The notes below the pieces were generated by a model. It did not search any database, was not told the origin of the DNA, and saw only the letters and a list, made by a program, of their open reading frames with translations. From Lyngbya confervoides BDU141951 (GTDB taxonomy: Bacteria; Cyanobacteriota; Cyanobacteriia; Thermosynechococcales; Thermosynechococcaceae), in contig NZ_JTHE03000022.1 of the NCBI RefSeq assembly GCF_000817775.3, positions 1-64,000 on the forward strand: a stretch of DNA of 64,000 nt, read 5' to 3'. The stretch's first letter is position 1; each line of letters starts with the position of its first letter. Of the stretch, positions 1-64,000 are shown piece by piece. The position numbers and the translations under genes were made by a program.

Positions 1-134
1 CTCATCCTCAACGACCTCTTCGTGATTTCGCTAACCTCTCTCCTCATTCCCGCATCTCTCTTATTCTTTTGAAATGAAACCTTAACCGCTGGGATTGCGG
101 TGCGAGAATGAGAGTGAATGAGAATGACAGTTGC

Positions 135-533
135 TTAGCACTCGCCAATCAGTCCCTGGGAATGCCGATTTAGATCTTTGGCGTTGACGCCATGGTGTCG
201 TGCAATTTCAATGATGCGACGCGCAACCTGCCAGCGATTAGGAACCTCTTCGGCTTGGCTCCACAGATCGAGTTGCCGGTAGAGATCTTCCTCCGCGGCA
301 TACATTGCCGAGTCCGGATGGGAACTCTGCCCCAAGGACTGTAAACGAGTCAGTAAGGACACCACAAATTCATGCTGCTCACCTTTCAGCTGTTGATGGG
401 CAGCGCTCAGCAGCGCCTCAATTTGCAACTGATATTCAAGCTTGCTTGTAGCTCTTTTGGCGAGCGAGCTTAAGCCCGTGGGAATATCCCCCGCAGAGAG
501 CATTCGAAGAATATGACGGACATCTTCTGACAC
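135..533 (-). CDS. conserved hypothetical protein (132 aa)
   Basis: I do not recognise this protein. It is soluble, mostly helical and about 132 aa, with no signal peptide, membrane segment or catalytic motif that I can see. The start is a GTG at 533, preceded by a Shine-Dalgarno-like TGAGGTAAA, which supports that start. It stands alone: the left side is the window edge and the right side is a 370-base non-coding stretch. Composition and codon use match the neighbouring cyanobacterial genes, so it is probably a real lineage-specific gene. Confidence 0.6.
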   Translation of the reverse strand: MSEDVRHILRMLSAGDIPTGLSSLAKRATSKLEYQLQIEALLSAAHQQLKGEQHEFVVSLLTRLQSLGQSSHPDSAMYAAEEDLYRQLDLWSQAEEVPNRWQVARRIIEIARHHGVNAKDLNRHSQGLIGEC

Positions 534-906
534 AAATTTACCTCAGATAACCAGTGGGCAGACGCCCAACCCTTCAAGGGAAAATTATAGGTCGGCATCG
601 TCCTCCCACCCAAATATTAGAACTGGTATTTTTTGTCTCTCTTGCGTGCAGCGTCACAGTGAAACCACAGCACGGAAAAGACTCAAAACATTCCAGTCCA
701 GCAGCACAGTGACGTGACTCTTTCTGAGCACACACCGTTGGTCTCACATCACTTCACAACCTCTTAGCCCTGGGGCGATAGGAGCAACGCGCTGGGATAA
801 TGGGGAGGATGATGACTGCAGAATCTAGGGCGTAGTAATTTTGGTATAATGGTTTGCTCGCTTGTTCGCATTCAAAATAGAAGGCCCTGATTGAGACTTC
901 ACTGCT
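534..906. other. 373-base intergenic region
   Basis: There is no convincing ORF on either strand. It holds the upstream regions of the divergent genes on both sides. The only clear signal is an extended -10 promoter at 842-850, listed separately. No tRNA or repeat was seen. Confidence 0.5.
842..850 (+). promoter_or_regulatory. extended -10 promoter for the DUF3134 gene
   Basis: TGGTATAAT is a perfect extended -10 (TGn plus TATAAT) 57 bases before the ATG at 907. No good -35 hexamer lies at the usual spacing, which fits an extended -10 promoter read by the primary sigma factor. Confidence 0.5.
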
Positions 907-1125
907 ATGCAAAATCCATCATTAAGACAGCAAGCCTTATCTGAACTTGCTCCCGTAATTCCACCCAATACTAAGGCGTCTATCCTAACTTGGTTAGAGG
1001 GCACCGGGCGCTTAATGGATCGGGAAGTTGTGGAACCGAAGAACACGGAAGAGGAGGAAATTGAGGAAATCAACGCCCTGATGGGTGATTCCGATGACTA
1101 CATTGATGAAGATGACGATGCATAG
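907..1125 (+). CDS. DUF3134 family small acidic protein
   Basis: The 72-aa protein begins MQNPSLRQQ and contains a central ILTWLEGTGRLMDRE stretch typical of the cyanobacterial DUF3134 family. The last third is almost all Glu and Asp (residues about 48-72). Function is unknown. It is cytosolic with no membrane segment. An extended -10 promoter lies 57 bases upstream, so it is probably transcribed alone. The family call rests on recall of the conserved core; the length fits. Confidence 0.75.
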   Translation: MQNPSLRQQALSELAPVIPPNTKASILTWLEGTGRLMDREVVEPKNTEEEEIEEINALMGDSDDYIDEDDDA

Positions 1126-1196
1126 CTGAATGGAAAACTTGAGGGGGAGAAAGCGTAATTTCAATCCTCTTTTGTACAAGCCTGCGGCAACAATCT

Positions 1197-1256
1197 AAAG
1201 GCAACGATCCGGGAGAGTGATCCATCGTTGCTTTGCAGGATCGTTGCTTTGCAGGA
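1197..1256. repeat. hairpin overlapping a 16-bp tandem duplication
   Basis: TCGTTGCTTTGCAGGA is repeated perfectly at 1225-1240 and 1241-1256. The first copy also pairs with the upstream AAAGGCAACGATC (from about 1198) to make a hairpin. It lies between the DUF3134 gene and mraY and could act as a weak terminator, although there is no T-tract directly after it. Confidence 0.6.
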
Positions 1257-1307
1257 TTGACCCTTAGATATTCAGAGCGGAGTACGTTCAAGTTTTCAAA
1301 TTAAAAG

Positions 1308-2414
1308 ATGCAGGTTTCGGAGCAAGCACCGTTGATATCAGGAAAAGGACTGTACGTGGGCCTGTGCCTTGGGCTGCTAGCCATCACCGTTGGAGCAGAT
1401 GCGCTGTCGGGACGATTTTTGACCCCCCTCACTTCGATCACGCTGCCCTTTGTGGTAACTGCGCTGGTCACGTCCATTTTGGGACTATGGGTGGTTCCCC
1501 TATTAAAGCAGTTAAAGGCAGGCCAGGTGATTCGCGAGGATGGTCCTCAGCAGCATCTGCAAAAGGCCGGAACACCCACCATGGGCGGAGTATTTTTTAT
1601 TCCGGTGGGTTTGGGAATGAGTATAGTTCTTTGCGCTGTGGGAGTAGGAAAGGTCACCCCTAATCTTATCGCCAGCGGCCTGCTAACCCTCACCCTGGGA
1701 GGACTCGGCTGGGTAGATGATCTCCAGGTCCTGCTCAAAAAGTCCAATCGCGGGATTTCCGCGAAGCTCCGCTTGGGAATTGAGATTGTCTCAGGGGGGG
1801 CCTTTACGGCTTGGTTGTTGTGGAGCCAACCCGCGATCGCGACGGTTCAACTGCCCTTTGGGCTTTCCCTTTCCCTAGGCATTTTCTTTGCCTTGCTTGC
1901 CATTTTCGTGGTGGCAGCGGAGTCCAATGCGGTGAACTTGACCGATGGAATGGACGGCCTTGCCGCAGGGACAGCCGCGATCGCCTTTTTAGGCCTTGCC
2001 CTGATAGTGGCCCCCACCGATCCCGATTTACAAATTTTCTGCGCCTGTCTAGGGGGAGGGTGCCTCGGCTTCTTAAGTCATAACCACAACCCGGCCCGAG
2101 TCTTCATGGGGGATACCGGGTCCCTCGCCCTGGGGGCTGGACTGGCAGCTGTGGGGCTGACTTCTAATAATCTGTGGGCCTTACTGATCCTCAGCGGCTT
2201 GTTCTTAGCCGAGTCTGTATCGGTCATTGCCCAAGTGCTGTTTTATAAGGCGACCAAAGATAGCAACGGCGTCGGTCAACGGCTGTTGAAAATGGCGCCT
2301 CTCCATCACCACTACGAATTATCAGGATGGCCGGAAACCAAGGTGGTTGGGGTATTCTATCTGGTGGGGTTGGGGTTAGCCGCCTTCTCAGTGGGTCTAG
2401 ATCAACTCCGTTAA
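1308..2414 (+). CDS. mraY: phospho-N-acetylmuramoyl-pentapeptide-transferase
   Basis: MraY transfers phospho-MurNAc-pentapeptide from UDP to undecaprenyl phosphate to form lipid I, the first membrane step of peptidoglycan synthesis. The 368-aa protein is polytopic, with about ten hydrophobic segments. Family motifs are present: GWVDD (first Asp pair) around residue 145, NLTDGMDGLA around residue 210 and the HHHYE loop near residue 335. Length is normal for cyanobacteria. No dcw-cluster genes flank it, so it is a stand-alone copy, as is common in this phylum. It ends about 50 bases from the convergent gloB. Confidence 0.96.
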   Translation: MQVSEQAPLISGKGLYVGLCLGLLAITVGADALSGRFLTPLTSITLPFVVTALVTSILGLWVVPLLKQLKAGQVIREDGPQQHLQKAGTPTMGGVFFIPVGLGMSIVLCAVGVGKVTPNLIASGLLTLTLGGLGWVDDLQVLLKKSNRGISAKLRLGIEIVSGGAFTAWLLWSQPAIATVQLPFGLSLSLGIFFALLAIFVVAAESNAVNLTDGMDGLAAGTAAIAFLGLALIVAPTDPDLQIFCACLGGGCLGFLSHNHNPARVFMGDTGSLALGAGLAAVGLTSNNLWALLILSGLFLAESVSVIAQVLFYKATKDSNGVGQRLLKMAPLHHHYELSGWPETKVVGVFYLVGLGLAAFSVGLDQLR

Positions 2415-2464
2415 GCCCCACCCGTCCTTGAAGCCTCCCTCCAGGACTTCGGACAAACTCCACC

Positions 2465-3244
2465 CTAAAATCGGTCCTTCCGGTGCCGTATTTCGGCAAA
2501 GGTGGCGAGGGGTTCTTGGCAATGAACCGCCTGCATCAAAGCCAGAGAATCCCACCGCAAAAAAGGATTGGTTTGCAATTCCACATCCAGAGTCGAGGGA
2601 ATCGTCGCGCTCCCAACGGATCGCAGCGCCTGCACGGTCGCCAATCGATGATTGAGAGCCGGATGATCGGGCTCAAGGGTTAGGGCAAATCGAAGGTTAT
2701 TCAACGTATATTCGTGGGCACACCAAAGGCGAGTTTGGGGGGGAAGGTGGCGAAAGCGGTTTAAGGCGATCAGCATCTGGGCCGCAGATCCCTCAAAGAG
2801 TCGTCCGCAGCCTCCGGCAAAGAGGGTATCTCCACAAAACAAGTCTCCCTGGGCGGAGGCTGTCCCTGGGGGAAAATAATAGGCAAGGTGTCCCAGGGTA
2901 TGCCCCGGCACATGCATCACATCAGCGCAACACTTCGCAAATTCAACGCGATCCCCCTCTTTTAGACTCACCGTCCCCCCTGGAATCCGCCCCAAGGTGA
3001 CATCGTATTGACTCCCGTAAACCACCAGGTCTGGAAAAGCGCGGATCAGGTCCCGATTCCCCCCCACGTGGTCCCCATGGTGGTGCGTGTTCCAAATTGC
3101 CGTAAGCCGCGCTCCCCAGATCGAGAGCTGAACCAAAACCGGATCGGCCAGGGCTGGATCAATCACCACCGCTTCATGCCGCAGGGGGTCGTGTAAAAGA
3201 AAAATATAGTTGTCGGATAACACTGGAATCAGCTTGATTTCCAT
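2465..3244 (-). CDS. gloB: hydroxyacylglutathione hydrolase (glyoxalase II)
   Basis: This enzyme hydrolyses S-lactoylglutathione to lactate and glutathione in methylglyoxal detoxification. It has the metallo-beta-lactamase fold with a complete binuclear metal motif THHHGDHVGG, followed by HVPGHTLGH, the GDTLF loop and CAHEYT. I chose the internal ATG at 3244 (MEIKLIPVLSDNY), giving 259 aa, because this is the usual family N-terminus; an upstream in-frame start at 3280 would add 12 atypical residues. It is convergent with mraY. Confidence 0.93.
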   Translation of the reverse strand: MEIKLIPVLSDNYIFLLHDPLRHEAVVIDPALADPVLVQLSIWGARLTAIWNTHHHGDHVGGNRDLIRAFPDLVVYGSQYDVTLGRIPGGTVSLKEGDRVEFAKCCADVMHVPGHTLGHLAYYFPPGTASAQGDLFCGDTLFAGGCGRLFEGSAAQMLIALNRFRHLPPQTRLWCAHEYTLNNLRFALTLEPDHPALNHRLATVQALRSVGSATIPSTLDVELQTNPFLRWDSLALMQAVHCQEPLATFAEIRHRKDRF

Positions 3245-3426
3245 CACAGGCCTTCCCCAAAAACAAAATCCTGGACTCATCCTAGGATGGAGTGCCCCTC
3301 AACGGGAAACAGAGGCAGAAAAAACCGTCCGTTATTCCTGGAGTGTTTTGCCCTGGGGTGGCGCTGACCTTGCGATCGCCAACCCGTTCTTGACATCCTC
3401 TCCCTCTGAGCTTTCAGGTTGAACTT

Positions 3427-4189
3427 TCAGGTACAGAGAGAGATTCCTGGGGTCGCCCCAAAGATTGCCTGCTTCAACCGGTGACCGCTAGGCTGAGGAA
3501 CCCCAGTCCCCGCCCCATCCCCTCCACAAGCATTTTCTATTTGCCGTTGCCCACGGCTACAGATCACTTACGCTACTGCAACATCCCTCGGCTTAGTTGA
3601 GCCACAACTAGGGCACTGATGCACTCTCACGCTCAAGTCTTTTTTTGACTGCGGCACCACAATCAAGACAGTCCTGACTCGTCCCTCTTGGGTCAACCTT
3701 GCCGTAATACACCTCTCGCTTGAAGCACACCCCAGGCAGGATTTGATGGATGAACTGCCCTAATCCTGCATCCAACGGATGCTGACCCAGCATCCCTTTG
3801 GCCATAATCCGGAAGTCCAAGTCTTCCCCGGAAATCATCCCTGCACCGTCGCAGAGGTGATGCGCCAGCTTGAAATGCCAGTCTTTTCGAGTATCGGCAA
3901 TGCGTTGATGGACTCTCCCAATCTTCTTATGGAGCTTCAGCCAGTTTGCAGGGAAGTTAGCCTTGGCCGCAGTCAACCGCTTTGCCTGAACGTGGTAATT
4001 CGGGAAGGGCGCATCTGCTGGCAAGATAAACGCTTGCTGAATCGAACAAGCATTCACGGGTAACTTGCGAGAATTTAGCCAGTCTTTGCGCTGCGGGAGC
4101 GCAAAGTTCCAGACATTGCGGCACAGATCCAGAATGTGCTCAATCTCTGAAATCTGCTCGGCAGTCGGCTCTAACTTGAATTCCCAGGT
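3427..4189 (-). pseudogene. tnpB: decayed IS200/IS605-type tnpB (RNA-guided nuclease ancestor)
   Basis: The open part (3608-4189) has a TnpB N-terminal helix-turn-helix (EFKLEPTAEQ...), a RuvC-II-like GEDLDF region and the start of the zinc finger (CLDCGA). It is about 200 aa against roughly 400 in intact TnpB: the middle, including the RuvC-I Asp segment, is deleted. At the A7 run near 3640 one extra base shifts the frame. Skipping it restores KKDLSVRVHQCPSCG, completing the zinc finger, and RDVAVA (RuvC-III). A nonsense TAA follows at once, after which a typical TnpB tail reads on to a TGA at 3427-3429. There are thus three independent lesions. No tnpA is adjacent. Confidence 0.88.
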
Positions 4190-4259
4190 CATATTTAGCG
4201 TATCTACGCCATACAACAAAACTGTATAGATTTCTCCCTGTGGTCGCGCTCCGCTACAC

Positions 4260-4285
4260 CCCCAGCCAAGCGTTTAGTTGTGGCT
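4260..4285. repeat. possible IS end hairpin beside the tnpB remnant
   Basis: CCAGCC and GGCTGG form a short palindrome with a 14-base loop just outside the 5' end of the tnpB remnant. IS200/IS605 elements carry subterminal hairpins, so this may be the left end of the dead element. The right end may lie near 3391-3400, where the minus strand reads GAGGATGTCAAG. Both ends are inferred. Confidence 0.3.
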
Positions 4286-4359
4286 GGTGTACTGCGAAGA
4301 ATTTCGATAGAACTTGTAAACAGCAGGCAAACCTTGGAAATGAGGAAGAAAGGTACGGT

Positions 4360-5205
4360 ATGATGAGAAAACGTAAACAAGTGTTAAGAGCACCTCCTAT
4401 GAAGCTTCGTGTTAACGCTCTGGCGAAAGTGACGGTGGCCCTGTTACTGTGCTTGGTTCTTTGGGTTCCAGGTTCACTGGCCCAGGCCTTCGACAATCCA
4501 GAACTGTTACCAGATTTCCAAACGCCAGTCCTGGATCTAACGAAGGCGCTCACCAAGACTCAAGCGGCACAACTCGAAGACACCATCAATACCTTTGAGC
4601 GGGAAACCGGATGGAAGCTGAGGGTCCTCACTCAGCGCGATGAAACTCCCGGTCGAGCCGTAAAAGACTATTGGCAGCTTGACGAAAAGAGCGTTCTCTT
4701 AGTTGCCGACGCGCGAGGTGGCAACATCTTGAACTTCAGTGTGGGAGAAGAGGTCTACCAGTTACTTCCCCGCACCTTCTGGGTAGAGCTGCAAACTCGA
4801 TTTGGCAACCAGTATTTTGTGCGTGATGAAGGAGAAGACCAATCCATTTTGCAGGCCTTGGGGGCCGTGCAGGGATGTCTAGCCAAGGGAGGCTGCAATG
4901 TTGTGCCAGGATTACCGCAGGAGCAGTGGATTTTCACCCTCATCACCTCCTTGGCCGGAGGCATTATCTGTGGATTTGCCGGTCGGCCTCGCAAGCCTGA
5001 CCAGGTGTTTGCCTGGCAATGGGCCTTAATTTTTTCGCCCCTCTGGGGAATGTTATTTATTTCCTTTGGCATTGGCCCCGTTGTCACCCGCACCAGCGAT
5101 TGGGTTCCCCTAGTGCGCAATATTGGCGGTTTTTTGCTTGGATTTCTGGGCGCTTACATGACCCAATGGCTAGGACCGGAGCCGGCATCGGATGCCTTAG
5201 ATTAG
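4360..5205 (+). CDS. psb32: TPM-domain protein, Psb32-like
   Basis: The protein has a basic N-terminus, a signal-peptide hydrophobic stretch ending ...SLAQA, a TPM domain (LPDFQTPVLDLTKALTKTQ onward) and hydrophobic segments toward the C-terminus. This layout matches cyanobacterial Psb32 and plant TLP18.3, which support photosystem II repair from the thylakoid lumen. The start is uncertain: ATG at 4360 (with AAGAAAGG upstream) or 4399. A longer reading from 4240 overlaps the IS remnant and is unlikely. Naming is by architecture; other TPM proteins look similar. Confidence 0.7.
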   Translation: MMRKRKQVLRAPPMKLRVNALAKVTVALLLCLVLWVPGSLAQAFDNPELLPDFQTPVLDLTKALTKTQAAQLEDTINTFERETGWKLRVLTQRDETPGRAVKDYWQLDEKSVLLVADARGGNILNFSVGEEVYQLLPRTFWVELQTRFGNQYFVRDEGEDQSILQALGAVQGCLAKGGCNVVPGLPQEQWIFTLITSLAGGIICGFAGRPRKPDQVFAWQWALIFSPLWGMLFISFGIGPVVTRTSDWVPLVRNIGGFLLGFLGAYMTQWLGPEPASDALD

Positions 5206-5314
5206 AGTTAGGTTGGATATTCAGCCTGTGGCAGCACAAAGCCGGTAAGATAGGGACAGCTTAAATAGAGCTTAAATATGGACAGATTTCTGCCTCCTCG
5301 GCTCTTTCATTGAG

Positions 5315-6187
5315 ATGGCAAGCTGGACCCTAAGACGGTGGCAATCAATTGCAGGGATGATGGTGCTGCTGCTGAGTTTAAGCAGCGTAATGGGATGCCA
5401 ATTGCGGGACTCTCACAGCACGCATCTGAGTTTAGGCAATCCCACCCATGCCCAGCCCAGGGCCAGCAGGACAGACAATTATCTTCAGATTAAGCCTCAG
5501 TACGCCCTCGCCTACAGCCAGAAACTGGGGCGCGCCCGCTGGGTCAGTTGGCAACTCAATCAAACCTGGCTGGGGGAGGTGGATCGGCAAAATGACTTTC
5601 GGCCCGATCCCGGCCTTCCCCCGGACTGGCCGCCGATCTTTCCCAGTGATTACCGACGAACAGGGTACGACCGTGGTCATTGGGTGCCTTCCAGCGATCG
5701 CACTCGGACCGTTGAGGACAACTCATCCACCTTTTTGATGACAAATATCATGCCCCAGGCCCCCGATAATAACCAAGGTCCCTGGGTAGAACTAGAAAAA
5801 GACTGTCGCACCTGGGTACAATCCGGTCAGTCCCTGTATATTCTCGCAGGGGGATACGGCGAGCGTCCGGCGGTGGCTGGGGGCAAGCTGGTGCCGCCAG
5901 CCCGTCTATGGAAAGTCATTGTTCGGGTCAATAGTCTGGACGGCAAGCAGCCGGTCACCCCGCGTCAGATTGATTCCCAAACCACCCTCATTGCCGTAGA
6001 CATGCCCAATGCGCAAGGCATCCGCGATCGCCCCTGGCAAGACTATCAGGTCACGGTTGATCAAATTGAGGCTGCAACCGGCCTCAACCTGCTCTCTCGC
6101 ATCCCCACCAAACTCCAGAAGAATCTAGAGCGCCAGCGATTTCCAATCCTTAAACCAAAATCTGCACCGGAGCCGATCATTCCCTAG
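5315..6187 (+). CDS. nucA: DNA/RNA non-specific endonuclease, NucA type
   Basis: A secreted sugar-non-specific nuclease. An N-terminal hydrophobic segment ends in a lipobox-like VMGC (Cys28), so export or lipid anchoring is likely. The beta-beta-alpha-metal motif DRGH is at residues 119-122 with the catalytic His122, followed by PSSDRT and the NIMPQAPDNN metal-binding segment. The region around residues 118-260 follows Anabaena NucA closely, as I recall that sequence. Length (290 aa) is close to NucA. It converges on a NuiA-type inhibitor and the two genes share a CTAG at their stops. Confidence 0.9.
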   Translation: MASWTLRRWQSIAGMMVLLLSLSSVMGCQLRDSHSTHLSLGNPTHAQPRASRTDNYLQIKPQYALAYSQKLGRARWVSWQLNQTWLGEVDRQNDFRPDPGLPPDWPPIFPSDYRRTGYDRGHWVPSSDRTRTVEDNSSTFLMTNIMPQAPDNNQGPWVELEKDCRTWVQSGQSLYILAGGYGERPAVAGGKLVPPARLWKVIVRVNSLDGKQPVTPRQIDSQTTLIAVDMPNAQGIRDRPWQDYQVTVDQIEAATGLNLLSRIPTKLQKNLERQRFPILKPKSAPEPIIP

Positions 6188-6588
6188 GTCTCGATAGCTT
6201 GCGTTCGGAGTCCCATCCAGGTTCCCGTTGGCGATCGCCCCACAATATACACATCTAGCTGCCTGTCCCCAATCCGATAGACCTTGACGGAATCCAAGAC
6301 TTGCAACAGGAGCTTGTAGAGCTGCTCATAGCGCTGCAGGACCTGGCCCTCTGCCTGCCGATGCCAGGGTTTAGGCACCAGCACCGGGGCAAAAAAATCC
6401 GCCAGGGAGATCACCTGCATCGGAGTCATGGGGGCATATCCCATCTGCTGCCTCAGACTTTGAGCCTCAAAGGGCTGAACTCCATCCCAGACCCATACCT
6501 CAAAGGGAGCATCGGTTTCGCTCATCCACCACAAATCCTCGACCGCGGCTCGCAATTTTGCCAGTCGCGCTTCATCCTCGGACACCAT
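6184..6588 (-). CDS. nuiA: nuclease A inhibitor (NuiA-like)
   Basis: This 134-aa cytosolic protein matches Anabaena NuiA (135 aa) along its length: MSE near the N-terminus with Glu at residue 24, PFEVWVWDG, RIGDRQLDVYIVG, and a C-terminal ...ET. From the NucA-NuiA structure, as I recall it, the C-terminal Thr and Glu24 bind the metal bridging the two proteins; both are present here. The ATG at 6588 is set by a perfect AAGGAGG seven bases upstream, so the longer reading to 6756 is rejected. It should protect the cell from the nuclease encoded opposite. It lies 76 bases after the hydrolase gene on the same strand. Confidence 0.9.
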   Translation of the reverse strand: MVSEDEARLAKLRAAVEDLWWMSETDAPFEVWVWDGVQPFEAQSLRQQMGYAPMTPMQVISLADFFAPVLVPKPWHRQAEGQVLQRYEQLYKLLLQVLDSVKVYRIGDRQLDVYIVGRSPTGTWMGLRTQAIET

Positions 6589-6664
6589 GGAAACCTCCTT
6601 TTCGCTCCAGACCATTTTCCCAGGCCCCCCCAAGGCTAGTGTAAAAATCTTGAGACTCAGCAGA

Positions 6665-7507
6665 TCAAACCTCCGGCGGCACTTCCACAGCCAAATCCTC
6701 CGAAAAAACAGCTCGATCACAGTCCGCCAGTAAAATCTCTGCAATGACGGCTGCATGGGTTTGAATCAGATCATGGCCAGCCTTGGGCAGCAGGTGATAC
6801 TTCGCCTTGGCAATACCGGCCGCAAAGGTTTGACAGTGCCAAAGGGGAATCACCTTATCTTCCCCCCCGGCAATCACCAGAGCCGGAACCTGGATGTGGT
6901 GCAGATCCTTTTCCAGGGTGTCAATGGCATCTTCAGGTCGAAGGCGATCGCACAGGAAAGATCGCGCCACCGGCTGTTCTGTCAGAGCCGTTCTCACCTT
7001 CAGCAACATTTCCACCGTTGCGGCCTGTCCCAACCAGCGCCCCACCGGAGCAATGGCTCGTAATCCCCAATCCACCCAGGGCGATTGCCAGAGCAGCGGA
7101 CGCATATAGCGATAACGTCCCACAAATTCATCATCTCGAATTCCAGCAGGAGCAATGAGCGTCAAGTGAGCAATATCCTTCATGTGCAGGGCACAGGCCG
7201 CCGCCGTCCAACCCCCATAGGAATGCCCCACCACAGAATAGTGAGACAATCCAAGGGCCTGGACAAAGGCACGAATAAAATCAACCTGATGCCAAACGGT
7301 GTACTTTAAACTGGGTTTCGAAGACTGGCCAAACCCCAACAGATCCGGCGCAAAACAGTGGAATTGATCCCCCAGCAACCCCGCCAAAGCCTCCCAGTTT
7401 TGACCACTGCCGAAAAACCCGTGGAGGAGCAACAGCGGTTGCCCCCGCCCCCATTCTCGATAATGCACCTGATAGGGATTGAGATGGAGAACTTGTGTAG
7501 ACATCAT
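6665..7507 (-). CDS. alpha/beta hydrolase
   Basis: The 280-aa protein has the oxyanion loop HGFFGSGQNW (about residue 30), nucleophile elbow GHSYGG (about residue 95), an Asp in GGEDKVIP and a late His in KAGHD, so the catalytic triad is complete. The substrate is unknown. Cyanobacteria carry several such paralogues, and a second one lies at 13727-14647. It starts 22 bases after the MscS gene on the same strand and may be co-transcribed with it and nuiA. The start is one of two adjacent ATGs at 7507/7504. Confidence 0.85.
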   Translation of the reverse strand: MMSTQVLHLNPYQVHYREWGRGQPLLLLHGFFGSGQNWEALAGLLGDQFHCFAPDLLGFGQSSKPSLKYTVWHQVDFIRAFVQALGLSHYSVVGHSYGGWTAAACALHMKDIAHLTLIAPAGIRDDEFVGRYRYMRPLLWQSPWVDWGLRAIAPVGRWLGQAATVEMLLKVRTALTEQPVARSFLCDRLRPEDAIDTLEKDLHHIQVPALVIAGGEDKVIPLWHCQTFAAGIAKAKYHLLPKAGHDLIQTHAAVIAEILLADCDRAVFSEDLAVEVPPEV

Positions 7508-7529
7508 GGGTTGAGATCATCCTCTCCGG

Positions 7530-9254
7530 CTAAAGACCAAAAAGCGTTTTAATCCGCTGCCGAATATTAAACAGCGGCAGCTCGCACTCCTGAGTTCCGA
7601 AGGTTTGGGTCAACCCTAACTCCTCCAGCACTTGCTGACGCTGGGAGAGCGCCTGAGCGATATGTTCAGCCAGTTCTTGATAGTCCTGCAATAGCTTCTG
7701 CAGCGCCAGTCGATTCACCACAAACAGAGTCGTTTCCTCTAAAGATCGCACGGTTGCTGAGCGAGGAACGCCCGTAAACAAGGAAATCTCCCCAAAAAAC
7801 TCGCCTTGCCCCAGGGTCGCTAAAACCTGACCCAGTTTCTCCGAGTAAACCTCCACCTGTCCAGCCAAAATCAAATAAAAACACTCTCCCAGATCATTCT
7901 CACGGCAGATGATCTGCCTAGCTTCAAAAAGCTGGCGAAAACCCTCTTCAATGAGTAAAAGTAATTGTGCATTGGAACAATGCTGAAAATAGCTCACATT
8001 ACGCAAGAGGTATCTGAGCGTCCGCTTGTTCAGAGGCGCCACCGAGGGGGCAACACTTTTGGAGGTTAGCGGGGCGCCACTCATCATCACCTCTGGCAAG
8101 GATTCGGTGTAAATAGCCGACTCCCTGCGAATCCAGAGTTCCCGTTGAGGAAAGGGAATCACGATGTTGCGCCGCTTGAACTCCTGCTCAATTAAATAAT
8201 TTAAGGCGCTTTTGATAGGGTCAACTTCTTGCGGCTGATTAATCCAAGCCAACAGCTCAAATTCATAGGCACTCTCCCCAAAACTCTTAAACCAGACCTT
8301 CGGGGCGGGAAAAGACAGGACTCGCGGCTCCATTCGAGCCACCGAGAGCAAGGTTTCCGTCACTAAAATCGTGTCCGTGCCGTAGGCAACATTCACCGGA
8401 AGATGAATTCGACTCTCGCGTGAGCGATAGGTCCAATTGACCACATTATTATCAAAAAAGCGATGGTTTGGGAGAACCACATAAAGGCGATCTTGGGTTC
8501 GAATAATCGTGGATCGAATTGAGATGGCCTCAATCGTTCCCAAAATGTCCTCCACCTGGACAAAGTCTCCCACTCGCAGCTGCTGCTCAAATAGCAGGGT
8601 TAAGCCGCTGACGAAATTTTTTGCCAGTTCCTGCAGCCCCAAACCAAACCCAATTCCAATCACCCCAGCAAACACGGTCAACGAACTAAGGTTTAAACCC
8701 ACCGATTGCAGCAGAATAATGAAGCTAAAAATTGCAATTCCGTAGGACACCAGAGCCGAGATCGCTTCTTGGGAACCACGCTCAATCCGAGTCCGGCTGA
8801 GGATTTTCTGTCGAAGCCATCGCCCAAGCAGATTAGACCCCAGAAAAATCAGCACCGCGATCGCCACCACGGTTAGCAGGGTCAACAAAGTAATGCGATT
8901 GCCATCCCCAAAATCAATCAGGCCCAAACTAAAGGCTCGATAAATCAGCCTGGGAATCTGGCTTAGCCAGGATTCTATTTCGGAGGTCCAGGAAGCTAGC
9001 TGGGGAATCTGCCGTATTCCAACCAATAAAGCATAAATCCACAGCAGCAATCGCATCCCACCCAGAGCAATGTTCAACACTAGATCAAGTCTTGACACAT
9101 CGGACTGACCTGAGCCAAGTGGGGTTGGGCTCCCTTGAATCCTGCTAAAATACTGCCGTCGCAGCCGTTGCAGCCACCACCTCAATAGCCAATCAATTCC
9201 TGCTGCCCCACAAAGTATGATGGCAGCTATTAGCAATCCTTCAATCAAGCGCAT
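7530..9254 (-). CDS. MscS-family mechanosensitive channel with cyclic-nucleotide-binding domain
   Basis: The 574-aa protein has several N-terminal membrane helices, a pore-helix and beta-domain region typical of MscS (FVSGLTLLFEQQLRVGDFV, then GTIEAISIRSTIIRT), and a C-terminal cNMP-binding domain from about residue 430 (GEFFGEISLFTGVPRSATV). MscS-cNMP fusions are known as bCNG channels. They are usually gated by cyclic nucleotide more than by tension, so this is probably a ligand-gated channel at the cell membrane. It is divergent from trpG. Confidence 0.9.
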   Translation of the reverse strand: MRLIEGLLIAAIILCGAAGIDWLLRWWLQRLRRQYFSRIQGSPTPLGSGQSDVSRLDLVLNIALGGMRLLLWIYALLVGIRQIPQLASWTSEIESWLSQIPRLIYRAFSLGLIDFGDGNRITLLTLLTVVAIAVLIFLGSNLLGRWLRQKILSRTRIERGSQEAISALVSYGIAIFSFIILLQSVGLNLSSLTVFAGVIGIGFGLGLQELAKNFVSGLTLLFEQQLRVGDFVQVEDILGTIEAISIRSTIIRTQDRLYVVLPNHRFFDNNVVNWTYRSRESRIHLPVNVAYGTDTILVTETLLSVARMEPRVLSFPAPKVWFKSFGESAYEFELLAWINQPQEVDPIKSALNYLIEQEFKRRNIVIPFPQRELWIRRESAIYTESLPEVMMSGAPLTSKSVAPSVAPLNKRTLRYLLRNVSYFQHCSNAQLLLLIEEGFRQLFEARQIICRENDLGECFYLILAGQVEVYSEKLGQVLATLGQGEFFGEISLFTGVPRSATVRSLEETTLFVVNRLALQKLLQDYQELAEHIAQALSQRQQVLEELGLTQTFGTQECELPLFNIRQRIKTLFGL

Positions 9255-9342
9255 AGGGCGGAGGAAAACGGATCGATACCAGGAATGCCTCGACGGGGAG
9301 TTCCGATTGATATATTAAAGTATCCTTGAAAACCACTTAGGA

Positions 9343-9960
9343 GTGACACCCTTGATTTTGGTCGTTGATAATTACGACAGTTTCACCTACAACCTGGTTC
9401 AATACCTCGGAGAACTAGGTCTAGCGGTTGACATCGCCAAAGACTTAAACGTGTATCGCAACGACAAAATCAATCTGGAGGAGGTCAAAGCCCTTAACCC
9501 AGATGCCATCATTATTTCACCCGGTCCGGGCCGTCCCGAGGATGCGGGGATATCCATGCAACTCATCCAGCATCTAGGTCCTAAGACTCCCATCCTTGGC
9601 GTCTGCTTAGGGCATCAGAGCATCGGGGAAGTTTTTGGAGGCGATATTATCCGAGCCCCAGAACTCATGCATGGTAAAACGTCGGAAATTTTTCACAACA
9701 GCAGCGGCGTGTTTAAAGATCTGCAGAATCCCTTTGTAGCGACTCGGTACCACAGCCTGGTGATTGATCCCCAAACCTGCCCCGATACACTTGAAATCAC
9801 GGCTTGGACCGCCGATGGCACCATCATGGGCGTTCAACATCGGAACTACCCCTGGATCCAGGGCGTCCAGTTTCATCCAGAGAGCATTCTCACAACTTCC
9901 GGAAAACAGCTTCTCCAGAATTTCTTAGATCAGGTACAAGAACAGCATGCATCGTCGTAA
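9343..9960 (+). CDS. trpG: anthranilate/aminodeoxychorismate synthase, glutamine amidotransferase subunit
   Basis: This subunit releases ammonia from glutamine for chorismate amination in tryptophan or folate synthesis. It is a class I amidotransferase with VVDNYDSFTYN at the N-terminus, nucleophile Cys in GVCLGHQ, and the His-Glu pair in FHPES. Length (205 aa) is standard. The start is GTG at 9343, eight bases after an AGGA. Dual use as PabA is possible, since no synthase subunit is adjacent. It overlaps the next gene by 14 bases. Confidence 0.92.
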   Translation: MTPLILVVDNYDSFTYNLVQYLGELGLAVDIAKDLNVYRNDKINLEEVKALNPDAIIISPGPGRPEDAGISMQLIQHLGPKTPILGVCLGHQSIGEVFGGDIIRAPELMHGKTSEIFHNSSGVFKDLQNPFVATRYHSLVIDPQTCPDTLEITAWTADGTIMGVQHRNYPWIQGVQFHPESILTTSGKQLLQNFLDQVQEQHASS

Positions 9961-10717
9961 ATTTTTTCGTCTCACTCAACTGAGCGTCATTTCCGCCCTG
10001 AGCACAGCTTTAGTCCCCCAAATCAGCGCCAGAGCTCAGTCGGCTGGCTCATTGACGGTGGAGTGGCTAGGACACAGCTGTTTTCTGCTGAGGGGCAGCG
10101 GCAATCGGATACTCATTAATCCCTTTCAACCGGCCGGATGCACTGCAAACTATCGCGCGCCAAATGTGACCGCAGATTTAGTCTTCATCAGCAGTCGACT
10201 CCTAGATGAAGGGGCCATCGAGAACCTGCCTGGACAGCCCAAGTTACTATTTGAACCGGGAACCTATCGCCCCAATGGTCTCAGCGTCCAGGGCATCCGC
10301 ACCCTGCACGACCGCTACAATGGCTATCGCTTCGGCACCAACGTCGCCTGGAAATGGCAGCAAGCCGGTATTAATATTTTGCACCTGGGTGGGATTGCCT
10401 CCGAAATTGGCATTGAGCAAAAAATTCTCATGGGCCAACCGGACCTGTTATTTATTCCCGTTGGCGGCAGCGAAAAAGCCTATACGGCCGAGGAGGCCAA
10501 GCAAGCCATTGACACTCTTCAACCCAAAGTCGTCATTCCCATGCATTACCTCACTGCTGCTGCCAACCCAGAGCTTTGCGATCTCGAATCCGTGGATAAG
10601 TTTTTAGAGTTAATGAGTGGTCGGACCATCAACCGCACGGGACGCAGCAGTTTAACCTTCCAAGCCGACACCCTGCCCCGCAGTGGTCCGGTCATACAGG
10701 TAATGGCCTACAGCTAA
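9947..10717 (+). CDS. metallo-beta-lactamase-fold protein lacking metal ligands
   Basis: A 256-aa exported protein. The N-terminus has RRKFF then a hydrophobic stretch ending ARAQS, resembling a Tat signal. The fold's landmarks are present: WLGHSCF, GPGTY-like EPGTY, IRTLHDRY, LFIPVGG and IPMHY. The key HxHxDH motif is replaced by SSRLLDEG (about residue 85), and the HLGD aspartate by HLGG, so the binuclear metal site is missing most ligands. It looks like a conserved pseudoenzyme, not a decayed gene, because the frame is intact. Its start overlaps trpG, so they are co-transcribed. Confidence 0.8.
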   Translation: MHRRKFFRLTQLSVISALSTALVPQISARAQSAGSLTVEWLGHSCFLLRGSGNRILINPFQPAGCTANYRAPNVTADLVFISSRLLDEGAIENLPGQPKLLFEPGTYRPNGLSVQGIRTLHDRYNGYRFGTNVAWKWQQAGINILHLGGIASEIGIEQKILMGQPDLLFIPVGGSEKAYTAEEAKQAIDTLQPKVVIPMHYLTAAANPELCDLESVDKFLELMSGRTINRTGRSSLTFQADTLPRSGPVIQVMAYS

Positions 10718-10772
10718 GGACTCGCGGGGCAGAGAGTCCCAAAAGCATCCAGTCAGGGAAAATTCACCCAAA

Positions 10773-10804
10773 AAAAGGCAGAAGATTAAAATCTTCTGCC
10801 TTTT
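10773..10804. terminator. bidirectional terminator
   Basis: A perfect 14-bp stem with a 4-base loop; the arms begin AAAAGGCAGAAGAT and end ATCTTCTGCCTTTT. The A-run on one side and T-run on the other make it a rho-independent terminator on both strands, separating the metallo-beta-lactamase-fold gene from the convergent M23 peptidase gene. Confidence 0.9.
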
Positions 10805-10876
10805 CAAGGTGCTGATTCTGGATTTTCGGCTCGTTACACCAGAAAACTGGTAACCAGCCAGCCCGAAAGCCAGGCC

Positions 10877-12220
10877 TTAACCTCGTCCTAATAGGGCCAC
10901 AGGATTAACCGCACCCTGGCCGGCTGGGTGTAACTCAAAGTGTAGATGGGGTCCAGTGCTTCGACCGGTACTGCCCATCTCAGCAATTTGCTGACCTTGA
11001 GAAACATATTGACCCGCCCGCACTAAATTACGATTGTTGTGGGCGTAAAGGGTTAGGCTTCCATCGGGGTGAGTGACTTCAACTAGATTGCCAAAACCAC
11101 CAGAATTATATTGGGAATAGGTAATCACCCCAGGAGCAGCAGCGGTGATCGGCGTACCCACCGGAGCCGCAATATCAATTCCGCGATGCATACGCCCCCA
11201 TCGCCAACCAAAACCGGACGTAAAGGTCCCCTTGGCAGGCCAGATATAGCGAACCGTACCAGACTGCCATTCACTGGGCAAGTAGTTGTCGGAGACCAAG
11301 GGGGGCAGATCCAGATCGGGCAGCTTGGGCAAGGGCCCACGGGTCGCGACGGGAATGTCAATCAAATCTAGACCTGGCTTTTGAACAGCGGGCAGATCAC
11401 CTTGGTCTCCCTTTAGATCTAGATTCTGAACGGTGGCCACCTGGATCTGCGACTCATCAGAAACTCCAGAGGGCTGAGGAGACAAGGAGTCCTCAGCAGT
11501 GAGGGACGTCTCACCATCGGGGAGTCCCAAGGCTGGATCATCGGCCACGCGAGCAAGAATAAGGTCTGGCTCCTCAGAACTTGCCGTTAAATCTGTCTCT
11601 AAGAGCTGTGAAGCTCCATCATCCACAGAGGCAAGGGCCGAAGGTGGAAGAACACCTTGGGGCTGTGTTCCCACCTGAGGGTTGAGCAGCGGAGCCGAAT
11701 GCGCGCTGCGAATTTCAGGAGGGGACTGGGTGGTGGGGACAATAATGGCTTCTTTACTGACGATGGAATCTGGGTCCATCATCCGATTGGCATCGGCTAG
11801 CGTCTGGACGGAGACCTCATACTTTTCGGCAATCGAGGCTAAGGTTTCGCCATCCCTGACCTGATGAACCACAGCCCCGGATTGGGCAAGAGCCGACTTG
11901 TGGAAGTTATCAATCCGAGTCTGCTTGAGTTCATTGGCAATACTTTTGGCCGAGGCAAGACGCGACCGATAAGAAGGTGAGAGGTTTAACTGGTCCTGAA
12001 CATCAGCCAAACGATGAGAGTCTAAAGATTGGATTGGCTCGGCACGAAGCACAGTCTTCGCACTCGCCTGTTGCTGAGGAGCAACCACTGAACCTAATGC
12101 TGCTGCGAACAAGCATCCCACTAGAGCTGACGCACGAGTTCGACGTAGAGGGGTCAGTCCCTGACCTAGCCAAACAACGCTAGGTTGAGCGTTGACCTTC
12201 TGCGGAATTTCTCGTATCAA
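10877..12220 (-). CDS. LysM and M23-family peptidoglycan endopeptidase
   Basis: A cell-wall hydrolase exported through an N-terminal signal (ALVGCLFAAALG...). It has one LysM domain near the middle of the N-terminal half (VRDGETLASIAEKYEVS), a long Pro/Asp/Ser-rich linker, and a C-terminal M23 domain with HRGIDIAA and HLHFEL zinc and catalytic motifs. I place the start at the TTG at 12220 because AGGAGG lies six bases upstream; a further in-frame start at 12262 lacks such a site. It cuts or remodels peptidoglycan cross-links, or may be an EnvC/NlpD-type activator. Confidence 0.9.
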   Translation of the reverse strand: MIREIPQKVNAQPSVVWLGQGLTPLRRTRASALVGCLFAAALGSVVAPQQQASAKTVLRAEPIQSLDSHRLADVQDQLNLSPSYRSRLASAKSIANELKQTRIDNFHKSALAQSGAVVHQVRDGETLASIAEKYEVSVQTLADANRMMDPDSIVSKEAIIVPTTQSPPEIRSAHSAPLLNPQVGTQPQGVLPPSALASVDDGASQLLETDLTASSEEPDLILARVADDPALGLPDGETSLTAEDSLSPQPSGVSDESQIQVATVQNLDLKGDQGDLPAVQKPGLDLIDIPVATRGPLPKLPDLDLPPLVSDNYLPSEWQSGTVRYIWPAKGTFTSGFGWRWGRMHRGIDIAAPVGTPITAAAPGVITYSQYNSGGFGNLVEVTHPDGSLTLYAHNNRNLVRAGQYVSQGQQIAEMGSTGRSTGPHLHFELHPAGQGAVNPVALLGRG

Positions 12221-12902
12221 TGAGGACCTCCTGACTTTTACTTCACATGCACGGAACAACAATTGACGATCGATAATAACGAGTCAGTTTCCCGCCTGTA
12301 ATGACCCAAGCCTGAGGCCGGGCAAAAGCTTTAAGTAAAAATACTCTAGATCTTACTTTTCTGGCAAGAAAATAAAGCAGATTTACGAGAGGTCAGGGGA
12401 GAAGGGCTAAAAAGCCTTGCAGCTGACGGCAGTCAATCGCATCCCTATGTAACCTCAAAAAGCTTCCGTTGTTCCATCGAGGGGAAAAACACCTCGTAAA
12501 TTAACAAATGCAAATAAACAGTTACGCTTTTTTACATTCGAATAAGCTATCGAACTTTTAGCAGGGTGGCAAGCAATTTCACATTCCCATGGGGAATATT
12601 TTGATGGGTGATACAGAATAAAACCCTCTGAAATGCTTACCAGTCCTTGATTATCGATGGACTTGCTCTTCCACGAAATTTCCTCCTCAATAGTAAAGTT
12701 CCCACTCCCGATCCAGGATGTCACAAGGGGACACATAAAAAAGGCTTATTTCACTGATCATCGACGGCATTTACGGGCCATCCTCATTGCCAATTCTGCG
12801 CAATGTTGCAGAAATTCAAAGGAGCGAGGCCATATTCCCCCTAGAGCAAATACACTTAGAAATTCACGTAGGATGAGGAGAGTTTAGGATGATTGAAATG
12901 CA
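12221..12902. other. 682-base intergenic region with several small hairpins
   Basis: It separates the divergent M23 peptidase and dapB genes. No ORF is convincing: the readings at 12455-12736 (minus) and 12657-12887 (plus) overlap and lack family features. Two short hairpins are visible: CCCAAGCCTGAGGCCGGG at 12305-12322, and CGAGG paired with CCTCG near 12478-12499. I looked for the c-di-AMP riboswitch often found before M23 genes and did not find its conserved core. Confidence 0.45.
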
Positions 12903-13730
12903 ATGACACAGGACTCAACCATCGCGGTAATTGTCAATGGAGCCGCCGGCAAAATGGGGCGGGAGGTTGTCAAGGCCGTTACGCAGGCAGAGGATATGAC
13001 GCTGTTTGCTGCCATTGATCATAATCCGCAGGTTCAGGGCCTTGACGTGGGAACTCTGGTGGGAATGGGGGAACAGGACCTGTTCATCACTCAAGAGTTG
13101 GAGCCAACCCTAGCCGCTGCGGTCCAAAGCCATCGGCAGACTGTAATGGTGGACTTTACCCATCCCAGTTCGGTCTACCACAATGTTCGTGCAGCGATCG
13201 CCTACGGGGTCAGGCCCGTGGTGGGAACCACGGGGCTTTCCGAGGAACAGATCAAGGACCTTGCTGAATTTGCCGACAAAGCCGATGTGGGCTGCTTGAT
13301 TATTCCAAACTTTTCCATCGGCATGGTGTTGCTTCAGCAGGCTGCGGTTCAGGCGTCTCAGTATTTTGACCACGTGGAAATCATTGAGCTACATCACAAT
13401 CAAAAGGCGGATGCTCCCAGTGGAACCGCACTCCAGACAGCGCAAATGCTCTCCGAACTTGGCAAAACCTATAATCCCCCCCAGGTGGAGGAAAAGGAGC
13501 ATTTTCCCGGTGCCCGCGGCAGTAAGGTCGGGGAGCAAATTCGCGTGCATTCTGTCCGGCTACCGGGCCTGATCGCACACCAGGAAGTGCTCTTTGGGGC
13601 TCCAGGCCAGATCTACACCCTGCGACATGACACCAGCGATCGCGCCTGTTACATGCCCGGAGTCCTGCTGTCCATTCGGAAAGTGATCGAACTTCAAACC
13701 CTGGTTTTTGGGCTCGAGAAACTGATCTAG
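12903..13730 (+). CDS. dapB: 4-hydroxy-tetrahydrodipicolinate reductase
   Basis: DapB reduces 4-hydroxy-tetrahydrodipicolinate with NAD(P)H in the diaminopimelate/lysine pathway. The nucleotide loop GAAGKMGRE is at residues 13-21 and the catalytic signature [12 protein letters not shown] at about 164-175, with His164/His165 and Lys168. Length (275 aa) is normal. Its stop codon overlaps that of the convergent hydrolase through a shared CTAG. Confidence 0.96.
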
Positions 13731-14647
13731 GTAAACGGTCCTGAAACCGTGGGTTCTCGAGGGACCGGGGGAGCCTCCTGCTGAACAATCCACTGCTGCA
13801 GCACCGAGTTCACCTGATCAGGACATTCATCGTGGGGGCAGTGGCCCGCCTCCACCAGCTCCAAATCGGCCTGAGGATAGAGGCGTTGACATTTACGGCC
13901 TTTCTCCACATCCATCCAGGGATCGGCGGTGCCCCACAGCAGCAGTAGCGGCACCGATAGGCTCCCCAACAGATCATCCAGGGTTCGTCCCGGCGGAGAT
14001 TGGAACACCGAAGCAAACACGCCAAAGGCACCGGGGTCAAAGGCCGGTTGATAAATTTCTTCCACCAACCGATCCGTTACGGCTGCCGGGTCGCGATAGA
14101 CCCGCAGTAGGGTCTTGCGAATTTGCGATCGCCGCCGAAAGTAGCGAAACGCCAAGAAACTCATTAGGGGAATGACCCCCGGCAACTGAAATAGCCGCCG
14201 CCGCACCGATCGCTGTCGGGTCGATTGGATCGCCTCGGCCGCAGATTTAAAGGGACCCGCGCAATTAATCAAGACCAAGCCTTCCACCTGATCCGCATGG
14301 TCCACGCCCAGGCAAAGGGCCACATAGGCCCCCAGAGAATTGCCCACCACATAGATGGGCTCACCAACAATCTCCTGGCAAAACTGGCGGAGCTGATCCA
14401 CCCACAGTTGGGCCGTATAGCCAACCCTGGGCTTTTGGGAACGGCCAAACCCCAATAGATCAATTGCCCAAACCCGACAGGACCGGGATAAAACCTCTAT
14501 ATTTTTACGCCAGTGGTCAGTGGAAGCTCCAAAACCATGAACCAAGAGCAAGCAGGGTCCCTTTTGTCCCTGCTGAACATAATGGATAGAGTGGCCCTGC
14601 CAGATCCAATATTGAGAGTCAGGGGCGGGACGTAAGGATGAAGTCAT
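13727..14647 (-). CDS. alpha/beta hydrolase
   Basis: The 306-aa protein has [10 protein letters not shown] (oxyanion loop, about residue 38), nucleophile elbow GNSLGA (about residue 103), Asp in GTADPWM and His in EAGHCPH. The elbow has Asn where many family members have His (GNSLGA, as in many plant and cyanobacterial chloroplast-type hydrolases). Substrate unknown; some relatives are pheophytinase-like. It is convergent with dapB. Confidence 0.85.
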
Positions 14648-15026
14648 AGCAACATAGAATCTTCAAGGTTCTTAGATCCCTAACACAAACACCCAAAGTC
14701 TGGGGACCGATCAGTCCTTTGAACCAACAGTCCCCCTGCTTCCCCCTCTCCCATCAGGCATCTCAGGGATAGTGTCCCATCCCTGGGATGCGGGTTGCTC
14801 CCTGAGTCTCCCCAGCCCCCCTCCCGGTTGCGCCACAGGTGCAAACCTGATTAAGATATTGCCCAATCCATCGTTAAGGCCAAGAGTTCCAGGCCCCCCT
14901 GCAAAGAACTCGTTACAGAACGAAGGATTTATTAGAAAAACATAACGAACTAAAATATGAATAGGCCCTTCATTTTATATATGGGTTGAGTAAAGCCATG
15001 AATAGAGCGTAAACCGAGGTAAACCG
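14648..15026. other. 379-base intergenic region with a strong hairpin
   Basis: No ORF or tRNA was found. The main structure is the 13-bp hairpin at 14758-14791. A direct repeat of GTAAACCGA (15009-15017 and 15019-15027) runs into the downstream start codon. An AT-rich stretch around 14971-14982 may hold a promoter. Confidence 0.45.
14758..14791. repeat. 13-bp inverted repeat, 8-base loop
   Basis: GCATCTCAGGGAT pairs with ATCCCTGGGATGC, with one T-G wobble, around an AGTGTCCC loop. There is no T-run on either side, so it is unlikely to be a terminator. It lies about 110 bases before the minus-strand hydrolase start and about 235 bases before the plus-strand gene at 15027. Confidence 0.6.
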
Positions 15027-15323
15027 ATGCTATCCCCCGAAGATCTCATTGGCCAAAAAGTATGGCTAGAAGTTCCCAGAGATTCAGACTTTCCCAACCT
15101 GGATCCCCATCGCGTCAAGGCCGTGATTACCCAACCTACGAGTCCACCTTGGTTTTATGCTCGCTATGAAGATCCGCCCGCAGCCCTGCGCGAGCCTGGA
15201 CGATGGATTTCCCTCTACGAAGCAGAACAGGCCTATTTCTTTGCTCCCGTTCTAGAGGACTATGATTTTGCAGATGATTCAGAAGAAGACATCGACTATG
15301 AAGACGAATATAGACTGCACTGA
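15027..15323 (+). CDS. conserved hypothetical protein with acidic tail (98 aa)
   Basis: I do not recognise a named family. The N-terminal two thirds (LIGQKVWLEVPRDSDFP..., then WFYARYEDPP) looks like a small beta-rich domain, and residues about 76-98 are mostly Asp, Glu and Tyr. It is soluble. A clear rho-independent terminator follows 19 bases after the stop, so it is a defined single-gene unit. Confidence 0.7.
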   Translation: MLSPEDLIGQKVWLEVPRDSDFPNLDPHRVKAVITQPTSPPWFYARYEDPPAALREPGRWISLYEAEQAYFFAPVLEDYDFADDSEEDIDYEDEYRLH

Positions 15324-15342
15324 AGGTTCAGTCCCCCAGAGA

Positions 15343-15366
15343 AGCCGCCAGAGGGGCGGCTTTTTT
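15343..15366 (+). terminator. rho-independent terminator
   Basis: AGCCGCC and GGCGGCT form a 7-bp GC stem with a 5-base loop, followed by a T6 run at 15361-15366. It ends the transcript of the gene at 15027-15323. Confidence 0.88.
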
Positions 15367-15529
15367 AATTGAAGAATTTTGGAACTGTCGCGGCGATGGG
15401 GGCGTCCCCTGAGCTATAGTTAAGTCGCTTGCAACCCGGTCGATCCCGTGCGCTGCTGGAGACCCCGGGACACTGGCCTCAATGGGGCAAAATTACTTTT
15501 AAGTTTGTTGGAATCGGAGTTAGACGCGT

Positions 15530-16189
15530 ATGCAGCAGAGTTTTCTGACCAGACATAGGGAAAAACTCTGGCTTTTGCTGGCAATTATTTTATTGATCCC
15601 CCTAGGGGCCTGTGAAGGGGACCTCGCAGAGAACCCTGAACTGTCGCCAGATCCCTCCGTGGAAGTTTCTCCCCCGGTCAACTCCCCATCCCCTGCCCTG
15701 CCCTCCTTAGAACCCAATAACGCCGGCAACTCCACCCCAGCCTCAGAGGATCCCCAAACCGACGATCAAGTTGAGATCTATTGGCTAACCAGCCAGGACT
15801 CACAACTGGCCTTGAGCGCCCGTCCGTTCTCAGGGGGATCAGGCGCCAGCCCCGAAGAACAGTTAAAAGGGGGGCTTCAGGAATTGCTCAAGGGCCCAGA
15901 GGAGGCTGAGGTCTCCAGTGCGATTCCGCAGAACACCAAACTCAATCAGGTCTCCGTCCGCGCCGATGGCATTCACGTGGATCTCAGCCCAGAATTTACC
16001 CAAGGGGGTGGGAGTGCCTCCATGCAAGGCCGCCTCGGACAAATTATTTACACCAGTTCTTCCCTCGATCCCCAAGCCCCGGTGTGGATCTCGGTGAATG
16101 GAAAAGCCCTGGAGATCCTGGGAGGAGAGGGGCTAGAGGTGCTGCAACCCATGACGCGCCAAGACTTCGAAGAAAATTTCACCCTTTAG
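15530..16189 (+). CDS. GerMN-domain lipoprotein
   Basis: A 219-aa exported lipoprotein. The signal peptide ends in LGAC (Cys at about residue 28), followed by a Pro/Ser/Glu linker, then a GerMN domain (VEIYWLTSQDSQLAL ... LKGPEEAEVSSAIPQNTKL ... IHVDLSPEFTQGG). GerMN domains occur in spore germination and in unrelated envelope lipoproteins; the role in cyanobacteria is not known to me. It ends 155 bases before thrS. Confidence 0.85.
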   Translation: MQQSFLTRHREKLWLLLAIILLIPLGACEGDLAENPELSPDPSVEVSPPVNSPSPALPSLEPNNAGNSTPASEDPQTDDQVEIYWLTSQDSQLALSARPFSGGSGASPEEQLKGGLQELLKGPEEAEVSSAIPQNTKLNQVSVRADGIHVDLSPEFTQGGGSASMQGRLGQIIYTSSSLDPQAPVWISVNGKALEILGGEGLEVLQPMTRQDFEENFTL

Positions 16190-16250
16190 GGGAGAAGCAT
16201 TCCAAAGGTAGGTCCTCCCAGGCTCTCTCCGCCCCTCTTTCCTGGGATCA

Positions 16251-16286
16251 GCGGCATATTTTGGGAATGGGTCCAAAATATGCCGC
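16251..16286. promoter_or_regulatory. perfect 14-bp dyad in the thrS leader
   Basis: GCGGCATATTTTGG and CCAAAATATGCCGC form a perfect inverted repeat around an 8-base loop, ending 58 bases before the thrS ATG at 16345. No T-run follows, so it is not a simple terminator. It could be a DNA operator or an RNA hairpin controlling thrS, by analogy with ThrRS autoregulation in E. coli; that link is inference. Confidence 0.65.
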
Positions 16287-16344
16287 AGATGCCGATAGCA
16301 ACGATAAGATAGGGAAGCTCCTTGCGTCAGTTCCATACTCTGTA

Positions 16345-18189
16345 ATGCCTGCCTCGCCCGACAACGTACTCGCTAAAAAAATAGAGTTGCCGAAGACCAG
16401 TGAATCTGAGCAGCTCAAACGAATTCGCCATACCACTTCCCACATCATGGCCATGGCCGTTCAAACGCTCTTTCCGGGAACACAGGTTACCATCGGTCCC
16501 TGGATTGAAAACGGGTTTTACTACGACTTTGACAGTCCCCAGCCCTTTTCCGACAGCGATCTTAAGGCCATCAAAAAGGAGATGGTGAAGATCATCAAGA
16601 AAAAGCTGCCCCTGATTCGCGAAGAGGTGACGCGTCAGGAGGCTAAACGCCGCATTCAAGATCTCAATGAACCCTACAAGCTTGAAATCCTGGCTGATTT
16701 AAAGGAGCCCATTACCCTCTACCATCTGGGCGAAGACTGGTGGGATTTGTGCGCTGGCCCCCATGTGGACAACACCGGCGACATTAATCCCAAGGCCATT
16801 GCCCTGGAAACAGTAGCAGGGGCCTATTGGCGGGGCGATGAGACAAAGGCGCAGCTGCAGAGAATTTACGGCACTGCCTGGGAAACCCCGGAACAGTTAG
16901 CCGAATATAAGCGGAGAAAAGAGGAAGCCCTCCGACGTGATCACCGCAAGCTCGGCAAAGAACTTGGGCTGTTTATCTTCTCCGATCTGGTAGGGCCTGG
17001 TCTCCCCTTGTGGACCCCCAAGGGCACCACCCTGCGCAGCACCCTGGAAGACTTTCTTAAAAAGGAACAGCTCAAACGCGGCTATCTCCCTGTGGTGACC
17101 CCCCACATCGCTCGGGTGGATTTATTTAAAACCTCCGGTCATTGGCAGAAGTATCAAGAGGATATGTTTCCGCTGATGAGTGAATCTGATCGCGATCGCC
17201 AGGCGGAGCAAGGGTTTGTCATGAAACCCATGAACTGTCCATTTCACATTCAAATTTATAAAAGTGAGCTGCGATCCTACCGAGATCTACCCCTACGCCT
17301 AGCCGAGTTCGGCACGGTTTACCGCTATGAACAGTCCGGGGAATTGGGAGGCCTGACTCGGGTCCGCGGGTTTACCGTGGATGATTCCCATCTTTTTGTC
17401 ACCCCAGATCAGCTAGATGATGAATTTCTCAAGGTGGTGGATTTAATCCTATCGGTGTTTGAAAAGCTGCAGCTGCACAATTTTCGAGCGCGGCTGAGCT
17501 TTCGAGATCCCAGCTCGGATAAATATATCGGATCCGATGAGGCTTGGGAAAAGGCAGAAGGGGCCATCCGTCGTGCCGTGGAAACCCTTGGCATGGACTA
17601 CTTTGAGGGTATCGGCGAAGCTGCATTCTACGGCCCCAAGCTGGATTTCATTTTCCAAGATGTCTTGGACCGCGAATGGCAGCTGGGCACGGTGCAGGTG
17701 GACTACAACTTGCCCGAACGATTCGAGCTGGAATATATGGCCGATAATGGCGATCGCCGACGCCCCATTATGATCCACCGGGCTCCCTTTGGTTCCCTAG
17801 AGCGCCTGGTGGGCATCCTGATTGAGCAGTATGCAGGAGACTTTCCCCTCTGGTTGGCCCCGGTGCAGGTGCGACTTCTGACCGTGACCAATGCTCAAAT
17901 GGACTACGCCACCCAGGCTGCGGCGCAACTGCGCGACGCCAACCTCCGGGTTGAAATTGATACCAGTGGCGATCGCCTGGGCAAGAAAATTCGAAACGCT
18001 GAGAAGGACAAGGTTCCCATCATGGCGGTCATTGGCGACCAAGAAGTCGATAGCCAGAGCCTCACGATCAGAACCCGGCCCTCCCAAGGACCTGGCGAGG
18101 TGGGCAGCCTGCCGCTCCAACAAGTTCAAGAGATTCTGGTGCAGGCGGTGGCCCACTACACCCAATGGGACGCCATTCATTCCCCTTGA
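16345..18189 (+). CDS. thrS: threonyl-tRNA synthetase
   Basis: ThrRS charges tRNA-Thr. The 614-aa protein starts MPASPDN, lacks the N-terminal TGS domain seen in E. coli, and keeps the editing domain with HTTSH (about residue 34) and CAGPH. The class II core has motif 2 (YRYEQSGELGGLTRVRGF), the zinc ligands beginning at MNCPFH, and a C-terminal anticodon domain. I chose ATG 16345 over 16267, which sits inside the leader dyad, and over longer readings that overlap the lipoprotein gene. It is followed after 3 bases by a TsaC-like gene. Confidence 0.95.
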   Translation: MPASPDNVLAKKIELPKTSESEQLKRIRHTTSHIMAMAVQTLFPGTQVTIGPWIENGFYYDFDSPQPFSDSDLKAIKKEMVKIIKKKLPLIREEVTRQEAKRRIQDLNEPYKLEILADLKEPITLYHLGEDWWDLCAGPHVDNTGDINPKAIALETVAGAYWRGDETKAQLQRIYGTAWETPEQLAEYKRRKEEALRRDHRKLGKELGLFIFSDLVGPGLPLWTPKGTTLRSTLEDFLKKEQLKRGYLPVVTPHIARVDLFKTSGHWQKYQEDMFPLMSESDRDRQAEQGFVMKPMNCPFHIQIYKSELRSYRDLPLRLAEFGTVYRYEQSGELGGLTRVRGFTVDDSHLFVTPDQLDDEFLKVVDLILSVFEKLQLHNFRARLSFRDPSSDKYIGSDEAWEKAEGAIRRAVETLGMDYFEGIGEAAFYGPKLDFIFQDVLDREWQLGTVQVDYNLPERFELEYMADNGDRRRPIMIHRAPFGSLERLVGILIEQYAGDFPLWLAPVQVRLLTVTNAQMDYATQAAAQLRDANLRVEIDTSGDRLGKKIRNAEKDKVPIMAVIGDQEVDSQSLTIRTRPSQGPGEVGSLPLQQVQEILVQAVAHYTQWDAIHSP

Positions 18190-18192
18190 CCC

Positions 18193-18801
18193 ATGCCTCA
18201 ACTCTCTATGGCCGCCCTGGTAGCCCTGGCGCGATCGGGGTCACTCATTAGTTTTCCCACCGACACCGTTCCCGCCCTCGCGGTTCTTCCCGACCACGCC
18301 TCCAACATCTATCAGGCCAAACAGCGATCCGCTGAAAAACCCCTCATTTTAATGGCGGCAAGTCCGGCTGAACTCTGGCCCTTTGTGCAGGGATCACCCG
18401 CAGATTTACGCTGCTGGCAAACCCTTGCCCAGCAATTTTGGCCTGGCGCCCTGACCCTGGTTCTGCCCGCTAGCCCCGCAGTTCCCCTAGCCGTTCATCC
18501 CCACACCCCAGATACCATTGGCATCCGGGTGCCAGATCAGATCCTTGCCCAGGCCATCTTGCAGCAGACCGGTCCCCTAGCCACCACCAGCATTAACCGA
18601 TCTGGGCAATCGGCCTTGACCCAACCCGACTTAATTGAGGCCCACTTTCCGCAGGTATTCACCTTAGATCATGGGCATTGGCCGCCCCCAGGGCCAGGCC
18701 TCCCCTCCACGGTCATAGCCTGGAATGGGCAGCCAAACTCACCTTCCCCCTGGGATTTACTGCGGCCAGGACACATTTCCCTGGAGCAAATTTTCTCTTG
18801 A
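18193..18801 (+). CDS. tsaC: threonylcarbamoyl-AMP synthase (Sua5/YrdC/TsaC family)
   Basis: This enzyme makes threonylcarbamoyl-AMP from threonine, bicarbonate and ATP for the t6A37 tRNA modification. The 202-aa YrdC fold shows SFPTDTVPALA, KQRSAEKPLILM, FWPGALTLVLPAS and TTSINRSGQSA. It is the short TsaC type without the Sua5 C-terminal domain. Only 3 bases separate it from thrS, so two threonine-using tRNA enzymes are co-transcribed. Confidence 0.88.
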   Translation: MPQLSMAALVALARSGSLISFPTDTVPALAVLPDHASNIYQAKQRSAEKPLILMAASPAELWPFVQGSPADLRCWQTLAQQFWPGALTLVLPASPAVPLAVHPHTPDTIGIRVPDQILAQAILQQTGPLATTSINRSGQSALTQPDLIEAHFPQVFTLDHGHWPPPGPGLPSTVIAWNGQPNSPSPWDLLRPGHISLEQIFS

Positions 18802-19073
18802 GCAGATTAGGTTTGCCTCTCTAGCCCAAAGGTCAGAGGGAGAACAATAGGTAAAGAAAGGTAGGTAGGTAGGAAAGAAGGACAGAATCAATTCCCAAAA
18901 TTTAGCCTGAGCTGTGATACCCTAGTAAAGTTGTAAAAAATCACACATCTGAACATTCGGGTGTTCCTTGGCCAGAGCGTAAGACCCCTGACAGTGTCTT
19001 AGACCCTGCGGTTGATCTGGTCCCCAGGAATACATTTCAGATGGAGGATAAACCCGAATAGGAGCAAATAGAT
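18802..19073. other. 272-base rpsB leader region
   Basis: No ORF. It contains a GTAG triplet repeat at 18861-18872 and a short GAACATTCGGGTGTTC hairpin near 18952-18967. It is likely the promoter and untranslated leader of the rpsB-tsf operon. Confidence 0.4.
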
Positions 19074-19853
19074 ATGCCTGTTGTTAGTCTGGCTCAACTG
19101 TTAGAGTCTGGAGTCCACTTCGGCCACCAAGCCCGACGCTGGAATCCCAAAATGGACCCCTATATTTTTGCGGAGCGGAACGGGGTTCACATCATTGACC
19201 TGGTGCAGACGGCTCAGCTTATGGAGGAAGCCTACCGATTTATGCGGGATGCAGCTGAATCGGGCAAACGTTTCTTATTTGTAGGCACTAAGCGCCAGGC
19301 AGCGGGGCTAGTGGCTCAAGAAGCTTCTCGCTGCGGTAGCTACTACGTTAACCAGCGCTGGCTCGGTGGGATGTTGACCAACTGGACCACCATTAAAACG
19401 CGGGCAGAGCGGCTAAAGGACTTAGAAAAGCGCTATGCCAGTGGCGTTTTTGATCTGCTTCCCAAACAGGAAGCGTCCCGTCTGCGTCGGGAAATGGAAA
19501 AGCTCCAGAAATATCTGGGCGGCATTAAAAACATGAATCGAATTCCCGACGTTGTCGTAATTGTGGATGTTCGCCGAGAGTACAACGCCGTTCAAGAGTG
19601 CCAAAAACTCGGTCTCCCGATTGTGTCGCTCTTGGACACCAATTGCGATCCCGACCAAGTAGATGTGCCAATTCCCGCTAATGACGACGCCATTCGATCC
19701 ATTAAGCTTATCCTTAGCAAGCTGGCAGATGCCATCTATGAAGGAAAACACGGAGAAGTTGATACCGAGAGATCCGATCTGGAAACGGAATTTTCGGACC
19801 TCATCGATGACGAAGATTTCGAAGCTCAGGATGAGGATTCTGAAGAAGAGTAA
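19074..19853 (+). CDS. rpsB: 30S ribosomal protein S2
   Basis: The S2 signature is complete: [19 protein letters not shown] at the start, [20 protein letters not shown] and [12 protein letters not shown]. The 259-aa protein has a strongly acidic tail of about 25 residues (rich in Asp and Glu), typical of cyanobacterial S2. It forms an operon with tsf, as in most bacteria, with a hairpin between them. Confidence 0.98.
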
Positions 19854-19864
19854 TCGACTCTAAT

Positions 19865-19902
19865 CTGAAGGGGATGCAACCCAATTCTGGGATCCCCTTC
19901 AG
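19865..19902 (+). promoter_or_regulatory. hairpin between rpsB and tsf
   Basis: CTGAAGGGGAT and ATCCCCTTCAG form a perfect 11-bp stem with a 16-base loop. No T-run follows, so it may be an attenuator or an mRNA-processing or stability element that sets the S2 to EF-Ts ratio. Confidence 0.6.
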
Positions 19903-19948
19903 GACTGACTAACCTTAGATAGACTAGCGAATTAAAGGCAAAACAATC

Positions 19949-20740
19949 ATGGCAGGTATTTCGGCTAAGGATGTAAAGGAGCTGCGCGAAAAAACCGGCG
20001 CAGGCATGATGGATTGCAAAAAAGCACTCCAGGAAAATGATGGCGATTTAGAAAAAGCCATTGAATATCTTCGCAAGAAAGGTTTAGCCTCCGCGGGGAA
20101 AAAAGCAGGCCGGGCAACGGCGGAAGGCCTGGTGGATAGCTACATTCATTTTGGCGGTCAAATTGGCGTCATCGTTGAGGTCAATTGCGAAACAGACTTC
20201 GTCGCGCGCAACGAAGAGTTTAAGGGGCTGGTGCAGGATATTGCCAAGCAAATTGCGGCCTGTCCAAACGTCAGCTATGTTGAAATGAGTGAAGTTCCCA
20301 GCGACATTGTCGAGAAGGAACGTGCCATTGCCCTGGAGTCCGATGCCCTTCAAGGTAAACCTGACAATGTAAAGGATAAAATCGTTCAGGGGAAGGTAGA
20401 CAAGATTGTTAAGGAAATGTGCTTGCTTTACCAGCCATTTATTAAGGATCAAAGCATCACCGTTGAGGAGTTGATTAAGCAGTCCATTGCCAAGCTGGGC
20501 GAAAACATTCAGATTCGTCGATTCCAGCGCTATGTGCTTGGCGAAGGAATTGAGAAAAAAGAAGCAAATTTAGCGGAGGAGGTGGCCGCTCAAACCGCCG
20601 CTGCCACTCAAGCTGCCACTCCCGAAACAAAGGAGCCCGATCAAGCCCCCTCTACCGAGGCACCTAAACCGGCAGCCGTCAAACCCCCAAAGGAGTCCAG
20701 AAAAGGCAAAGGGAAAAAGTCGGGCAAGCGCAAAAAGTAG
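19949..20740 (+). CDS. tsf: translation elongation factor Ts
   Basis: EF-Ts recycles EF-Tu by nucleotide exchange. The N-terminal UBA-like part ([19 protein letters not shown]) and core motif [13 protein letters not shown] are present. After about residue 205 there is a low-complexity extension of Ala, Thr, Pro and Lys ending in a basic tail ([12 protein letters not shown]). Such extensions occur in cyanobacteria but this sequence is probably poorly conserved. Confidence 0.97.
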
Positions 20741-20750
20741 GGGGAGCATT

Positions 20751-20784
20751 TTCCCCAATCCCGCTCTTCAGTGGGATTGGGGAA
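20751..20784 (+). terminator. terminator-like hairpin after tsf
   Basis: TTCCCCAATCCC and GGGATTGGGGAA form a perfect 12-bp stem with a 10-base loop, beginning 11 bases after the tsf stop. There is no U-tract, so termination strength is uncertain. Confidence 0.6.
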
Positions 20785-20972
20785 CTAGAAAGCTTTCAGT
20801 TGTGGTCCTGGTCAGAAAAACCGGATCAACAGGAAGTTTTCTAGCTTCCCTGTATCTAGGCCGAACTCTCAAAGAACTCCCGCCTGGTCAGCCTTTTTCC
20901 CTCCCCGCTTAAATTGGCATTACCTCCCAGGAATTAGCACCGAGTAATTCGCCCTACATCGACGCAAGCGCC

Positions 20973-21728
20973 ATGGTCTCCAATCCTGAACTCCTGCAAA
21001 AAGAGCTCGCGCAGCTGAATCAAAAAGCGGCGAGTCTTTATCAGGAGCTAGTAGAACACTATGGAAAATACGTCAAACAACTGGGCACTTCGGCTCAAAA
21101 GTTTATGGTCCAGACTTGTTTTGAGCTATGTACAGAACGCCACCCTCAGGAGTTCTTAAAGCTTCCCCTGAGCCAACGCCAGACACTGCAACAGGATTTA
21201 CAAAGGCTGGGACTTCGACTGATGGAGAACCTCCAGGAGGCTTTTCAAAGCACTCTGGAGCAGAACCCTCCCGAGGGTGATCCACCCAGTGAAATCATGG
21301 ACCACCTGTTCCGCTTTGAGCGATCGCTGGCCCAAATTTTGCGGGAAACCTCCTATCGAGTGAACCGGCTGCTAGAGCAACACGGCATTTTAGCAATCAA
21401 ATCTCTAGAAGCGCTGTTTGAGATTGCGGCCAAGGCAGAGGAGGCAGGACGATCCATTACCAATCCCCCCTTCCTCCTCAAGGCCATTGTGGACATGAAG
21501 GAAGATGAAGAGGAACCTGTTCGTCCGCTGACAGCCCTATACTTACAGATTGGAGACCTAGAATTTGCCGACTCTGTCCTTCTAGAGGCCAGGCGCCCCA
21601 TTCGGCAACTGTGGCAGAGGCTGACTCAACTGGAGCAGACCTATCAGCAAAAATTGGGCAAGCTCACGATTGCACAAGCGGCGGCCGCCTGGCGGGCAAG
21701 CTGGTTTCCCTATGAATCGGAGAAATAG
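20973..21728 (+). CDS. conserved hypothetical helical protein (251 aa)
   Basis: I do not recognise the family. The protein is predicted to be almost entirely helical, with Leu/Gln/Glu-rich heptads at residues 1-45 and about 190-240 that could form coiled coils. It has no signal peptide or membrane segment. The stop lies 3 bases before ridA, so the two are probably co-transcribed. Confidence 0.7.
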   Translation: MVSNPELLQKELAQLNQKAASLYQELVEHYGKYVKQLGTSAQKFMVQTCFELCTERHPQEFLKLPLSQRQTLQQDLQRLGLRLMENLQEAFQSTLEQNPPEGDPPSEIMDHLFRFERSLAQILRETSYRVNRLLEQHGILAIKSLEALFEIAAKAEEAGRSITNPPFLLKAIVDMKEDEEEPVRPLTALYLQIGDLEFADSVLLEARRPIRQLWQRLTQLEQTYQQKLGKLTIAQAAAAWRASWFPYESEK

Positions 21729-21731
21729 TGA

Positions 21732-22124
21732 ATGGCAGATCGACAAGTCATTGTTACCCACCAAGCACCGGCACCCGTGGGTCCCTATTCCCAGGCAATT
21801 AAGGCTTCGGGATCTTTTTTGTTTGTGTCGGGTCAAATTGCCCTTCACCCAGAAACAGGCACCCTGACGGGGGGTGAAGATGTCAGCGCCCAAACCCGCC
21901 AGGTGATGGAAAATCTGGGGGCCGTGCTGACCGCCGCCGGGAGTTCCTGGGATAGGGTGGTTAAAACGACGGTCTTCTTAGCGGATATGGCCGATTTTTC
22001 CGCAGTCAATCAGGTCTACGCTCAGTACTTTGAAGAAAGCTCCGCACCTGCCCGAGCTTGTGTAGAAGTTGCTCGGCTCCCCAAGGATGTCAAGGTGGAA
22101 ATCGACTGTATTGCCCTGGCGTAA
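21732..22124 (+). CDS. ridA: RidA-family reactive imine deaminase
   Basis: RidA hydrolyses reactive enamine/imine intermediates, such as 2-aminoacrylate released by threonine or serine dehydratases, to ketoacids and ammonia. The 130-aa protein shows [14 protein letters not shown] near the start, the Arg in [22 protein letters not shown] and the QTRQVMENL helix. Relevant context: a threonine dehydratase lies 5 kb downstream. Its last codons and stop are part of a 21-bp tandem duplication. Confidence 0.95.
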
Positions 22125-22147
22125 GTCTGTATTGCCCTGGCAAAAGT
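22106..22147. repeat. 21-bp tandem duplication spanning the ridA stop
   Basis: Two copies, 22106-22126 and 22127-22147, each beginning CTGTATTGCCCTGGC. They differ at two positions. The first copy contains the ridA stop TAA at 22122-22124. Confidence 0.9.
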
Positions 22148-22244
22148 CTGAAGTTTTACCCTGGATGTGAAGGAAAAACTAAATTTCTTTGCAATTTCCG
22201 AAAAATAGGTTACCCTCACATCAAAAATTGGTCGGGGTATTTTC

Positions 22245-23120
22245 ATGGCAGACTACAAAGACGGGACAGGGCAATATCTAAATCGCATTGGTCGAGTATC
22301 CTTGCTCAGCGCTGAGCAAGAGATTGTGCTGGGGCGACATGTGCAGGAATGGCTCAAACACGGTGAACCCGTGCCCCCTAACATTCAGGCCCGCGGTCGC
22401 CGAGCCAAGGAAAAACTAATTGCGGCAAACCTGCGGCTCGTGGTGTTTGTGGCCAAAAAATACCTCAAGCGGGGGCTGGACTTTGAAGATTTAATCCAGG
22501 AAGGAACCATGGGGCTCAACCGCGCCGTGGAGAAATTTGATTTTCGGAAAGGCTACAAATTCTCCACTTACGCCCACTGGTGGATTCGCCAATCCATCTC
22601 TCGAGCGATCGCTCGTCAATCCCGACTGATCCGCATGCCCAGCCACAACTGGGAAAAGCTCAGCAAGCTCAAGAAGGTGCGGCGTGAATTTATGCAAGCA
22701 GAAGGGCGCGGCCCATCGGTGAGCGAGCTCGCCCATCTTGCGGATATCCCCCTGGAAAAACTCGAGGAGCTGAGCCATCAATTTTCAAGGTCAAAATGCA
22801 TGTCCCTCGATCAACTCATCGGGAAAAGCGAATCCACCGAGCTGATAGAGCTAATTCCCAGCCCAGAGGCCACAACCTTTGAAACCATTTCCAATCAAAA
22901 CGTGAAGGATCTCCTGGAAGACAGCATTAACAACCTACTGCCGAAGGAAGCCCTGATTATTCGGATGCGCTTTGGCCTGATCGATGGGGAGCGCAAAACC
23001 CTTCAGCAGTGTGGTGAAGCCATCGGCACCTCTCGGGAACGAGCCAGACAGTTAGAGGCGCGAGCACTACGCAAGCTCCGGCAAAATGAAGCGATTTTAC
23101 AGTTAGGCGGGGTAGCCTAG
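22245..23120 (+). CDS. sigma-70 family factor, group 2-like
   Basis: The 291-aa protein has region 1.2 (DGTGQYLNRIGRVSLLS), region 2 (AANLRLVVFVAKKYLKRGLDFEDLIQEG ... KFSTYAHWWIRQSISRAI), region 3 and region 4.2 with its helix-turn-helix (CGEAIGTSRERARQLEARAL). Region 1.1 is absent. It fits the cyanobacterial group 2 (SigB-E type) factors used in nutrient and light responses; I cannot assign the exact letter. Region 4.2 reads ERARQLEARAL where the primary factor usually has ERIRQIEAKAL, so promoter -35 preference may differ slightly. Confidence 0.88.
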   Translation: MADYKDGTGQYLNRIGRVSLLSAEQEIVLGRHVQEWLKHGEPVPPNIQARGRRAKEKLIAANLRLVVFVAKKYLKRGLDFEDLIQEGTMGLNRAVEKFDFRKGYKFSTYAHWWIRQSISRAIARQSRLIRMPSHNWEKLSKLKKVRREFMQAEGRGPSVSELAHLADIPLEKLEELSHQFSRSKCMSLDQLIGKSESTELIELIPSPEATTFETISNQNVKDLLEDSINNLLPKEALIIRMRFGLIDGERKTLQQCGEAIGTSRERARQLEARALRKLRQNEAILQLGGVA

Positions 23121-23229
23121 ATCACCCTGTGCAGAAACGGGCCATTGACTCTCTTCCCAAGCTAACTCCTCCTGACCCCATCTTTAGCTTGCATAATGGA
23201 AGAGAAGAACCCGACCTTGCGAGGGTGTG

Positions 23230-24474
23230 ATGATTAATCCGCAAATTGCCAAAACGATTGAGCAGCTTGACTATCGGGTCACGGTTGGCGATGTTGCTAC
23301 CCAATCTGGCCTCAACATTAATGAAGCCCAGGCAGGCTTGCTGACCCTGGCCTCTGATGTGGGTGCCCATCTCCAGGTCTCTCAGAGCGGCGACATCGCC
23401 TATCTTTTTCCTCGCAATTATCGAAACATCCTGCGAAAAAAATATCTGAGCTTAAGATTGCAGGACCTATGGCAAAAAATTTGGGCGGTCATTTTTTACC
23501 TGATCCGAATTTCCTTTGGAATCTTCCTGGTTATCTCAATTCTACTGATTTTCGTGACGATTATTATCATCGTCATTGCCCAATCTAGCAGTGACAATAA
23601 CGACCGTCGCAGCAGTCGATCGATCAACGGCGGCTTTTTTCCCAACATCTGGATTATGCCGAACTTGAGCGGATGGTTCAGCCCCCGGTCCCGCCCCTAT
23701 CAGTCCGTGCGCAGCGCTCAAGGGATGAACTTTTTCGAAGCGGTTTTTTCGGTTTTATTTGGAGATGGACATCCCAATCCCAATCTGGAGAGCAAACGCT
23801 GGCAGAAAATCGGAAAGGTAATCCGCAAATATAAAGGATCGGTCATTGCCGAACAGATTCTTCCCTATCTAGACGAGTCCACGCCCATTACCAACGAAGA
23901 CTTCATGATCCCGGTACTCAGCCGCTTTAATGGATATCCTGAGGTAAGTGAGCAGGGCGAAATCATCTATCGGTTTCCTGAGTTACAAACCACTGCCCTC
24001 AATCGAGAACCGGTTGTGGTCTCTAATACCTTACGAGAACAGCCCTGGGAATTTTCTCAGGCTAGCTCAGGCCAGAAAATGTTAACCCTTGGGCTGGGGA
24101 TACTCAACTTAGGCGGCGCCCTAGTCCTGAGCATTCTGTTGCGAGATGGAACCATAGCGCTGCAATTGGGCGGACTCGTTGCCTTTGTCAACTCCATTCT
24201 TTGGGTTCTCCTCGCCTACGGCATTGGCTTCCTGGCCATTCCTCTAGTGCGCTACCTGTGGATACAGCGACGAAATCAAAGGCTGGAGGCGCGTAACGAT
24301 CGGCGAGAGCGCTTTGCGGCAGCGCTACGGTCCCCAGATTTGGAGTTGCGTCAAAAGCTGAAAACTGCCCGAGAATATCAGTCCGAAGACGTGATTATAG
24401 GCTCTGACAACTTGGCCTACACCACCGAGCAAGATCTGTTGACCCAGGAACTGGACCGCTTGGGAGACTCCTAG
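23230..24474 (+). CDS. conserved membrane protein with N-terminal HTH-like domain (414 aa)
   Basis: I do not recognise a named family. Residues 1-70 look like a winged-helix-type fold (VTVGDVATQSGLNINEAQAGLLTLA). A long hydrophobic stretch follows at about 85-120 (rich in Ile), then a soluble domain and two more membrane helices at about 285-340. The N-terminal fold seems to repeat around residues 195-260 (KRWQKIGKVIRKYKGSVIAEQ...YPEVSEQGEIIYRFPEL). The start is ATG 23230, next to a GTG at 23227. It could be a membrane-bound regulator, but that is speculative. Confidence 0.7.
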   Translation: MINPQIAKTIEQLDYRVTVGDVATQSGLNINEAQAGLLTLASDVGAHLQVSQSGDIAYLFPRNYRNILRKKYLSLRLQDLWQKIWAVIFYLIRISFGIFLVISILLIFVTIIIIVIAQSSSDNNDRRSSRSINGGFFPNIWIMPNLSGWFSPRSRPYQSVRSAQGMNFFEAVFSVLFGDGHPNPNLESKRWQKIGKVIRKYKGSVIAEQILPYLDESTPITNEDFMIPVLSRFNGYPEVSEQGEIIYRFPELQTTALNREPVVVSNTLREQPWEFSQASSGQKMLTLGLGILNLGGALVLSILLRDGTIALQLGGLVAFVNSILWVLLAYGIGFLAIPLVRYLWIQRRNQRLEARNDRRERFAAALRSPDLELRQKLKTAREYQSEDVIIGSDNLAYTTEQDLLTQELDRLGDS

Positions 24475-24764
24475 CCCCTCGTTCCTGAGCAAAGACTCAC
24501 TCGGGGATCCCAGGGCAATCCCAGATCGGTTTGTTATAATTGAGGAAATTTCCCCGGACCGTTCCAGATCCCGATGGAAAGGGTCGCGCATTGGTGAGGA
24601 CGATAAAGCATGAGTTCTTGCAGCAATCTATCCAAGAACTCCACTAGCTCAATCAATTGAAAATTGCATGGTTATCCTGCTGATGGAAGAGCTTCAGTTG
24701 ATGCGCTAGGGAGACAGTCTCTATTCCCTTTGATACTGAACTTCATCCAATAAGGAGGTGAATC
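24475..24764. other. 290-base region before nblA: promoter and long leader
   Basis: No ORF. An extended -10 promoter at 24532-24540 would give a leader of more than 200 bases before the nblA ATG at 24765. I saw no GTAN8TAC NtcA box in it. Confidence 0.45.
24532..24540 (+). promoter_or_regulatory. extended -10 promoter upstream of nblA
   Basis: TGTTATAAT is a perfect extended -10 (TGn plus TATAAT), with no clear -35. It lies 224 bases before the nblA start and would create a long untranslated leader. Confidence 0.45.
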
Positions 24765-24980
24765 ATGTTACCTAAATTTCCGGAGTTTTCCTTAACCCTT
24801 GAACAGCAGTTTGATTTACGGAAGTTTCAAGCCATGCTCAAGGACATTTCCCGTAACGAAATTGAAGAGCTGTTCATTATGATCTTGCGCCAGAAAATGG
24901 CACAGGAAAATATTACTCGGAGCTTGATTAAGGAATGTCTGCTGCGGGACTTTCCTGAGGTCTCTTCCTCAACCGCCTGA
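24765..24980 (+). CDS. nblA: NblA-family phycobilisome degradation protein
   Basis: NblA proteins bring phycobilisomes to Clp protease when nitrogen or sulfur is short. The 71-aa protein shows the family core: LTLEQQFDLRKFQAML, then helix two (NEIEELFIMILRQKM). It has a long C-terminal stretch (CLLRDFPEV) beyond the shorter NblA forms. A perfect AAGGAGGTGA ribosome site lies just upstream. The family call is by pattern; it is a divergent member. Confidence 0.8.
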   Translation: MLPKFPEFSLTLEQQFDLRKFQAMLKDISRNEIEELFIMILRQKMAQENITRSLIKECLLRDFPEVSSSTA

Positions 24981-25090
24981 GATGAAGGGAAAGCGACAGG
25001 GCCTGATCAGGAGATCAAAGCCCCCGGAGGACTTAACCTGTCTCGTCTAACCTGAATCAGCTATTTCGAAGGTGCTCTGGTTTTATCAAC

Positions 25091-25125
25091 CTCGGAAGGA
25101 GCCTATCCTGCTCTTTCCGAGCAGG
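25091..25125 (+). promoter_or_regulatory. two overlapping, mutually exclusive hairpins before tdh
   Basis: Hairpin A pairs CTCGGAAGGAGC (25091-25102) with GCTCTTTCCGAG (25110-25121), 12 bp with one G-U pair. Hairpin B pairs CCTGCTC (25107-25113) with GAGCAGG (25119-25125), 7 bp. They share bases, so only one can form at a time. They end 28 bases before the tdh ATG, a layout that suits translational control. Confidence 0.5.
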
Positions 25126-25153
25126 TATGGGACACAAAGAGGGAGGGTTGAGG

Positions 25154-26119
25154 ATGGACACCATTGTGATCACAGGAGTCCAGGGTCAAATTGGGACTGA
25201 ACTAGTCCAGGCCCTTCGGAAACAGTTCCCGTCCAGTTTCCTCATTGGCATCGGTAGAAGCGCCTTAAGGCCCCAGTCAATGTGCATGGATCGGTACTTC
25301 AGGTTGGATATCGGCGATCGCCGTGGGTTGAAGGCCCTAGCAGAGCGCTATTCCATCCAAACCCTCTATCACCTAGCCGGCATCCTCTCAGCCAAGGGGG
25401 AAGGTCACCCCCATCAATGCTGGAGCATTAACCTGGAGGGACTTCGCAACATTTTAGAATTGGCTCGGGAACTTGCCATCAAGGTATTCTGGCCCAGTTC
25501 CATTGCCGTCTTTGGTCCCCATACGCCAAAAGAGTTAACCCCCCAATGGACAATTACAGACCCGACCACCTTCTATGGCGTTACTAAGCTAACGGGAGAA
25601 CTACTCTGCCAATACTACAATCATCGATGGAGCCTGGATGTCCGAAGTCTGCGATTTCCCGGCATCTTAAGCTATCAAACCTTACCGGGAGGAGGCACCA
25701 CCGACTTTGCCGTGGAAATGCATTTAGCCGCCCAAGCCCAACGGCGGTACACCTGTTTTGTCGAGCCAGACACCTGTTTGCCGCTGATGTATATGCCCGA
25801 CGCCATCCGCGCCATTCAGGAGATCATGGACGCTCCAGCCACGGCCCTCAGGGTCAACACCAGCTATAACCTGGCAGGATTTAGCGCCACCGCGGCAGAA
25901 ATTGCCCAGGCCATTCAGCAGCACCGGCCTAACTTCACCTGTAACTATGCCCCGGATTTTCGTCAGATCATTGCCAACAATTGGCCCCACAGCATTGATG
26001 ACACGGCGGCGCAGGTGGACTGGGGCTGGCAGCCCCGGTTCGACTTGCAGCGCACCACGGCAGATATGCTCTCACACCTAACCTGGAGGACGGATCATGT
26101 TGGCACCGGCTCTTTCTAA
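25154..26119 (+). CDS. tdh: L-threonine 3-dehydrogenase, SDR/epimerase type
   Basis: Oxidises L-threonine to 2-amino-3-ketobutyrate with NAD+. The protein (321 aa) is an extended SDR with ITGVQGQIG at the N-terminus, active-site Tyr-x3-Lys in FYGVTK, and the family run SLRFPGILSYQTLPGGGTTD and CLPLMYMPDAIRA. This is the short-chain type of threonine dehydrogenase, not the zinc MDR type. The ATG at 25154 follows GAGGGTTGAGG. It overlaps the downstream kbl by 23 bases, which supports the function. Confidence 0.92.
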   Translation: MDTIVITGVQGQIGTELVQALRKQFPSSFLIGIGRSALRPQSMCMDRYFRLDIGDRRGLKALAERYSIQTLYHLAGILSAKGEGHPHQCWSINLEGLRNILELARELAIKVFWPSSIAVFGPHTPKELTPQWTITDPTTFYGVTKLTGELLCQYYNHRWSLDVRSLRFPGILSYQTLPGGGTTDFAVEMHLAAQAQRRYTCFVEPDTCLPLMYMPDAIRAIQEIMDAPATALRVNTSYNLAGFSATAAEIAQAIQQHRPNFTCNYAPDFRQIIANNWPHSIDDTAAQVDWGWQPRFDLQRTTADMLSHLTWRTDHVGTGSF

Positions 26120-27326
26120 ATTTCAAGAGACCCTGACCCAGATTCATCAAGGGGGGCTCCACAAGCAAGAGCGCTTGCTAATCACGCCCCAGGGAAGCAC
26201 CGTAACCCTGAATTCTCAGCAAGCGGTCTTAAATTTTTGCGCCAATAACTACTTAGGTCTGGCCAATCATCCCCAGATCGTTGCCGCTGCCAAAGCCGGA
26301 CTCGATCAGTATGGGTATGGCCTATCCTCCGTTCGGTTTATTTGCGGCACCCATATTCTTCACAAGACCCTCGAAGCCAGAGTTTCCCAATTTTTAAACA
26401 CCGAGGAAACTATTCTCTATGGCTCTTGCTTTGACGCCAACGGCGGCCTATTTGAAGTCATCACTGACGAAGATAGCCTAATTTTGAGCGACGCGCTCAA
26501 CCACGCCAGCATTATTGATGGCATTCGCCTCTGCAAGGCCCAGCTATATCGCTATCGTCATTTAGATCTTGCGGACTTAGAACAGGGGCTGCAACAGGCC
26601 CACCCCGCACAACTCAAGATCATTGCTACCGATGGGGTTTTTAGTATGGAGGGCCAGATTGCGCCCCTTGCAGACATTTGTACTCTTGCCGAACGCTATG
26701 GGGCCATGGTCATGGTTGACGACAGCCACGGCACCGGAGTGCTGGGGCAACGCGGTGCTGGCACCGTTGAATATTGCGCGGTGGAGGGGCGCGTGGACAT
26801 CATCACCAGTACCTTTGGCAAAGCGTTGGGAGGAGCATCCGGGGGCTTTACAACGGGTCGGCGAGCCATTATTGATCTATTGCGTCAGCGATCGCGCCCC
26901 TATCTTTTCTCCAATACCCTAGCCCCGGTCATCGCAGCAGCCAGTCTAGAGGCCATCGCGATAATTGAGCAAACCCCGTCCCTGCGGCAAACTCTCCTGG
27001 ACAACGCTCAGTATTTTCGCCGGCAAATGGTAGCCCAGGGCTTTGATATTCCTGCTGGCATCCATCCCATTGTGCCCATCCGGGTGGGGGAGGCCCCAGT
27101 GGCTCAGACCCTGAGTGAAGCGCTGCTGCAGGCAGGAATTTATGTAACAGGCTTTAGCTATCCGGTGGTCCCTAAGGGACAGGCGCTGATTCGGGTTCAG
27201 CTTTCCGCAGCCCATACTCGCCCCCAAATTGATCAGTGCGTCGCAGCCTTTTCCGACCTGGCACAGCGGCATGGCAACATCCTCCCCTCTCCGCTAGCCC
27301 CCGCCAGTACCCCTGCCCACCCCTAA
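26097..27326 (+). CDS. kbl: glycine C-acetyltransferase (2-amino-3-ketobutyrate CoA ligase)
   Basis: Splits 2-amino-3-ketobutyrate with CoA into glycine and acetyl-CoA. It is a PLP enzyme of the alpha-oxoamine synthase family: NFCANNYLGLANHP, YGSCFDANGG, MVDDSHGTG, and the PLP lysine in STFGKALGGASGG. Length (409 aa) is close to E. coli Kbl. Its start overlaps tdh, so threonine can be turned into glycine plus acetyl-CoA by one operon. Confidence 0.95.
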   Translation: MLAPALSKFQETLTQIHQGGLHKQERLLITPQGSTVTLNSQQAVLNFCANNYLGLANHPQIVAAAKAGLDQYGYGLSSVRFICGTHILHKTLEARVSQFLNTEETILYGSCFDANGGLFEVITDEDSLILSDALNHASIIDGIRLCKAQLYRYRHLDLADLEQGLQQAHPAQLKIIATDGVFSMEGQIAPLADICTLAERYGAMVMVDDSHGTGVLGQRGAGTVEYCAVEGRVDIITSTFGKALGGASGGFTTGRRAIIDLLRQRSRPYLFSNTLAPVIAAASLEAIAIIEQTPSLRQTLLDNAQYFRRQMVAQGFDIPAGIHPIVPIRVGEAPVAQTLSEALLQAGIYVTGFSYPVVPKGQALIRVQLSAAHTRPQIDQCVAAFSDLAQRHGNILPSPLAPASTPAHP

Positions 27327-27340
27327 CCCAGGAGGCCGCC

Positions 27341-28594
27341 ATGGCTGTGACCTTTGAGAAGATTCAATCGGCCTATGCCCAGATGCGATCGCACCTGAGA
27401 CCCACTCCCAGCCGATTCTCCCCCCTGCTCAGCCAGCAAACCCACACCCACCTCATCCTCAAGTTTGAAAATCTCCAACGAACCGGCTCATTTAAAGATC
27501 GCGGAGCCTGGGTCAAAATGGAGTCGCTCTGTGCCCAGGAAAAGGTCCAGGGAGTCTTAGCCGTCTCTGCCGGAAACCATGCTCAGGCCGTTGCCGACCA
27601 GGCCAATCAGCGCCAAATTCCTGCCACCCTCATCATGCCCAGCTTTGCCCCCCAGGTGAAGGTGGACCGCACTCGCCAATCCGGCGCAGAAATTCTGCTT
27701 CAAGGCGAGACCCTGGATGACGCAATTGCACTGGGACTCGCGCTAGCCCGCGACCGGGGACTGACATTTATCCATCCCTATGATGATGAGCAAATCATCA
27801 CTGGGCAAGGCACCGTTGCCCTGGAACTGCTGCAGGCGCACCCCGACTTGGAGGTGTTAATCGTGCCGGTGGGCGGCGGCGGACTCCTGGCAGGCATGGC
27901 GATCGCGGCCAAACATCTCAAGCCAAACCTCCACCTAATTGGCGTCGAAACCGAGCAATTTCCGACCCTCTGGCAAACCCTTCACCAGCATCCCATTCGC
28001 TGCGGTCATTCCACCCTCGCCGATGGGATTGCCGTTAAAAGCCCCGGTCACCTAACCCAACCCATCCTGGAGCAATGGATGGACGAGTTGGTGCTGGTCG
28101 ATGAAACCGCCATTGAAGCGGCCCTTCTACTTCTGCTAGACACCGAGAAAACGCTGGTGGAGGGAGCCGGGGCAGTGGCCCTAGCGGCCCTCTTCAAACT
28201 GGGCAAACGCCTGCAGGGCAAAGACGTAGGCATCATCCTCAGCGGCGGCAATATTGATCCGCTTACCCTGAGTGCGGTCATTCAGCGAAACCTGTTTCGC
28301 ACGGCCCGCCTGGTGCATCTCTATGTGACCCTTCGGGATATTCCAGGATCTCTGGCGCAGGTGACGCAAATTCTGGCTGCCCAGGGCGCAAACATCATGG
28401 AAGTGCATCACCATCGCGAATTTTCAGCCCTGGCCCTGCAAACCGTCGAACTTGAATTGGTGCTGCTTACCCGCGGCCACACGCACCTGGCCAGCATTCA
28501 GGCCGATCTGGAAGCAGCCCACTGCCAGACGCGAACCCAGCCGATCGCCTGCCAAGGTCTCCCCCCAGCCCCTCAAATTTTGACCGCTTCTTGA
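27341..28594 (+). CDS. threonine dehydratase with C-terminal ACT domain
   Basis: Converts threonine to 2-oxobutyrate and ammonia. It has the PLP lysine in TGSFKDRGA, the Asn in SAGNHAQ, the phosphate-binding GGGGLLAG and one ACT-like domain at the C-terminus (LVHLYVTLRDIPGSLAQVTQILA). At 417 aa with a single ACT domain it resembles the catabolic TdcB/IlvA1 type. It starts at ATG 27341 with GGAGG upstream, 14 bases after kbl. Its last 22 bases overlap the convergent methyltransferase gene. Confidence 0.92.
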   Translation: MAVTFEKIQSAYAQMRSHLRPTPSRFSPLLSQQTHTHLILKFENLQRTGSFKDRGAWVKMESLCAQEKVQGVLAVSAGNHAQAVADQANQRQIPATLIMPSFAPQVKVDRTRQSGAEILLQGETLDDAIALGLALARDRGLTFIHPYDDEQIITGQGTVALELLQAHPDLEVLIVPVGGGGLLAGMAIAAKHLKPNLHLIGVETEQFPTLWQTLHQHPIRCGHSTLADGIAVKSPGHLTQPILEQWMDELVLVDETAIEAALLLLLDTEKTLVEGAGAVALAALFKLGKRLQGKDVGIILSGGNIDPLTLSAVIQRNLFRTARLVHLYVTLRDIPGSLAQVTQILAAQGANIMEVHHHREFSALALQTVELELVLLTRGHTHLASIQADLEAAHCQTRTQPIACQGLPPAPQILTAS

Positions 28595-29559
28595 GAGGAT
28601 GCGCCCAGGCGATCTCCATGGACGTCCGCCCGCACCGCCTTAAACATTCCAAACCGACAAAGACCCGCGCCAAAGGCAAGCCGCATCAGCAGCAGGGTCG
28701 GCACTTCACGCAGGGACTTTATAAATCCAGGCAGACCAAATTGGAGAAATCCTTGGGGTTTGACAATCCCCTGCCAGATTGAATCCAGCCAGGCCGGCAG
28801 TGTCTGCTTCGTCCAGTCAGCGGTGTGGACCGGCCCCTGAACCATCCCGGTTGCCTCCAAAAGCTCTGAAAATCTTTCAATGCTGGCAAAGGCCGGGTGG
28901 GACCATTGGTCGAGCAACTGCCGCATAACCAGCCTTTCCCAGAGAGCCAGAGGCCTTTGGCGTTCGTCGCGCTGATTCCAGTCTGCCACCACCAAAATCC
29001 CACCGGGCTTTAGAACCCGGAGCAGTTCCCGCGCAAAGACCGCCTTATCCGGCATATGCGGTCCCGCTTCCACCGACCAAACCACATCAAAGCTGGCATC
29101 AGCAAAGGACAGCGCCATGGCATCGTCCACCTGGAAATGGGCTGACACCCCCTGATCAGTCAGCTGCCGTGCTCGGGCCACTTGTTGGGGGCTAATGGTT
29201 ACGCCGGTCACTTCAAATCCATAGTCCTGGGCCAGGATGCGGCTGCTGCCACCAATTCCGCACCCCACATCTAAAAGCCTCTGACCGGGCGGCCGTTGAT
29301 CTAATCCTCCCCACCGCACCATTTCATGGACAAAATCATGCTTGGCCTGGATAAAATCCTTGCGCCGAGGCGGCATGCCATAGTGCCCCAGGTGAATATG
29401 ATCACCCCAATAAAATTCCAAAATTCCATCGGCGGTCCATTCATCGTAGGCGTGGGCCACGGATTGGGCGGACTCATAGCGCCGGGCTGAGAGCAGATAA
29501 CCGGCAATGCCCAGGACTGAAATGGAAGCCAGAATTTTGAAGGCCAGGACAGGACTCAT
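28573..29559 (-). CDS. MPBQ/MSBQ methyltransferase (tocopherol/plastoquinone pathway)
   Basis: Methylates 2-methyl-6-phytyl- and solanesyl-benzoquinol in tocopherol and plastoquinone synthesis. The 328-aa protein has an N-terminal membrane anchor (residues about 5-25), SAM motif I LLDVGCGIGGSS, and long blocks (YEWTADGILEFYWGDHIHLGH-like start, SVEAGPHMPDKAVFA, VADWNQRDERQ) that match Synechocystis Sll0418 as I recall it. It is convergent with the threonine operon. The last about 20 residues are unlike the family end, perhaps because of the overlap. Confidence 0.88.
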   Translation of the reverse strand: MSPVLAFKILASISVLGIAGYLLSARRYESAQSVAHAYDEWTADGILEFYWGDHIHLGHYGMPPRRKDFIQAKHDFVHEMVRWGGLDQRPPGQRLLDVGCGIGGSSRILAQDYGFEVTGVTISPQQVARARQLTDQGVSAHFQVDDAMALSFADASFDVVWSVEAGPHMPDKAVFARELLRVLKPGGILVVADWNQRDERQRPLALWERLVMRQLLDQWSHPAFASIERFSELLEATGMVQGPVHTADWTKQTLPAWLDSIWQGIVKPQGFLQFGLPGFIKSLREVPTLLLMRLAFGAGLCRFGMFKAVRADVHGDRLGASSQEAVKI

Positions 29560-29656
29560 TGCGCTTGCTTGTTAAGTTTAGTAACAATCCTACCAAGTTC
29601 TGGGACACCCTGCAGCCACACCGGGACAGCCCCTTTTTTCCCGGCAAAGCCCCCTC

Positions 29657-29662
29657 TATAAT
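29657..29662 (+). promoter_or_regulatory. TATAAT -10-like element
   Basis: A perfect TATAAT lies between the divergent methyltransferase and the small gene at 29731. No clear -35 was seen, so the call is weak. Confidence 0.3.
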
Positions 29663-29730
29663 TAAGCTAGCAGCAGGTTGCTGCCGTGGGGAGTGCCCAA
29701 ATACTCTGGTCCTCTCGAACGGTATTCGCC

Positions 29731-30060
29731 ATGAAAAAGTCAAGCCCTACCCCGTCCCGCCTCCCCTTCCAAAGTCCGATCATTCCTGACCCCTGGAACG
29801 AGGAGAGCGCCTTACCGACATTCTCTTCCTCAACCCAAACTTCATCTAATCGCATTGCGGGTGCCATCCTTGATCACCCCTTACTTCAGCCCCTGACCAG
29901 CGCTGGCGCGATCGCGGCCTCAGCACAGGACTCGATGCAATCAGCGCTGCAGATCTTGCTATCTGAGGAGGTACATCTTCCTTGGGCGCAACCGCTCTGG
30001 AATCGTCTTCAAGTGGCGATCGCCCTACTGGTTTTCCGCGCTAGGGTCTCCCCCGGCTGA
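29731..30060 (+). CDS. hypothetical protein (109 aa)
   Basis: I do not recognise it. The N-terminal third is Ser/Pro/Thr-rich and the rest is mildly hydrophobic and helical. A hydrophobic segment near the C-terminus (QVAIALLVFRA) may be a membrane helix. It is placed directly before the DevA-like ATPase gene, about 28 bases apart, and might work with it. It may also be a spurious reading. Confidence 0.35.
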   Translation: MKKSSPTPSRLPFQSPIIPDPWNEESALPTFSSSTQTSSNRIAGAILDHPLLQPLTSAGAIAASAQDSMQSALQILLSEEVHLPWAQPLWNRLQVAIALLVFRARVSPG

Positions 30061-30088
30061 GGGTTCACTGTTGTTTCCGTCAGCAATC

Positions 30089-30916
30089 ATGCTTAAGCCA
30101 CTGCAGCGATTCTTTCTGGTCCAGCCTAGATCCCAGACCTCAGGCAACATCAGTGCCCCCCCCGACAAAGCAGCAGCTGCCATCTGCGTCCAGGGATTGG
30201 GAAAGGTCTTTAATTCCAAAAAAGAGGCCTTTCCAGCCCTAAGCGATATCAATTTCTCGGTGCCCCAAGGTCAGCTGCAGATGCTGGTGGGGCCATCCGG
30301 TGCCGGCAAGACCACTTTGCTCTTGATTATTGCCGGTCTACTCAGCCCCTCCTCCGGACAAGTCTGGCTCATGGGCTCCAATTTATATACCCTGTCGCGC
30401 CTGGAGCGCGAACAATTTCGGCTGCGCAATTTGGGGATTATGTTTCAAGAAGCCAACCTTATGAATGCCCTAACCGTCGCGGAAAACCTGGCCGTGGCCC
30501 TCGCGTTGAAAGGTATTCACGGTCCAGCCAATCAAGATCAGGTCAAAGATCTCTTGCAAAAAGTGGGCCTTACAGACTGGGGCAATTATTTACCCCACAA
30601 ACTCTCGGGAGGCCAGCAGCAGCGAGCAGCCCTGGCCCGAGCCGTAGCAGGTCAACCCAAAATCCTCATTGCCGATGAACCCACCGGTGCGCTCGATTCT
30701 GTCAATGGCATGAAGATTATGGCCTTAATTGAGGAACTGATTCAATCCGTGGGATGCAGCGTCTTAATGTCCACCCATGACCCTCGAATTGTCTCCTACG
30801 CCGATCGCCTCATTCACATTGAAGATGGATGCATTAAGGGCGGCATTGATCAGGAAGTTAAAAAGGGCGGCATTCACTCCCTTGATCCCCCTCAGCAGGA
30901 TCCTCAATCTTCCTAG
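30089..30916 (+). CDS. DevA-like ABC transporter ATP-binding protein
   Basis: An ABC ATPase with Walker A GPSGAGKT, Q-loop FQEANLM, signature LSGGQQQR, Walker B and DEPTGALD, and the switch His in STHD. The order and spacing match DevA/MacB-type ATPases. No permease (DevC/MacB) or membrane-fusion (DevB) gene is adjacent, so it is an orphan ATPase. The N-terminus of about 35 residues before the ABC fold is variable. The start is ATG 30089, or TTG 30071. Confidence 0.88.
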   Translation: MLKPLQRFFLVQPRSQTSGNISAPPDKAAAAICVQGLGKVFNSKKEAFPALSDINFSVPQGQLQMLVGPSGAGKTTLLLIIAGLLSPSSGQVWLMGSNLYTLSRLEREQFRLRNLGIMFQEANLMNALTVAENLAVALALKGIHGPANQDQVKDLLQKVGLTDWGNYLPHKLSGGQQQRAALARAVAGQPKILIADEPTGALDSVNGMKIMALIEELIQSVGCSVLMSTHDPRIVSYADRLIHIEDGCIKGGIDQEVKKGGIHSLDPPQQDPQSS

Positions 30917-30957
30917 CACAATCCAGCTGCATTGACGGCCCCAGGCGGAGAGCAGCT

Positions 30958-31107
30958 ATGATGGATACAGCCGATCTCCCCTTGCTCTACAACCGGGGGG
31001 AAGTATTGTGCAGTTTGAGCCAGACGATCATCATCGGCATCATTTTCCGTTTTTTTCCTGTTGACCTTTGGCTTTGGGCAAAAGGTTCGGGCCTCCCCAG
31101 GATCTAG
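30958..31107 (+). other. possible small membrane ORF, perhaps frameshifted
   Basis: An ATG at 30958 opens 49 codons with a hydrophobic stretch (SQTIIIGIIFRFF). At a T7 run near 31050, dropping one base lets the frame continue as FLLTFGFGQKV and on to a TGA at about 31146. That could be a single-helix small membrane protein with a homopolymer frameshift. It may equally be noise in a 263-base gap. Confidence 0.25.
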
Positions 31108-31179
31108 CCCTTCTCCCCAGAAGCAGGAACTCAGTGAACTGGTTTGACTGCGCCCTTCTCTATTCGCTCCAGGTACACC

Positions 31180-32538
31180 ATGTTTACCCGCGATCAAATG
31201 CGATGGATTCGACGGCAATTTCCGGCCCTCTCGGTCTCCCTGTCCGAGCTAAGCCAGGGCGCTCAGCAGTCGTCTCCCTGTCAAATTAACGTCCAGGAGC
31301 CAGCCATTTTTATGGATGGACCGGGGGGAACCCAGGTTCCAAGCGGGGTGATGGAAGCGATGAATCGTACCCTGCGGACCACCAATGCCAATGCCCACGG
31401 CGCCTTTATCACGAGTCAGATCCTTGATTTAGCCATCCTAGACGCCCGCCAGGCCGCAGCAGATCTGCTCGGGTGCGAACGCCAGGAAATTGTATTTGGC
31501 GCAAACATGACCACCTTGAGCTTCGCCCTGAGCCGCGCCTTGGGACGATGGCTACACCCCGGCGATGAGGTGATGGTGACTCAGCTAGACCATGATGCCA
31601 ACATTGCCCCCTGGCAAGCCCTCCAGGAGCAGGGCATTCTCGTGCGACAGGTGCAAATTCAGCCAAGGGACTGCACCCTGGATTTAGAGGACTTTAGGGC
31701 TAAGCTCAATTCCTGTACCCGTCTGGTGGCATTCGGGGCCGCCTCTAACGTGGTGGGAACCATTAACCCCATGGCCCAGATAATTGATCTGGCCCACGAG
31801 GTGGGGGCCTGGGTTTTCCTAGACGCGGTGCACTACATTCCCCACCGGCTGCTGGATGTTCAGGTCCTCGACTGCGATTTTTTAGTGTGCTCTGCTTACA
31901 AATTTTTTGGCCCCCACCTGGGAATTTTGTTTGGGAAACGCCAGCTATTGGAAACAATTACGCCCTACAAGGTCAGACCAGCCCCGAACACGGTGCCCGA
32001 ACGCTGGGAAACAGGAACCCAAAACTTTGAAGGCATCACGGGCCTTCATGCGGCAATTCAATACCTTCAGCGGCTGGGAGTACGACTGGGTGCCACCGGG
32101 GGCGATCGCCGGACCCTGCTTAACGCCGCCTTTGCGGGGATTGAAGCCCACGAGCAGGCCCTCTGCGAAGCGCTGATTGAAGGATTACAACGGATTCCAG
32201 GACTGCAGATCTATGGCATCTGCGACCACCATCGCCTGCATCAGCGCACGCCCACCATCAGCTTGCGCATCCCAGGACACACTCCGGCTGAACTAGCCCA
32301 AGCCCTGGGAAATCGCGGAGTTTTTAGCTGGCACGGCGATTTCTATGCCCAAAACCTGGCCGATCGCCTTGGGGTTGCCCATGACGGAGGCTTCTTAAGA
32401 ATTGGTCTTGTTCATTACAACACACTTTCAGAGGTTCAGCGTATGCTGAACGCCTTATCTGAGATTGTGGCCCATCCTCAGCTGTTTGTCTCATCGGGAG
32501 GCCTTACCCTTGATACACCTACCGATCCATTGCCGTAA
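31180..32538 (+). CDS. cysteine desulfurase-like class V PLP enzyme lacking the catalytic Cys
   Basis: A class V aminotransferase-fold protein (452 aa) with the PLP lysine Lys241 in SAYKFFGPH and the Asp in LDAVHY. It resembles the VC1184-like subfamily annotated as cysteine desulfurase. Where SufS/CsdA have the catalytic Cys loop (GHHCAQ) it reads SWHGDFYAQ, with no Cys, so desulfurase activity is unlikely. It is the first gene of a run with an aldehyde dehydrogenase, an aminotransferase and a DUF1338 gene; an aminotransferase or lyase role there is inference. Confidence 0.8.
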   Translation: MFTRDQMRWIRRQFPALSVSLSELSQGAQQSSPCQINVQEPAIFMDGPGGTQVPSGVMEAMNRTLRTTNANAHGAFITSQILDLAILDARQAAADLLGCERQEIVFGANMTTLSFALSRALGRWLHPGDEVMVTQLDHDANIAPWQALQEQGILVRQVQIQPRDCTLDLEDFRAKLNSCTRLVAFGAASNVVGTINPMAQIIDLAHEVGAWVFLDAVHYIPHRLLDVQVLDCDFLVCSAYKFFGPHLGILFGKRQLLETITPYKVRPAPNTVPERWETGTQNFEGITGLHAAIQYLQRLGVRLGATGGDRRTLLNAAFAGIEAHEQALCEALIEGLQRIPGLQIYGICDHHRLHQRTPTISLRIPGHTPAELAQALGNRGVFSWHGDFYAQNLADRLGVAHDGGFLRIGLVHYNTLSEVQRMLNALSEIVAHPQLFVSSGGLTLDTPTDPLP

Positions 32539-34030
32539 CTACATTGATGGCCACTGGCAAGAGGCCTTAGCCCCTAACGCCCCAGCCCCCCACAAGCGTT
32601 GGAATCCAGCCCATCCTGAGGAGTTAGTAGCCACCTCCCTTTGCTCTGGACTGGCCGATGTGGAAGCGGCGATCGCTGCCGCTCGGCGAGCTTACCGCAC
32701 CTGGCGGCAGGTACCCGCCCCTGTCAGAGCAGAGCATTTATATCGAGTCGGCAACCTACTCCAAACCCACAAGGCAGAACTCGCACAGCTCATGAGCCTG
32801 GAAATGGGCAAAGTCCTCACCGAAGCCCAGGGAGATGTGCAAGAGGGAATTGACTGCGCTTTTTACTATGCCGGAGAAGGTCGGCGGCTCTTTGGTCAAA
32901 CCACCCCCTCAGAACTCTCGAATAAGTTTGCCATGACCCTGAGGGTTCCCCTGGGCGTCTGTGCCCTGATTACCCCCTGGAACTTTCCCATTGCCATTCC
33001 TTGCTGGAAGGCCTTTCCAGCCCTGGTATGCGGCAATACAGTCATTTTAAAACCGTCGCAAAACAGTCCAGCCTGCGCGACAAAGCTGATGGAAATCTTG
33101 ACAGAGGCTGGATTTCCTCCGGGAGTCGTCAACCTGATTCAGGGCGCCGGAACCGTGGTGGGAACGGCCCTAGCAGAACATCCTGGCATTGATTTAGTGT
33201 CCTTTACCGGCGCCGCAACGACCGGGGCTGAGGTCGCAGCCCACTGTGGTCGCACCCATAAACGGGTCTGTTTAGAACTAGGGGGGAAAAACGCCCAAAT
33301 TGTCCTAGAAGATGCCAACTTAGACCTGGCCCTAGAGGGCGCCCTTTGGGGAGCCTTTGGCACCACCGGTCAGCGCTGTACCGCCACGAGCCGGATTATT
33401 CTGCATCGATCTATCGAATCGGAATTCACCCAGCGCTTCGTTCAGCAGGCCGCTCAACTCAAACTCGGCCCGGCCAGCGATCCTAACACCGATATCGGCC
33501 CCCTGGTAAATTCCCAGCAGCTAGAGCGTGTCCAGCACTACGTTGCCCTAGCCCAGCAGGAGGGGGCAAAGCTCCTCCTTGGCGGCACAGCGCTCCAGAG
33601 CACAGCCTCCCCGGATCCGGATCTGGCTCAGGGATACTTCTTTCCTCCCACCATTTTTGGATCGGTAACTCCCGCCATGCGCATCGCTCAAGAAGAGGTG
33701 TTCGGTCCCGTAGTGGCGATCATCACCGTGGACTCCTTTGCTGAGGCCATTGAGGTTCTCAATGGCACTCCCTATGGACTGTCCTCCGCAATTTATACCC
33801 AGGATGTAAATCGGGCCTTCCAAGCCATGCGGGATATTGAGGCCGGCATTACCTACATCAATGGCCCCACCATTGGGGCCGAAGTACACCTGCCCTTTGG
33901 GGGGGTTAAGCAAACGGGCAATGGGCATCGGGAAGCTGGGACCGCCGCCCTTGATGTTTTTTCCGATTGGAAAACTGTATATGTCGACTTTTCCGGCCAA
34001 CTCCAGCGCGCCCAAATTGATAATCGCTAG
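32510..34030 (+). CDS. NAD(P)-dependent aldehyde dehydrogenase
   Basis: ALDH superfamily, about 506 aa. Motifs: PWNFPIAIPCWK, SFTGAATTG, general-base Glu in LELGGKNA, catalytic Cys in GTTGQRCT, and EEVFGPV. The Cys motif form (GTTGQRCTATSR) resembles the antiquitin/2-aminoadipate semialdehyde group more than succinate-semialdehyde enzymes, but the substrate is not proved. The start is TTG 32510, eight bases after GGGAGG, overlapping the upstream gene by 29 bases. The context of the DUF1338 and class III PLP genes suggests an aminoadipate-type substrate. Confidence 0.87.
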   Translation: MIHLPIHCRNYIDGHWQEALAPNAPAPHKRWNPAHPEELVATSLCSGLADVEAAIAAARRAYRTWRQVPAPVRAEHLYRVGNLLQTHKAELAQLMSLEMGKVLTEAQGDVQEGIDCAFYYAGEGRRLFGQTTPSELSNKFAMTLRVPLGVCALITPWNFPIAIPCWKAFPALVCGNTVILKPSQNSPACATKLMEILTEAGFPPGVVNLIQGAGTVVGTALAEHPGIDLVSFTGAATTGAEVAAHCGRTHKRVCLELGGKNAQIVLEDANLDLALEGALWGAFGTTGQRCTATSRIILHRSIESEFTQRFVQQAAQLKLGPASDPNTDIGPLVNSQQLERVQHYVALAQQEGAKLLLGGTALQSTASPDPDLAQGYFFPPTIFGSVTPAMRIAQEEVFGPVVAIITVDSFAEAIEVLNGTPYGLSSAIYTQDVNRAFQAMRDIEAGITYINGPTIGAEVHLPFGGVKQTGNGHREAGTAALDVFSDWKTVYVDFSGQLQRAQIDNR

Positions 34031-34091
34031 CCTTTGCTCCTAAGGACTACCCACAGAACTGATCCGTAACCTCTGCCCCCTAAAAACTGCC

Positions 34092-35408
34092 ATGCTGAGC
34101 TCGATTTTGTCCCATCCTTTCCCCCTAGAGCCCTATCTTCAAACAGATTTGCCTGGTCCGAGGGCGCGATCCCTCATGGACCGCGATCGCGCCGTAACCT
34201 CCCCGTCCTATACCCGATCCTATCCCCTGGTGGCCCACCGCGGACAGGGCTGCATGATTGAGGACGTGGATGGGAATGTCTTTTTGGATATGACTGCCGG
34301 TATTGCCGTCGCCAGCACCGGACATGCCCATCCGCAGGTCGTGGCGGCCATTCAGGGGCAATCGGAGCAGCTGATCCACATGTCCGGCACCGATTTTTAT
34401 TATGAGCCCATGGTGGAGTTAGCCGAGGCTCTCACGGCTCGCGCTCCCTTCCCCCAGCCCGATATTGGCGTCAAAGCCAAGGTATTTTTCACCAACTCCG
34501 GCGCTGAATCCCTAGAAGGAGCCATTAAGCTAGCCCGCTACTTCACCGGACGATCGCGGGTGGTTGCCTTTCTAGGCGCGTTCCATGGTCGCACCTACGG
34601 CGCCATGTCCCTAACCGGATCGAAGCCGGTGCAATGCGAGGGGTTTGGCCCTCTCCTGCCGGGCATCACCCATATTCCTTACTCCTTATCCGGCCTGGAT
34701 TATCTTGAGCACACCCTCTTTAAATCCATGCTGCCCGCCCAGGAAGTTGCCGCCATCGTCGTCGAACCCATTCAGGGAGAGGGAGGATATGTTCTCCCCG
34801 AAGAAGGATTCCATGCCCGCCTTCGGGACCTTTGCGATCGCTTCGGCATATTGATGATTGTCGATGAAGTTCAGACAGGGATGGGGCGCACCGGCAAACT
34901 CTTTGCCATCGAGCATTGGGAGGTGATGCCCGACATCATTACCCTGGCAAAGGGCATTGCCAGTGGACTTCCCCTAGGCGCCATTCTGGCGCGATCGGAA
35001 TTGATGACCTGGCCCCCCGGATCCCATGCCACCACCTTTGGCGGCAATCCCGTCGCCTGCGCCGCTGCCATCGCCACCCTCAAGCTCCTGGAATCAGAGT
35101 TGATGAGCAATGCCACCGAGCGCGGCCAAGAACTCCTTGGGGGCCTACAAGCTCTGGCCGCCCGCTATCCGCAACTGGCCCATCCCCGCGGCCAGGGGTT
35201 GATGGTGGCTGTGGACCTGGTCAGCTCTGAGGGTCAGCTCGACCCAATCCAGCGCGATCGCCTTGTGGATCAAGCCTTCTACCAGGGACTGCTGCTGTTG
35301 GGCTGCGGCAAGGCAGCGCTTCGATTCTGCCCGCCACTCATCATTCAATCACAACAAATTCAAACGGCCCTGAGTATTCTGGCTAAACTGCTCGCCCCAA
35401 GGTCATGA
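34092..35408 (+). CDS. class III PLP aminotransferase (GABA/lysine aminotransferase or racemase type)
   Basis: A fold-type I class III enzyme (438 aa): FFTNSGAESLEGAIK, FHGRTYGA, Asp258 in VDEVQTG, PLP Lys287 in LAKGIASG and ATTFGGNPVAC. It fits the 4-aminobutyrate aminotransferase-like group that also contains archaeal broad-range amino acid racemases. So it may be a lysine 6-aminotransferase, a GABA aminotransferase or an amino acid racemase. It overlaps the DUF1338 gene by 4 bases, which favours a role in the same pathway. Confidence 0.82.
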   Translation: MLSSILSHPFPLEPYLQTDLPGPRARSLMDRDRAVTSPSYTRSYPLVAHRGQGCMIEDVDGNVFLDMTAGIAVASTGHAHPQVVAAIQGQSEQLIHMSGTDFYYEPMVELAEALTARAPFPQPDIGVKAKVFFTNSGAESLEGAIKLARYFTGRSRVVAFLGAFHGRTYGAMSLTGSKPVQCEGFGPLLPGITHIPYSLSGLDYLEHTLFKSMLPAQEVAAIVVEPIQGEGGYVLPEEGFHARLRDLCDRFGILMIVDEVQTGMGRTGKLFAIEHWEVMPDIITLAKGIASGLPLGAILARSELMTWPPGSHATTFGGNPVACAAAIATLKLLESELMSNATERGQELLGGLQALAARYPQLAHPRGQGLMVAVDLVSSEGQLDPIQRDRLVDQAFYQGLLLLGCGKAALRFCPPLIIQSQQIQTALSILAKLLAPRS

Positions 35409-36310
35409 ACGATCCTGCCCCGCCCCCCCACCTGGCCCTAGCCCTTTGGCAAACCCTCTGGGAAGAATATCGTCAGCGGGTGATCTATGCCCGCCAGTAC
35501 CAGGCCATGATTGAAGCCGATGGCGGCATCCTGGCCAACGATCACCTTGCCTTTCGCGCTCTAAATCTGTGGATCTCTTTGCCCACCGGCAGGATCAATC
35601 TAGGGCTAGCCTACCTGGAGCCCTTTCTGGAGTTCTTAGGCTACCAGGCAGCGGGCGACTACGCCTTCCCTGATCAGTACCTGCGGGCCAAGCATTATCG
35701 TCATCCCCAACAAGCTGCTTACAATCTGCCCAAGATCTTCATGAGCGAACTCATGGTTCAAGATCTTCCCGAGGCGATCGCCACAATCATCGCCGAAAAT
35801 GTCCAGCCCTTTGCCCTAACGCCATTCGATCACCTCGGGCAGCAACCCCTGGAGAAACAGATACAGACGCTAAAGCAACTCTTGTCTCGCCCCTGGCCCC
35901 CCCCCAAACAATCTGCGGTTGAATCAGTAAATCGCGTCAGCCAGTATGGCGCCTGGGTGCTCCTGCATGGGTATGCAGTCAATCACTTCACAGGCTATAT
36001 TAACCAGCAGCGCAGCCCTAGCTATCCCACCCTGGAGCGAACCGTTAGCGGTCTCAAACAGAGGGGAATCCCCATGAAAGCCCACATCGAAGGCAGCGTT
36101 CAAACCGGACTGTGCCAAACCGCCACCCAAGCCGTACAGATTTCGGTTCCGGTGAGAACTGATCAAAATCAACCGGTCCAGATTCTCTGGCCCTATGCCT
36201 ACTACGAACTAGCCCAACGCTTCCCTGTACCTGGATCAGACGATCTCTTTGAGGGCTTCCTGACCCACCAAGCTCAAGAACTCTTTAAGATGACCCAGCC
36301 TGACCCGTGA
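35405..36310 (+). CDS. hglS: DUF1338 protein, 2-oxoadipate dioxygenase/decarboxylase (HglS-like)
   Basis: DUF1338 enzymes convert 2-oxoadipate to 2-hydroxyglutarate and CO2 with O2 and Fe(II), closing a lysine breakdown route. The 301-aa protein shows His47 and Arg51 in NDHLAFR, at the same four-residue spacing as the His70/Arg74 pair I recall from Pseudomonas HglS. His194 in VNHFTGY and Glu268 in YYELAQR are the other likely iron ligands. It overlaps the aminotransferase by 4 bases and the next gene by 4 bases, showing tight co-translation. Confidence 0.82.
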   Translation: MNDPAPPPHLALALWQTLWEEYRQRVIYARQYQAMIEADGGILANDHLAFRALNLWISLPTGRINLGLAYLEPFLEFLGYQAAGDYAFPDQYLRAKHYRHPQQAAYNLPKIFMSELMVQDLPEAIATIIAENVQPFALTPFDHLGQQPLEKQIQTLKQLLSRPWPPPKQSAVESVNRVSQYGAWVLLHGYAVNHFTGYINQQRSPSYPTLERTVSGLKQRGIPMKAHIEGSVQTGLCQTATQAVQISVPVRTDQNQPVQILWPYAYYELAQRFPVPGSDDLFEGFLTHQAQELFKMTQPDP

Positions 36311-37779
36311 CCCCCATGTTTGAATCTGCCGAACTTGAGCATATTCTGTCGGATGAAGAGTACCAGCAAGCGGTACCGAAGCTCCGCGAAGCCCTACTGG
36401 CCGCTCAGTATCACCTGCTAGATCACCAGGACCGATCCCTACTGATCATCGTCGGCGGGGTAGAGGGGGCCGGAAAGGGAGATTCCATCAATGTACTTTC
36501 CCACTGGCTAGATGCCCGCCATCTGGAGGTTCATGCCCTCCCCCTCCAGCCCTCCGATGAAGAGTGCATGCGCCCGGAATATTACCGCTACTTTCGGCGC
36601 CTACCTCCCAAGGGAAAAATTGGTATCCACTTTGGATCGTGGCACTCTCAGCTCATTCTTGACTATGCATTCCACCGGATCTCGCGGAATCGCATGGATG
36701 CAGCCCTGGCCAGAGTGTGCGAATTTGAGCAAATGCTTGTGGAGGAAGGCTGGACCCTCCTCAAGCTCTGGTTTCATCTGTCCAAGAAGAAGCAGCGGGT
36801 GCGATTGAAGACTCTCAGCCAAAGCAAACAGCAGCGATGGCGGGTGAGTGAGCGAGACTGGAAATTATTGAAGCACTACGATCGCCTGGCTCAAGTTTCC
36901 AGCCGTGCCCTCAGAGAAACCAGTACCGGCTATGCACCCTGGCATATTATTCCCGGAGCCGATCCCAACTATCGTCAAATCACCCTGGGGAGAATCGTGC
37001 TCTCCGCCTTGAACCACCATCCCCAGTCGGCTTCCATTGCCCCTCCCGTCACACTCCTAGATCCCATCGACGGCTATCCCTTGCTCCGACAGGTTGACCT
37101 GAATCATCAGGTTAAGTCCAGTGAGTACCGACAAACACTGGAAAAATATCAAGGCCAGCTCAATCTCGCCCTACGCAATCCATCGTTCCAAGATCAGGCG
37201 CTGGCTCTTGTTTTTGAAGGATGGGATGCCGCTGGGAAGGGAGGCGCAATCCGCCGGATCACCGCAGCCCTGGACGTTCGATTTTATCGCGTCATCTCCG
37301 TGGCCGCGCCTACGGAAACGGAACTGCGCTATCCCTATCTCTGGCGATTTTGGCAGCAGGTCCCCCCGGTGGGCCATGTGGCCATCTTTGATCGATCCTG
37401 GTACGGACGAGTCCTGGTGGAGCGCGTGGAGAACCTTTGTAGCGAAGCTGACTGGATGCGGGCCTACAAAGAAATCAATGAGTTTGAAGAGCAATGGCGG
37501 GAACGGGGGGTCGTCATCCTGAAGTTTTGGCTGCATATCAGTCCTGAAGAACAGCTACGCCGATTTAAGCAGCGGGAAGAAACGGGCTACAAACGCTATA
37601 AAATTACCCCGGAAGACTGGCGAAACCGGGATAAATGGCCTCAATATGAACATGCCGTTTCCGATATGATTGACCGCACCAGTACCGAAATTGCCCCCTG
37701 GACAATTATTGCAGCGGAGGATAAAAAATATGCCCGACTCAAGGTCCTCAAAACCATTCTGGATCGCCTGAACGTCTAA
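36307..37779 (+). CDS. pap: polyphosphate:AMP phosphotransferase (two-domain PPK2)
   Basis: Transfers phosphate from polyphosphate to AMP, making ADP. The protein (490 aa) is a tandem of two PPK2 domains: domain one with GVEGAGKGDSIN (about residue 51), domain two with FEGWDAAGKGGAIRR (about 302) and RSWYGR. This matches Pap of Acinetobacter in architecture and length. The start is GTG 36307, overlapping the stop of the DUF1338 gene, or ATG 36316. Why it sits at the end of an amino acid catabolic run is unclear; supplying ADP/ATP from polyphosphate is a guess. Confidence 0.92.
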   Translation: MTPMFESAELEHILSDEEYQQAVPKLREALLAAQYHLLDHQDRSLLIIVGGVEGAGKGDSINVLSHWLDARHLEVHALPLQPSDEECMRPEYYRYFRRLPPKGKIGIHFGSWHSQLILDYAFHRISRNRMDAALARVCEFEQMLVEEGWTLLKLWFHLSKKKQRVRLKTLSQSKQQRWRVSERDWKLLKHYDRLAQVSSRALRETSTGYAPWHIIPGADPNYRQITLGRIVLSALNHHPQSASIAPPVTLLDPIDGYPLLRQVDLNHQVKSSEYRQTLEKYQGQLNLALRNPSFQDQALALVFEGWDAAGKGGAIRRITAALDVRFYRVISVAAPTETELRYPYLWRFWQQVPPVGHVAIFDRSWYGRVLVERVENLCSEADWMRAYKEINEFEEQWRERGVVILKFWLHISPEEQLRRFKQREETGYKRYKITPEDWRNRDKWPQYEHAVSDMIDRTSTEIAPWTIIAAEDKKYARLKVLKTILDRLNV

Positions 37780-37853
37780 ACCCGCCTACAACCCAGCCCA
37801 GGTCAGGCCCAAGCTGTCGGAATCCTCACAGGTTTCTCAGGCGTCTACACGGA

Positions 37854-37885
37854 ATAGCCTTGTTTCAAGATAGCCTTGTTTCAGG
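37854..37885. repeat. 16-bp tandem duplication at the galK stop
   Basis: ATAGCCTTGTTTCA repeats at 37854 and 37870 as a 16-bp unit with one mismatch. The second copy holds the minus-strand galK stop codon (37881-37883). Confidence 0.85.
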
Positions 37886-38981
37886 GGTTGACTCTTTCAA
37901 CCGCCGGTCTTGCGTGAAGCTGTCCTGGATCTGGCAACAGAAGCTGTCCAGGACCAGGGTACTGGGCCAAAACAGAGGCCGCCACGGTTGGGGCTTGATG
38001 AGGCTCAACCAGTGCCACGCAAGCCCCCCCAAACCCAGCACCTGTTAGCCTGGCGCCCCAAACGGCGGGGTGCCGTTGCAGCAGATTAACCAGGGCATCC
38101 AGTTCCGGCGTTGACACTTGAAAGTCGACCTTCAAACTGTGGTGAGAGGCATTCATCAGTTTCCCCAACTGATCTGCAGATCCTCCCTGGGATGCTTTTA
38201 AAACCCTCTGATTTTCAGTGTAGACATGCTTTGCCCGTCGATAGAGTAATGGCGGCAGCCCCCTTAGCTGAGATAGGGACTGAATCGATCGAAGGGTGGG
38301 GACCTGGAGCCCTTGGGCCGCCTGTTCACACTCTAATCGGCGCTGATTGTAGCCACTCCGGGCCAGATCCCGAGAAATACCACTGTCTAAAATCAACAGG
38401 TCAGCGGCGGGCCAGGGAAGATGCTGATACTCTAGGCTACGCGTGTCAAGAAAGAACAGATCACCAGCGTGGGCGACGCTGATGGTGAGCGGATCCATAA
38501 TTCCACAGCGGACACCAGCATACTGGTGCTCGACTTGCTGGGCAAGTTGAGCCAGTTCCAGGTCAGCCAGGTTTAGATGGAGCCATGTTCGCAGCGATCG
38601 CAGGAGGGCCACGACTAAGGCCGCACTGCTGGAAAGCCCCCGGCCCATGGGGATGGAAGAATCAATCCACACGTTAATCGGCGGCACCTGCACTCCACGC
38701 GTTTGCAAGAGATGCAGCGATCCTAGAACATAGCAGGCACTGCCAGAAAAGGGTGGACTCAGCGAGAGCACCTGCAAGGGTTTATCCCAGGCGGTGGAAT
38801 AAATGCCATAGCCCGGATCTGAACGGGGTCCAATCGCCACCTGCGTGGCCAGGGGAATCAAGGTGGGCAACACAAAGCCTTCGTTATAGTCCGTATGCTC
38901 ACCAAGCAGATTCACCCGTCCCTGAGCCGTGGCTTCACAAAGGGGATGAGTCCCAAAAACAGCCTGAAAGGAATTGGACAA
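37881..38981 (-). CDS. galK: galactokinase
   Basis: Phosphorylates galactose to galactose-1-phosphate. It has the GHMP kinase signature: GRVNLLGEHTDYNEGFVLP at the N-terminus, the ATP loop MGRGLSSSAALVVAL and TGAGFGGACVAL. Length (366 aa) is normal. It follows galT by 6 bases on the same strand, in the order GH1-galT-galK. Confidence 0.95.
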   Translation of the reverse strand: MSNSFQAVFGTHPLCEATAQGRVNLLGEHTDYNEGFVLPTLIPLATQVAIGPRSDPGYGIYSTAWDKPLQVLSLSPPFSGSACYVLGSLHLLQTRGVQVPPINVWIDSSIPMGRGLSSSAALVVALLRSLRTWLHLNLADLELAQLAQQVEHQYAGVRCGIMDPLTISVAHAGDLFFLDTRSLEYQHLPWPAADLLILDSGISRDLARSGYNQRRLECEQAAQGLQVPTLRSIQSLSQLRGLPPLLYRRAKHVYTENQRVLKASQGGSADQLGKLMNASHHSLKVDFQVSTPELDALVNLLQRHPAVWGARLTGAGFGGACVALVEPHQAPTVAASVLAQYPGPGQLLLPDPGQLHARPAVERVNP

Positions 38982-38987
38982 GGGGCT

Positions 38988-40088
38988 TTACTCCAGAGAA
39001 ATGGACACTGCTTGCAGCTCCTGAGCAATCGCCTCGGGCAGGGTATCATTGGCATAGAGTCCCGCCGCCAGTTCGGTGCCTGCCAAGTATTTCAGTTTAT
39101 CGGCGCTGCGGTAGGGCGGATAAAACTCTGCATGCAGCTGCCATTCAGGATGGGGAGCCCCGTCGGTGGGGGCTTGAAACCAGGCCATCAAATAGGGAAA
39201 GGGGCGGCTCCAGAGGCCATCGTACTTCAGCAAAACCGTTTTTAGGGCCAGGGCTAGACTCCGTCGCTGGGGGGCACTGAGATCAGCCAGAAAAGCGCAG
39301 GGCTGGCGGGGAGCAACCCACACTTCGTAGGGATATCGGGCACAGACCGGCACAATGGCCACAGCGTTTGCATCCAGGTAAAGCAGCCGCTGGCGATGGA
39401 TGATCTCCTGCTCCAGAAGTTCGACCAAAAGCGATCGCTGCTGCTGGCGAAAGAAGCTGCGCTGCTGATCCAACATCTGCTGGGGAATCGGCGGCAGAAC
39501 CGAATAGGCATAAATTTGCCCATGGGGATGGTGGAGGGTCACCCCCATTTCCATGCCTTTGTTTTCAAAGGGCAGAACATATTGAATAGAGTCTCGCTGT
39601 CCCAGCGCCTGGGTCCGATCAGCCCACACCTGCAGCAGCAGCGTCAAATGCTCCACTGACAGGGTGCTCAAGGCTTGGTGAGGGTCCTGGGTAAAGACGA
39701 CAACCTCACAACTCCCCCGCCCAGGCACACAGGGCACAATCTCCTTGGGAGCCTGGCTGGCCTGTAGGCTCAGGGAGGGAAAGCGATTTTGAAAAACCGC
39801 AATCTCGTAGTCCCCCGCGGGCAATTCTGTAGGATGATCCGGGTCAGTGGTGATCGCAAAGGGGTCTTGTTCAGAGGGAGGCAGGTGGGTACGATTTTGG
39901 CGATGGCTCGCGTAGGCAACCCATTCTCCGCGAAGCGGATGCCAGCGCAGGTGGGGATGAGCCTGAAGGGGATCTGCGTGGGGACTAGTGGGAATCAAGG
40001 TCGAGGGAATCGGTCGACGACTGTAGAGCCAGAGATCGCGTCCATCGGGCTTGATCAGGTGGCGGCAATGAAATTGAGCATGAGGCAT
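38988..40088 (-). CDS. galT: galactose-1-phosphate uridylyltransferase
   Basis: Exchanges UDP-glucose and galactose-1-phosphate in the Leloir pathway. The active site HPHGQ, preceded by VTLH, is present, with ENKGMEMG before it. The start at ATG 40088 (MPHAQFHCRHL) is preferred; a longer reading to 40112 overlaps the upstream gene. Length 366 aa is usual. No galE is seen in the window, so epimerase must come from elsewhere. Confidence 0.94.
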   Translation of the reverse strand: MPHAQFHCRHLIKPDGRDLWLYSRRPIPSTLIPTSPHADPLQAHPHLRWHPLRGEWVAYASHRQNRTHLPPSEQDPFAITTDPDHPTELPAGDYEIAVFQNRFPSLSLQASQAPKEIVPCVPGRGSCEVVVFTQDPHQALSTLSVEHLTLLLQVWADRTQALGQRDSIQYVLPFENKGMEMGVTLHHPHGQIYAYSVLPPIPQQMLDQQRSFFRQQQRSLLVELLEQEIIHRQRLLYLDANAVAIVPVCARYPYEVWVAPRQPCAFLADLSAPQRRSLALALKTVLLKYDGLWSRPFPYLMAWFQAPTDGAPHPEWQLHAEFYPPYRSADKLKYLAGTELAAGLYANDTLPEAIAQELQAVSISLE

Positions 40089-40104
40089 GACAACACTTGC
40101 CAAA

Positions 40105-41475
40105 CTAAACAATTCGGTTGTGCTGAATACAGCGTTGATACCAGTAATAGCTTGCCTTGGGAATGCGTTGAAGCGTCTTGTAATCCGTATAGATCAGTCC
40201 AAACCGGCGATGGTGACCGTAGGACCATTCAAAGTTATCCATCAGCGTCCAGAGGAAGTACCCCTGCAGGGGAAACCCCTCCTGAATGGCGCGGTGAGCT
40301 GCACGTAGGTAAGCGCGATGAAAAAAAATGCGATCGCTATCGATGACTTCTCCCGTCTCCGTGAGGCGATCCTTAACCGCGCAGCCATTCTCCGTAATAA
40401 AAATCGGGAGATCTCGCCGTCCCAGGGTCTCACTGAGATGTCGGACCCCCCAATAGAGACAATCAGGCATAATCCGCAGCCAGGGCATATGCAGTCGAGG
40501 ATAGCTTTTAGGAAAGGACAAATACTCATATCCCGCCCCGGTTTCCGTGGGCCGCACATAGGTGCCAAAGTAGCAATTAAATCCAAACCAGTCCAGGGGT
40601 TGAGCAATGGTGTCTAAATCCCCTGCACGAATCTCAGGCGCTGCTGGCCCCAGACTTTCCAGTAAATCAGGAGCATAGGCACCCGTGAGCGCAGGCACCA
40701 CAATGCCTCCATTGCTTGCATTCAAATGAAAGGCTCGTTGGGCAGCTTGAATATGATCCTTGTCCTCAATCAACGGCACCGTGGGGACAAAGTTATCCAC
40801 CAGTCCTACCTGAGCTGGCCGCGGAGAAGCCGCACGAATCGCCTGACAGGCCAACCCATGGGCCAGCAGCGCATGGTGAGAGGTTTGCCAAACCTGCTGA
40901 GGACTGGATACTAGTGTTCCAGGCGCATGGGGAGGCTGACGACGCACCCCATAGCCCAAATGGGTAAAGCAGTGAATTTCATTCATGGTCATCCAGGAGG
41001 TAATCCGATCTCCCAAACGCTGCACCACTGCCGCTGTGTAATCCGCAAAGTCCTGAGCCATCTCTCGGCTGCGCCAGGATCCATAGCGATCTTCCAGGGC
41101 CTGAGGGCTGTCCCAGTGAAAGAGTGTCGCATGAGGCTCAATTCCAGCGTCTTGCAGCGCATCCAGAAGTCGTCGATAGAAATCCATCCCGGCCTCATTG
41201 ACAGCCCCTCGCCCCTCAGGAATAATCCTGGGCCAAGCCAGGCTAAATCGGTAATGCTTCACCCCCAGCCTGGCCATTGCCGCCACATCCTCTGGAAAGC
41301 GATGGTAATGGTCGCAGGCGATCGCGGCTGTATCGCCCCCTTGAATTCGTCCCGGCAACGCAGCAAAGCTGTCCCACACGCAATTTTGGCGACCTTCAGC
41401 GGCCACAGCCCCTTCAATTTGATAGGCCGCAGTTGCAACGCCCCACGCAAAGGTGGATGGAAATTGATAGTCCAC
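40105..41475 (-). CDS. GH1 beta-glycosidase (beta-glucosidase/galactosidase)
   Basis: Family 1 glycoside hydrolase, 456 aa. It starts with FAWGVATAAYQIEGA, has acid/base Glu166 in TMNEI and nucleophile Glu362 in ITENG. No signal peptide, so it is cytosolic. The co-directional galT and galK point to a galactose-releasing substrate such as lactose or a galactolipid-derived disaccharide; this is inference, as GH1 enzymes are broad. The upstream region (41476-41746) is shared with a divergent gene. Confidence 0.92.
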   Translation of the reverse strand: MDYQFPSTFAWGVATAAYQIEGAVAAEGRQNCVWDSFAALPGRIQGGDTAAIACDHYHRFPEDVAAMARLGVKHYRFSLAWPRIIPEGRGAVNEAGMDFYRRLLDALQDAGIEPHATLFHWDSPQALEDRYGSWRSREMAQDFADYTAAVVQRLGDRITSWMTMNEIHCFTHLGYGVRRQPPHAPGTLVSSPQQVWQTSHHALLAHGLACQAIRAASPRPAQVGLVDNFVPTVPLIEDKDHIQAAQRAFHLNASNGGIVVPALTGAYAPDLLESLGPAAPEIRAGDLDTIAQPLDWFGFNCYFGTYVRPTETGAGYEYLSFPKSYPRLHMPWLRIMPDCLYWGVRHLSETLGRRDLPIFITENGCAVKDRLTETGEVIDSDRIFFHRAYLRAAHRAIQEGFPLQGYFLWTLMDNFEWSYGHHRRFGLIYTDYKTLQRIPKASYYWYQRCIQHNRIV

Positions 41476-41746
41476 AGTCGCTCTTGATTTTGCAGGTGGT
41501 TGTTCCGCTGTTTATGAATCTGTTCAGATATTGTTCAGACAGCAACCCTCAGAATTGCATAGACCAAACTTCAGAATTCCGACTCTCTGAAACGGCCAAA
41601 TTTGGATTGCGATCGGTTGTTATAGTAGGAATAGAAGTATCTTCCCTTCGATAGAGTAAACTTATCACTTTCGACGGTTTCAGCCTAAAAAATTGCAATA
41701 TATATTGATATTACTTCGCAGTCAGCAACCCATTGGTAAGAGTCCC
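41476..41746. other. 271-base divergent promoter region
   Basis: It separates the GH1 operon and the SYLF gene. TGTTCAGA occurs twice around 41520-41540, a possible operator half-site pair. No ORF and no perfect promoter were seen. Confidence 0.35.
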
Positions 41747-42421
41747 ATGAAACTTAAATATTTATTTTCAACCGCGCTGGTGATGACAGCGCTTCAACTC
41801 CCAGCCTTTGCAGCTCCAGCAACCTATGAAGAGGTGGAAGAATCCGCTGAGGTTTTTTCTGAAATGATTGAAGACCCCGATACCCGAATCCCTTCCTGGC
41901 TGATGCAGCGGACTCAGGCCATTGCGATTGTGACCAATCTCAAGCAGGGAGGGTTTCTATTTGGCGGCAGGCGCGGAGACGGGGTCATGCTCACCCGACT
42001 TCCCAACGGAAGCTGGAGTAATCCCTCCTTTATTAACTTGACCGGTGGCAGCGTGGGCCTCCAGGCTGGATTCAAATCTGGGGATCTAGTGTTGCTATTT
42101 CCCTCCCAAGCAGCCCTGAATAGTGTTATCTCTGAGGAGTTTGAAATTGGGGGAAGCGTTTCAGGAACCGCTGGGCCTCTCAGTAAGTCCGCTCGAGAGT
42201 CCTTACAAGCCTTTGACGAAGACACGGTCTATGTCTACTCCCGGAGTAAAGGTCTATTTGGCGGAGTGGCGCTAGAAGGGTCTAAGCTGGCAGTCGATAA
42301 CAAGGATAATCGTCAGTTTTATGGACGCCCCGTCACGGTTAGGCAGATCTTTACCGATCCTAATTTGCCGGCCCCCAGCGTCGTGAATACCCTCAAAGCC
42401 ACCCTCTCCCAGGCAGAGTAG
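41747..42421 (+). CDS. SYLF-domain lipid-binding protein (YSC84 type)
   Basis: An exported protein (224 aa) with a signal peptide ending PAFAAPA and a SYLF/YSC84 domain: QAIAIVTNLKQGGFLFGGRRGDGVM, GSVGLQAGFKSGDLVLLF, SRSKGLFGGVALEGSKLAVDN. This domain binds membrane lipid; its role in cyanobacteria is not known to me. The start at ATG 41747 gives the best signal peptide. Confidence 0.88.
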   Translation: MKLKYLFSTALVMTALQLPAFAAPATYEEVEESAEVFSEMIEDPDTRIPSWLMQRTQAIAIVTNLKQGGFLFGGRRGDGVMLTRLPNGSWSNPSFINLTGGSVGLQAGFKSGDLVLLFPSQAALNSVISEEFEIGGSVSGTAGPLSKSARESLQAFDEDTVYVYSRSKGLFGGVALEGSKLAVDNKDNRQFYGRPVTVRQIFTDPNLPAPSVVNTLKATLSQAE

Positions 42422-42592
42422 AGACCTTGGAGGAATTCGCGCCGGAAGCGGGTCAAGAACAAGAATATCGATGAACTTTTGATACCAGGGATTAAGATTT
42501 TCGACGTCTTGCCCCAATTCTTCGGGTGTCCCAGGATAGGGCCGGTACACTAAGAACAAGCCTTCATATAGTTCAAGCATGAGGTAAGTTTT

Positions 42593-42745
42593 ATGGGTTC
42601 TATGACATGGCGCCCCAAAGACGGGGATCAAAAGGCAAACGAGTATCTAGATACCATTAACCACGCACCCTACTTCACAATTGCAATCATTACCACGCTG
42701 ATTTTTTGCACCTTTACATTGCTGGTTTTGATGGGCGCATTTTAG
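42593..42745 (+). CDS. small single-helix membrane protein (50 aa)
   Basis: An ATG at 42593, after GAGGTAAG at about nine bases, opens a 50-codon reading ending in TAG at 42743-42745. The first 27 residues are polar (GDQKANEYLDTINHAPYF), then one hydrophobic helix follows (TIAIITTLIFCTFTLLVLMG). This is the build of many short cyanobacterial membrane subunits. I do not recognise it as a known photosystem or cytochrome subunit. Confidence 0.5.
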   Translation: MGSMTWRPKDGDQKANEYLDTINHAPYFTIAIITTLIFCTFTLLVLMGAF

Positions 42746-43105
42746 CGAAGGTTTTGCCGGGCTCTCTATAGCCTCTATTCCAGGGTCCCGAGATTCATTA
42801 GTCTGAAGGGGGGAGCCCACTGGATCGGCCAGTGTTCTAGGGCTTTCTATTACAGGGCGCTTGAGACTGGCCGATATTACACTGGCCGATATTACACTGG
42901 CCGTCATCAGATTAGACAAGCAGCTATCAGGCAATATTACCCCGGAACTAAGATACTGGGCAGCAGTCTGGGAGCATCCCCCTAGAGCCCAGGCCTCAAA
43001 TTTGATGTTGACCTTAAGTGCGTCCCGTGAACGCGAGTGCCTCACAGCATGTTCAAGTTTCTGAGTGATGGATGAAGATGGGAGTGTACCGTGGAGGTGT
43101 CTGTC
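42746..43105. other. 360-base intergenic region with tandem repeat
   Basis: No convincing gene. It contains the 15-bp tandem repeat at 42866-42895. A reading at 42861-43064 is made mainly by that repeat and is rejected. The right end carries the uspA leader. Confidence 0.45.
42866..42903. repeat. 15-bp tandem repeat, about 2.5 copies
   Basis: ACTGGCCGATATTAC occurs at 42866-42880 and 42881-42895, followed by a partial third copy (ACTGGCCG). Confidence 0.9.
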
Positions 43106-43654
43106 ATGTTCAAGCGAATTATATTAGCCGTTGATTTGCTCGATATCCCTGATAGAGGGGTTGACGAGGTCATTCAACTGGCGCAGAACTATGGCGCCGA
43201 AATTATGTTTATGCATGTCCTTTCCTTCGATTCTGAAGCCTATCCCCTCTATTCACTCTATCCGCTCTTTGAGGGGTATTCCGAGGTGACCGAAAAGGCT
43301 TTAGAGGATTATGAAGCTTGCATTCAAGCCCATGAGCAACATTGTTTGGCCCAGCTCCGGGAATTTCAGCAGCGGGCCAAAGCGGTCCAGGTTCGCGCTC
43401 AAGTCTTGTTGGCCTCTGGAAACCCCGGTCCCATCCTTTGTGATCAGGCACAAGCCTGGAAGGCTGATGTAGTCATTATGGGAAATCGCGGTCGCAGGGG
43501 CATCCGAGAACTTTTTTTGGGCAGTGTGAGCAACTACGTGATGCACCATGCCCCCTGTTCGGTGCTGATACTCCGGGATTCTGCCCTGTCCACGCTGGAT
43601 CAGCCCCCACCGGATCAGTCAGTGCCTCAAGATATTCCCATGGCAATGGGATAG
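43106..43654 (+). CDS. universal stress protein UspA family
   Basis: A single Usp domain (182 aa) with the N-terminal ILAVDLLD strand and the ATP-binding signature MGNRGRRGIRELFLGSVS near residue 130, so it is the ATP-binding type. A long insert (residues about 40-80) and a Pro-rich tail are extra. It is followed after 110 bases by a zinc alcohol dehydrogenase gene. Confidence 0.92.
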   Translation: MFKRIILAVDLLDIPDRGVDEVIQLAQNYGAEIMFMHVLSFDSEAYPLYSLYPLFEGYSEVTEKALEDYEACIQAHEQHCLAQLREFQQRAKAVQVRAQVLLASGNPGPILCDQAQAWKADVVIMGNRGRRGIRELFLGSVSNYVMHHAPCSVLILRDSALSTLDQPPPDQSVPQDIPMAMG

Positions 43655-43764
43655 ATCCGGGGGCAATCTCGCCCATGGCTGCAACGCGGTAGCTTGGATT
43701 GCAGGGATGCTTCAAGTGGTTATGTGCTCAACAGAATCAAGGCTTTTGAGGGAGACCATTTACA

Positions 43765-44772
43765 ATGCAGGTCATGGAATTAGAACATCCCTCCCAGCCC
43801 CTGAGACTGGTGGATCGGCCAGTCCCCGTTCCAGGGGAAGGGCAGGTGTTAATTCAAGTCATCGCCTGCGGCGTCTGTCGTACGGATTTGCACATTATTG
43901 AGGGGGATCTACCTACCCCCAAACTCCCGCTGGTCCTAGGACACCAAATTGTTGGCCGGGTGATCGAGCGAGGGAAAGCCGTACAGACCCTTTCAGTGGG
44001 CCAGCGAGTGGGGGTTCCCTGGCTGGGAGAGACCTGCGGCCATTGTCATTACTGCCAGCGCCAGCAGGAAAACCTGTGCGAACAGGCTTTATTCACCGGC
44101 TATACCCTGGATGGCGGCTTTGCAGACTATGCGATCGCCCAGGCCCAGTATTGTTTTTCGATCCCCGCGGCCTATTCAGCCCTGCAGGCCGCTCCGCTCC
44201 TATGTGCGGGGCTCATTGGATACCGCGCCTACCGCATGACGCAAGAAAGCGAACATATTGGGTTCTATGGCTTTGGGGCGGCGGCCCACATTTTAATTCA
44301 GATCGCCAGCCATGAGGGGCGTTCAGTCTATGCCTTGACCAAGCCCGGCGATCGCGCTGGACAACAGTTTGCCCTGGATTTGGGCGCCGTTTGGGCAGGC
44401 GGATCCGATCAACTTCCGCCCCGATCTTTAGACGCAGCGATTCTATTTGCCCCTGTTGGATCGCTGGTTCCTGCAGCCCTTTCCGCCCTGGATCGTGGCG
44501 GAATCGTAGTGTGCGCAGGAATTCACATGAGCGACATTCCCACCTTCCCCTATCGCTTGCTTTGGCACGAGCGCCAAATCCGATCCGTTGCTAACTTGAC
44601 CCGCCAGGATGGTGAGGAATTTATGGCCTTAGCCTCCCAGATTCCTCTTCACACCCACGTCACCCCTTTTCCCCTGGAACAGGCAAACCAGGCCCTCGCA
44701 GCCCTTCGCAACGGGACGATTCAGGGTTCTGCGGTGTTGGCGATTCACGAGGATAGCGGCCCATCCGGATAG
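43765..44772 (+). CDS. zinc-dependent alcohol dehydrogenase
   Basis: MDR family, 335 aa. Catalytic zinc Cys in GVCRTD, His in GHQIVG, and the structural zinc cysteines in CGHCHYCQRQQENLC are all present. The nucleotide-binding loop reads GFGAAAH, so the coenzyme site is slightly unusual (GxGxxx). The substrate is unknown; a primary alcohol is likely. The stop lies inside a 16-bp tandem duplication. Confidence 0.9.
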   Translation: MQVMELEHPSQPLRLVDRPVPVPGEGQVLIQVIACGVCRTDLHIIEGDLPTPKLPLVLGHQIVGRVIERGKAVQTLSVGQRVGVPWLGETCGHCHYCQRQQENLCEQALFTGYTLDGGFADYAIAQAQYCFSIPAAYSALQAAPLLCAGLIGYRAYRMTQESEHIGFYGFGAAAHILIQIASHEGRSVYALTKPGDRAGQQFALDLGAVWAGGSDQLPPRSLDAAILFAPVGSLVPAALSALDRGGIVVCAGIHMSDIPTFPYRLLWHERQIRSVANLTRQDGEEFMALASQIPLHTHVTPFPLEQANQALAALRNGTIQGSAVLAIHEDSGPSG

Positions 44773-44782
44773 CGGCCCATCC
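44751..44782. repeat. 16-bp tandem duplication spanning the ADH stop
   Basis: GGATAGCGGCCCATCC occurs perfectly at 44751-44766 and 44767-44782. The stop TAG is at 44770-44772, inside the second copy. Confidence 0.9.
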
Positions 44783-44830
44783 GGATCGCGTCTGACCCGA
44801 GATCTGGTCTAGCCAAAGACGATCTGATTC

Positions 44831-45304
44831 CTAGCCAGAAATATTGATTGTGCCCACCATCCCGGCCTCGGCATGGCCAGGAACCGTGCAGCGCAACGCA
44901 TACTCTCCGGCCCTTGCCGGAATAAAGACCCAATCCGCATGAGTCTGTGAGCGCAGCTCAAGCTCATGAATTGCCCCCTTCACCTCCACATTGCCAGCAT
45001 CCACCTTTTGGGACCAGATTCCATCGGCAAAATCCTTAGCCGTAAAGTAGTGCTTAGTTGGGCTATGATTTTCAAGCACTAGCTGGTACCGTTTTCCGGC
45101 TTCAAAGGATAGATGATCTGGAAAGAACTTGAGATCTCCCTGCTCATTGCCCAGCTCTACCCTAACCTGAATGGGCGTTTGCTTACTCAGCGGCACCGGT
45201 GCCGCCATCGCTGGGGCAGATTTAACGCTGAAGATCCCCAAGGCTATCACACTCCAGCCAATCACCAGAATGTATAGCATCCAGCGGGAAAGGTTAAGCC
45301 TCAT
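44831..45304 (-). CDS. cupredoxin-domain exported protein
   Basis: A 157-aa blue-copper-type protein with a signal/anchor segment (MLYILVIGWSVIALGIF). Copper ligands are in SPTKHYF (His) and the RCTVPGHAEAGM loop (Cys, His, Met). It could be a periplasmic or lumenal electron carrier or copper-binding protein. The start is ATG 45304. Confidence 0.85.
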   Translation of the reverse strand: MRLNLSRWMLYILVIGWSVIALGIFSVKSAPAMAAPVPLSKQTPIQVRVELGNEQGDLKFFPDHLSFEAGKRYQLVLENHSPTKHYFTAKDFADGIWSQKVDAGNVEVKGAIHELELRSQTHADWVFIPARAGEYALRCTVPGHAEAGMVGTINISG

Positions 45305-45387
45305 GATAATTGAACCCTTGATGACTGCCAGGGAAGCGAAACTATCATATCGCTTCCCTGGTGCCGCCCTCAGCCTTGACATAAAGT

Positions 45388-45972
45388 TTAAAGGTCAGCG
45401 GCAGCCCGCGCATTATAGATTTCTCCCCCTTGCCTCGCGTAGTTCTGCAATATCGCCACCGCCTCCGCCTGCTGCACCGCCTCGATGACGGAAATTCCCC
45501 GCGATTGCAACGCTTCAACCCAGGCATCGGGTTTAGGGCCTTCATCAAAGCCAATGGCAATCGCATCTTGACTTGTGGCCCCTGTCACCACCCGCTTCAC
45601 CCCAGACCAGGGAATGGCACCGAAGCACATTGCACAGGGTTCTGTACTCGTCACCAGCTCATGGGCTGGCAACCCGAGCGCGCCTAAATCGTAGGTCTTT
45701 AGCCGAGCTTGCGCCAGGGCGATCGCCATAATTTCTGCATGGAGAATTGAGAGCTGAAGGGTGGGCACCAGATTCACCCCCACTGCCACCAACCGACCGC
45801 TTTCAAGTTCAAACACCCCAGCAGCAAAGGGTCCTCCACTGTGATGATTGATATTTTCCTGAGCCGTCCTTAAGATGAAGGCCATCCGCTCCTGCACCGG
45901 CCCAGGTTGATACTGATCTGCCCAACTTGAGAGCCAATCGGGCAGCGAAATCAACAGGTGCGACTGGATCAT
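45388..45972 (-). CDS. nucleoside/guanine deaminase family protein
   Basis: A zinc cytidine-deaminase-like protein (194 aa) with HAEIMAIALAQ (zinc His and catalytic Glu) and EPCAMCFGAIPWSGV (zinc Cys pair). It fits nucleoside deaminases such as guanine deaminase; the exact base is unknown. The start is ATG 45972, preferred over 46017. Confidence 0.85.
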   Translation of the reverse strand: MIQSHLLISLPDWLSSWADQYQPGPVQERMAFILRTAQENINHHSGGPFAAGVFELESGRLVAVGVNLVPTLQLSILHAEIMAIALAQARLKTYDLGALGLPAHELVTSTEPCAMCFGAIPWSGVKRVVTGATSQDAIAIGFDEGPKPDAWVEALQSRGISVIEAVQQAEAVAILQNYARQGGEIYNARAAADL

Positions 45973-46066
45973 ATTCGATTCCCCCTTCTCGCAGCAGTTG
46001 ATCATAAAATAGCTCAATCATCACCCTAACGCCCCTTAGTACTAATCCCACACCAGCAAGATATCT

Positions 46067-48331
46067 ATGACTCAGCAAGCCGAAACCATTATCTATACCT
46101 TCACCGATGAAGCTCCGGCGTTAGCAACCTACTCGCTGCTCCCGATCCTAGAATGCTTTGCCCAAGCTGCTGGCATCGCTATTGAAACCCGCGATATTTC
46201 CCTAGCAGGCCGGATTCTAGCCAACTTTCCCGAAGGACTTACCGAAGCCCAGCAGCAGCCCGATGCCCTCGCGCAACTAGGGGCCCTCGCCCAAACCCCT
46301 GCCGCCAACATTATTAAGCTTCCCAACATCAGCGCCTCGATCCCCCAGTTGACGGCCGCCATTCGCGAGCTACAGCAAAAAGGGTACGATATTCCCGACT
46401 ATCCTGCCTCTGCTCAGGACGACACCGAAGCCAATATCAAATCTCGCTATGCCAAAGTTCTGGGCAGTGCCGTGAACCCGGTGCTACGAGAAGGCAATTC
46501 AGATAGAAGGGTTTCCCCGGCGGTAAAGCGCTATGCTCAGCATCATCCCCACAAGGTCGGAGACTGGAGTGCCAAGTCCAAGTCCCATGTCACCCACATG
46601 CAAGCGGGCGATTTCTACGGCAGTGAGCAATCTGTCATCGTCTCCCAGGCCGGATCGGTCAAAATTGAACTTTTGAAATCAGATGGAAGCGTACAGGTTC
46701 TGAAGGAAAAACTTCCGCTGCAAGTCGGCGAGATCATTGATGCAGCGGTCATGAGCATCCAGGATCTACGGGAATTTTACCAACAAGCCATTCAGGATGC
46801 TAAGGCAGAGAATGTTCTGCTGTCCCTTCACGTTAAAGCCACCATGATGAAGGTGTCCGATCCCATCCTATTTGGACATGCTGTTACGGTTTACTTCAAG
46901 GAGGTGTTTGAAAAATACGCCCAAACCTTCGCGGAGCTAGGCGTGAATCCCAACAATGGGCTGGGGGATCTCTATACCAAAATCCAGACCCTACCCGACG
47001 CCCAACGCAGTGCCATTGAAGCTGACCTCCAGAAAACTTACCAAACCCAGCCCCCCCTTGCCATGGTCAATTCTGACCGGGGAATTACCAATCTCCACGT
47101 GCCCAGTGATGTGATTATTGATGCTTCCATGGCCGCAGCCATTCGGAACTCCGGCAAAATGTGGGGACCTGATGGAGAACTCCATGATATCAAGGCCATG
47201 ATTCCAGACCGCTGCTATGCCACAATGTACCAAGCCTGCATAGAGTTTTGTCAAGAATACGGAGCCTTCGATGTCACTCACATGGGCAATGTGGCAAATG
47301 TAGGGCTCATGGCCCAAAAGGCTGAAGAATACGGATCCCATGACAAAACCTTTGAAATTCCAGAGGCCGGAACGGTACGCGTGGTCCATGAGAACGGCGA
47401 CACTCTGCTAGAACACCCGGTGGCTGCGGGTGACCTTTGGCGCATGTGCCAGACTAAGGATATTCCCATTCAAGACTGGATTAAGCTGGCCGTCAAACGA
47501 GCAAGAGCCACTGGAAATCCAACGGTGTTTTGGCTCGATGCCCACCGCGCCCATGATGCCAATTTAATCACCAAAGTCCATCAGTATCTTCCCCAACATG
47601 ACACCTCTGGCCTGGATCTCAAGATTTTGGCTCCCGTTGAGGCAATGCGCTTTACCTGCGATCGCATTAAAGCAGGTCAGGATGTCATCTCAGTCACTGG
47701 CAATGTGTTACGGGACTATCTCACCGATTTATTTCCGATTTTAGAACTGGGAACCAGCGCCAAAATGCTTTCAATTGTTCCTCTGCTGGCAGGAGGGGGC
47801 CTATTTGAAACTGGAGCGGGAGGTTCTGCACCCAAGCATGTTCAACAATTTCTGCAGGAGGGCCATTTACGCTGGGATTCTCTGGGAGAATTTCTGGCGC
47901 TGGCCGTGGCCCTCGAAGATCTGGGGGAAAAAAATCAAAACCCGGCGGCTAAGGTCCTGGCTCAAACCCTAGAGCAGGCAACGGGACAATATCTAGAACA
48001 GGCAAAGTCTCCCTCTCCTCGCGTGCATGAGCTGGACAATCGCGGGAGTCACTTCTATCTAGCTCTTTACTGGTCTCAAGCCTTAGCGGAACAGCAGCAG
48101 GATCTCGCTCTGCAAGCCAGATTTTCACCCCTGGCACAACAGCTGAGCGCCCAGGAAACAAAAATTCTAGCAGAACTCAAAGCAGCCCAGGGAAATCCGG
48201 TTGATATTGGCGGATACTATCTGATGGAAGCCGAAAAAACCCGCCAGGCCATGCGCCCCAGTCCCACTTTCAACCAACTCCTCGTCGATTTTGCCCGGGA
48301 AGAGAGCATGAGCCCTTCAGTCGCTGAATAG
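46067..48331 (+). CDS. icd: NADP-dependent isocitrate dehydrogenase, monomeric type
   Basis: The 754-aa protein matches the large monomeric isocitrate dehydrogenase (IDH-II) along its length, starting [20 protein letters not shown] and including [11 protein letters not shown] and [17 protein letters not shown]. It oxidises isocitrate to 2-oxoglutarate. Cyanobacteria normally use the unrelated 45-kDa dimeric Icd, so this type is unexpected. 2-Oxoglutarate is the NtcA signal, and ntcA lies 8 kb away. Confidence 0.93.
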
Positions 48332-48378
48332 GGCCCCTCCCCAGGAAACTGGCCAGGAAAGGGTACAGATAAAACATC

Positions 48379-48418
48379 CCCCTCCTGGCCTAGGTTTTAA
48401 GGCGCCAAGCCAGGAGGG
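48379..48418 (+). terminator. terminator-like hairpin after icd
   Basis: CCCTCCTGGC and GCCAGGAGGG form a perfect 10-bp stem (48380-48389 and 48409-48418) with a 19-base loop. No U-tract, so the role is uncertain. Confidence 0.45.
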
Positions 48419-48487
48419 CGCAAGCAGATCCAGAATCCGACTAACGCCAGCACAACTCAATCTAAGGCCTGGACAATCCCCCATAGA

Positions 48488-49066
48488 TTAGCCGTTCATG
48501 AGGAGATCCTCAATTTTGCGCTTCAATCCGTCTAAGACGCTTTCTCTTGAGAGCTTACGCTTTGAGCGCTTGACAATTGCCGTGGCCAAATCACCGATCA
48601 ACTTCTGGCCAATTTCAGTGTCATTGGCGATCGCCTCAAGGAACCTTTGTCGCTGATCGAGATCCTCTGGCAATATTTTTTTCAGAGTAGGGCCGTAGAG
48701 ATGGGTCACAACCTTTTTATATCCTCGCGGCCAGGCCAAAGCCCCGTCCGCCTCATCACTGTCTAAATCCGAGTCCTCTTCACCCTCTATCTCTTCTTCA
48801 AGACTATCGGCACTATCGGCAACCGTGACTCGACTGGGCTTGTCGTCATTACCGGTGCGTAAGCTCGCTTTAATTTTTTCTGCCCAGGCATCAATAATAG
48901 AGTCAAAGTCTTCAGGAGAGACCAAGATAGTGTCTGCAAACTTAAACGAGTTAATATTTGCAGACTCCATCTGTTCGGAAATCTCATCCTGGGACAGTCC
49001 CGTAACATTTGAAACTTGATCAATAAGGACATCGAGATCCTGAAGAGACTTCATTGCAGTTGCCAT
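48488..49066 (-). CDS. acidic conserved hypothetical protein
   Basis: I do not recognise it. From the ATG at 49066 (MATAMKSLQDLD) it has a helical N-terminal part (DQVSNVTGLSQDEISEQ), an acidic linker (EEEIEGEEDSDLDSDEAD) and a helical C-terminal part (KILPEDLDQRQRFLEAIAND, then KRSKRKLSRESVLDGLKRKI). No membrane segment. A longer reading starts at 49099. Confidence 0.6.
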   Translation of the reverse strand: MATAMKSLQDLDVLIDQVSNVTGLSQDEISEQMESANINSFKFADTILVSPEDFDSIIDAWAEKIKASLRTGNDDKPSRVTVADSADSLEEEIEGEEDSDLDSDEADGALAWPRGYKKVVTHLYGPTLKKILPEDLDQRQRFLEAIANDTEIGQKLIGDLATAIVKRSKRKLSRESVLDGLKRKIEDLLMNG

Positions 49067-49397
49067 AGTCCTAGAGTTTGATTGAATACTACTAATCATA
49101 GCCTTAATTGATGCAAAAAATAACGAATTGTTTTCTTTATATTGATTTTCGACATCAATTCATATCCAAACATTTTTTCTGAGAGCCCCTATCCCAGGCT
49201 AGCCCTACCTAGTTGCATTCCCCCAAAAGCACCTATAGCCATACTCACGACTAGAAACCCCTGACAGCCAAGGGGGCTTCACCCCCGACTTGCAGCTTCA
49301 ATGTTTAAAAAGAGATATGGTCCCGCCAGGACTCGAGGTCTGTTGGGTCTCTGACTGCTAGAGTAAAGGTAAAAATGCAGGAAACTGGGGCGATTGT
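49067..49397. other. 331-base intergenic region
   Basis: AT-rich near 49110-49180, with no convincing gene. A small stem (AGGGGGC/CCCCC) is visible around 49272-49289. It holds the upstream regions of both divergent genes. Confidence 0.4.
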
Positions 49398-49838
49398 ATG
49401 GCAGACATCCAGGATAGGCCAGTCATTTTAGTGACGGAGAGTGACCTCAATCAGACGACTCTGATTAAACAAGCCTTTTCACAGGGCGAGGTTCCCCCAA
49501 AGCTGATTTCCTACCCTAACGGACAAGAGACCATAGAGTTCTTACTGGACGCCTGTCAGCAGGTTAATGCTGTCCTACCCAATCTAATTCTGCTCAATCT
49601 AGAGCCCCAGGTCGAAGCGGGTCAGCAAACCTTAATCGCCCTCAAATCCCATCCCAAACTCAGGCGAATTCCCATCCTCGTCTTAGCTCTCTCAGATCAA
49701 GGGGATGACATTCTCCACAGCTACACCCTGCGAGGAAATTGCTATCTCGTCAAAACCTCAGATCCTTCGCGACTAAACAGCTTGATTCAGCGCATCCAGC
49801 GATTTTGGCTGGAAATTGTGACCCTACCCCCAGAGTAA
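49398..49838 (+). CDS. degenerate response-regulator receiver (Rcp-like)
   Basis: A single receiver domain (146 aa), clearly a paralogue of the phytochrome regulator at 52329 (shared end: SYTLRGNCYLVKTS and RFWLEIVTLPP). The phospho-acceptor Asp is replaced by Asn67 in LILLNLEPQ, and the acidic pair is ES, not ED. It therefore probably cannot be phosphorylated in the usual way. It lies 230 bases before the phytochrome gene and may be part of that system. Confidence 0.88.
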   Translation: MADIQDRPVILVTESDLNQTTLIKQAFSQGEVPPKLISYPNGQETIEFLLDACQQVNAVLPNLILLNLEPQVEAGQQTLIALKSHPKLRRIPILVLALSDQGDDILHSYTLRGNCYLVKTSDPSRLNSLIQRIQRFWLEIVTLPPE

Positions 49839-50068
49839 TCCCCAGGACCTCAGAGAAAGCCCACATAAAGGTTTAGCAAACTACACATTAGTTATTAATC
49901 GGAATAACTATAGTTCAGAATTATTGCTATCGATTACCAGAGGATTCATCTCTTTGGTGAGGACTCTATAGTATGAAATGTGCATAGCCATGAAATGCGC
50001 GGGTTCGATCCTAACGCCCCCGTTCATCAAGGTCAAACTGCATCCTACCTTCTGGAGTCCTCTGCATC

Positions 50069-52375
50069 GTGAATACCGATCTTCAGCGACAAGATGTCAA
50101 CCTCAACAGCTTGAAGCAACCTCTCATCCATCTTCTCAGTCAAATACAGCCCCATGGTGTGTTACTGGTTTTAAGGGAGCCTGAACTCACGGTGCTGCAA
50201 GCCAGCCAAAACACGGGCAAAGAACTCGGTATTCCCACCCCTGAAATCCTGGGAAAACCCCTGGATTCAATTCTAGATGCCTTTCAGGTGGATCAGTTTC
50301 GTCCCGGCCTAGCGGAGGAAAATCTTGATTTAATCAATCCCATCAAAGTTTGGGTGCGCAAGCGCGAACATGACTATGCGATTTTTGATGCCGTTTTTCA
50401 TCGCAGTGCAGAGGGATTTTTGATCCTGGAGCTAGAAACAGCCTCCACCGAAGAAAATATTCCCTTTCTCAGCTTTTATCACCTCGCCAAGGTTTCGATT
50501 GGTAAGCTCAAAGCCACCTCTCATTTAATCAAGCTGTGCGAAATCATTGTTCAGGAGGTTCGTCGTGTGACCCAATTTGATCGGGTCATGCTTTACCGAT
50601 TTGACGCCGAGGGGCATGGCGAGGTGGTTGCCGAGGACAAAATAGAGGAAATGGAGTCTTTCCTAGGACTTCACTATCCCGAATCAGATATTCCTAAGCC
50701 AGCGCGCCAGCTATTCTTATCCAATTGGATTCGGGTGATTCCTGATGCCCATGCTGAACCGGTGGAACTCTATCCTGGCATTAATCCCGTAACCCGACAG
50801 CCCGTAGACCTAACCCTGTCTATTTTGCGCAGTGCCCATGACTGTCATCGCGAGTATTTACACAACATGGGCGTTGGCGCTTCCTTGACAATCTCGCTGA
50901 TGAAAGACCAGAAGCTCTGGGGACTCATTGCCTGTCATCACAGAACACCGAAGTACGTTCCCTATGATTTACGAAAGGCCTGTGAGTTTCTAGGACGGAT
51001 CATTTTTGCGGAGCTGTCCAATCGCGAGGAGACGCAAGACCATGTTTACCGCATGAAGCTTGCCAATGTCCAAGCGGAGCTGATGGATACCATGTCAGCA
51101 GCCGATTCCTTTGTGGAGGGATTAACTCAGTATGAAACAACCCTGCTGGATCTGGCTAACGCCCAAGGGGCAGCTATCTACTTTGGCGGACGCTGGAGTA
51201 CCCTGGGATTGACTCCTCCGGAAATAGAGCTTAACTATCTGCTGCAATGGTTAAATAAATTGAATCCAGATGAGGTCTTCTCGACCGATTCACTGCCGCT
51301 TCTTTATTCCGATGCCGAGCGATACAAGGAAATTGCCAGTGGACTGTTGGCAATTCCCATTTCAAAGCAAAGCTATGTCCTGTGGTTTCGCCCCGAAGTA
51401 TTGCAAAGCGTGAACTGGGGCGGAGATCCTAACCATGCCTACGAACTGAAGCAAAGGGACCATGAGTATCGTCTTTGCCCTCGCAAATCCTTTGAGCTTT
51501 GGAAAGAAACGGTACGTTGTAAGTCCTTACCCTGGAAAGCCGTGGAGATTCAGGCCAGTCTGGAGCTACGCAACGCCATTGTGCACCTGATTCTAAGGCA
51601 AGCGGAGGAGTTGGCTATTTTAGCTCAGGATCTAGAGCGTTCGAATGCTGAGCTGAAGAAGTTCGCCTACGTGGCTTCCCATGATTTACAGGAGCCACTC
51701 AATCAGGTCGCGAACTTTGTGCAGCTCCTTGAAATGCGCTATGACTCCAAACTCGACCAAGACGCCAAGGAATTTATCGGCTTTGCCGTGGATGGCGTGA
51801 GCCTGATGCAAACGCTTATTGACGACGTGCTGACCTATTCAAAGGTGGACATTCAAGGCATTGAGTGGGAGCTCACCCACATTGAAGACGCCCTGGAACA
51901 GGCTTGCAGTAATTTACGTGGCCGGATTGAGAAAACCCAGGCGAAGATTAGCGCCGATCCGCTGCCAACTATTGTGGCCGATGGGACTCAGCTCATGCAG
52001 CTTTTCCAAAATCTGATCGGCAATGCCATCAAGTTCCGTAAGCCCGGTGAAGTTCCTCAGATTCATATTGGAGTGGAGCGACAGGACGATGCCTGGCTCT
52101 TTTCCGTCAAAGATAACGGTATTGGGATTGACCCTTCATTTGCAGATCGCATTTTTGTGATCTTCCAACGGTTACATACCCGTGATGAATATCCAGGATC
52201 GGGCATGGGGCTGGCAATTTGCAAAAAAATCGTTGAGTGCCACCGGGGTCAGATCTGGGTTGAATCTGAAGCAGGTCAAGGCTCAACCTTTTTCTTCACA
52301 ATTCCGGTTGGAGGCCGCGATCGCCATCATGTCCATGGACGCAAATCCCAAAACCCTCTTTCTGGTCGAGGATAA
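50069..52375 (+). CDS. cph1: cyanobacterial phytochrome, CphA type
   Basis: A red/far-red sensor histidine kinase (768 aa): PAS (about 20-120), GAF (about 150-320), PHY (about 330-510) and kinase. The bilin-binding Cys259 in SAHDCHREY, Asp207 in DIP, His260 and His290 fall at the same numbers as in Synechocystis Cph1. The PHY tongue PRKSF is at 471-475 and the phospho-acceptor His538 in ASHDLQEP. ATP-binding N, G1 and G2 boxes are intact. There is no N-terminal bacteriophytochrome Cys. Its 3' end overlaps the response regulator gene by 47 bases. Confidence 0.95.
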   Translation: MNTDLQRQDVNLNSLKQPLIHLLSQIQPHGVLLVLREPELTVLQASQNTGKELGIPTPEILGKPLDSILDAFQVDQFRPGLAEENLDLINPIKVWVRKREHDYAIFDAVFHRSAEGFLILELETASTEENIPFLSFYHLAKVSIGKLKATSHLIKLCEIIVQEVRRVTQFDRVMLYRFDAEGHGEVVAEDKIEEMESFLGLHYPESDIPKPARQLFLSNWIRVIPDAHAEPVELYPGINPVTRQPVDLTLSILRSAHDCHREYLHNMGVGASLTISLMKDQKLWGLIACHHRTPKYVPYDLRKACEFLGRIIFAELSNREETQDHVYRMKLANVQAELMDTMSAADSFVEGLTQYETTLLDLANAQGAAIYFGGRWSTLGLTPPEIELNYLLQWLNKLNPDEVFSTDSLPLLYSDAERYKEIASGLLAIPISKQSYVLWFRPEVLQSVNWGGDPNHAYELKQRDHEYRLCPRKSFELWKETVRCKSLPWKAVEIQASLELRNAIVHLILRQAEELAILAQDLERSNAELKKFAYVASHDLQEPLNQVANFVQLLEMRYDSKLDQDAKEFIGFAVDGVSLMQTLIDDVLTYSKVDIQGIEWELTHIEDALEQACSNLRGRIEKTQAKISADPLPTIVADGTQLMQLFQNLIGNAIKFRKPGEVPQIHIGVERQDDAWLFSVKDNGIGIDPSFADRIFVIFQRLHTRDEYPGSGMGLAICKKIVECHRGQIWVESEAGQGSTFFFTIPVGGRDRHHVHGRKSQNPLSGRG

Positions 52376-52781
52376 TCTCGGCGATATTCGTCTCATTCAA
52401 GAGGCGCTCAAGCGCACCGAGTCGAACTGCCGCGTTGTGGTTGCCCGCGATGGGATGGAGGCGATCGCCTATCTGTGCCAGTGCAAGTCCCAATCGCCCC
52501 AGGTCTACCCTGATCTAATCTTGCTCGATCTCAACTTACCCAAGAAGGATGGGCGAGAGGTATTAGCCGACATTAAGGGAGATCCGGCCTTAATGCACAT
52601 TCCGGTGGTGGTCTTAACCACCTCCCGGAATGAAGAGGATATCCTGCATAGCTACGATCTCCATGTGAACTGTTTTATCTCTAAGTCTCGTAACTTAGCG
52701 CAGTTGTTCAGCATTGTGGAAGGAATCAAGGATTTTTGGCTGGAGACTGCCGCTCTTCCCTGTGTCGCTCCCCAAACCTAA
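52329..52781 (+). CDS. rcp1: phytochrome-associated response regulator (Rcp1 type)
   Basis: A single receiver domain (150 aa) with the full phosphorylation set: VEDN acidic pair, Asp67 in LILLDLNLPKKDG, Thr in VVVLTTS and Lys in CFISKSRN. This is the expected partner of the phytochrome kinase. The true start is ATG 52329 or 52335, inside the end of the phytochrome gene, so the two are translationally coupled. Confidence 0.95.
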   Translation: MSMDANPKTLFLVEDNLGDIRLIQEALKRTESNCRVVVARDGMEAIAYLCQCKSQSPQVYPDLILLDLNLPKKDGREVLADIKGDPALMHIPVVVLTTSRNEEDILHSYDLHVNCFISKSRNLAQLFSIVEGIKDFWLETAALPCVAPQT

Positions 52782-52784
52782 ATC

Positions 52785-54806
52785 ATGATGCATTTACTGT
52801 TGGTAGAGGACAATCTTGCCGAAGCTCGATTTCTACAGGAACTTCTGAAGGGAGCCAGCCGATCCTTTCAGTTAGTTCACAAACAGCGCCTTGGCGAAGC
52901 CCTGGCAGCGCTTAAGTCCCAGGCCTTTAGCGTAGCCTTGCTGGATCTCAGTCTTCCCGATAGTCAGGGGTTGAACTCGCTAGACGGACTGATGGAGCAA
53001 GCACCCGATTTACCCATCGTGGTGCTCACCAATACCCAGGATGATCGCCTTGCCCTAGAAGCCGTTCAACATGGCGCCCAGGATTATCTCTACAAGCGGG
53101 AGGTGCAGCAGGACATTCTGGTGCGATCGCTGCGTTACGCCATTGAACGCAAGCAGGCAGCGGTATCCTTGCGCATTGCCAAGGAAATTCTCGAGCAGCG
53201 CGTCCGGGAACGCACAATTGAGCTTGAAAAGACCAATCAGCTGCTTCAGCAAGAGGTGCTAGAACGTCAGCGTATCCAAGACCGGCTAGAACTTGCCCAG
53301 CGAGTGGGAAAGATTGGCACCTTCGAGTGGGATTTAACCTCGGACCGTATGGACTGGAGCAAAGAACTAGAAGCTCTCTATGGATTTTCTCCAGGGGACT
53401 TTCCCGGAACCGTATCAGACTGGCTCCACCGCATTCACCCAGAGGATCTCGCCAGCACCCAAGCCGATCTGCAGCGATCCCTTGACCAGACCCATCGTTT
53501 CAACAGCGAATTTCGGATTCATACGCTTAATCACCAACTTCGGTGGATTGAAGCAAAGGGAGATATTTTCACCCGTGCTGACGGCCATCCCCAAAGCATG
53601 ATCGGGGTTCACATTGACATCACCGATAAAAAGCAGCTTGAAGCTCAGTTTCTCCATGCTCAACGCCTAGAAAGTTTGGGCACCCTCGCCAGCGGAATTG
53701 CTCACGACCTGAATAATATTCTGACCCCCATTCTGGCAGTGGTTCAAATATTGCCCCTCAAACTCCCTAACCTTGATGCCCAAACCCAACAGTTTCTTCA
53801 GCTCCTAGACGATAGTGCTCGTCGAGGAGCTGACCTAGTCAAGCAGATTCTGGCCTTTGGGCGCGGGGTAGAGGGAAAACAGATGAGCCTGTCGATCAAG
53901 CATCTGCTTGCAGAGGTGGAAAAAATGATTCAACAAACCCTTCCCAAATCTATTCAAGTCTGCACAGAAGTTCCAACTCATCTGGCCACGGTATCGGCCG
54001 ATGCGACACAGCTCCATCAAGTCTTTATGAATCTGTGCGTGAATGCTCGCGATGCCATGCCTCAGGGCGGGACCCTCACCCTTAAGGCGGAAGAGGTGTG
54101 GGTGAATGAAGTCAAAAACTCATCAGTTATCCCTGCCCAAGCGGGCCCCTACGTTCAAGTCACCATTGCAGATACCGGAATTGGGATTCCCCCAGAACAG
54201 CTGCATCGAATTTTTGACCCATTTTTCACCACCAAGCCCTTGGGCCAGGGCACCGGACTGGGACTCTCTGCTGTCTTGGGCATTATCAAGCGCCACGGGG
54301 GATTTATTGAAGTCACGAGTCGCCCCGGCAGCGGGAGTCAATTTATGATTTTCCTGCCCACTGGCCAGGGACCCGAGCCGGAAGCCCCTTCTCTAGATCC
54401 CGCCGCTTCGGGAGCACAGAGTTGGGTACTAGTGGTGGATGATGAATCTGCCATTTGCGAAATTACTAAGGCCACCCTAGAGGCCCATCACTATCAAGTC
54501 CTCACGGCCAAGAGCGGGGTTGAGGCGAGGGACGTGCTGCAGCACCATCCGGTGGACAAGGTTTTAATGGATATCATGATGCCAGCCAGTGATGGTCTGA
54601 TCACGCTTCCCCTGCTGCGGCAAATTCAACCCAATCTTCATATCGTTGCGATGAGTGGACTGAGTAGCGCCGATCTAAACTCCCAAGTAGAACAACTGGG
54701 CTTTGACGGATTTTTAGCCAAGCCCTTTACAATCAGCGAGCTGCTACAGGCTCTAGAACCCACATCCATCTGCTCTAGGAGTTCACCCACGGCCTCCACG
54801 CCCTAG
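52785..54806 (+). CDS. hybrid histidine kinase REC-PAS-HisKA-HATPase-REC
   Basis: A 673-aa signalling protein: receiver 1 (Asp54 in LLDLSLPDS), a coiled coil (about 122-170), PAS domain (about 172-285), HisKA with His307 in GIAHDLNN, HATPase (DTGIGIPPEQ, GQGTGLGLSAVLG) and receiver 2 (Asp596 in VLMDIMMP). The 3-base gap after the response regulator shows one operon, so it probably works downstream of or beside the phytochrome. The PAS ligand is unknown. Confidence 0.92.
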   Translation: MMHLLLVEDNLAEARFLQELLKGASRSFQLVHKQRLGEALAALKSQAFSVALLDLSLPDSQGLNSLDGLMEQAPDLPIVVLTNTQDDRLALEAVQHGAQDYLYKREVQQDILVRSLRYAIERKQAAVSLRIAKEILEQRVRERTIELEKTNQLLQQEVLERQRIQDRLELAQRVGKIGTFEWDLTSDRMDWSKELEALYGFSPGDFPGTVSDWLHRIHPEDLASTQADLQRSLDQTHRFNSEFRIHTLNHQLRWIEAKGDIFTRADGHPQSMIGVHIDITDKKQLEAQFLHAQRLESLGTLASGIAHDLNNILTPILAVVQILPLKLPNLDAQTQQFLQLLDDSARRGADLVKQILAFGRGVEGKQMSLSIKHLLAEVEKMIQQTLPKSIQVCTEVPTHLATVSADATQLHQVFMNLCVNARDAMPQGGTLTLKAEEVWVNEVKNSSVIPAQAGPYVQVTIADTGIGIPPEQLHRIFDPFFTTKPLGQGTGLGLSAVLGIIKRHGGFIEVTSRPGSGSQFMIFLPTGQGPEPEAPSLDPAASGAQSWVLVVDDESAICEITKATLEAHHYQVLTAKSGVEARDVLQHHPVDKVLMDIMMPASDGLITLPLLRQIQPNLHIVAMSGLSSADLNSQVEQLGFDGFLAKPFTISELLQALEPTSICSRSSPTASTP

Positions 54807-54807
54807 C

Positions 54808-55851
54808 CTACTGCTGAATTAGATCCATCGTCACGGTTTCCCGACGATTATTGAGTACCGACGTCGCCTCCACCCGATATCGCGTCCCTCGTTGGGTGAT
54901 CAGCGCAGGGGGAACAGCAATTTCAAACTGCCCAGTAGCATCAGCGCGAACTGTTTGATCCACCAACAGGTTACCCGTCACGACCGTCCCCAAAATACCG
55001 CCAAGACTCCGAGGAATTGCGCTCACCTTTACACGAACCGCTGTTCTGGGCATGGATTGACCTCGCACCGTAAAACCACTGCGCCCCTCCACCTGCTCCC
55101 CCTCTTGATGGCTCGTAAACCGCAATAGGGATTGGCCTTCAACCACTGTGATCGGATCTGCGGCGGCAGACTCATCCGTGGCAGGAGGACCTGAAGATCG
55201 AATAAATCGAGCCGGCGTCTGGGCAACTCCGTAAATGGTTTCGCCCCATCCCGACAGCCGACCCACCACAATCCCTTCATCTAGAGGGGTATTTCCTACG
55301 GTTTGGCTGGCCACATAGACCCCTGGCGAAACTTCCTGGGCATTGAGCTCTCGTACCGCGGTCTTTGAGTAAATAAACAACACCGTTGCCTGCTGATTGG
55401 GCGTTCCGGTGAGGGTAGCTAGAAAGTTATCACCAGATCTTAAGGGCTGGGCAGCATTGTGGGAAATGGAACGAATCGCTAGCCGTCCTGAGGTGGCACC
55501 CACAACAAAGTTCCAGGTCACGTAGCGCTTAAATCCGTCCTGACCTAGAAATTCAATCTCAACGGTCGTCGATCCAGGGGGTAAGGGCCGCTGGGGTCGG
55601 TAGCTGAAAAATTGGGGCGTGATCGTACTTTTATCGGTCACCTCTTCATTGTTGACCCGAATCCGGACTGAATCAAGGTCCAGGGGGCTTCGTCGTGAAT
55701 CCTGAAACTGACCATAAATGGCGGGGATTGGCTCCACATTTTGAGCATTGACGCGGGGATTGACGTTGACGACGCGCTGGGCCAGGACTGGCACCGTCAG
55801 CATCATATTCATCGCCAGGGCAGAGATAAGGGCGATCGCTGATTGATTCAT
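54808..55851 (-). CDS. exported hypothetical protein with Ig-like repeats
   Basis: I do not recognise the family. A signal peptide (ALISALAMNMMLTVPVLAQ) is followed by about 320 residues of likely beta structure (several Val/Thr-rich strands, VRIRVNNEEVT, STTVEIEFLGQ), suggesting Ig-like or similar domains in the periplasm. The start is ATG 55851, preferred because GGAGG lies about eight bases upstream; readings to 55989 lack it. It is convergent with the hybrid kinase by one base. Confidence 0.65.
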   Translation of the reverse strand: MNQSAIALISALAMNMMLTVPVLAQRVVNVNPRVNAQNVEPIPAIYGQFQDSRRSPLDLDSVRIRVNNEEVTDKSTITPQFFSYRPQRPLPPGSTTVEIEFLGQDGFKRYVTWNFVVGATSGRLAIRSISHNAAQPLRSGDNFLATLTGTPNQQATVLFIYSKTAVRELNAQEVSPGVYVASQTVGNTPLDEGIVVGRLSGWGETIYGVAQTPARFIRSSGPPATDESAAADPITVVEGQSLLRFTSHQEGEQVEGRSGFTVRGQSMPRTAVRVKVSAIPRSLGGILGTVVTGNLLVDQTVRADATGQFEIAVPPALITQRGTRYRVEATSVLNNRRETVTMDLIQQ

Positions 55852-56062
55852 TGTCATTTCCTCCTCGAAAACCGGCAGGAAGAGGGGGGATTTCAAGCAT
55901 CCACTGGGACAAACGCAGGCATAAAGGCACGCTGCCTTGATACTCGTGTCAGGCTTACTCAGGCTGCTCTGTTCACGCTGCGTGAGCACGCTTGATTTAT
56001 TAATTTATCCTATCGTATTGATATCGTATATTGATGACGAAGAAAACCTTGTTTCAGTTCCT

Positions 56063-56737
56063 CTAGCTAAACTGTCTGCCTAACTGCATTGGGTTATGCA
56101 CGGTGATTTTCTTTTTATGAATTGAAATGAGTCCCTGCTCTCTTAACTCCCCAAGCAAACGAGTGACTGTTACCCGAGTTGAGCCAATGGCCTCGGCGAT
56201 CGCTTGGTGGGATAATTTGAGGTCAATCGTGATTCCCTCGCCGCTGGGAACGCCAAAATCGCGGCACAAAATCAGCAAGAAACTGACCAGACGCGATCCC
56301 ATATCTCGATGGGCCAGGGTTTCAATCATCAACTCCGTATTCAAAATTCGAGACGAAAGCCCCCGCAAAAGCATAATCGGCAGTTCTGGATCCTCAAGCA
56401 TGGCCTTTTCCACCTGCTCGGTGGGCACACTGAGTAACTCTACAGGGGTAAAGGCCACGGCATGATAAAAGCGGTCCGAACGCTGTAGGGTCAGGAGCGA
56501 GAGAACACCAAAAACACTGTTTTCCCGTAGCAAAGCCACGGTTATTTCCTCGCCCGATTCGTAAACCCGGGAGAGCTTAACTGTTCCTTTGAGTAAAAAG
56601 TAGACGCGTTCTGCTGGGTCACCGGGAAAAAAAATAGTTTTACCACGCTCAAAATTTTCAGTCGAAGTTGGAAATGATCCCCCCCGCATGTGGCGAGTAA
56701 TCACTTCGTTGGGGCCTTTATTGACCATATGGATCAT
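56063..56737 (-). CDS. ntcA: global nitrogen regulator NtcA
   Basis: A CRP/FNR-family activator (224 aa) that senses 2-oxoglutarate and PipX to control nitrogen assimilation. The sequence follows known NtcA closely: [58 protein letters not shown], and the DNA-binding helix-turn-helix at about residues 175-198 ([19 protein letters not shown]). Its own promoter region carries an NtcA box, which implies autoregulation. It is divergent from fabI. Confidence 0.97.
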
Positions 56738-56813
56738 GACGTTGTGTCCCCCAGCAGGGAATCAAAGGAAGAGTAAGATTTAATTAATAAATCTAACATT
56801 TTGCCCCCAAGAT

Positions 56814-56827
56814 GTATTGAATGATAC
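56814..56827. promoter_or_regulatory. NtcA-binding site (GTA-N8-TAC)
   Basis: GTATTGAATGATAC fits the NtcA consensus exactly, 77 bases before the ntcA start. On the minus strand a -10-like TAGATT lies 18 bases downstream and TATTAA 24 bases downstream, close to the usual 22-23. It could also affect fabI, which starts 180 bases away. Confidence 0.8.
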
Positions 56828-56954
56828 ACAAACCCTGGTGAATTAAGACTCCCCCAGTCAGGCGATTTCCGCTCAGACCCCTGGTCCATTCCTGGATCAA
56901 TGGCCTCAATTTCTCGTAAAGGGAGGGATTGGGAACGGTATACTGAGGGTCGTA

Positions 56955-56984
56955 TTGAACGTAGACTTTTTGAACGTAGACTTT
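56955..56984. repeat. 15-bp tandem duplication upstream of fabI
   Basis: TTGAACGTAGACTTT occurs at 56955-56969 and 56970-56984, 23 bases before the fabI ATG. Confidence 0.85.
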
Positions 56985-57007
56985 GACCACCAGGATTTGT
57001 AGAGTTC

Positions 57008-57784
57008 ATGCTTAATTTGTCCGGGAAGAATGCCTTAGTTACAGGGATTGCCAATAACCGCTCCATTGCCTGGGGCATCGCACAACAACTCCATCAGGCA
57101 GGCGCCACCTTAGGAATCACCTACCTACCGGATGAGCGAGGCCGGAGCGAGGCAAAGGTGCAAAAGTTAGTAGAGCCGCTCAGTCCCAGCCTATTTTTAC
57201 CCTGCAATGTTCAGAACTCGGCGCAGGTGGGGGATCTGTTTCAAACTATTCAAGACCAATGGGGAAAGCTAGACATTTTGATTCACTGTCTGGCCTTCGC
57301 CAATAAAGAGGATCTGAGCGGCGATTTTAGCAAGGTTTCCCAGGAAAACTTTAACCTTGCCCTGGATGTGAGCGCCTACTCTTTGGTGCAGCTCAGCGCG
57401 GCGGCGAAGCCATTGATGGGGGAGGGAAGCAGTATCGTGACCCTCAGCTACCTGGGTGGAGAGCGGGTTGTTCCTAACTACAACGTCATGGGGATTGCCA
57501 AGGCCGCTCTAGAAATGAACGTGCGCTACCTAGCCGCGGAGTTAGGCCCGTTGCAAATTCGAGTGAACGGTATTTCCGCCGGTCCCATCCGAACCCTGGC
57601 CTCCTCAGCCGTTGGAAAGATTCTGGATATGATTCATCATGTGGAAACGGTAGCTCCCCTGCGCCGTACCGTCACTCAAACCGAGGTGGGCAATACCGCT
57701 GCGTTCCTCTGTAGCGATTTAGCCAGTGGGATTACCGGACAAATTATCTATGTTGATTCAGGCTATTCAATCATGGGGATGTAG
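57008..57784 (+). CDS. fabI: enoyl-[acyl-carrier-protein] reductase
   Basis: Reduces the enoyl-ACP in fatty acid synthesis, NADH-dependent. SDR fold, 258 aa: nucleotide loop GIANNRSIAWG at 13-23, and catalytic Tyr158 and Lys165 in YNVMGIAK with the wide Tyr-x6-Lys spacing typical of FabI. It is the only such gene in the window. The upstream region is shared with ntcA. Confidence 0.96.
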   Translation: MLNLSGKNALVTGIANNRSIAWGIAQQLHQAGATLGITYLPDERGRSEAKVQKLVEPLSPSLFLPCNVQNSAQVGDLFQTIQDQWGKLDILIHCLAFANKEDLSGDFSKVSQENFNLALDVSAYSLVQLSAAAKPLMGEGSSIVTLSYLGGERVVPNYNVMGIAKAALEMNVRYLAAELGPLQIRVNGISAGPIRTLASSAVGKILDMIHHVETVAPLRRTVTQTEVGNTAAFLCSDLASGITGQIIYVDSGYSIMGM

Positions 57785-57879
57785 CGATATAGCACTCAAG
57801 TCCTTCCCAGCCCTATCCAAGGTTGGAGGGCGAGAAACTTCCCCAAAGAATTGAAAGAACAGAACCTGAAGGGACCAAC

Positions 57880-57937
57880 TGAGGTTAATGAGGTTAACAA
57901 ACCTAAGTGAATAAACTTGCCTAGGTGAATAAACTTG
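57880..57937. repeat. 9-bp and 18-bp tandem duplications
   Basis: TGAGGTTAA is repeated at 57880-57888 and 57889-57897. An 18-bp unit beginning CCTAAGTGAA is repeated at 57902-57919 and 57920-57937, with one mismatch. Both lie between fabI and the gene at 57964. Confidence 0.85.
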
Positions 57938-57963
57938 AGCGAACGAGACTGAATGAAAAGAGC

Positions 57964-59433
57964 ATGCCAATAGCAAAGGGACGATTCATGCCCTTAGATC
58001 GATGGGCGCTAAGTTTGATTCTCGGACTTCTGGTGGCTATTGTAGGGCTCATTCTGCTGGGCGATCACACCGTTCCCAAGGTGAAGGATTTTAGTTGGCA
58101 GAATCGGCAAATTGGAGCAGAGGATCGGGCCTTTACCCTCACCTTTAACCGTCCCATGACCTGGGAAAAGGTGCAGCCGAACCTAGAAATCACCCCCGCT
58201 TTAGAGGGCAAAGTAAGCTGGTCGGGTCGCAGAATGGCCTATACCCTGGAAAACCCCATTGCCTACGGCCAGTCTTTTCAGTTGAAGCTGACCAATGTGC
58301 CCGAGCAAACCCGCGGACCGGGTCGTTCCCCCAAGCTGATGCAGCCCTTTGTGGCCCAGTTCAGCAGCCGCGATCGCGCCTTTGTTTACTTGGGCACCGA
58401 TGCCCAGGAATCTGGGCGATTGATTTTACAGAATTTATCCACCCAGACCAAAACTGTTTTGACCCCAGAAAACCTGGTGGTTTCAGAATTTAAGCCCTTT
58501 CCCTTCGGGGACCGCATCTTGTTTTCTGCCGCAGACAAAAATCAGTCGAAGAGTGCATTTAATCCCAAGCTATTCAGTGTTACCACCGGATTAGAAGTTC
58601 ATCCCCCCAGTCAAGAGGCTTTGGGTCAGGCCAAGGCTGGCCAAATTCAAGAACTCCTGGACAACGAAACCTATCAAATTCTCAAATATGACCTCGGCCC
58701 TGAGGGAGAGACCATTGTTCTCCAACGGGCAAGGCGTTCAGCCCAGGGTGCGTTAGGCCAAGTCTCTCTTTGGAAGATGTCCCTGGACGGTCCCCCCCAG
58801 GAAATTCAGTCCGAGCCCGGAGGCGATTTTAAGATTGCTCCAGACGGACAGTCCTTGGTGATGGCCCAGGGTCAGGGGTTAGCGGTACTCCCCCTCAAGG
58901 GCCAAACCGAGGCCAAGCCCCTAGATTTCCTACCCGAATTTGGAAACCTGCTGAGCTTTTCTGCGGACGGTACCAAGGCCGCCGTCGTGAAATTTAATAA
59001 TGACTTTACGCGATCGCTATTTTTGGTCACAAACCAGGGACAGCAGCAGGAACTCGCCAGACTAAAGGGTGGTGTCTTAGCCGCCCAATTTGATCCTCAT
59101 AACCAGCGACTCTACTGTTTGCTCACCCAGGTTATCAATGATCAGGACTACGAAGAGCAGCCCTATCTTGCTGTGATTGAAATCGATAGCCGCCAGATCA
59201 CCAAGCTGTTAGATCTGCCGATTCAACCCAACATCACGATGAGTTTGGCCCCGGATGCCACCGCCATTTTGTTCGATCAGGTACTCGATACCCCCGCAGA
59301 TGGAGGGGCTTCCTCCGGTGTCAATATTCGTGCCAGCAACCTGTGGATGTTACCCCTCACCGCCTCCGCGGAACAGCGGCAGCTAACTCCCGTAAAGTTA
59401 ACCATGGGAGCCGTTCCCCGTTGGCTGCCTTAG
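57964..59433 (+). CDS. exported protein with Ig-like and beta-propeller-like domains
   Basis: A 489-aa protein with one N-terminal membrane anchor (WALSLILGLLVAIVGLILL), an Ig-like domain (about 45-130; FTLTFNRPMTWEKVQPNLEI) and a long region with TolB/WD-like repeats (FAPDGQ-type SFSADGTKAAV and SLAPDATAILF). It probably faces the periplasm or lumen. The function is unknown. The start is ATG 57964 or 57988. Confidence 0.65.
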   Translation: MPIAKGRFMPLDRWALSLILGLLVAIVGLILLGDHTVPKVKDFSWQNRQIGAEDRAFTLTFNRPMTWEKVQPNLEITPALEGKVSWSGRRMAYTLENPIAYGQSFQLKLTNVPEQTRGPGRSPKLMQPFVAQFSSRDRAFVYLGTDAQESGRLILQNLSTQTKTVLTPENLVVSEFKPFPFGDRILFSAADKNQSKSAFNPKLFSVTTGLEVHPPSQEALGQAKAGQIQELLDNETYQILKYDLGPEGETIVLQRARRSAQGALGQVSLWKMSLDGPPQEIQSEPGGDFKIAPDGQSLVMAQGQGLAVLPLKGQTEAKPLDFLPEFGNLLSFSADGTKAAVVKFNNDFTRSLFLVTNQGQQQELARLKGGVLAAQFDPHNQRLYCLLTQVINDQDYEEQPYLAVIEIDSRQITKLLDLPIQPNITMSLAPDATAILFDQVLDTPADGGASSGVNIRASNLWMLPLTASAEQRQLTPVKLTMGAVPRWLP

Positions 59434-59579
59434 GAATCGGCTATTGTGCAGATCCACGGATCTAGACAAGGACCCATATTAGGGCCTGGGATTTGAGCTT
59501 AAAGTTTTCATAAAAAGAGGGATTGATTATTTTTTCATAGATTAGAATCTTCTCACATCCGGGATGGAGCAGTTTGGCA

Positions 59580-61286
59580 ATGACAGGAAAGATGCGAAGG
59601 CAAATCCTAACGGGGTTCCTGGCCGGACTGCTGTCCTGGAGTTTAGTGTTGGGCACAATGGCCCAAACTCCAACGCCTATTCCCCAGGCCGATGATGCCC
59701 AAGAAACCTTCCTCGATCAGGTGCGGGTTGGCCCCATTCTCCTTTTTCCCATAGAGAGCAAGCTGGGCTCAATTTCCATCCAAGAGCGCGCCCAGGTCAT
59801 TAGCGATCGCCTTAAAAAACTCGCCGACGATCCCAAGTTCAGGGCCGAGTCCATCCAAAGCATCCCTGAGGGGGAGGAAAGGGTCCTTCGGGCCGGAGAC
59901 CAGGTGATCATGGTGGTCACCCAAACTGATGCCCAACAGGCACAAAAAGATCCCTCTACCCTGGCCCAATCCTATGTCCAGCGCCTACGCAGCGGGGTCA
60001 GGCAATATCAGCAGTCCTATGGTGAAAAGACCCTGATGCGGCGCGGAATTTACGCCGGTGTGATCACCGTGATCTGGATTGGGCTGCTTACCCTTTTACA
60101 CAAGCTGGTGCCCCGACTGCATCGAAAAATTGAATCCCTGAAGGGCACCCGAATTCGTCCCCTGCAGGTTCAAAATCTTGAGCTACTCTCTGAAGATCAA
60201 ATTGTTCAGGTCTGCATGTTCTTAGTCAATGGGATCAAGCTGCCGATCCTATTGGGTTTACTGTATCTTTATTTACTCTCGGTTCTGAGCCTGTTTCCCT
60301 GGACCCAGGACGCAGCCAGAGTTCTCATTCACTATATTCTCACCGCCCTTCAGACTATCTGGAACAGCATGGTCGACTATTTACCGAACCTGGTGTTCAT
60401 TGTGGTCATCTGCGTGCTAAGTCTCTATGTAGTCCGCTTTTGCCGGTTTTTCATGTCCGCAGTGGAACGGGGACTGATTGGCTTTCCAGGCTTTGACCGC
60501 GAATGGTCAAAACCAACCTTTCAAATTTTGCGCTTTTTGATCATTGCTGTGGCGGTCACCCTGTCTATTCCCTACCTCCCCGGATCCAGTTCTCCTGCTG
60601 TCCAAGGGATGTCGATCTTCTTTGGGATTTTAGTCTCCCTGGGGTCAACCGCCGTGGCGGCCAATGTGGTTGCCGGGCTTGCCCTGACCTATACTCGCGC
60701 CTTTAAAATTGGCGATCGCGTCGAGATTGCCGAGACCGTGGGAGACGTCATTGAGAAAACGTTTTTAGTCACCCAAATCCGCACCCCTAAGAACATGGTG
60801 GTGACTATTCCCAACAGCAGGGTGCTGGGCGATCAGATTGTGAATTATAGCGCCCATGAACAGGGCGAAGGGCTGATCCTACATACCCCAATCACGCTGG
60901 GCTATGACGTGCCCTGGACCCTGGTGCACAAGGTTCTCATTGAAGCCGCCATTGCCACACCGGGGGTTCTCCATGATCCAAAACCCTTTGTCTTGCAAAA
61001 GGGACTTGAGGACTTTTATGTCAGCTATGAACTAAACGCCCATACCCGTGAACCCACTCGCATGACTAAAATCTATTCCGAACTTCACCAAAACATTCAA
61101 GATCGCTGTAACGAACATGGAATTGAGATTCTATCGCCCCATTATGGCGCAATGCGCGATGGCAATGAAGTCACCATTCCCGAAACCTACCGGGCACAGA
61201 GCTATCAAGCTCCCGGATTTAGAATCACGCAGATCTTCCCCTCTTCCCCATCGGGTCCCCCCTCCCAGATCGAGGACTCAAAGTGA
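59580..61286 (+). CDS. MscS-family mechanosensitive channel
   Basis: A 568-aa MscS-like channel with an N-terminal signal-like segment (ILTGFLAGLLSWSLVLG), a periplasmic part, several membrane helices (about 145-330), and the MscS pore and beta domain (GLALTYTRAFKIGDRVEIAETVGDVIEKTFLVT, then IPNSRVLGDQIVNYS). It lacks the cNMP domain of the channel at 7530. The start is ATG 59580. The stop lies inside a triple 13-bp repeat. Confidence 0.9.
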   Translation: MTGKMRRQILTGFLAGLLSWSLVLGTMAQTPTPIPQADDAQETFLDQVRVGPILLFPIESKLGSISIQERAQVISDRLKKLADDPKFRAESIQSIPEGEERVLRAGDQVIMVVTQTDAQQAQKDPSTLAQSYVQRLRSGVRQYQQSYGEKTLMRRGIYAGVITVIWIGLLTLLHKLVPRLHRKIESLKGTRIRPLQVQNLELLSEDQIVQVCMFLVNGIKLPILLGLLYLYLLSVLSLFPWTQDAARVLIHYILTALQTIWNSMVDYLPNLVFIVVICVLSLYVVRFCRFFMSAVERGLIGFPGFDREWSKPTFQILRFLIIAVAVTLSIPYLPGSSSPAVQGMSIFFGILVSLGSTAVAANVVAGLALTYTRAFKIGDRVEIAETVGDVIEKTFLVTQIRTPKNMVVTIPNSRVLGDQIVNYSAHEQGEGLILHTPITLGYDVPWTLVHKVLIEAAIATPGVLHDPKPFVLQKGLEDFYVSYELNAHTREPTRMTKIYSELHQNIQDRCNEHGIEILSPHYGAMRDGNEVTIPETYRAQSYQAPGFRITQIFPSSPSGPPSQIEDSK

Positions 61287-61310
61287 GGACTCAAAGCGAG
61301 GACTCAAACA
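61272..61310. repeat. 13-bp triple tandem repeat spanning the MscS stop
   Basis: GAGGACTCAAAG occurs in three 13-base units at 61272, 61285 and 61298. The stop TGA (61284-61286) crosses the first junction. Confidence 0.9.
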
Positions 61311-61439
61311 GACCTACCGTTGGCCCTAGCAGCGATCGCCCACCCGGGTCAGTTCAGAACCTTTCTGAGTGGGCACGTCTGAGTGGGATCGCTAGCGTTA
61401 CCATCAAGGCATTCTCTTGGTCCATTACCCCGCGCTACC

Positions 61440-62084
61440 ATGCCCCAGCCGCACCGCCAATCATCTCCCGCCGTCGCCCGCAACCGCGACCCGATTTATC
61501 AGGTCCTCAAATCCTACCTGCCACCGGAAGGCCTAATTCTGGAAATCGCCAGCGGCACCGGAGAACACGGAGCTTATTTTGCACCCAAGATTGATCCCCT
61601 GGTGTGGCAACCCAGCGACAGATCTCCCGAGGCTCTGCAGAGCATTCGCGCTTGGAAACAGGATCAAAACTACACCAACCTGGGCGATCCCATCGAGATT
61701 GATGTGCTGGCTCCCCACTGGTGGCAAAGGGTGCAAAACAAACGCTCCGATCTGTTTCCCCATCTGCCCCTGATGGGCATCGTCACCATCAACATGATCC
61801 ACATCTCGCCCTGGGAAGCAACCCTGGGACTGATGCAGGGAGCCGCAGCCCTATTGCCCCCGCAGGGATGGCTGTATCTCTATGGTCCCTTTCATCGCAA
61901 CGGTGTTCCCACAGCCCCAAGCAATGTGGAGTTTGACCAATATTTGCAGCTACAAGACCCCCGCTGGGGCGTGCGAACTTTAGAGGAGGTTGTTGAGGCC
62001 GCCGCCGGACTGGCCCTGCAAGCCGCGATCGCTATGCCCGCCAATAATTTGTCCGTCATTTTCAGGAAAGTCTCCGAGCCCTAG
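61440..62084 (+). CDS. DUF938 SAM-dependent methyltransferase-like protein
   Basis: A 214-aa protein with SAM motif I ILEIASGTGEHGAYFA and INMIHISPWEAT, matching the DUF938 family. The substrate is unknown. The start is ATG 61440 (MPQPHRQ), preferred over a longer reading from 61383. It ends 83 bases before the BI-1 gene. Confidence 0.85.
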   Translation: MPQPHRQSSPAVARNRDPIYQVLKSYLPPEGLILEIASGTGEHGAYFAPKIDPLVWQPSDRSPEALQSIRAWKQDQNYTNLGDPIEIDVLAPHWWQRVQNKRSDLFPHLPLMGIVTINMIHISPWEATLGLMQGAAALLPPQGWLYLYGPFHRNGVPTAPSNVEFDQYLQLQDPRWGVRTLEEVVEAAAGLALQAAIAMPANNLSVIFRKVSEP

Positions 62085-62167
62085 GGTCTGTGGCAATCCC
62101 TGAAAACTCATGCCATATTAAACTTATTGATTCAGCCCTATTTTCATCATCCATCAAGGATTCAACC

Positions 62168-62857
62168 ATGATTGTTGTTGCCAAGGCACGTCCCAGTGAG
62201 CGCGCCCAATTTATTCAAAAGACCTACCTGCATCTAGCGGGTGCCGTAGGCGCTTTTATCCTGGTGGAGATCATGCTATTTCAGCTTGGCATCGCTGAAG
62301 GGCTGCTCAACTTCATCTCGGCTGGTGGCCAGTGGATGTGGCTAGGAATCCTGGGAGGTTTTGCCCTCTTGGGGTGGTTCTCCCGCAGTTTGGCGGCCAA
62401 AGCCGATGATGTGAATACGCAGTATGCCGGACTGGGGCTTTACGTCATTGCTGAAGCCCTGATTTTTGCTCCCCTGCTCTACATTGCAGCCTATTTTTCC
62501 GATCCCACGGTTTTGCCCACCGCCGCCATACTAACCCTACTCTTGTTTGCCGGATTGACCACCGTCGCCTTAACCACCCGCACCGACTTCACCTTCCTCG
62601 GCGGGATTTTGAAGATCGGGGGGTTTGTGGCCCTCGGACTAATCATCTGTGGAACGATTTTTGGCTTCACCCTGGGACTCTTCTTTTCCGTTGCGATGGT
62701 GATCTTCGCCTCGGCCGCCATTCTCTACGACACCTCAAAAATCATCCATCACTACTCAACCCATCAGCACGTGGCAGCTTCTCTGGAATTGTTTGCCTCC
62801 GTAGCTCTGCTGTTTTGGTATGTCCTCAGAATTGTCATGGCCCTGTCGCGCCGCTAG
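62168..62857 (+). CDS. Bax inhibitor-1/YccA family membrane protein
   Basis: A polytopic protein (229 aa) with about seven membrane helices and the family motifs FLGGILKIGGFVALGLI and ILYDTSKI near the C-terminus, whose acidic residue takes part in ion leak in BsYetJ-type relatives. It could be a calcium leak channel. The start is ATG 62168. The stop lies in a 13-bp tandem duplication and a terminator follows. Confidence 0.9.
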   Translation: MIVVAKARPSERAQFIQKTYLHLAGAVGAFILVEIMLFQLGIAEGLLNFISAGGQWMWLGILGGFALLGWFSRSLAAKADDVNTQYAGLGLYVIAEALIFAPLLYIAAYFSDPTVLPTAAILTLLLFAGLTTVALTTRTDFTFLGGILKIGGFVALGLIICGTIFGFTLGLFFSVAMVIFASAAILYDTSKIIHHYSTHQHVAASLELFASVALLFWYVLRIVMALSRR

Positions 62858-62878
62858 TCAAGCTGGCTAGTCAAGCTG
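62853..62878. repeat. 13-bp tandem duplication spanning the BI-1 stop
   Basis: GCTAGTCAAGCTG occurs at 62853-62865 and 62866-62878. The stop TAG (62855-62857) lies in the first copy. Confidence 0.9.
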
Positions 62879-62909
62879 GCGTGATCGACCACTCTCGTGT
62901 CAACCCCTC

Positions 62910-62949
62910 AAAGCTGCTGAAGCGGGTCCAGCCCTGAAGCAGCTTTTTT
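62910..62949 (+). terminator. rho-independent terminator after the BI-1 gene
   Basis: AAAGCTGCT and AGCAGCTTT pair (62910-62918 with 62938-62946), followed by a T-run to 62949. Confidence 0.85.
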
Positions 62950-63071
62950 CATTTCCAGAGGGCTTCGGGAACCGATCCAGGCACTGTTCAACAGCCAGGC
63001 CCTGGCCATTGTTAAGGGCAAAAATGCTATAACAGGTCTAGAAACTCTCGAACAAGGATTCGACAGCAGCC

Positions 63072-64000
<929 letters not shown>

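Follow-up and report, generated by a model that had tools for sequence, protein, structure and literature searches.

The window, a 64,000-nucleotide stretch of DNA from Lyngbya confervoides BDU141951, carries a gene for a NucA-type nuclease and a gene for a NuiA-type inhibitor, placed tail to tail (Table 1). An earlier note on this DNA had described convergent, overlapping nuclease and inhibitor genes at 5315-6588, and the open reading frames were indeed recovered at those positions. The identical 4-bp stop overlap is found in three other pairs (L015, L017 and L090). The start of nuiA at 6588 is favored over an upstream in-frame ATG at 6756, because an AGGAGG precedes the ATG at 6588 on the minus strand. 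Being convergent, the two genes do not form one operon, the arrangement that defines a type II toxin-antitoxin pair, and the tail-to-tail layout implies separate promoters and therefore independent expression. A scan for promoters and terminators gave results at chance level. By a whole-genome family search, the 4.85 Mb genome contains one NuiA and one Endonuclease_NS gene, and these adjoin; given a single member per family, the probability of immediate adjacency by chance is of the order of 4e-4. At 3608-4219 of the window, a minus-strand ORF resembles, by eye only, part of a TnpB-type transposon protein.

Table 1. Features of the nucA-nuiA locus, in window positions
Feature	Position	Strand	Description
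nucA-type gene	5315-6187	+	290 aa; DNA/RNA non-specific endonuclease with export signal (sequence pattern); PF01223
Predicted lipoprotein signal peptide, MASWTLRRWQSIAGMMVLLLSLSSVMG followed by C28	5315-5398	+	Hydrophobic stretch, then lipobox LSSVMG-C28 (sequence pattern)
DRGH active-site motif, residues 119-122, general-base His122	5669-5680	+	Aligned to Anabaena NucA
Asn153 to Glu161	5771-5797	+	Both invariant in 100/100 aligned NucA
CTAG	6184-6187	both	Each strand reads its own TAG stop; 4-bp tail-to-tail overlap
nuiA-type gene	6184-6588	-	134 aa; nuclease A inhibitor family; PF07924
NuiA Thr134 codon, final residue (Anabaena Thr135)	6187-6189	-	Aligned to C-terminal Thr
NuiA Glu24 codon	6517-6519	-	Invariant in 48/48 linked NuiA and 18/18 in alignment A1

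The family assignments made in the earlier note are borne out for both proteins. The nuclease matches Pfam PF01223 Endonuclease_NS (E 3.1e-48, 164.8 bits against a cut-off of 23), and a phmmer search of the PDB places Anabaena NucA (1zm8/2o3b_A) closest, with an E of 4.8e-67 over residues 29-273. The inhibitor matches Pfam PF07924 NuiA (E 1.8e-35, 122.5 bits against a cut-off of 22.1), and in the PDB it matches Anabaena NuiA 2o3b_B (E 1.1e-23; 2o3b_B/1j57 at about 1e-23). The two closest solved structures, 2o3b_A and 2o3b_B, are the partners of one complex.

The active-site residues of the nuclease are kept. D119-H122, N153 and E161 are present, which together make up the DRGH motif, the Asn and the downstream Glu by which NucA membership is judged, and the motif with its His122 lies as first read. 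These residues keep a constant offset of 2 from Asp121, His124, Asn155 and Glu163 of Anabaena NucA; Asn153 is the counterpart of the metal ligand Asn155 of Anabaena, and Glu161 that of Anabaena Glu163. In an alignment of 100 NucA, 48 of them linked and 52 others, the D, G and H of the motif never vary, and Arg120 is kept in 90% of the linked enzymes and in all of the others. Where the window has DRGH, the PDB chains of Anabaena NucA have ARGH, as in an inactivated D121A mutant. Residues specific to paired enzymes were sought, and only loosely differing columns were found between paired and solo sets, which differ in phylum.

Because the hydrophobic N-terminus ends in a lipobox, the window NucA is probably a membrane-anchored lipoprotein rather than a freely secreted enzyme. 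By a simple pattern, its linked relatives have two types of N-terminus, lipobox or plain signal, and about 20 of the 49 linked enzymes have the lipobox type, among them that of Trichormus ATCC 29413 (L041). No export signal or signal peptide was found in the sequence of the window NuiA.

The earlier note had also claimed that the inhibitor keeps Glu24 and the C-terminal Thr, a claim that would fall if alignment failed to place them. The outcome favors the note at the level of both sequence and fold: Glu24 of the window NuiA falls on Glu24 of the Anabaena protein, and Thr134 on its C-terminal Thr135. In the structure of the Anabaena complex these residues reportedly bridge the NucA metal. The window NuiA was modeled with AlphaFold2 from 18 sequences (pLDDT 90.3); the best PDB match of the model is 2o3b_B (TM 0.92, E 2.1e-15), and the second is 1j57. 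In 48 of 48 linked NuiA from several phyla the chain ends exactly in Glu-Thr with zero extension, against a background of 8% for Thr; a further linked frame without the terminal Thr, that of Rufibacter (L122), is excluded from the 48. Only five columns are fully invariant in these 48 pairs, namely Leu19, Glu24, Gly117, Glu133 and Thr134. A fixed chain end is as required if the terminal carboxylate or hydroxyl acts at the metal. The site of NuiA on NucA overlaps the DNA-binding site (PMC5758888). A scan of viral contigs found no relatives of NuiA.

Proteins of ~295-420 aa that carry two NuiA-like stretches each, and that end in WT or WA, are encoded at L029, L030, L031 and L130. In three of the genomes with such proteins (G306, G091 and G074) no Endonuclease_NS match was found, and in the fourth (G396) no NucA match was found. 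Since they end in WT or WA, not ET, the two-stretch proteins may not be inhibitors of NucA.

The suggestion that the pair can be inherited as a linked unit is supported by a survey of 386 cyanobacterial genomes, which also covers the search for nucA-nuiA adjacency that the earlier note had proposed. NuiA-type proteins are found in 34 of these and Endonuclease_NS in 40, with both in 27 against 3.5 expected (Fisher p 2e-25, uncorrected for relatedness). The two genes are usually neighbors. The phylum sample holds 23 nuiA genes that are full-length and single-domain; an intact nucA converges on 16 of them within 700 bp, a broken nucA on two (G336 L014 and G193 L020), and the remaining five are unlinked. 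Of the 22 full-length nuiA genes on plasmids, 21 lie next to a convergent nucA, which is truncated in one case. Whether the Anabaena genes are linked, which the earlier note could not say, is settled by the literature, where a "known nucA-nuiA neutral site" is named for PCC 7120 (PMC11844001). Cases of unlinked nuiA and nucA (G024, G070, G296, G233 and G051) would fit functionally unrelated neighbors that converge by chance, but the linkage in the phylum sample, on plasmids and in other phyla, together with the single copies in the genome, already refutes this explanation, and its probability is negligible.

All 40 of the linked cyanobacterial pairs that were read out are convergent. Across 44 convergent pairs the median distance between stops is 58 bp, with a 4-bp overlap in four pairs and a 27-bp overlap in one. 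Outside cyanobacteria, pairs occur in Bacteroidota (convergent in Pontibacter, tandem in P. pamirensis and Rufibacter) and in an Acidobacteriota bin (tandem). The tandem pairs (L062, L082, L083 and L122) all lie outside cyanobacteria, and their existence means that convergence is dispensable for pairing; the adjacency of nucA and nuiA outlasts changes of orientation. The linked loci across phyla were selected via NucA similarity, in a NucA alignment scan, and are a non-random sample. Near many nucA genes no inhibitor could be detected, and thus an inhibitor is not always required.

Several loci have other layouts. On a plasmid of Tolypothrix sp. PCC 7910 (L174:1552-4265), nuiA lies between an upstream Endonuclease_NS gene in tandem with it and a second, convergent one, and an S1/P1 nuclease adjoins the three-gene set. 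On pUHCC0039a of Nodularia (L175:3417-5333), the nucA that faces nuiA is apparently cut at its 5' end by an ORF annotated as a reverse transcriptase, and its match is limited to residues 57-274. Open frames of 6833-10437 aa on G070:C97, G070:C83 and G191:C2 contain Endonuclease_NS, and no NuiA match was found on the same contigs.

Tree distances of NucA and NuiA are correlated, with r of 0.71 for 48 pairs and 0.80 for the 40 cyanobacterial pairs. Both values lie above all of 2000 permutations, the best of which reached 0.40 for the cyanobacterial pairs. The correlated trees fit co-inheritance, but they would also be expected to arise from shared species history. In the family of the window, single-domain nuiA is present in seven genomes and is linked to nucA in three: that of the window, G388, where the pair is intact, and G394, where both genes are broken. 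The pair is patchy and non-syntenic across this family. An empty insertion site was sought in the family via the flanking genes, and a clean site was not found; the TPM gene that flanks the window pair is universal in the family and is never beside nucA in the other genomes.

Such a distribution would suit a selfish toxin-antidote module, in which loss of the pair is punished as NucA outlives NuiA, such that plasmids or islands are stabilized. Many pairs are carried on plasmids of 40-880 kb, one adjoins a ParD/ParE pair in plasmid A of T. variabilis, and nuiA is intact beside broken nucA at L014 and L020, as would be antidote-like. The reverse is also seen, however, in that nucA is intact beside a broken nuiA at L027 and beside a partial nuiA on the plasmid of Nostoc ATCC 53789. 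In type II toxin-antitoxin systems the toxin is not kept without its antitoxin, whereas L027 and the many nucA genes without a nearby nuiA keep the nuclease. The toxin of such a system also acts in the cell that makes it, and the export signal of NucA, a sequence pattern only, speaks against this; the nucA-nuiA region of Anabaena serves as a neutral integration site (PMC11844001). A selfish module is therefore improbable. The description of the pair as toxin-antidote-like holds for its biochemistry, but not for its genetics, in which either gene decays alone.

It is still less probable that NucA is an interbacterial weapon that attacks neighboring cells, with NuiA as kin immunity. NucA-type domains are known in polymorphic toxins as Tox-NucA (PMC3482391), very large cyanobacterial ORFs carry an Endonuclease_NS domain, and the pair crosses phyla. 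The window NucA, though, is small and has a plain (lipo)signal without a delivery or repeat domain, and the immunity proteins listed for Tox-NucA are Imm36, SUKH and NTF2, with NuiA unmentioned in PMC3482391. A bolder and unlikely proposal is that NucA-NuiA is a cassette that moves as a unit within and between phyla (cyanobacteria, Bacteroidota and Acidobacteriota), and that plasmids and genomes keep it for a role in conflict, as kin immunity or plasmid stabilization, rather than for nutrition. The inhibitor's precise ending in Thr would then be a fixed key to the metal of the nuclease.

Very probably, the window pair instead consists of a nuclease that is exported or lipid-anchored and a safety inhibitor that stays in the cytosol, the two being inherited together. 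The families, the NuiA fold, the active-site and bridge residues, the linkage and the pattern of the export signal are observed; from these we infer that NuiA binds and inhibits NucA, where in the cell the two proteins act and what purpose the pair serves. NucA would be exported through the inner membrane, and probably anchored there as a lipoprotein, to act as a metal-dependent His-Me finger enzyme that degrades extracytoplasmic DNA and RNA, most likely in nutrient salvage or in the clearing of foreign or released nucleic acid. Any NucA that is mis-sorted or has folded ahead of export would be bound at its active site by cytosolic NuiA, which would block this site by bringing Glu24 and its free C-terminal residue, Thr134, to the catalytic metal and would thereby protect the DNA and RNA of the cell itself. 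Selection for both genes would maintain their adjacency and joint movement. The NucA of Anabaena is a secreted enzyme that NuiA inhibits, and expression of nucA inside Synechocystis is lethal (PMC4890671, PMC8924478).

The pair is a fresh example of the known NucA-NuiA system of Anabaena. What is modestly new is that the linkage is broad, spans phyla and does not depend on orientation, and that the inhibitor invariably ends in Glu-Thr. Few positions of the inhibitor are fully fixed across phyla; that these include the metal-bridge residues, down to the last of the chain, lends evolutionary support to the structural mechanism. Solo nucA genes, orphan nuiA genes and the nuiA between two nucA genes are natural cases in which to ask what makes an inhibitor in the cytosol necessary when the nuclease is exported.

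Compared with NucA (All7362) and NuiA of Anabaena (Nostoc) sp. PCC 7120 (PDB 2o3b), the window pair shares both families, the catalytic and bridge residues, the gene linkage, the NuiA fold and the predicted export signal. It differs in that the window genes overlap, in that NucA has a C-terminal tail at about residues 274-290, and in that the pair lies on a contig of a genome whose family includes small genomes of 2.4-2.8 Mb. In the fold match the window NuiA shows 31% identity to 2o3b_B, and the window NucA is roughly 40-50% identical to its linked relatives. Barnase and barstar are likewise a secreted nuclease and a cytosolic inhibitor, but their folds are unrelated to those of the window pair and barnase is an RNase only. 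In Bacillus subtilis, a His-Me finger nuclease, NucA, is also encoded beside its inhibitor, Nin (ComJ), although neither partner is meaningfully similar in sequence to its window counterpart and the fold of Nin differs (PMC5758888). Tox-NucA polymorphic toxins belong to the same nuclease superfamily and also have a protective partner, but they are large, delivered proteins and their immunity partners come from other families (PMC3482391).
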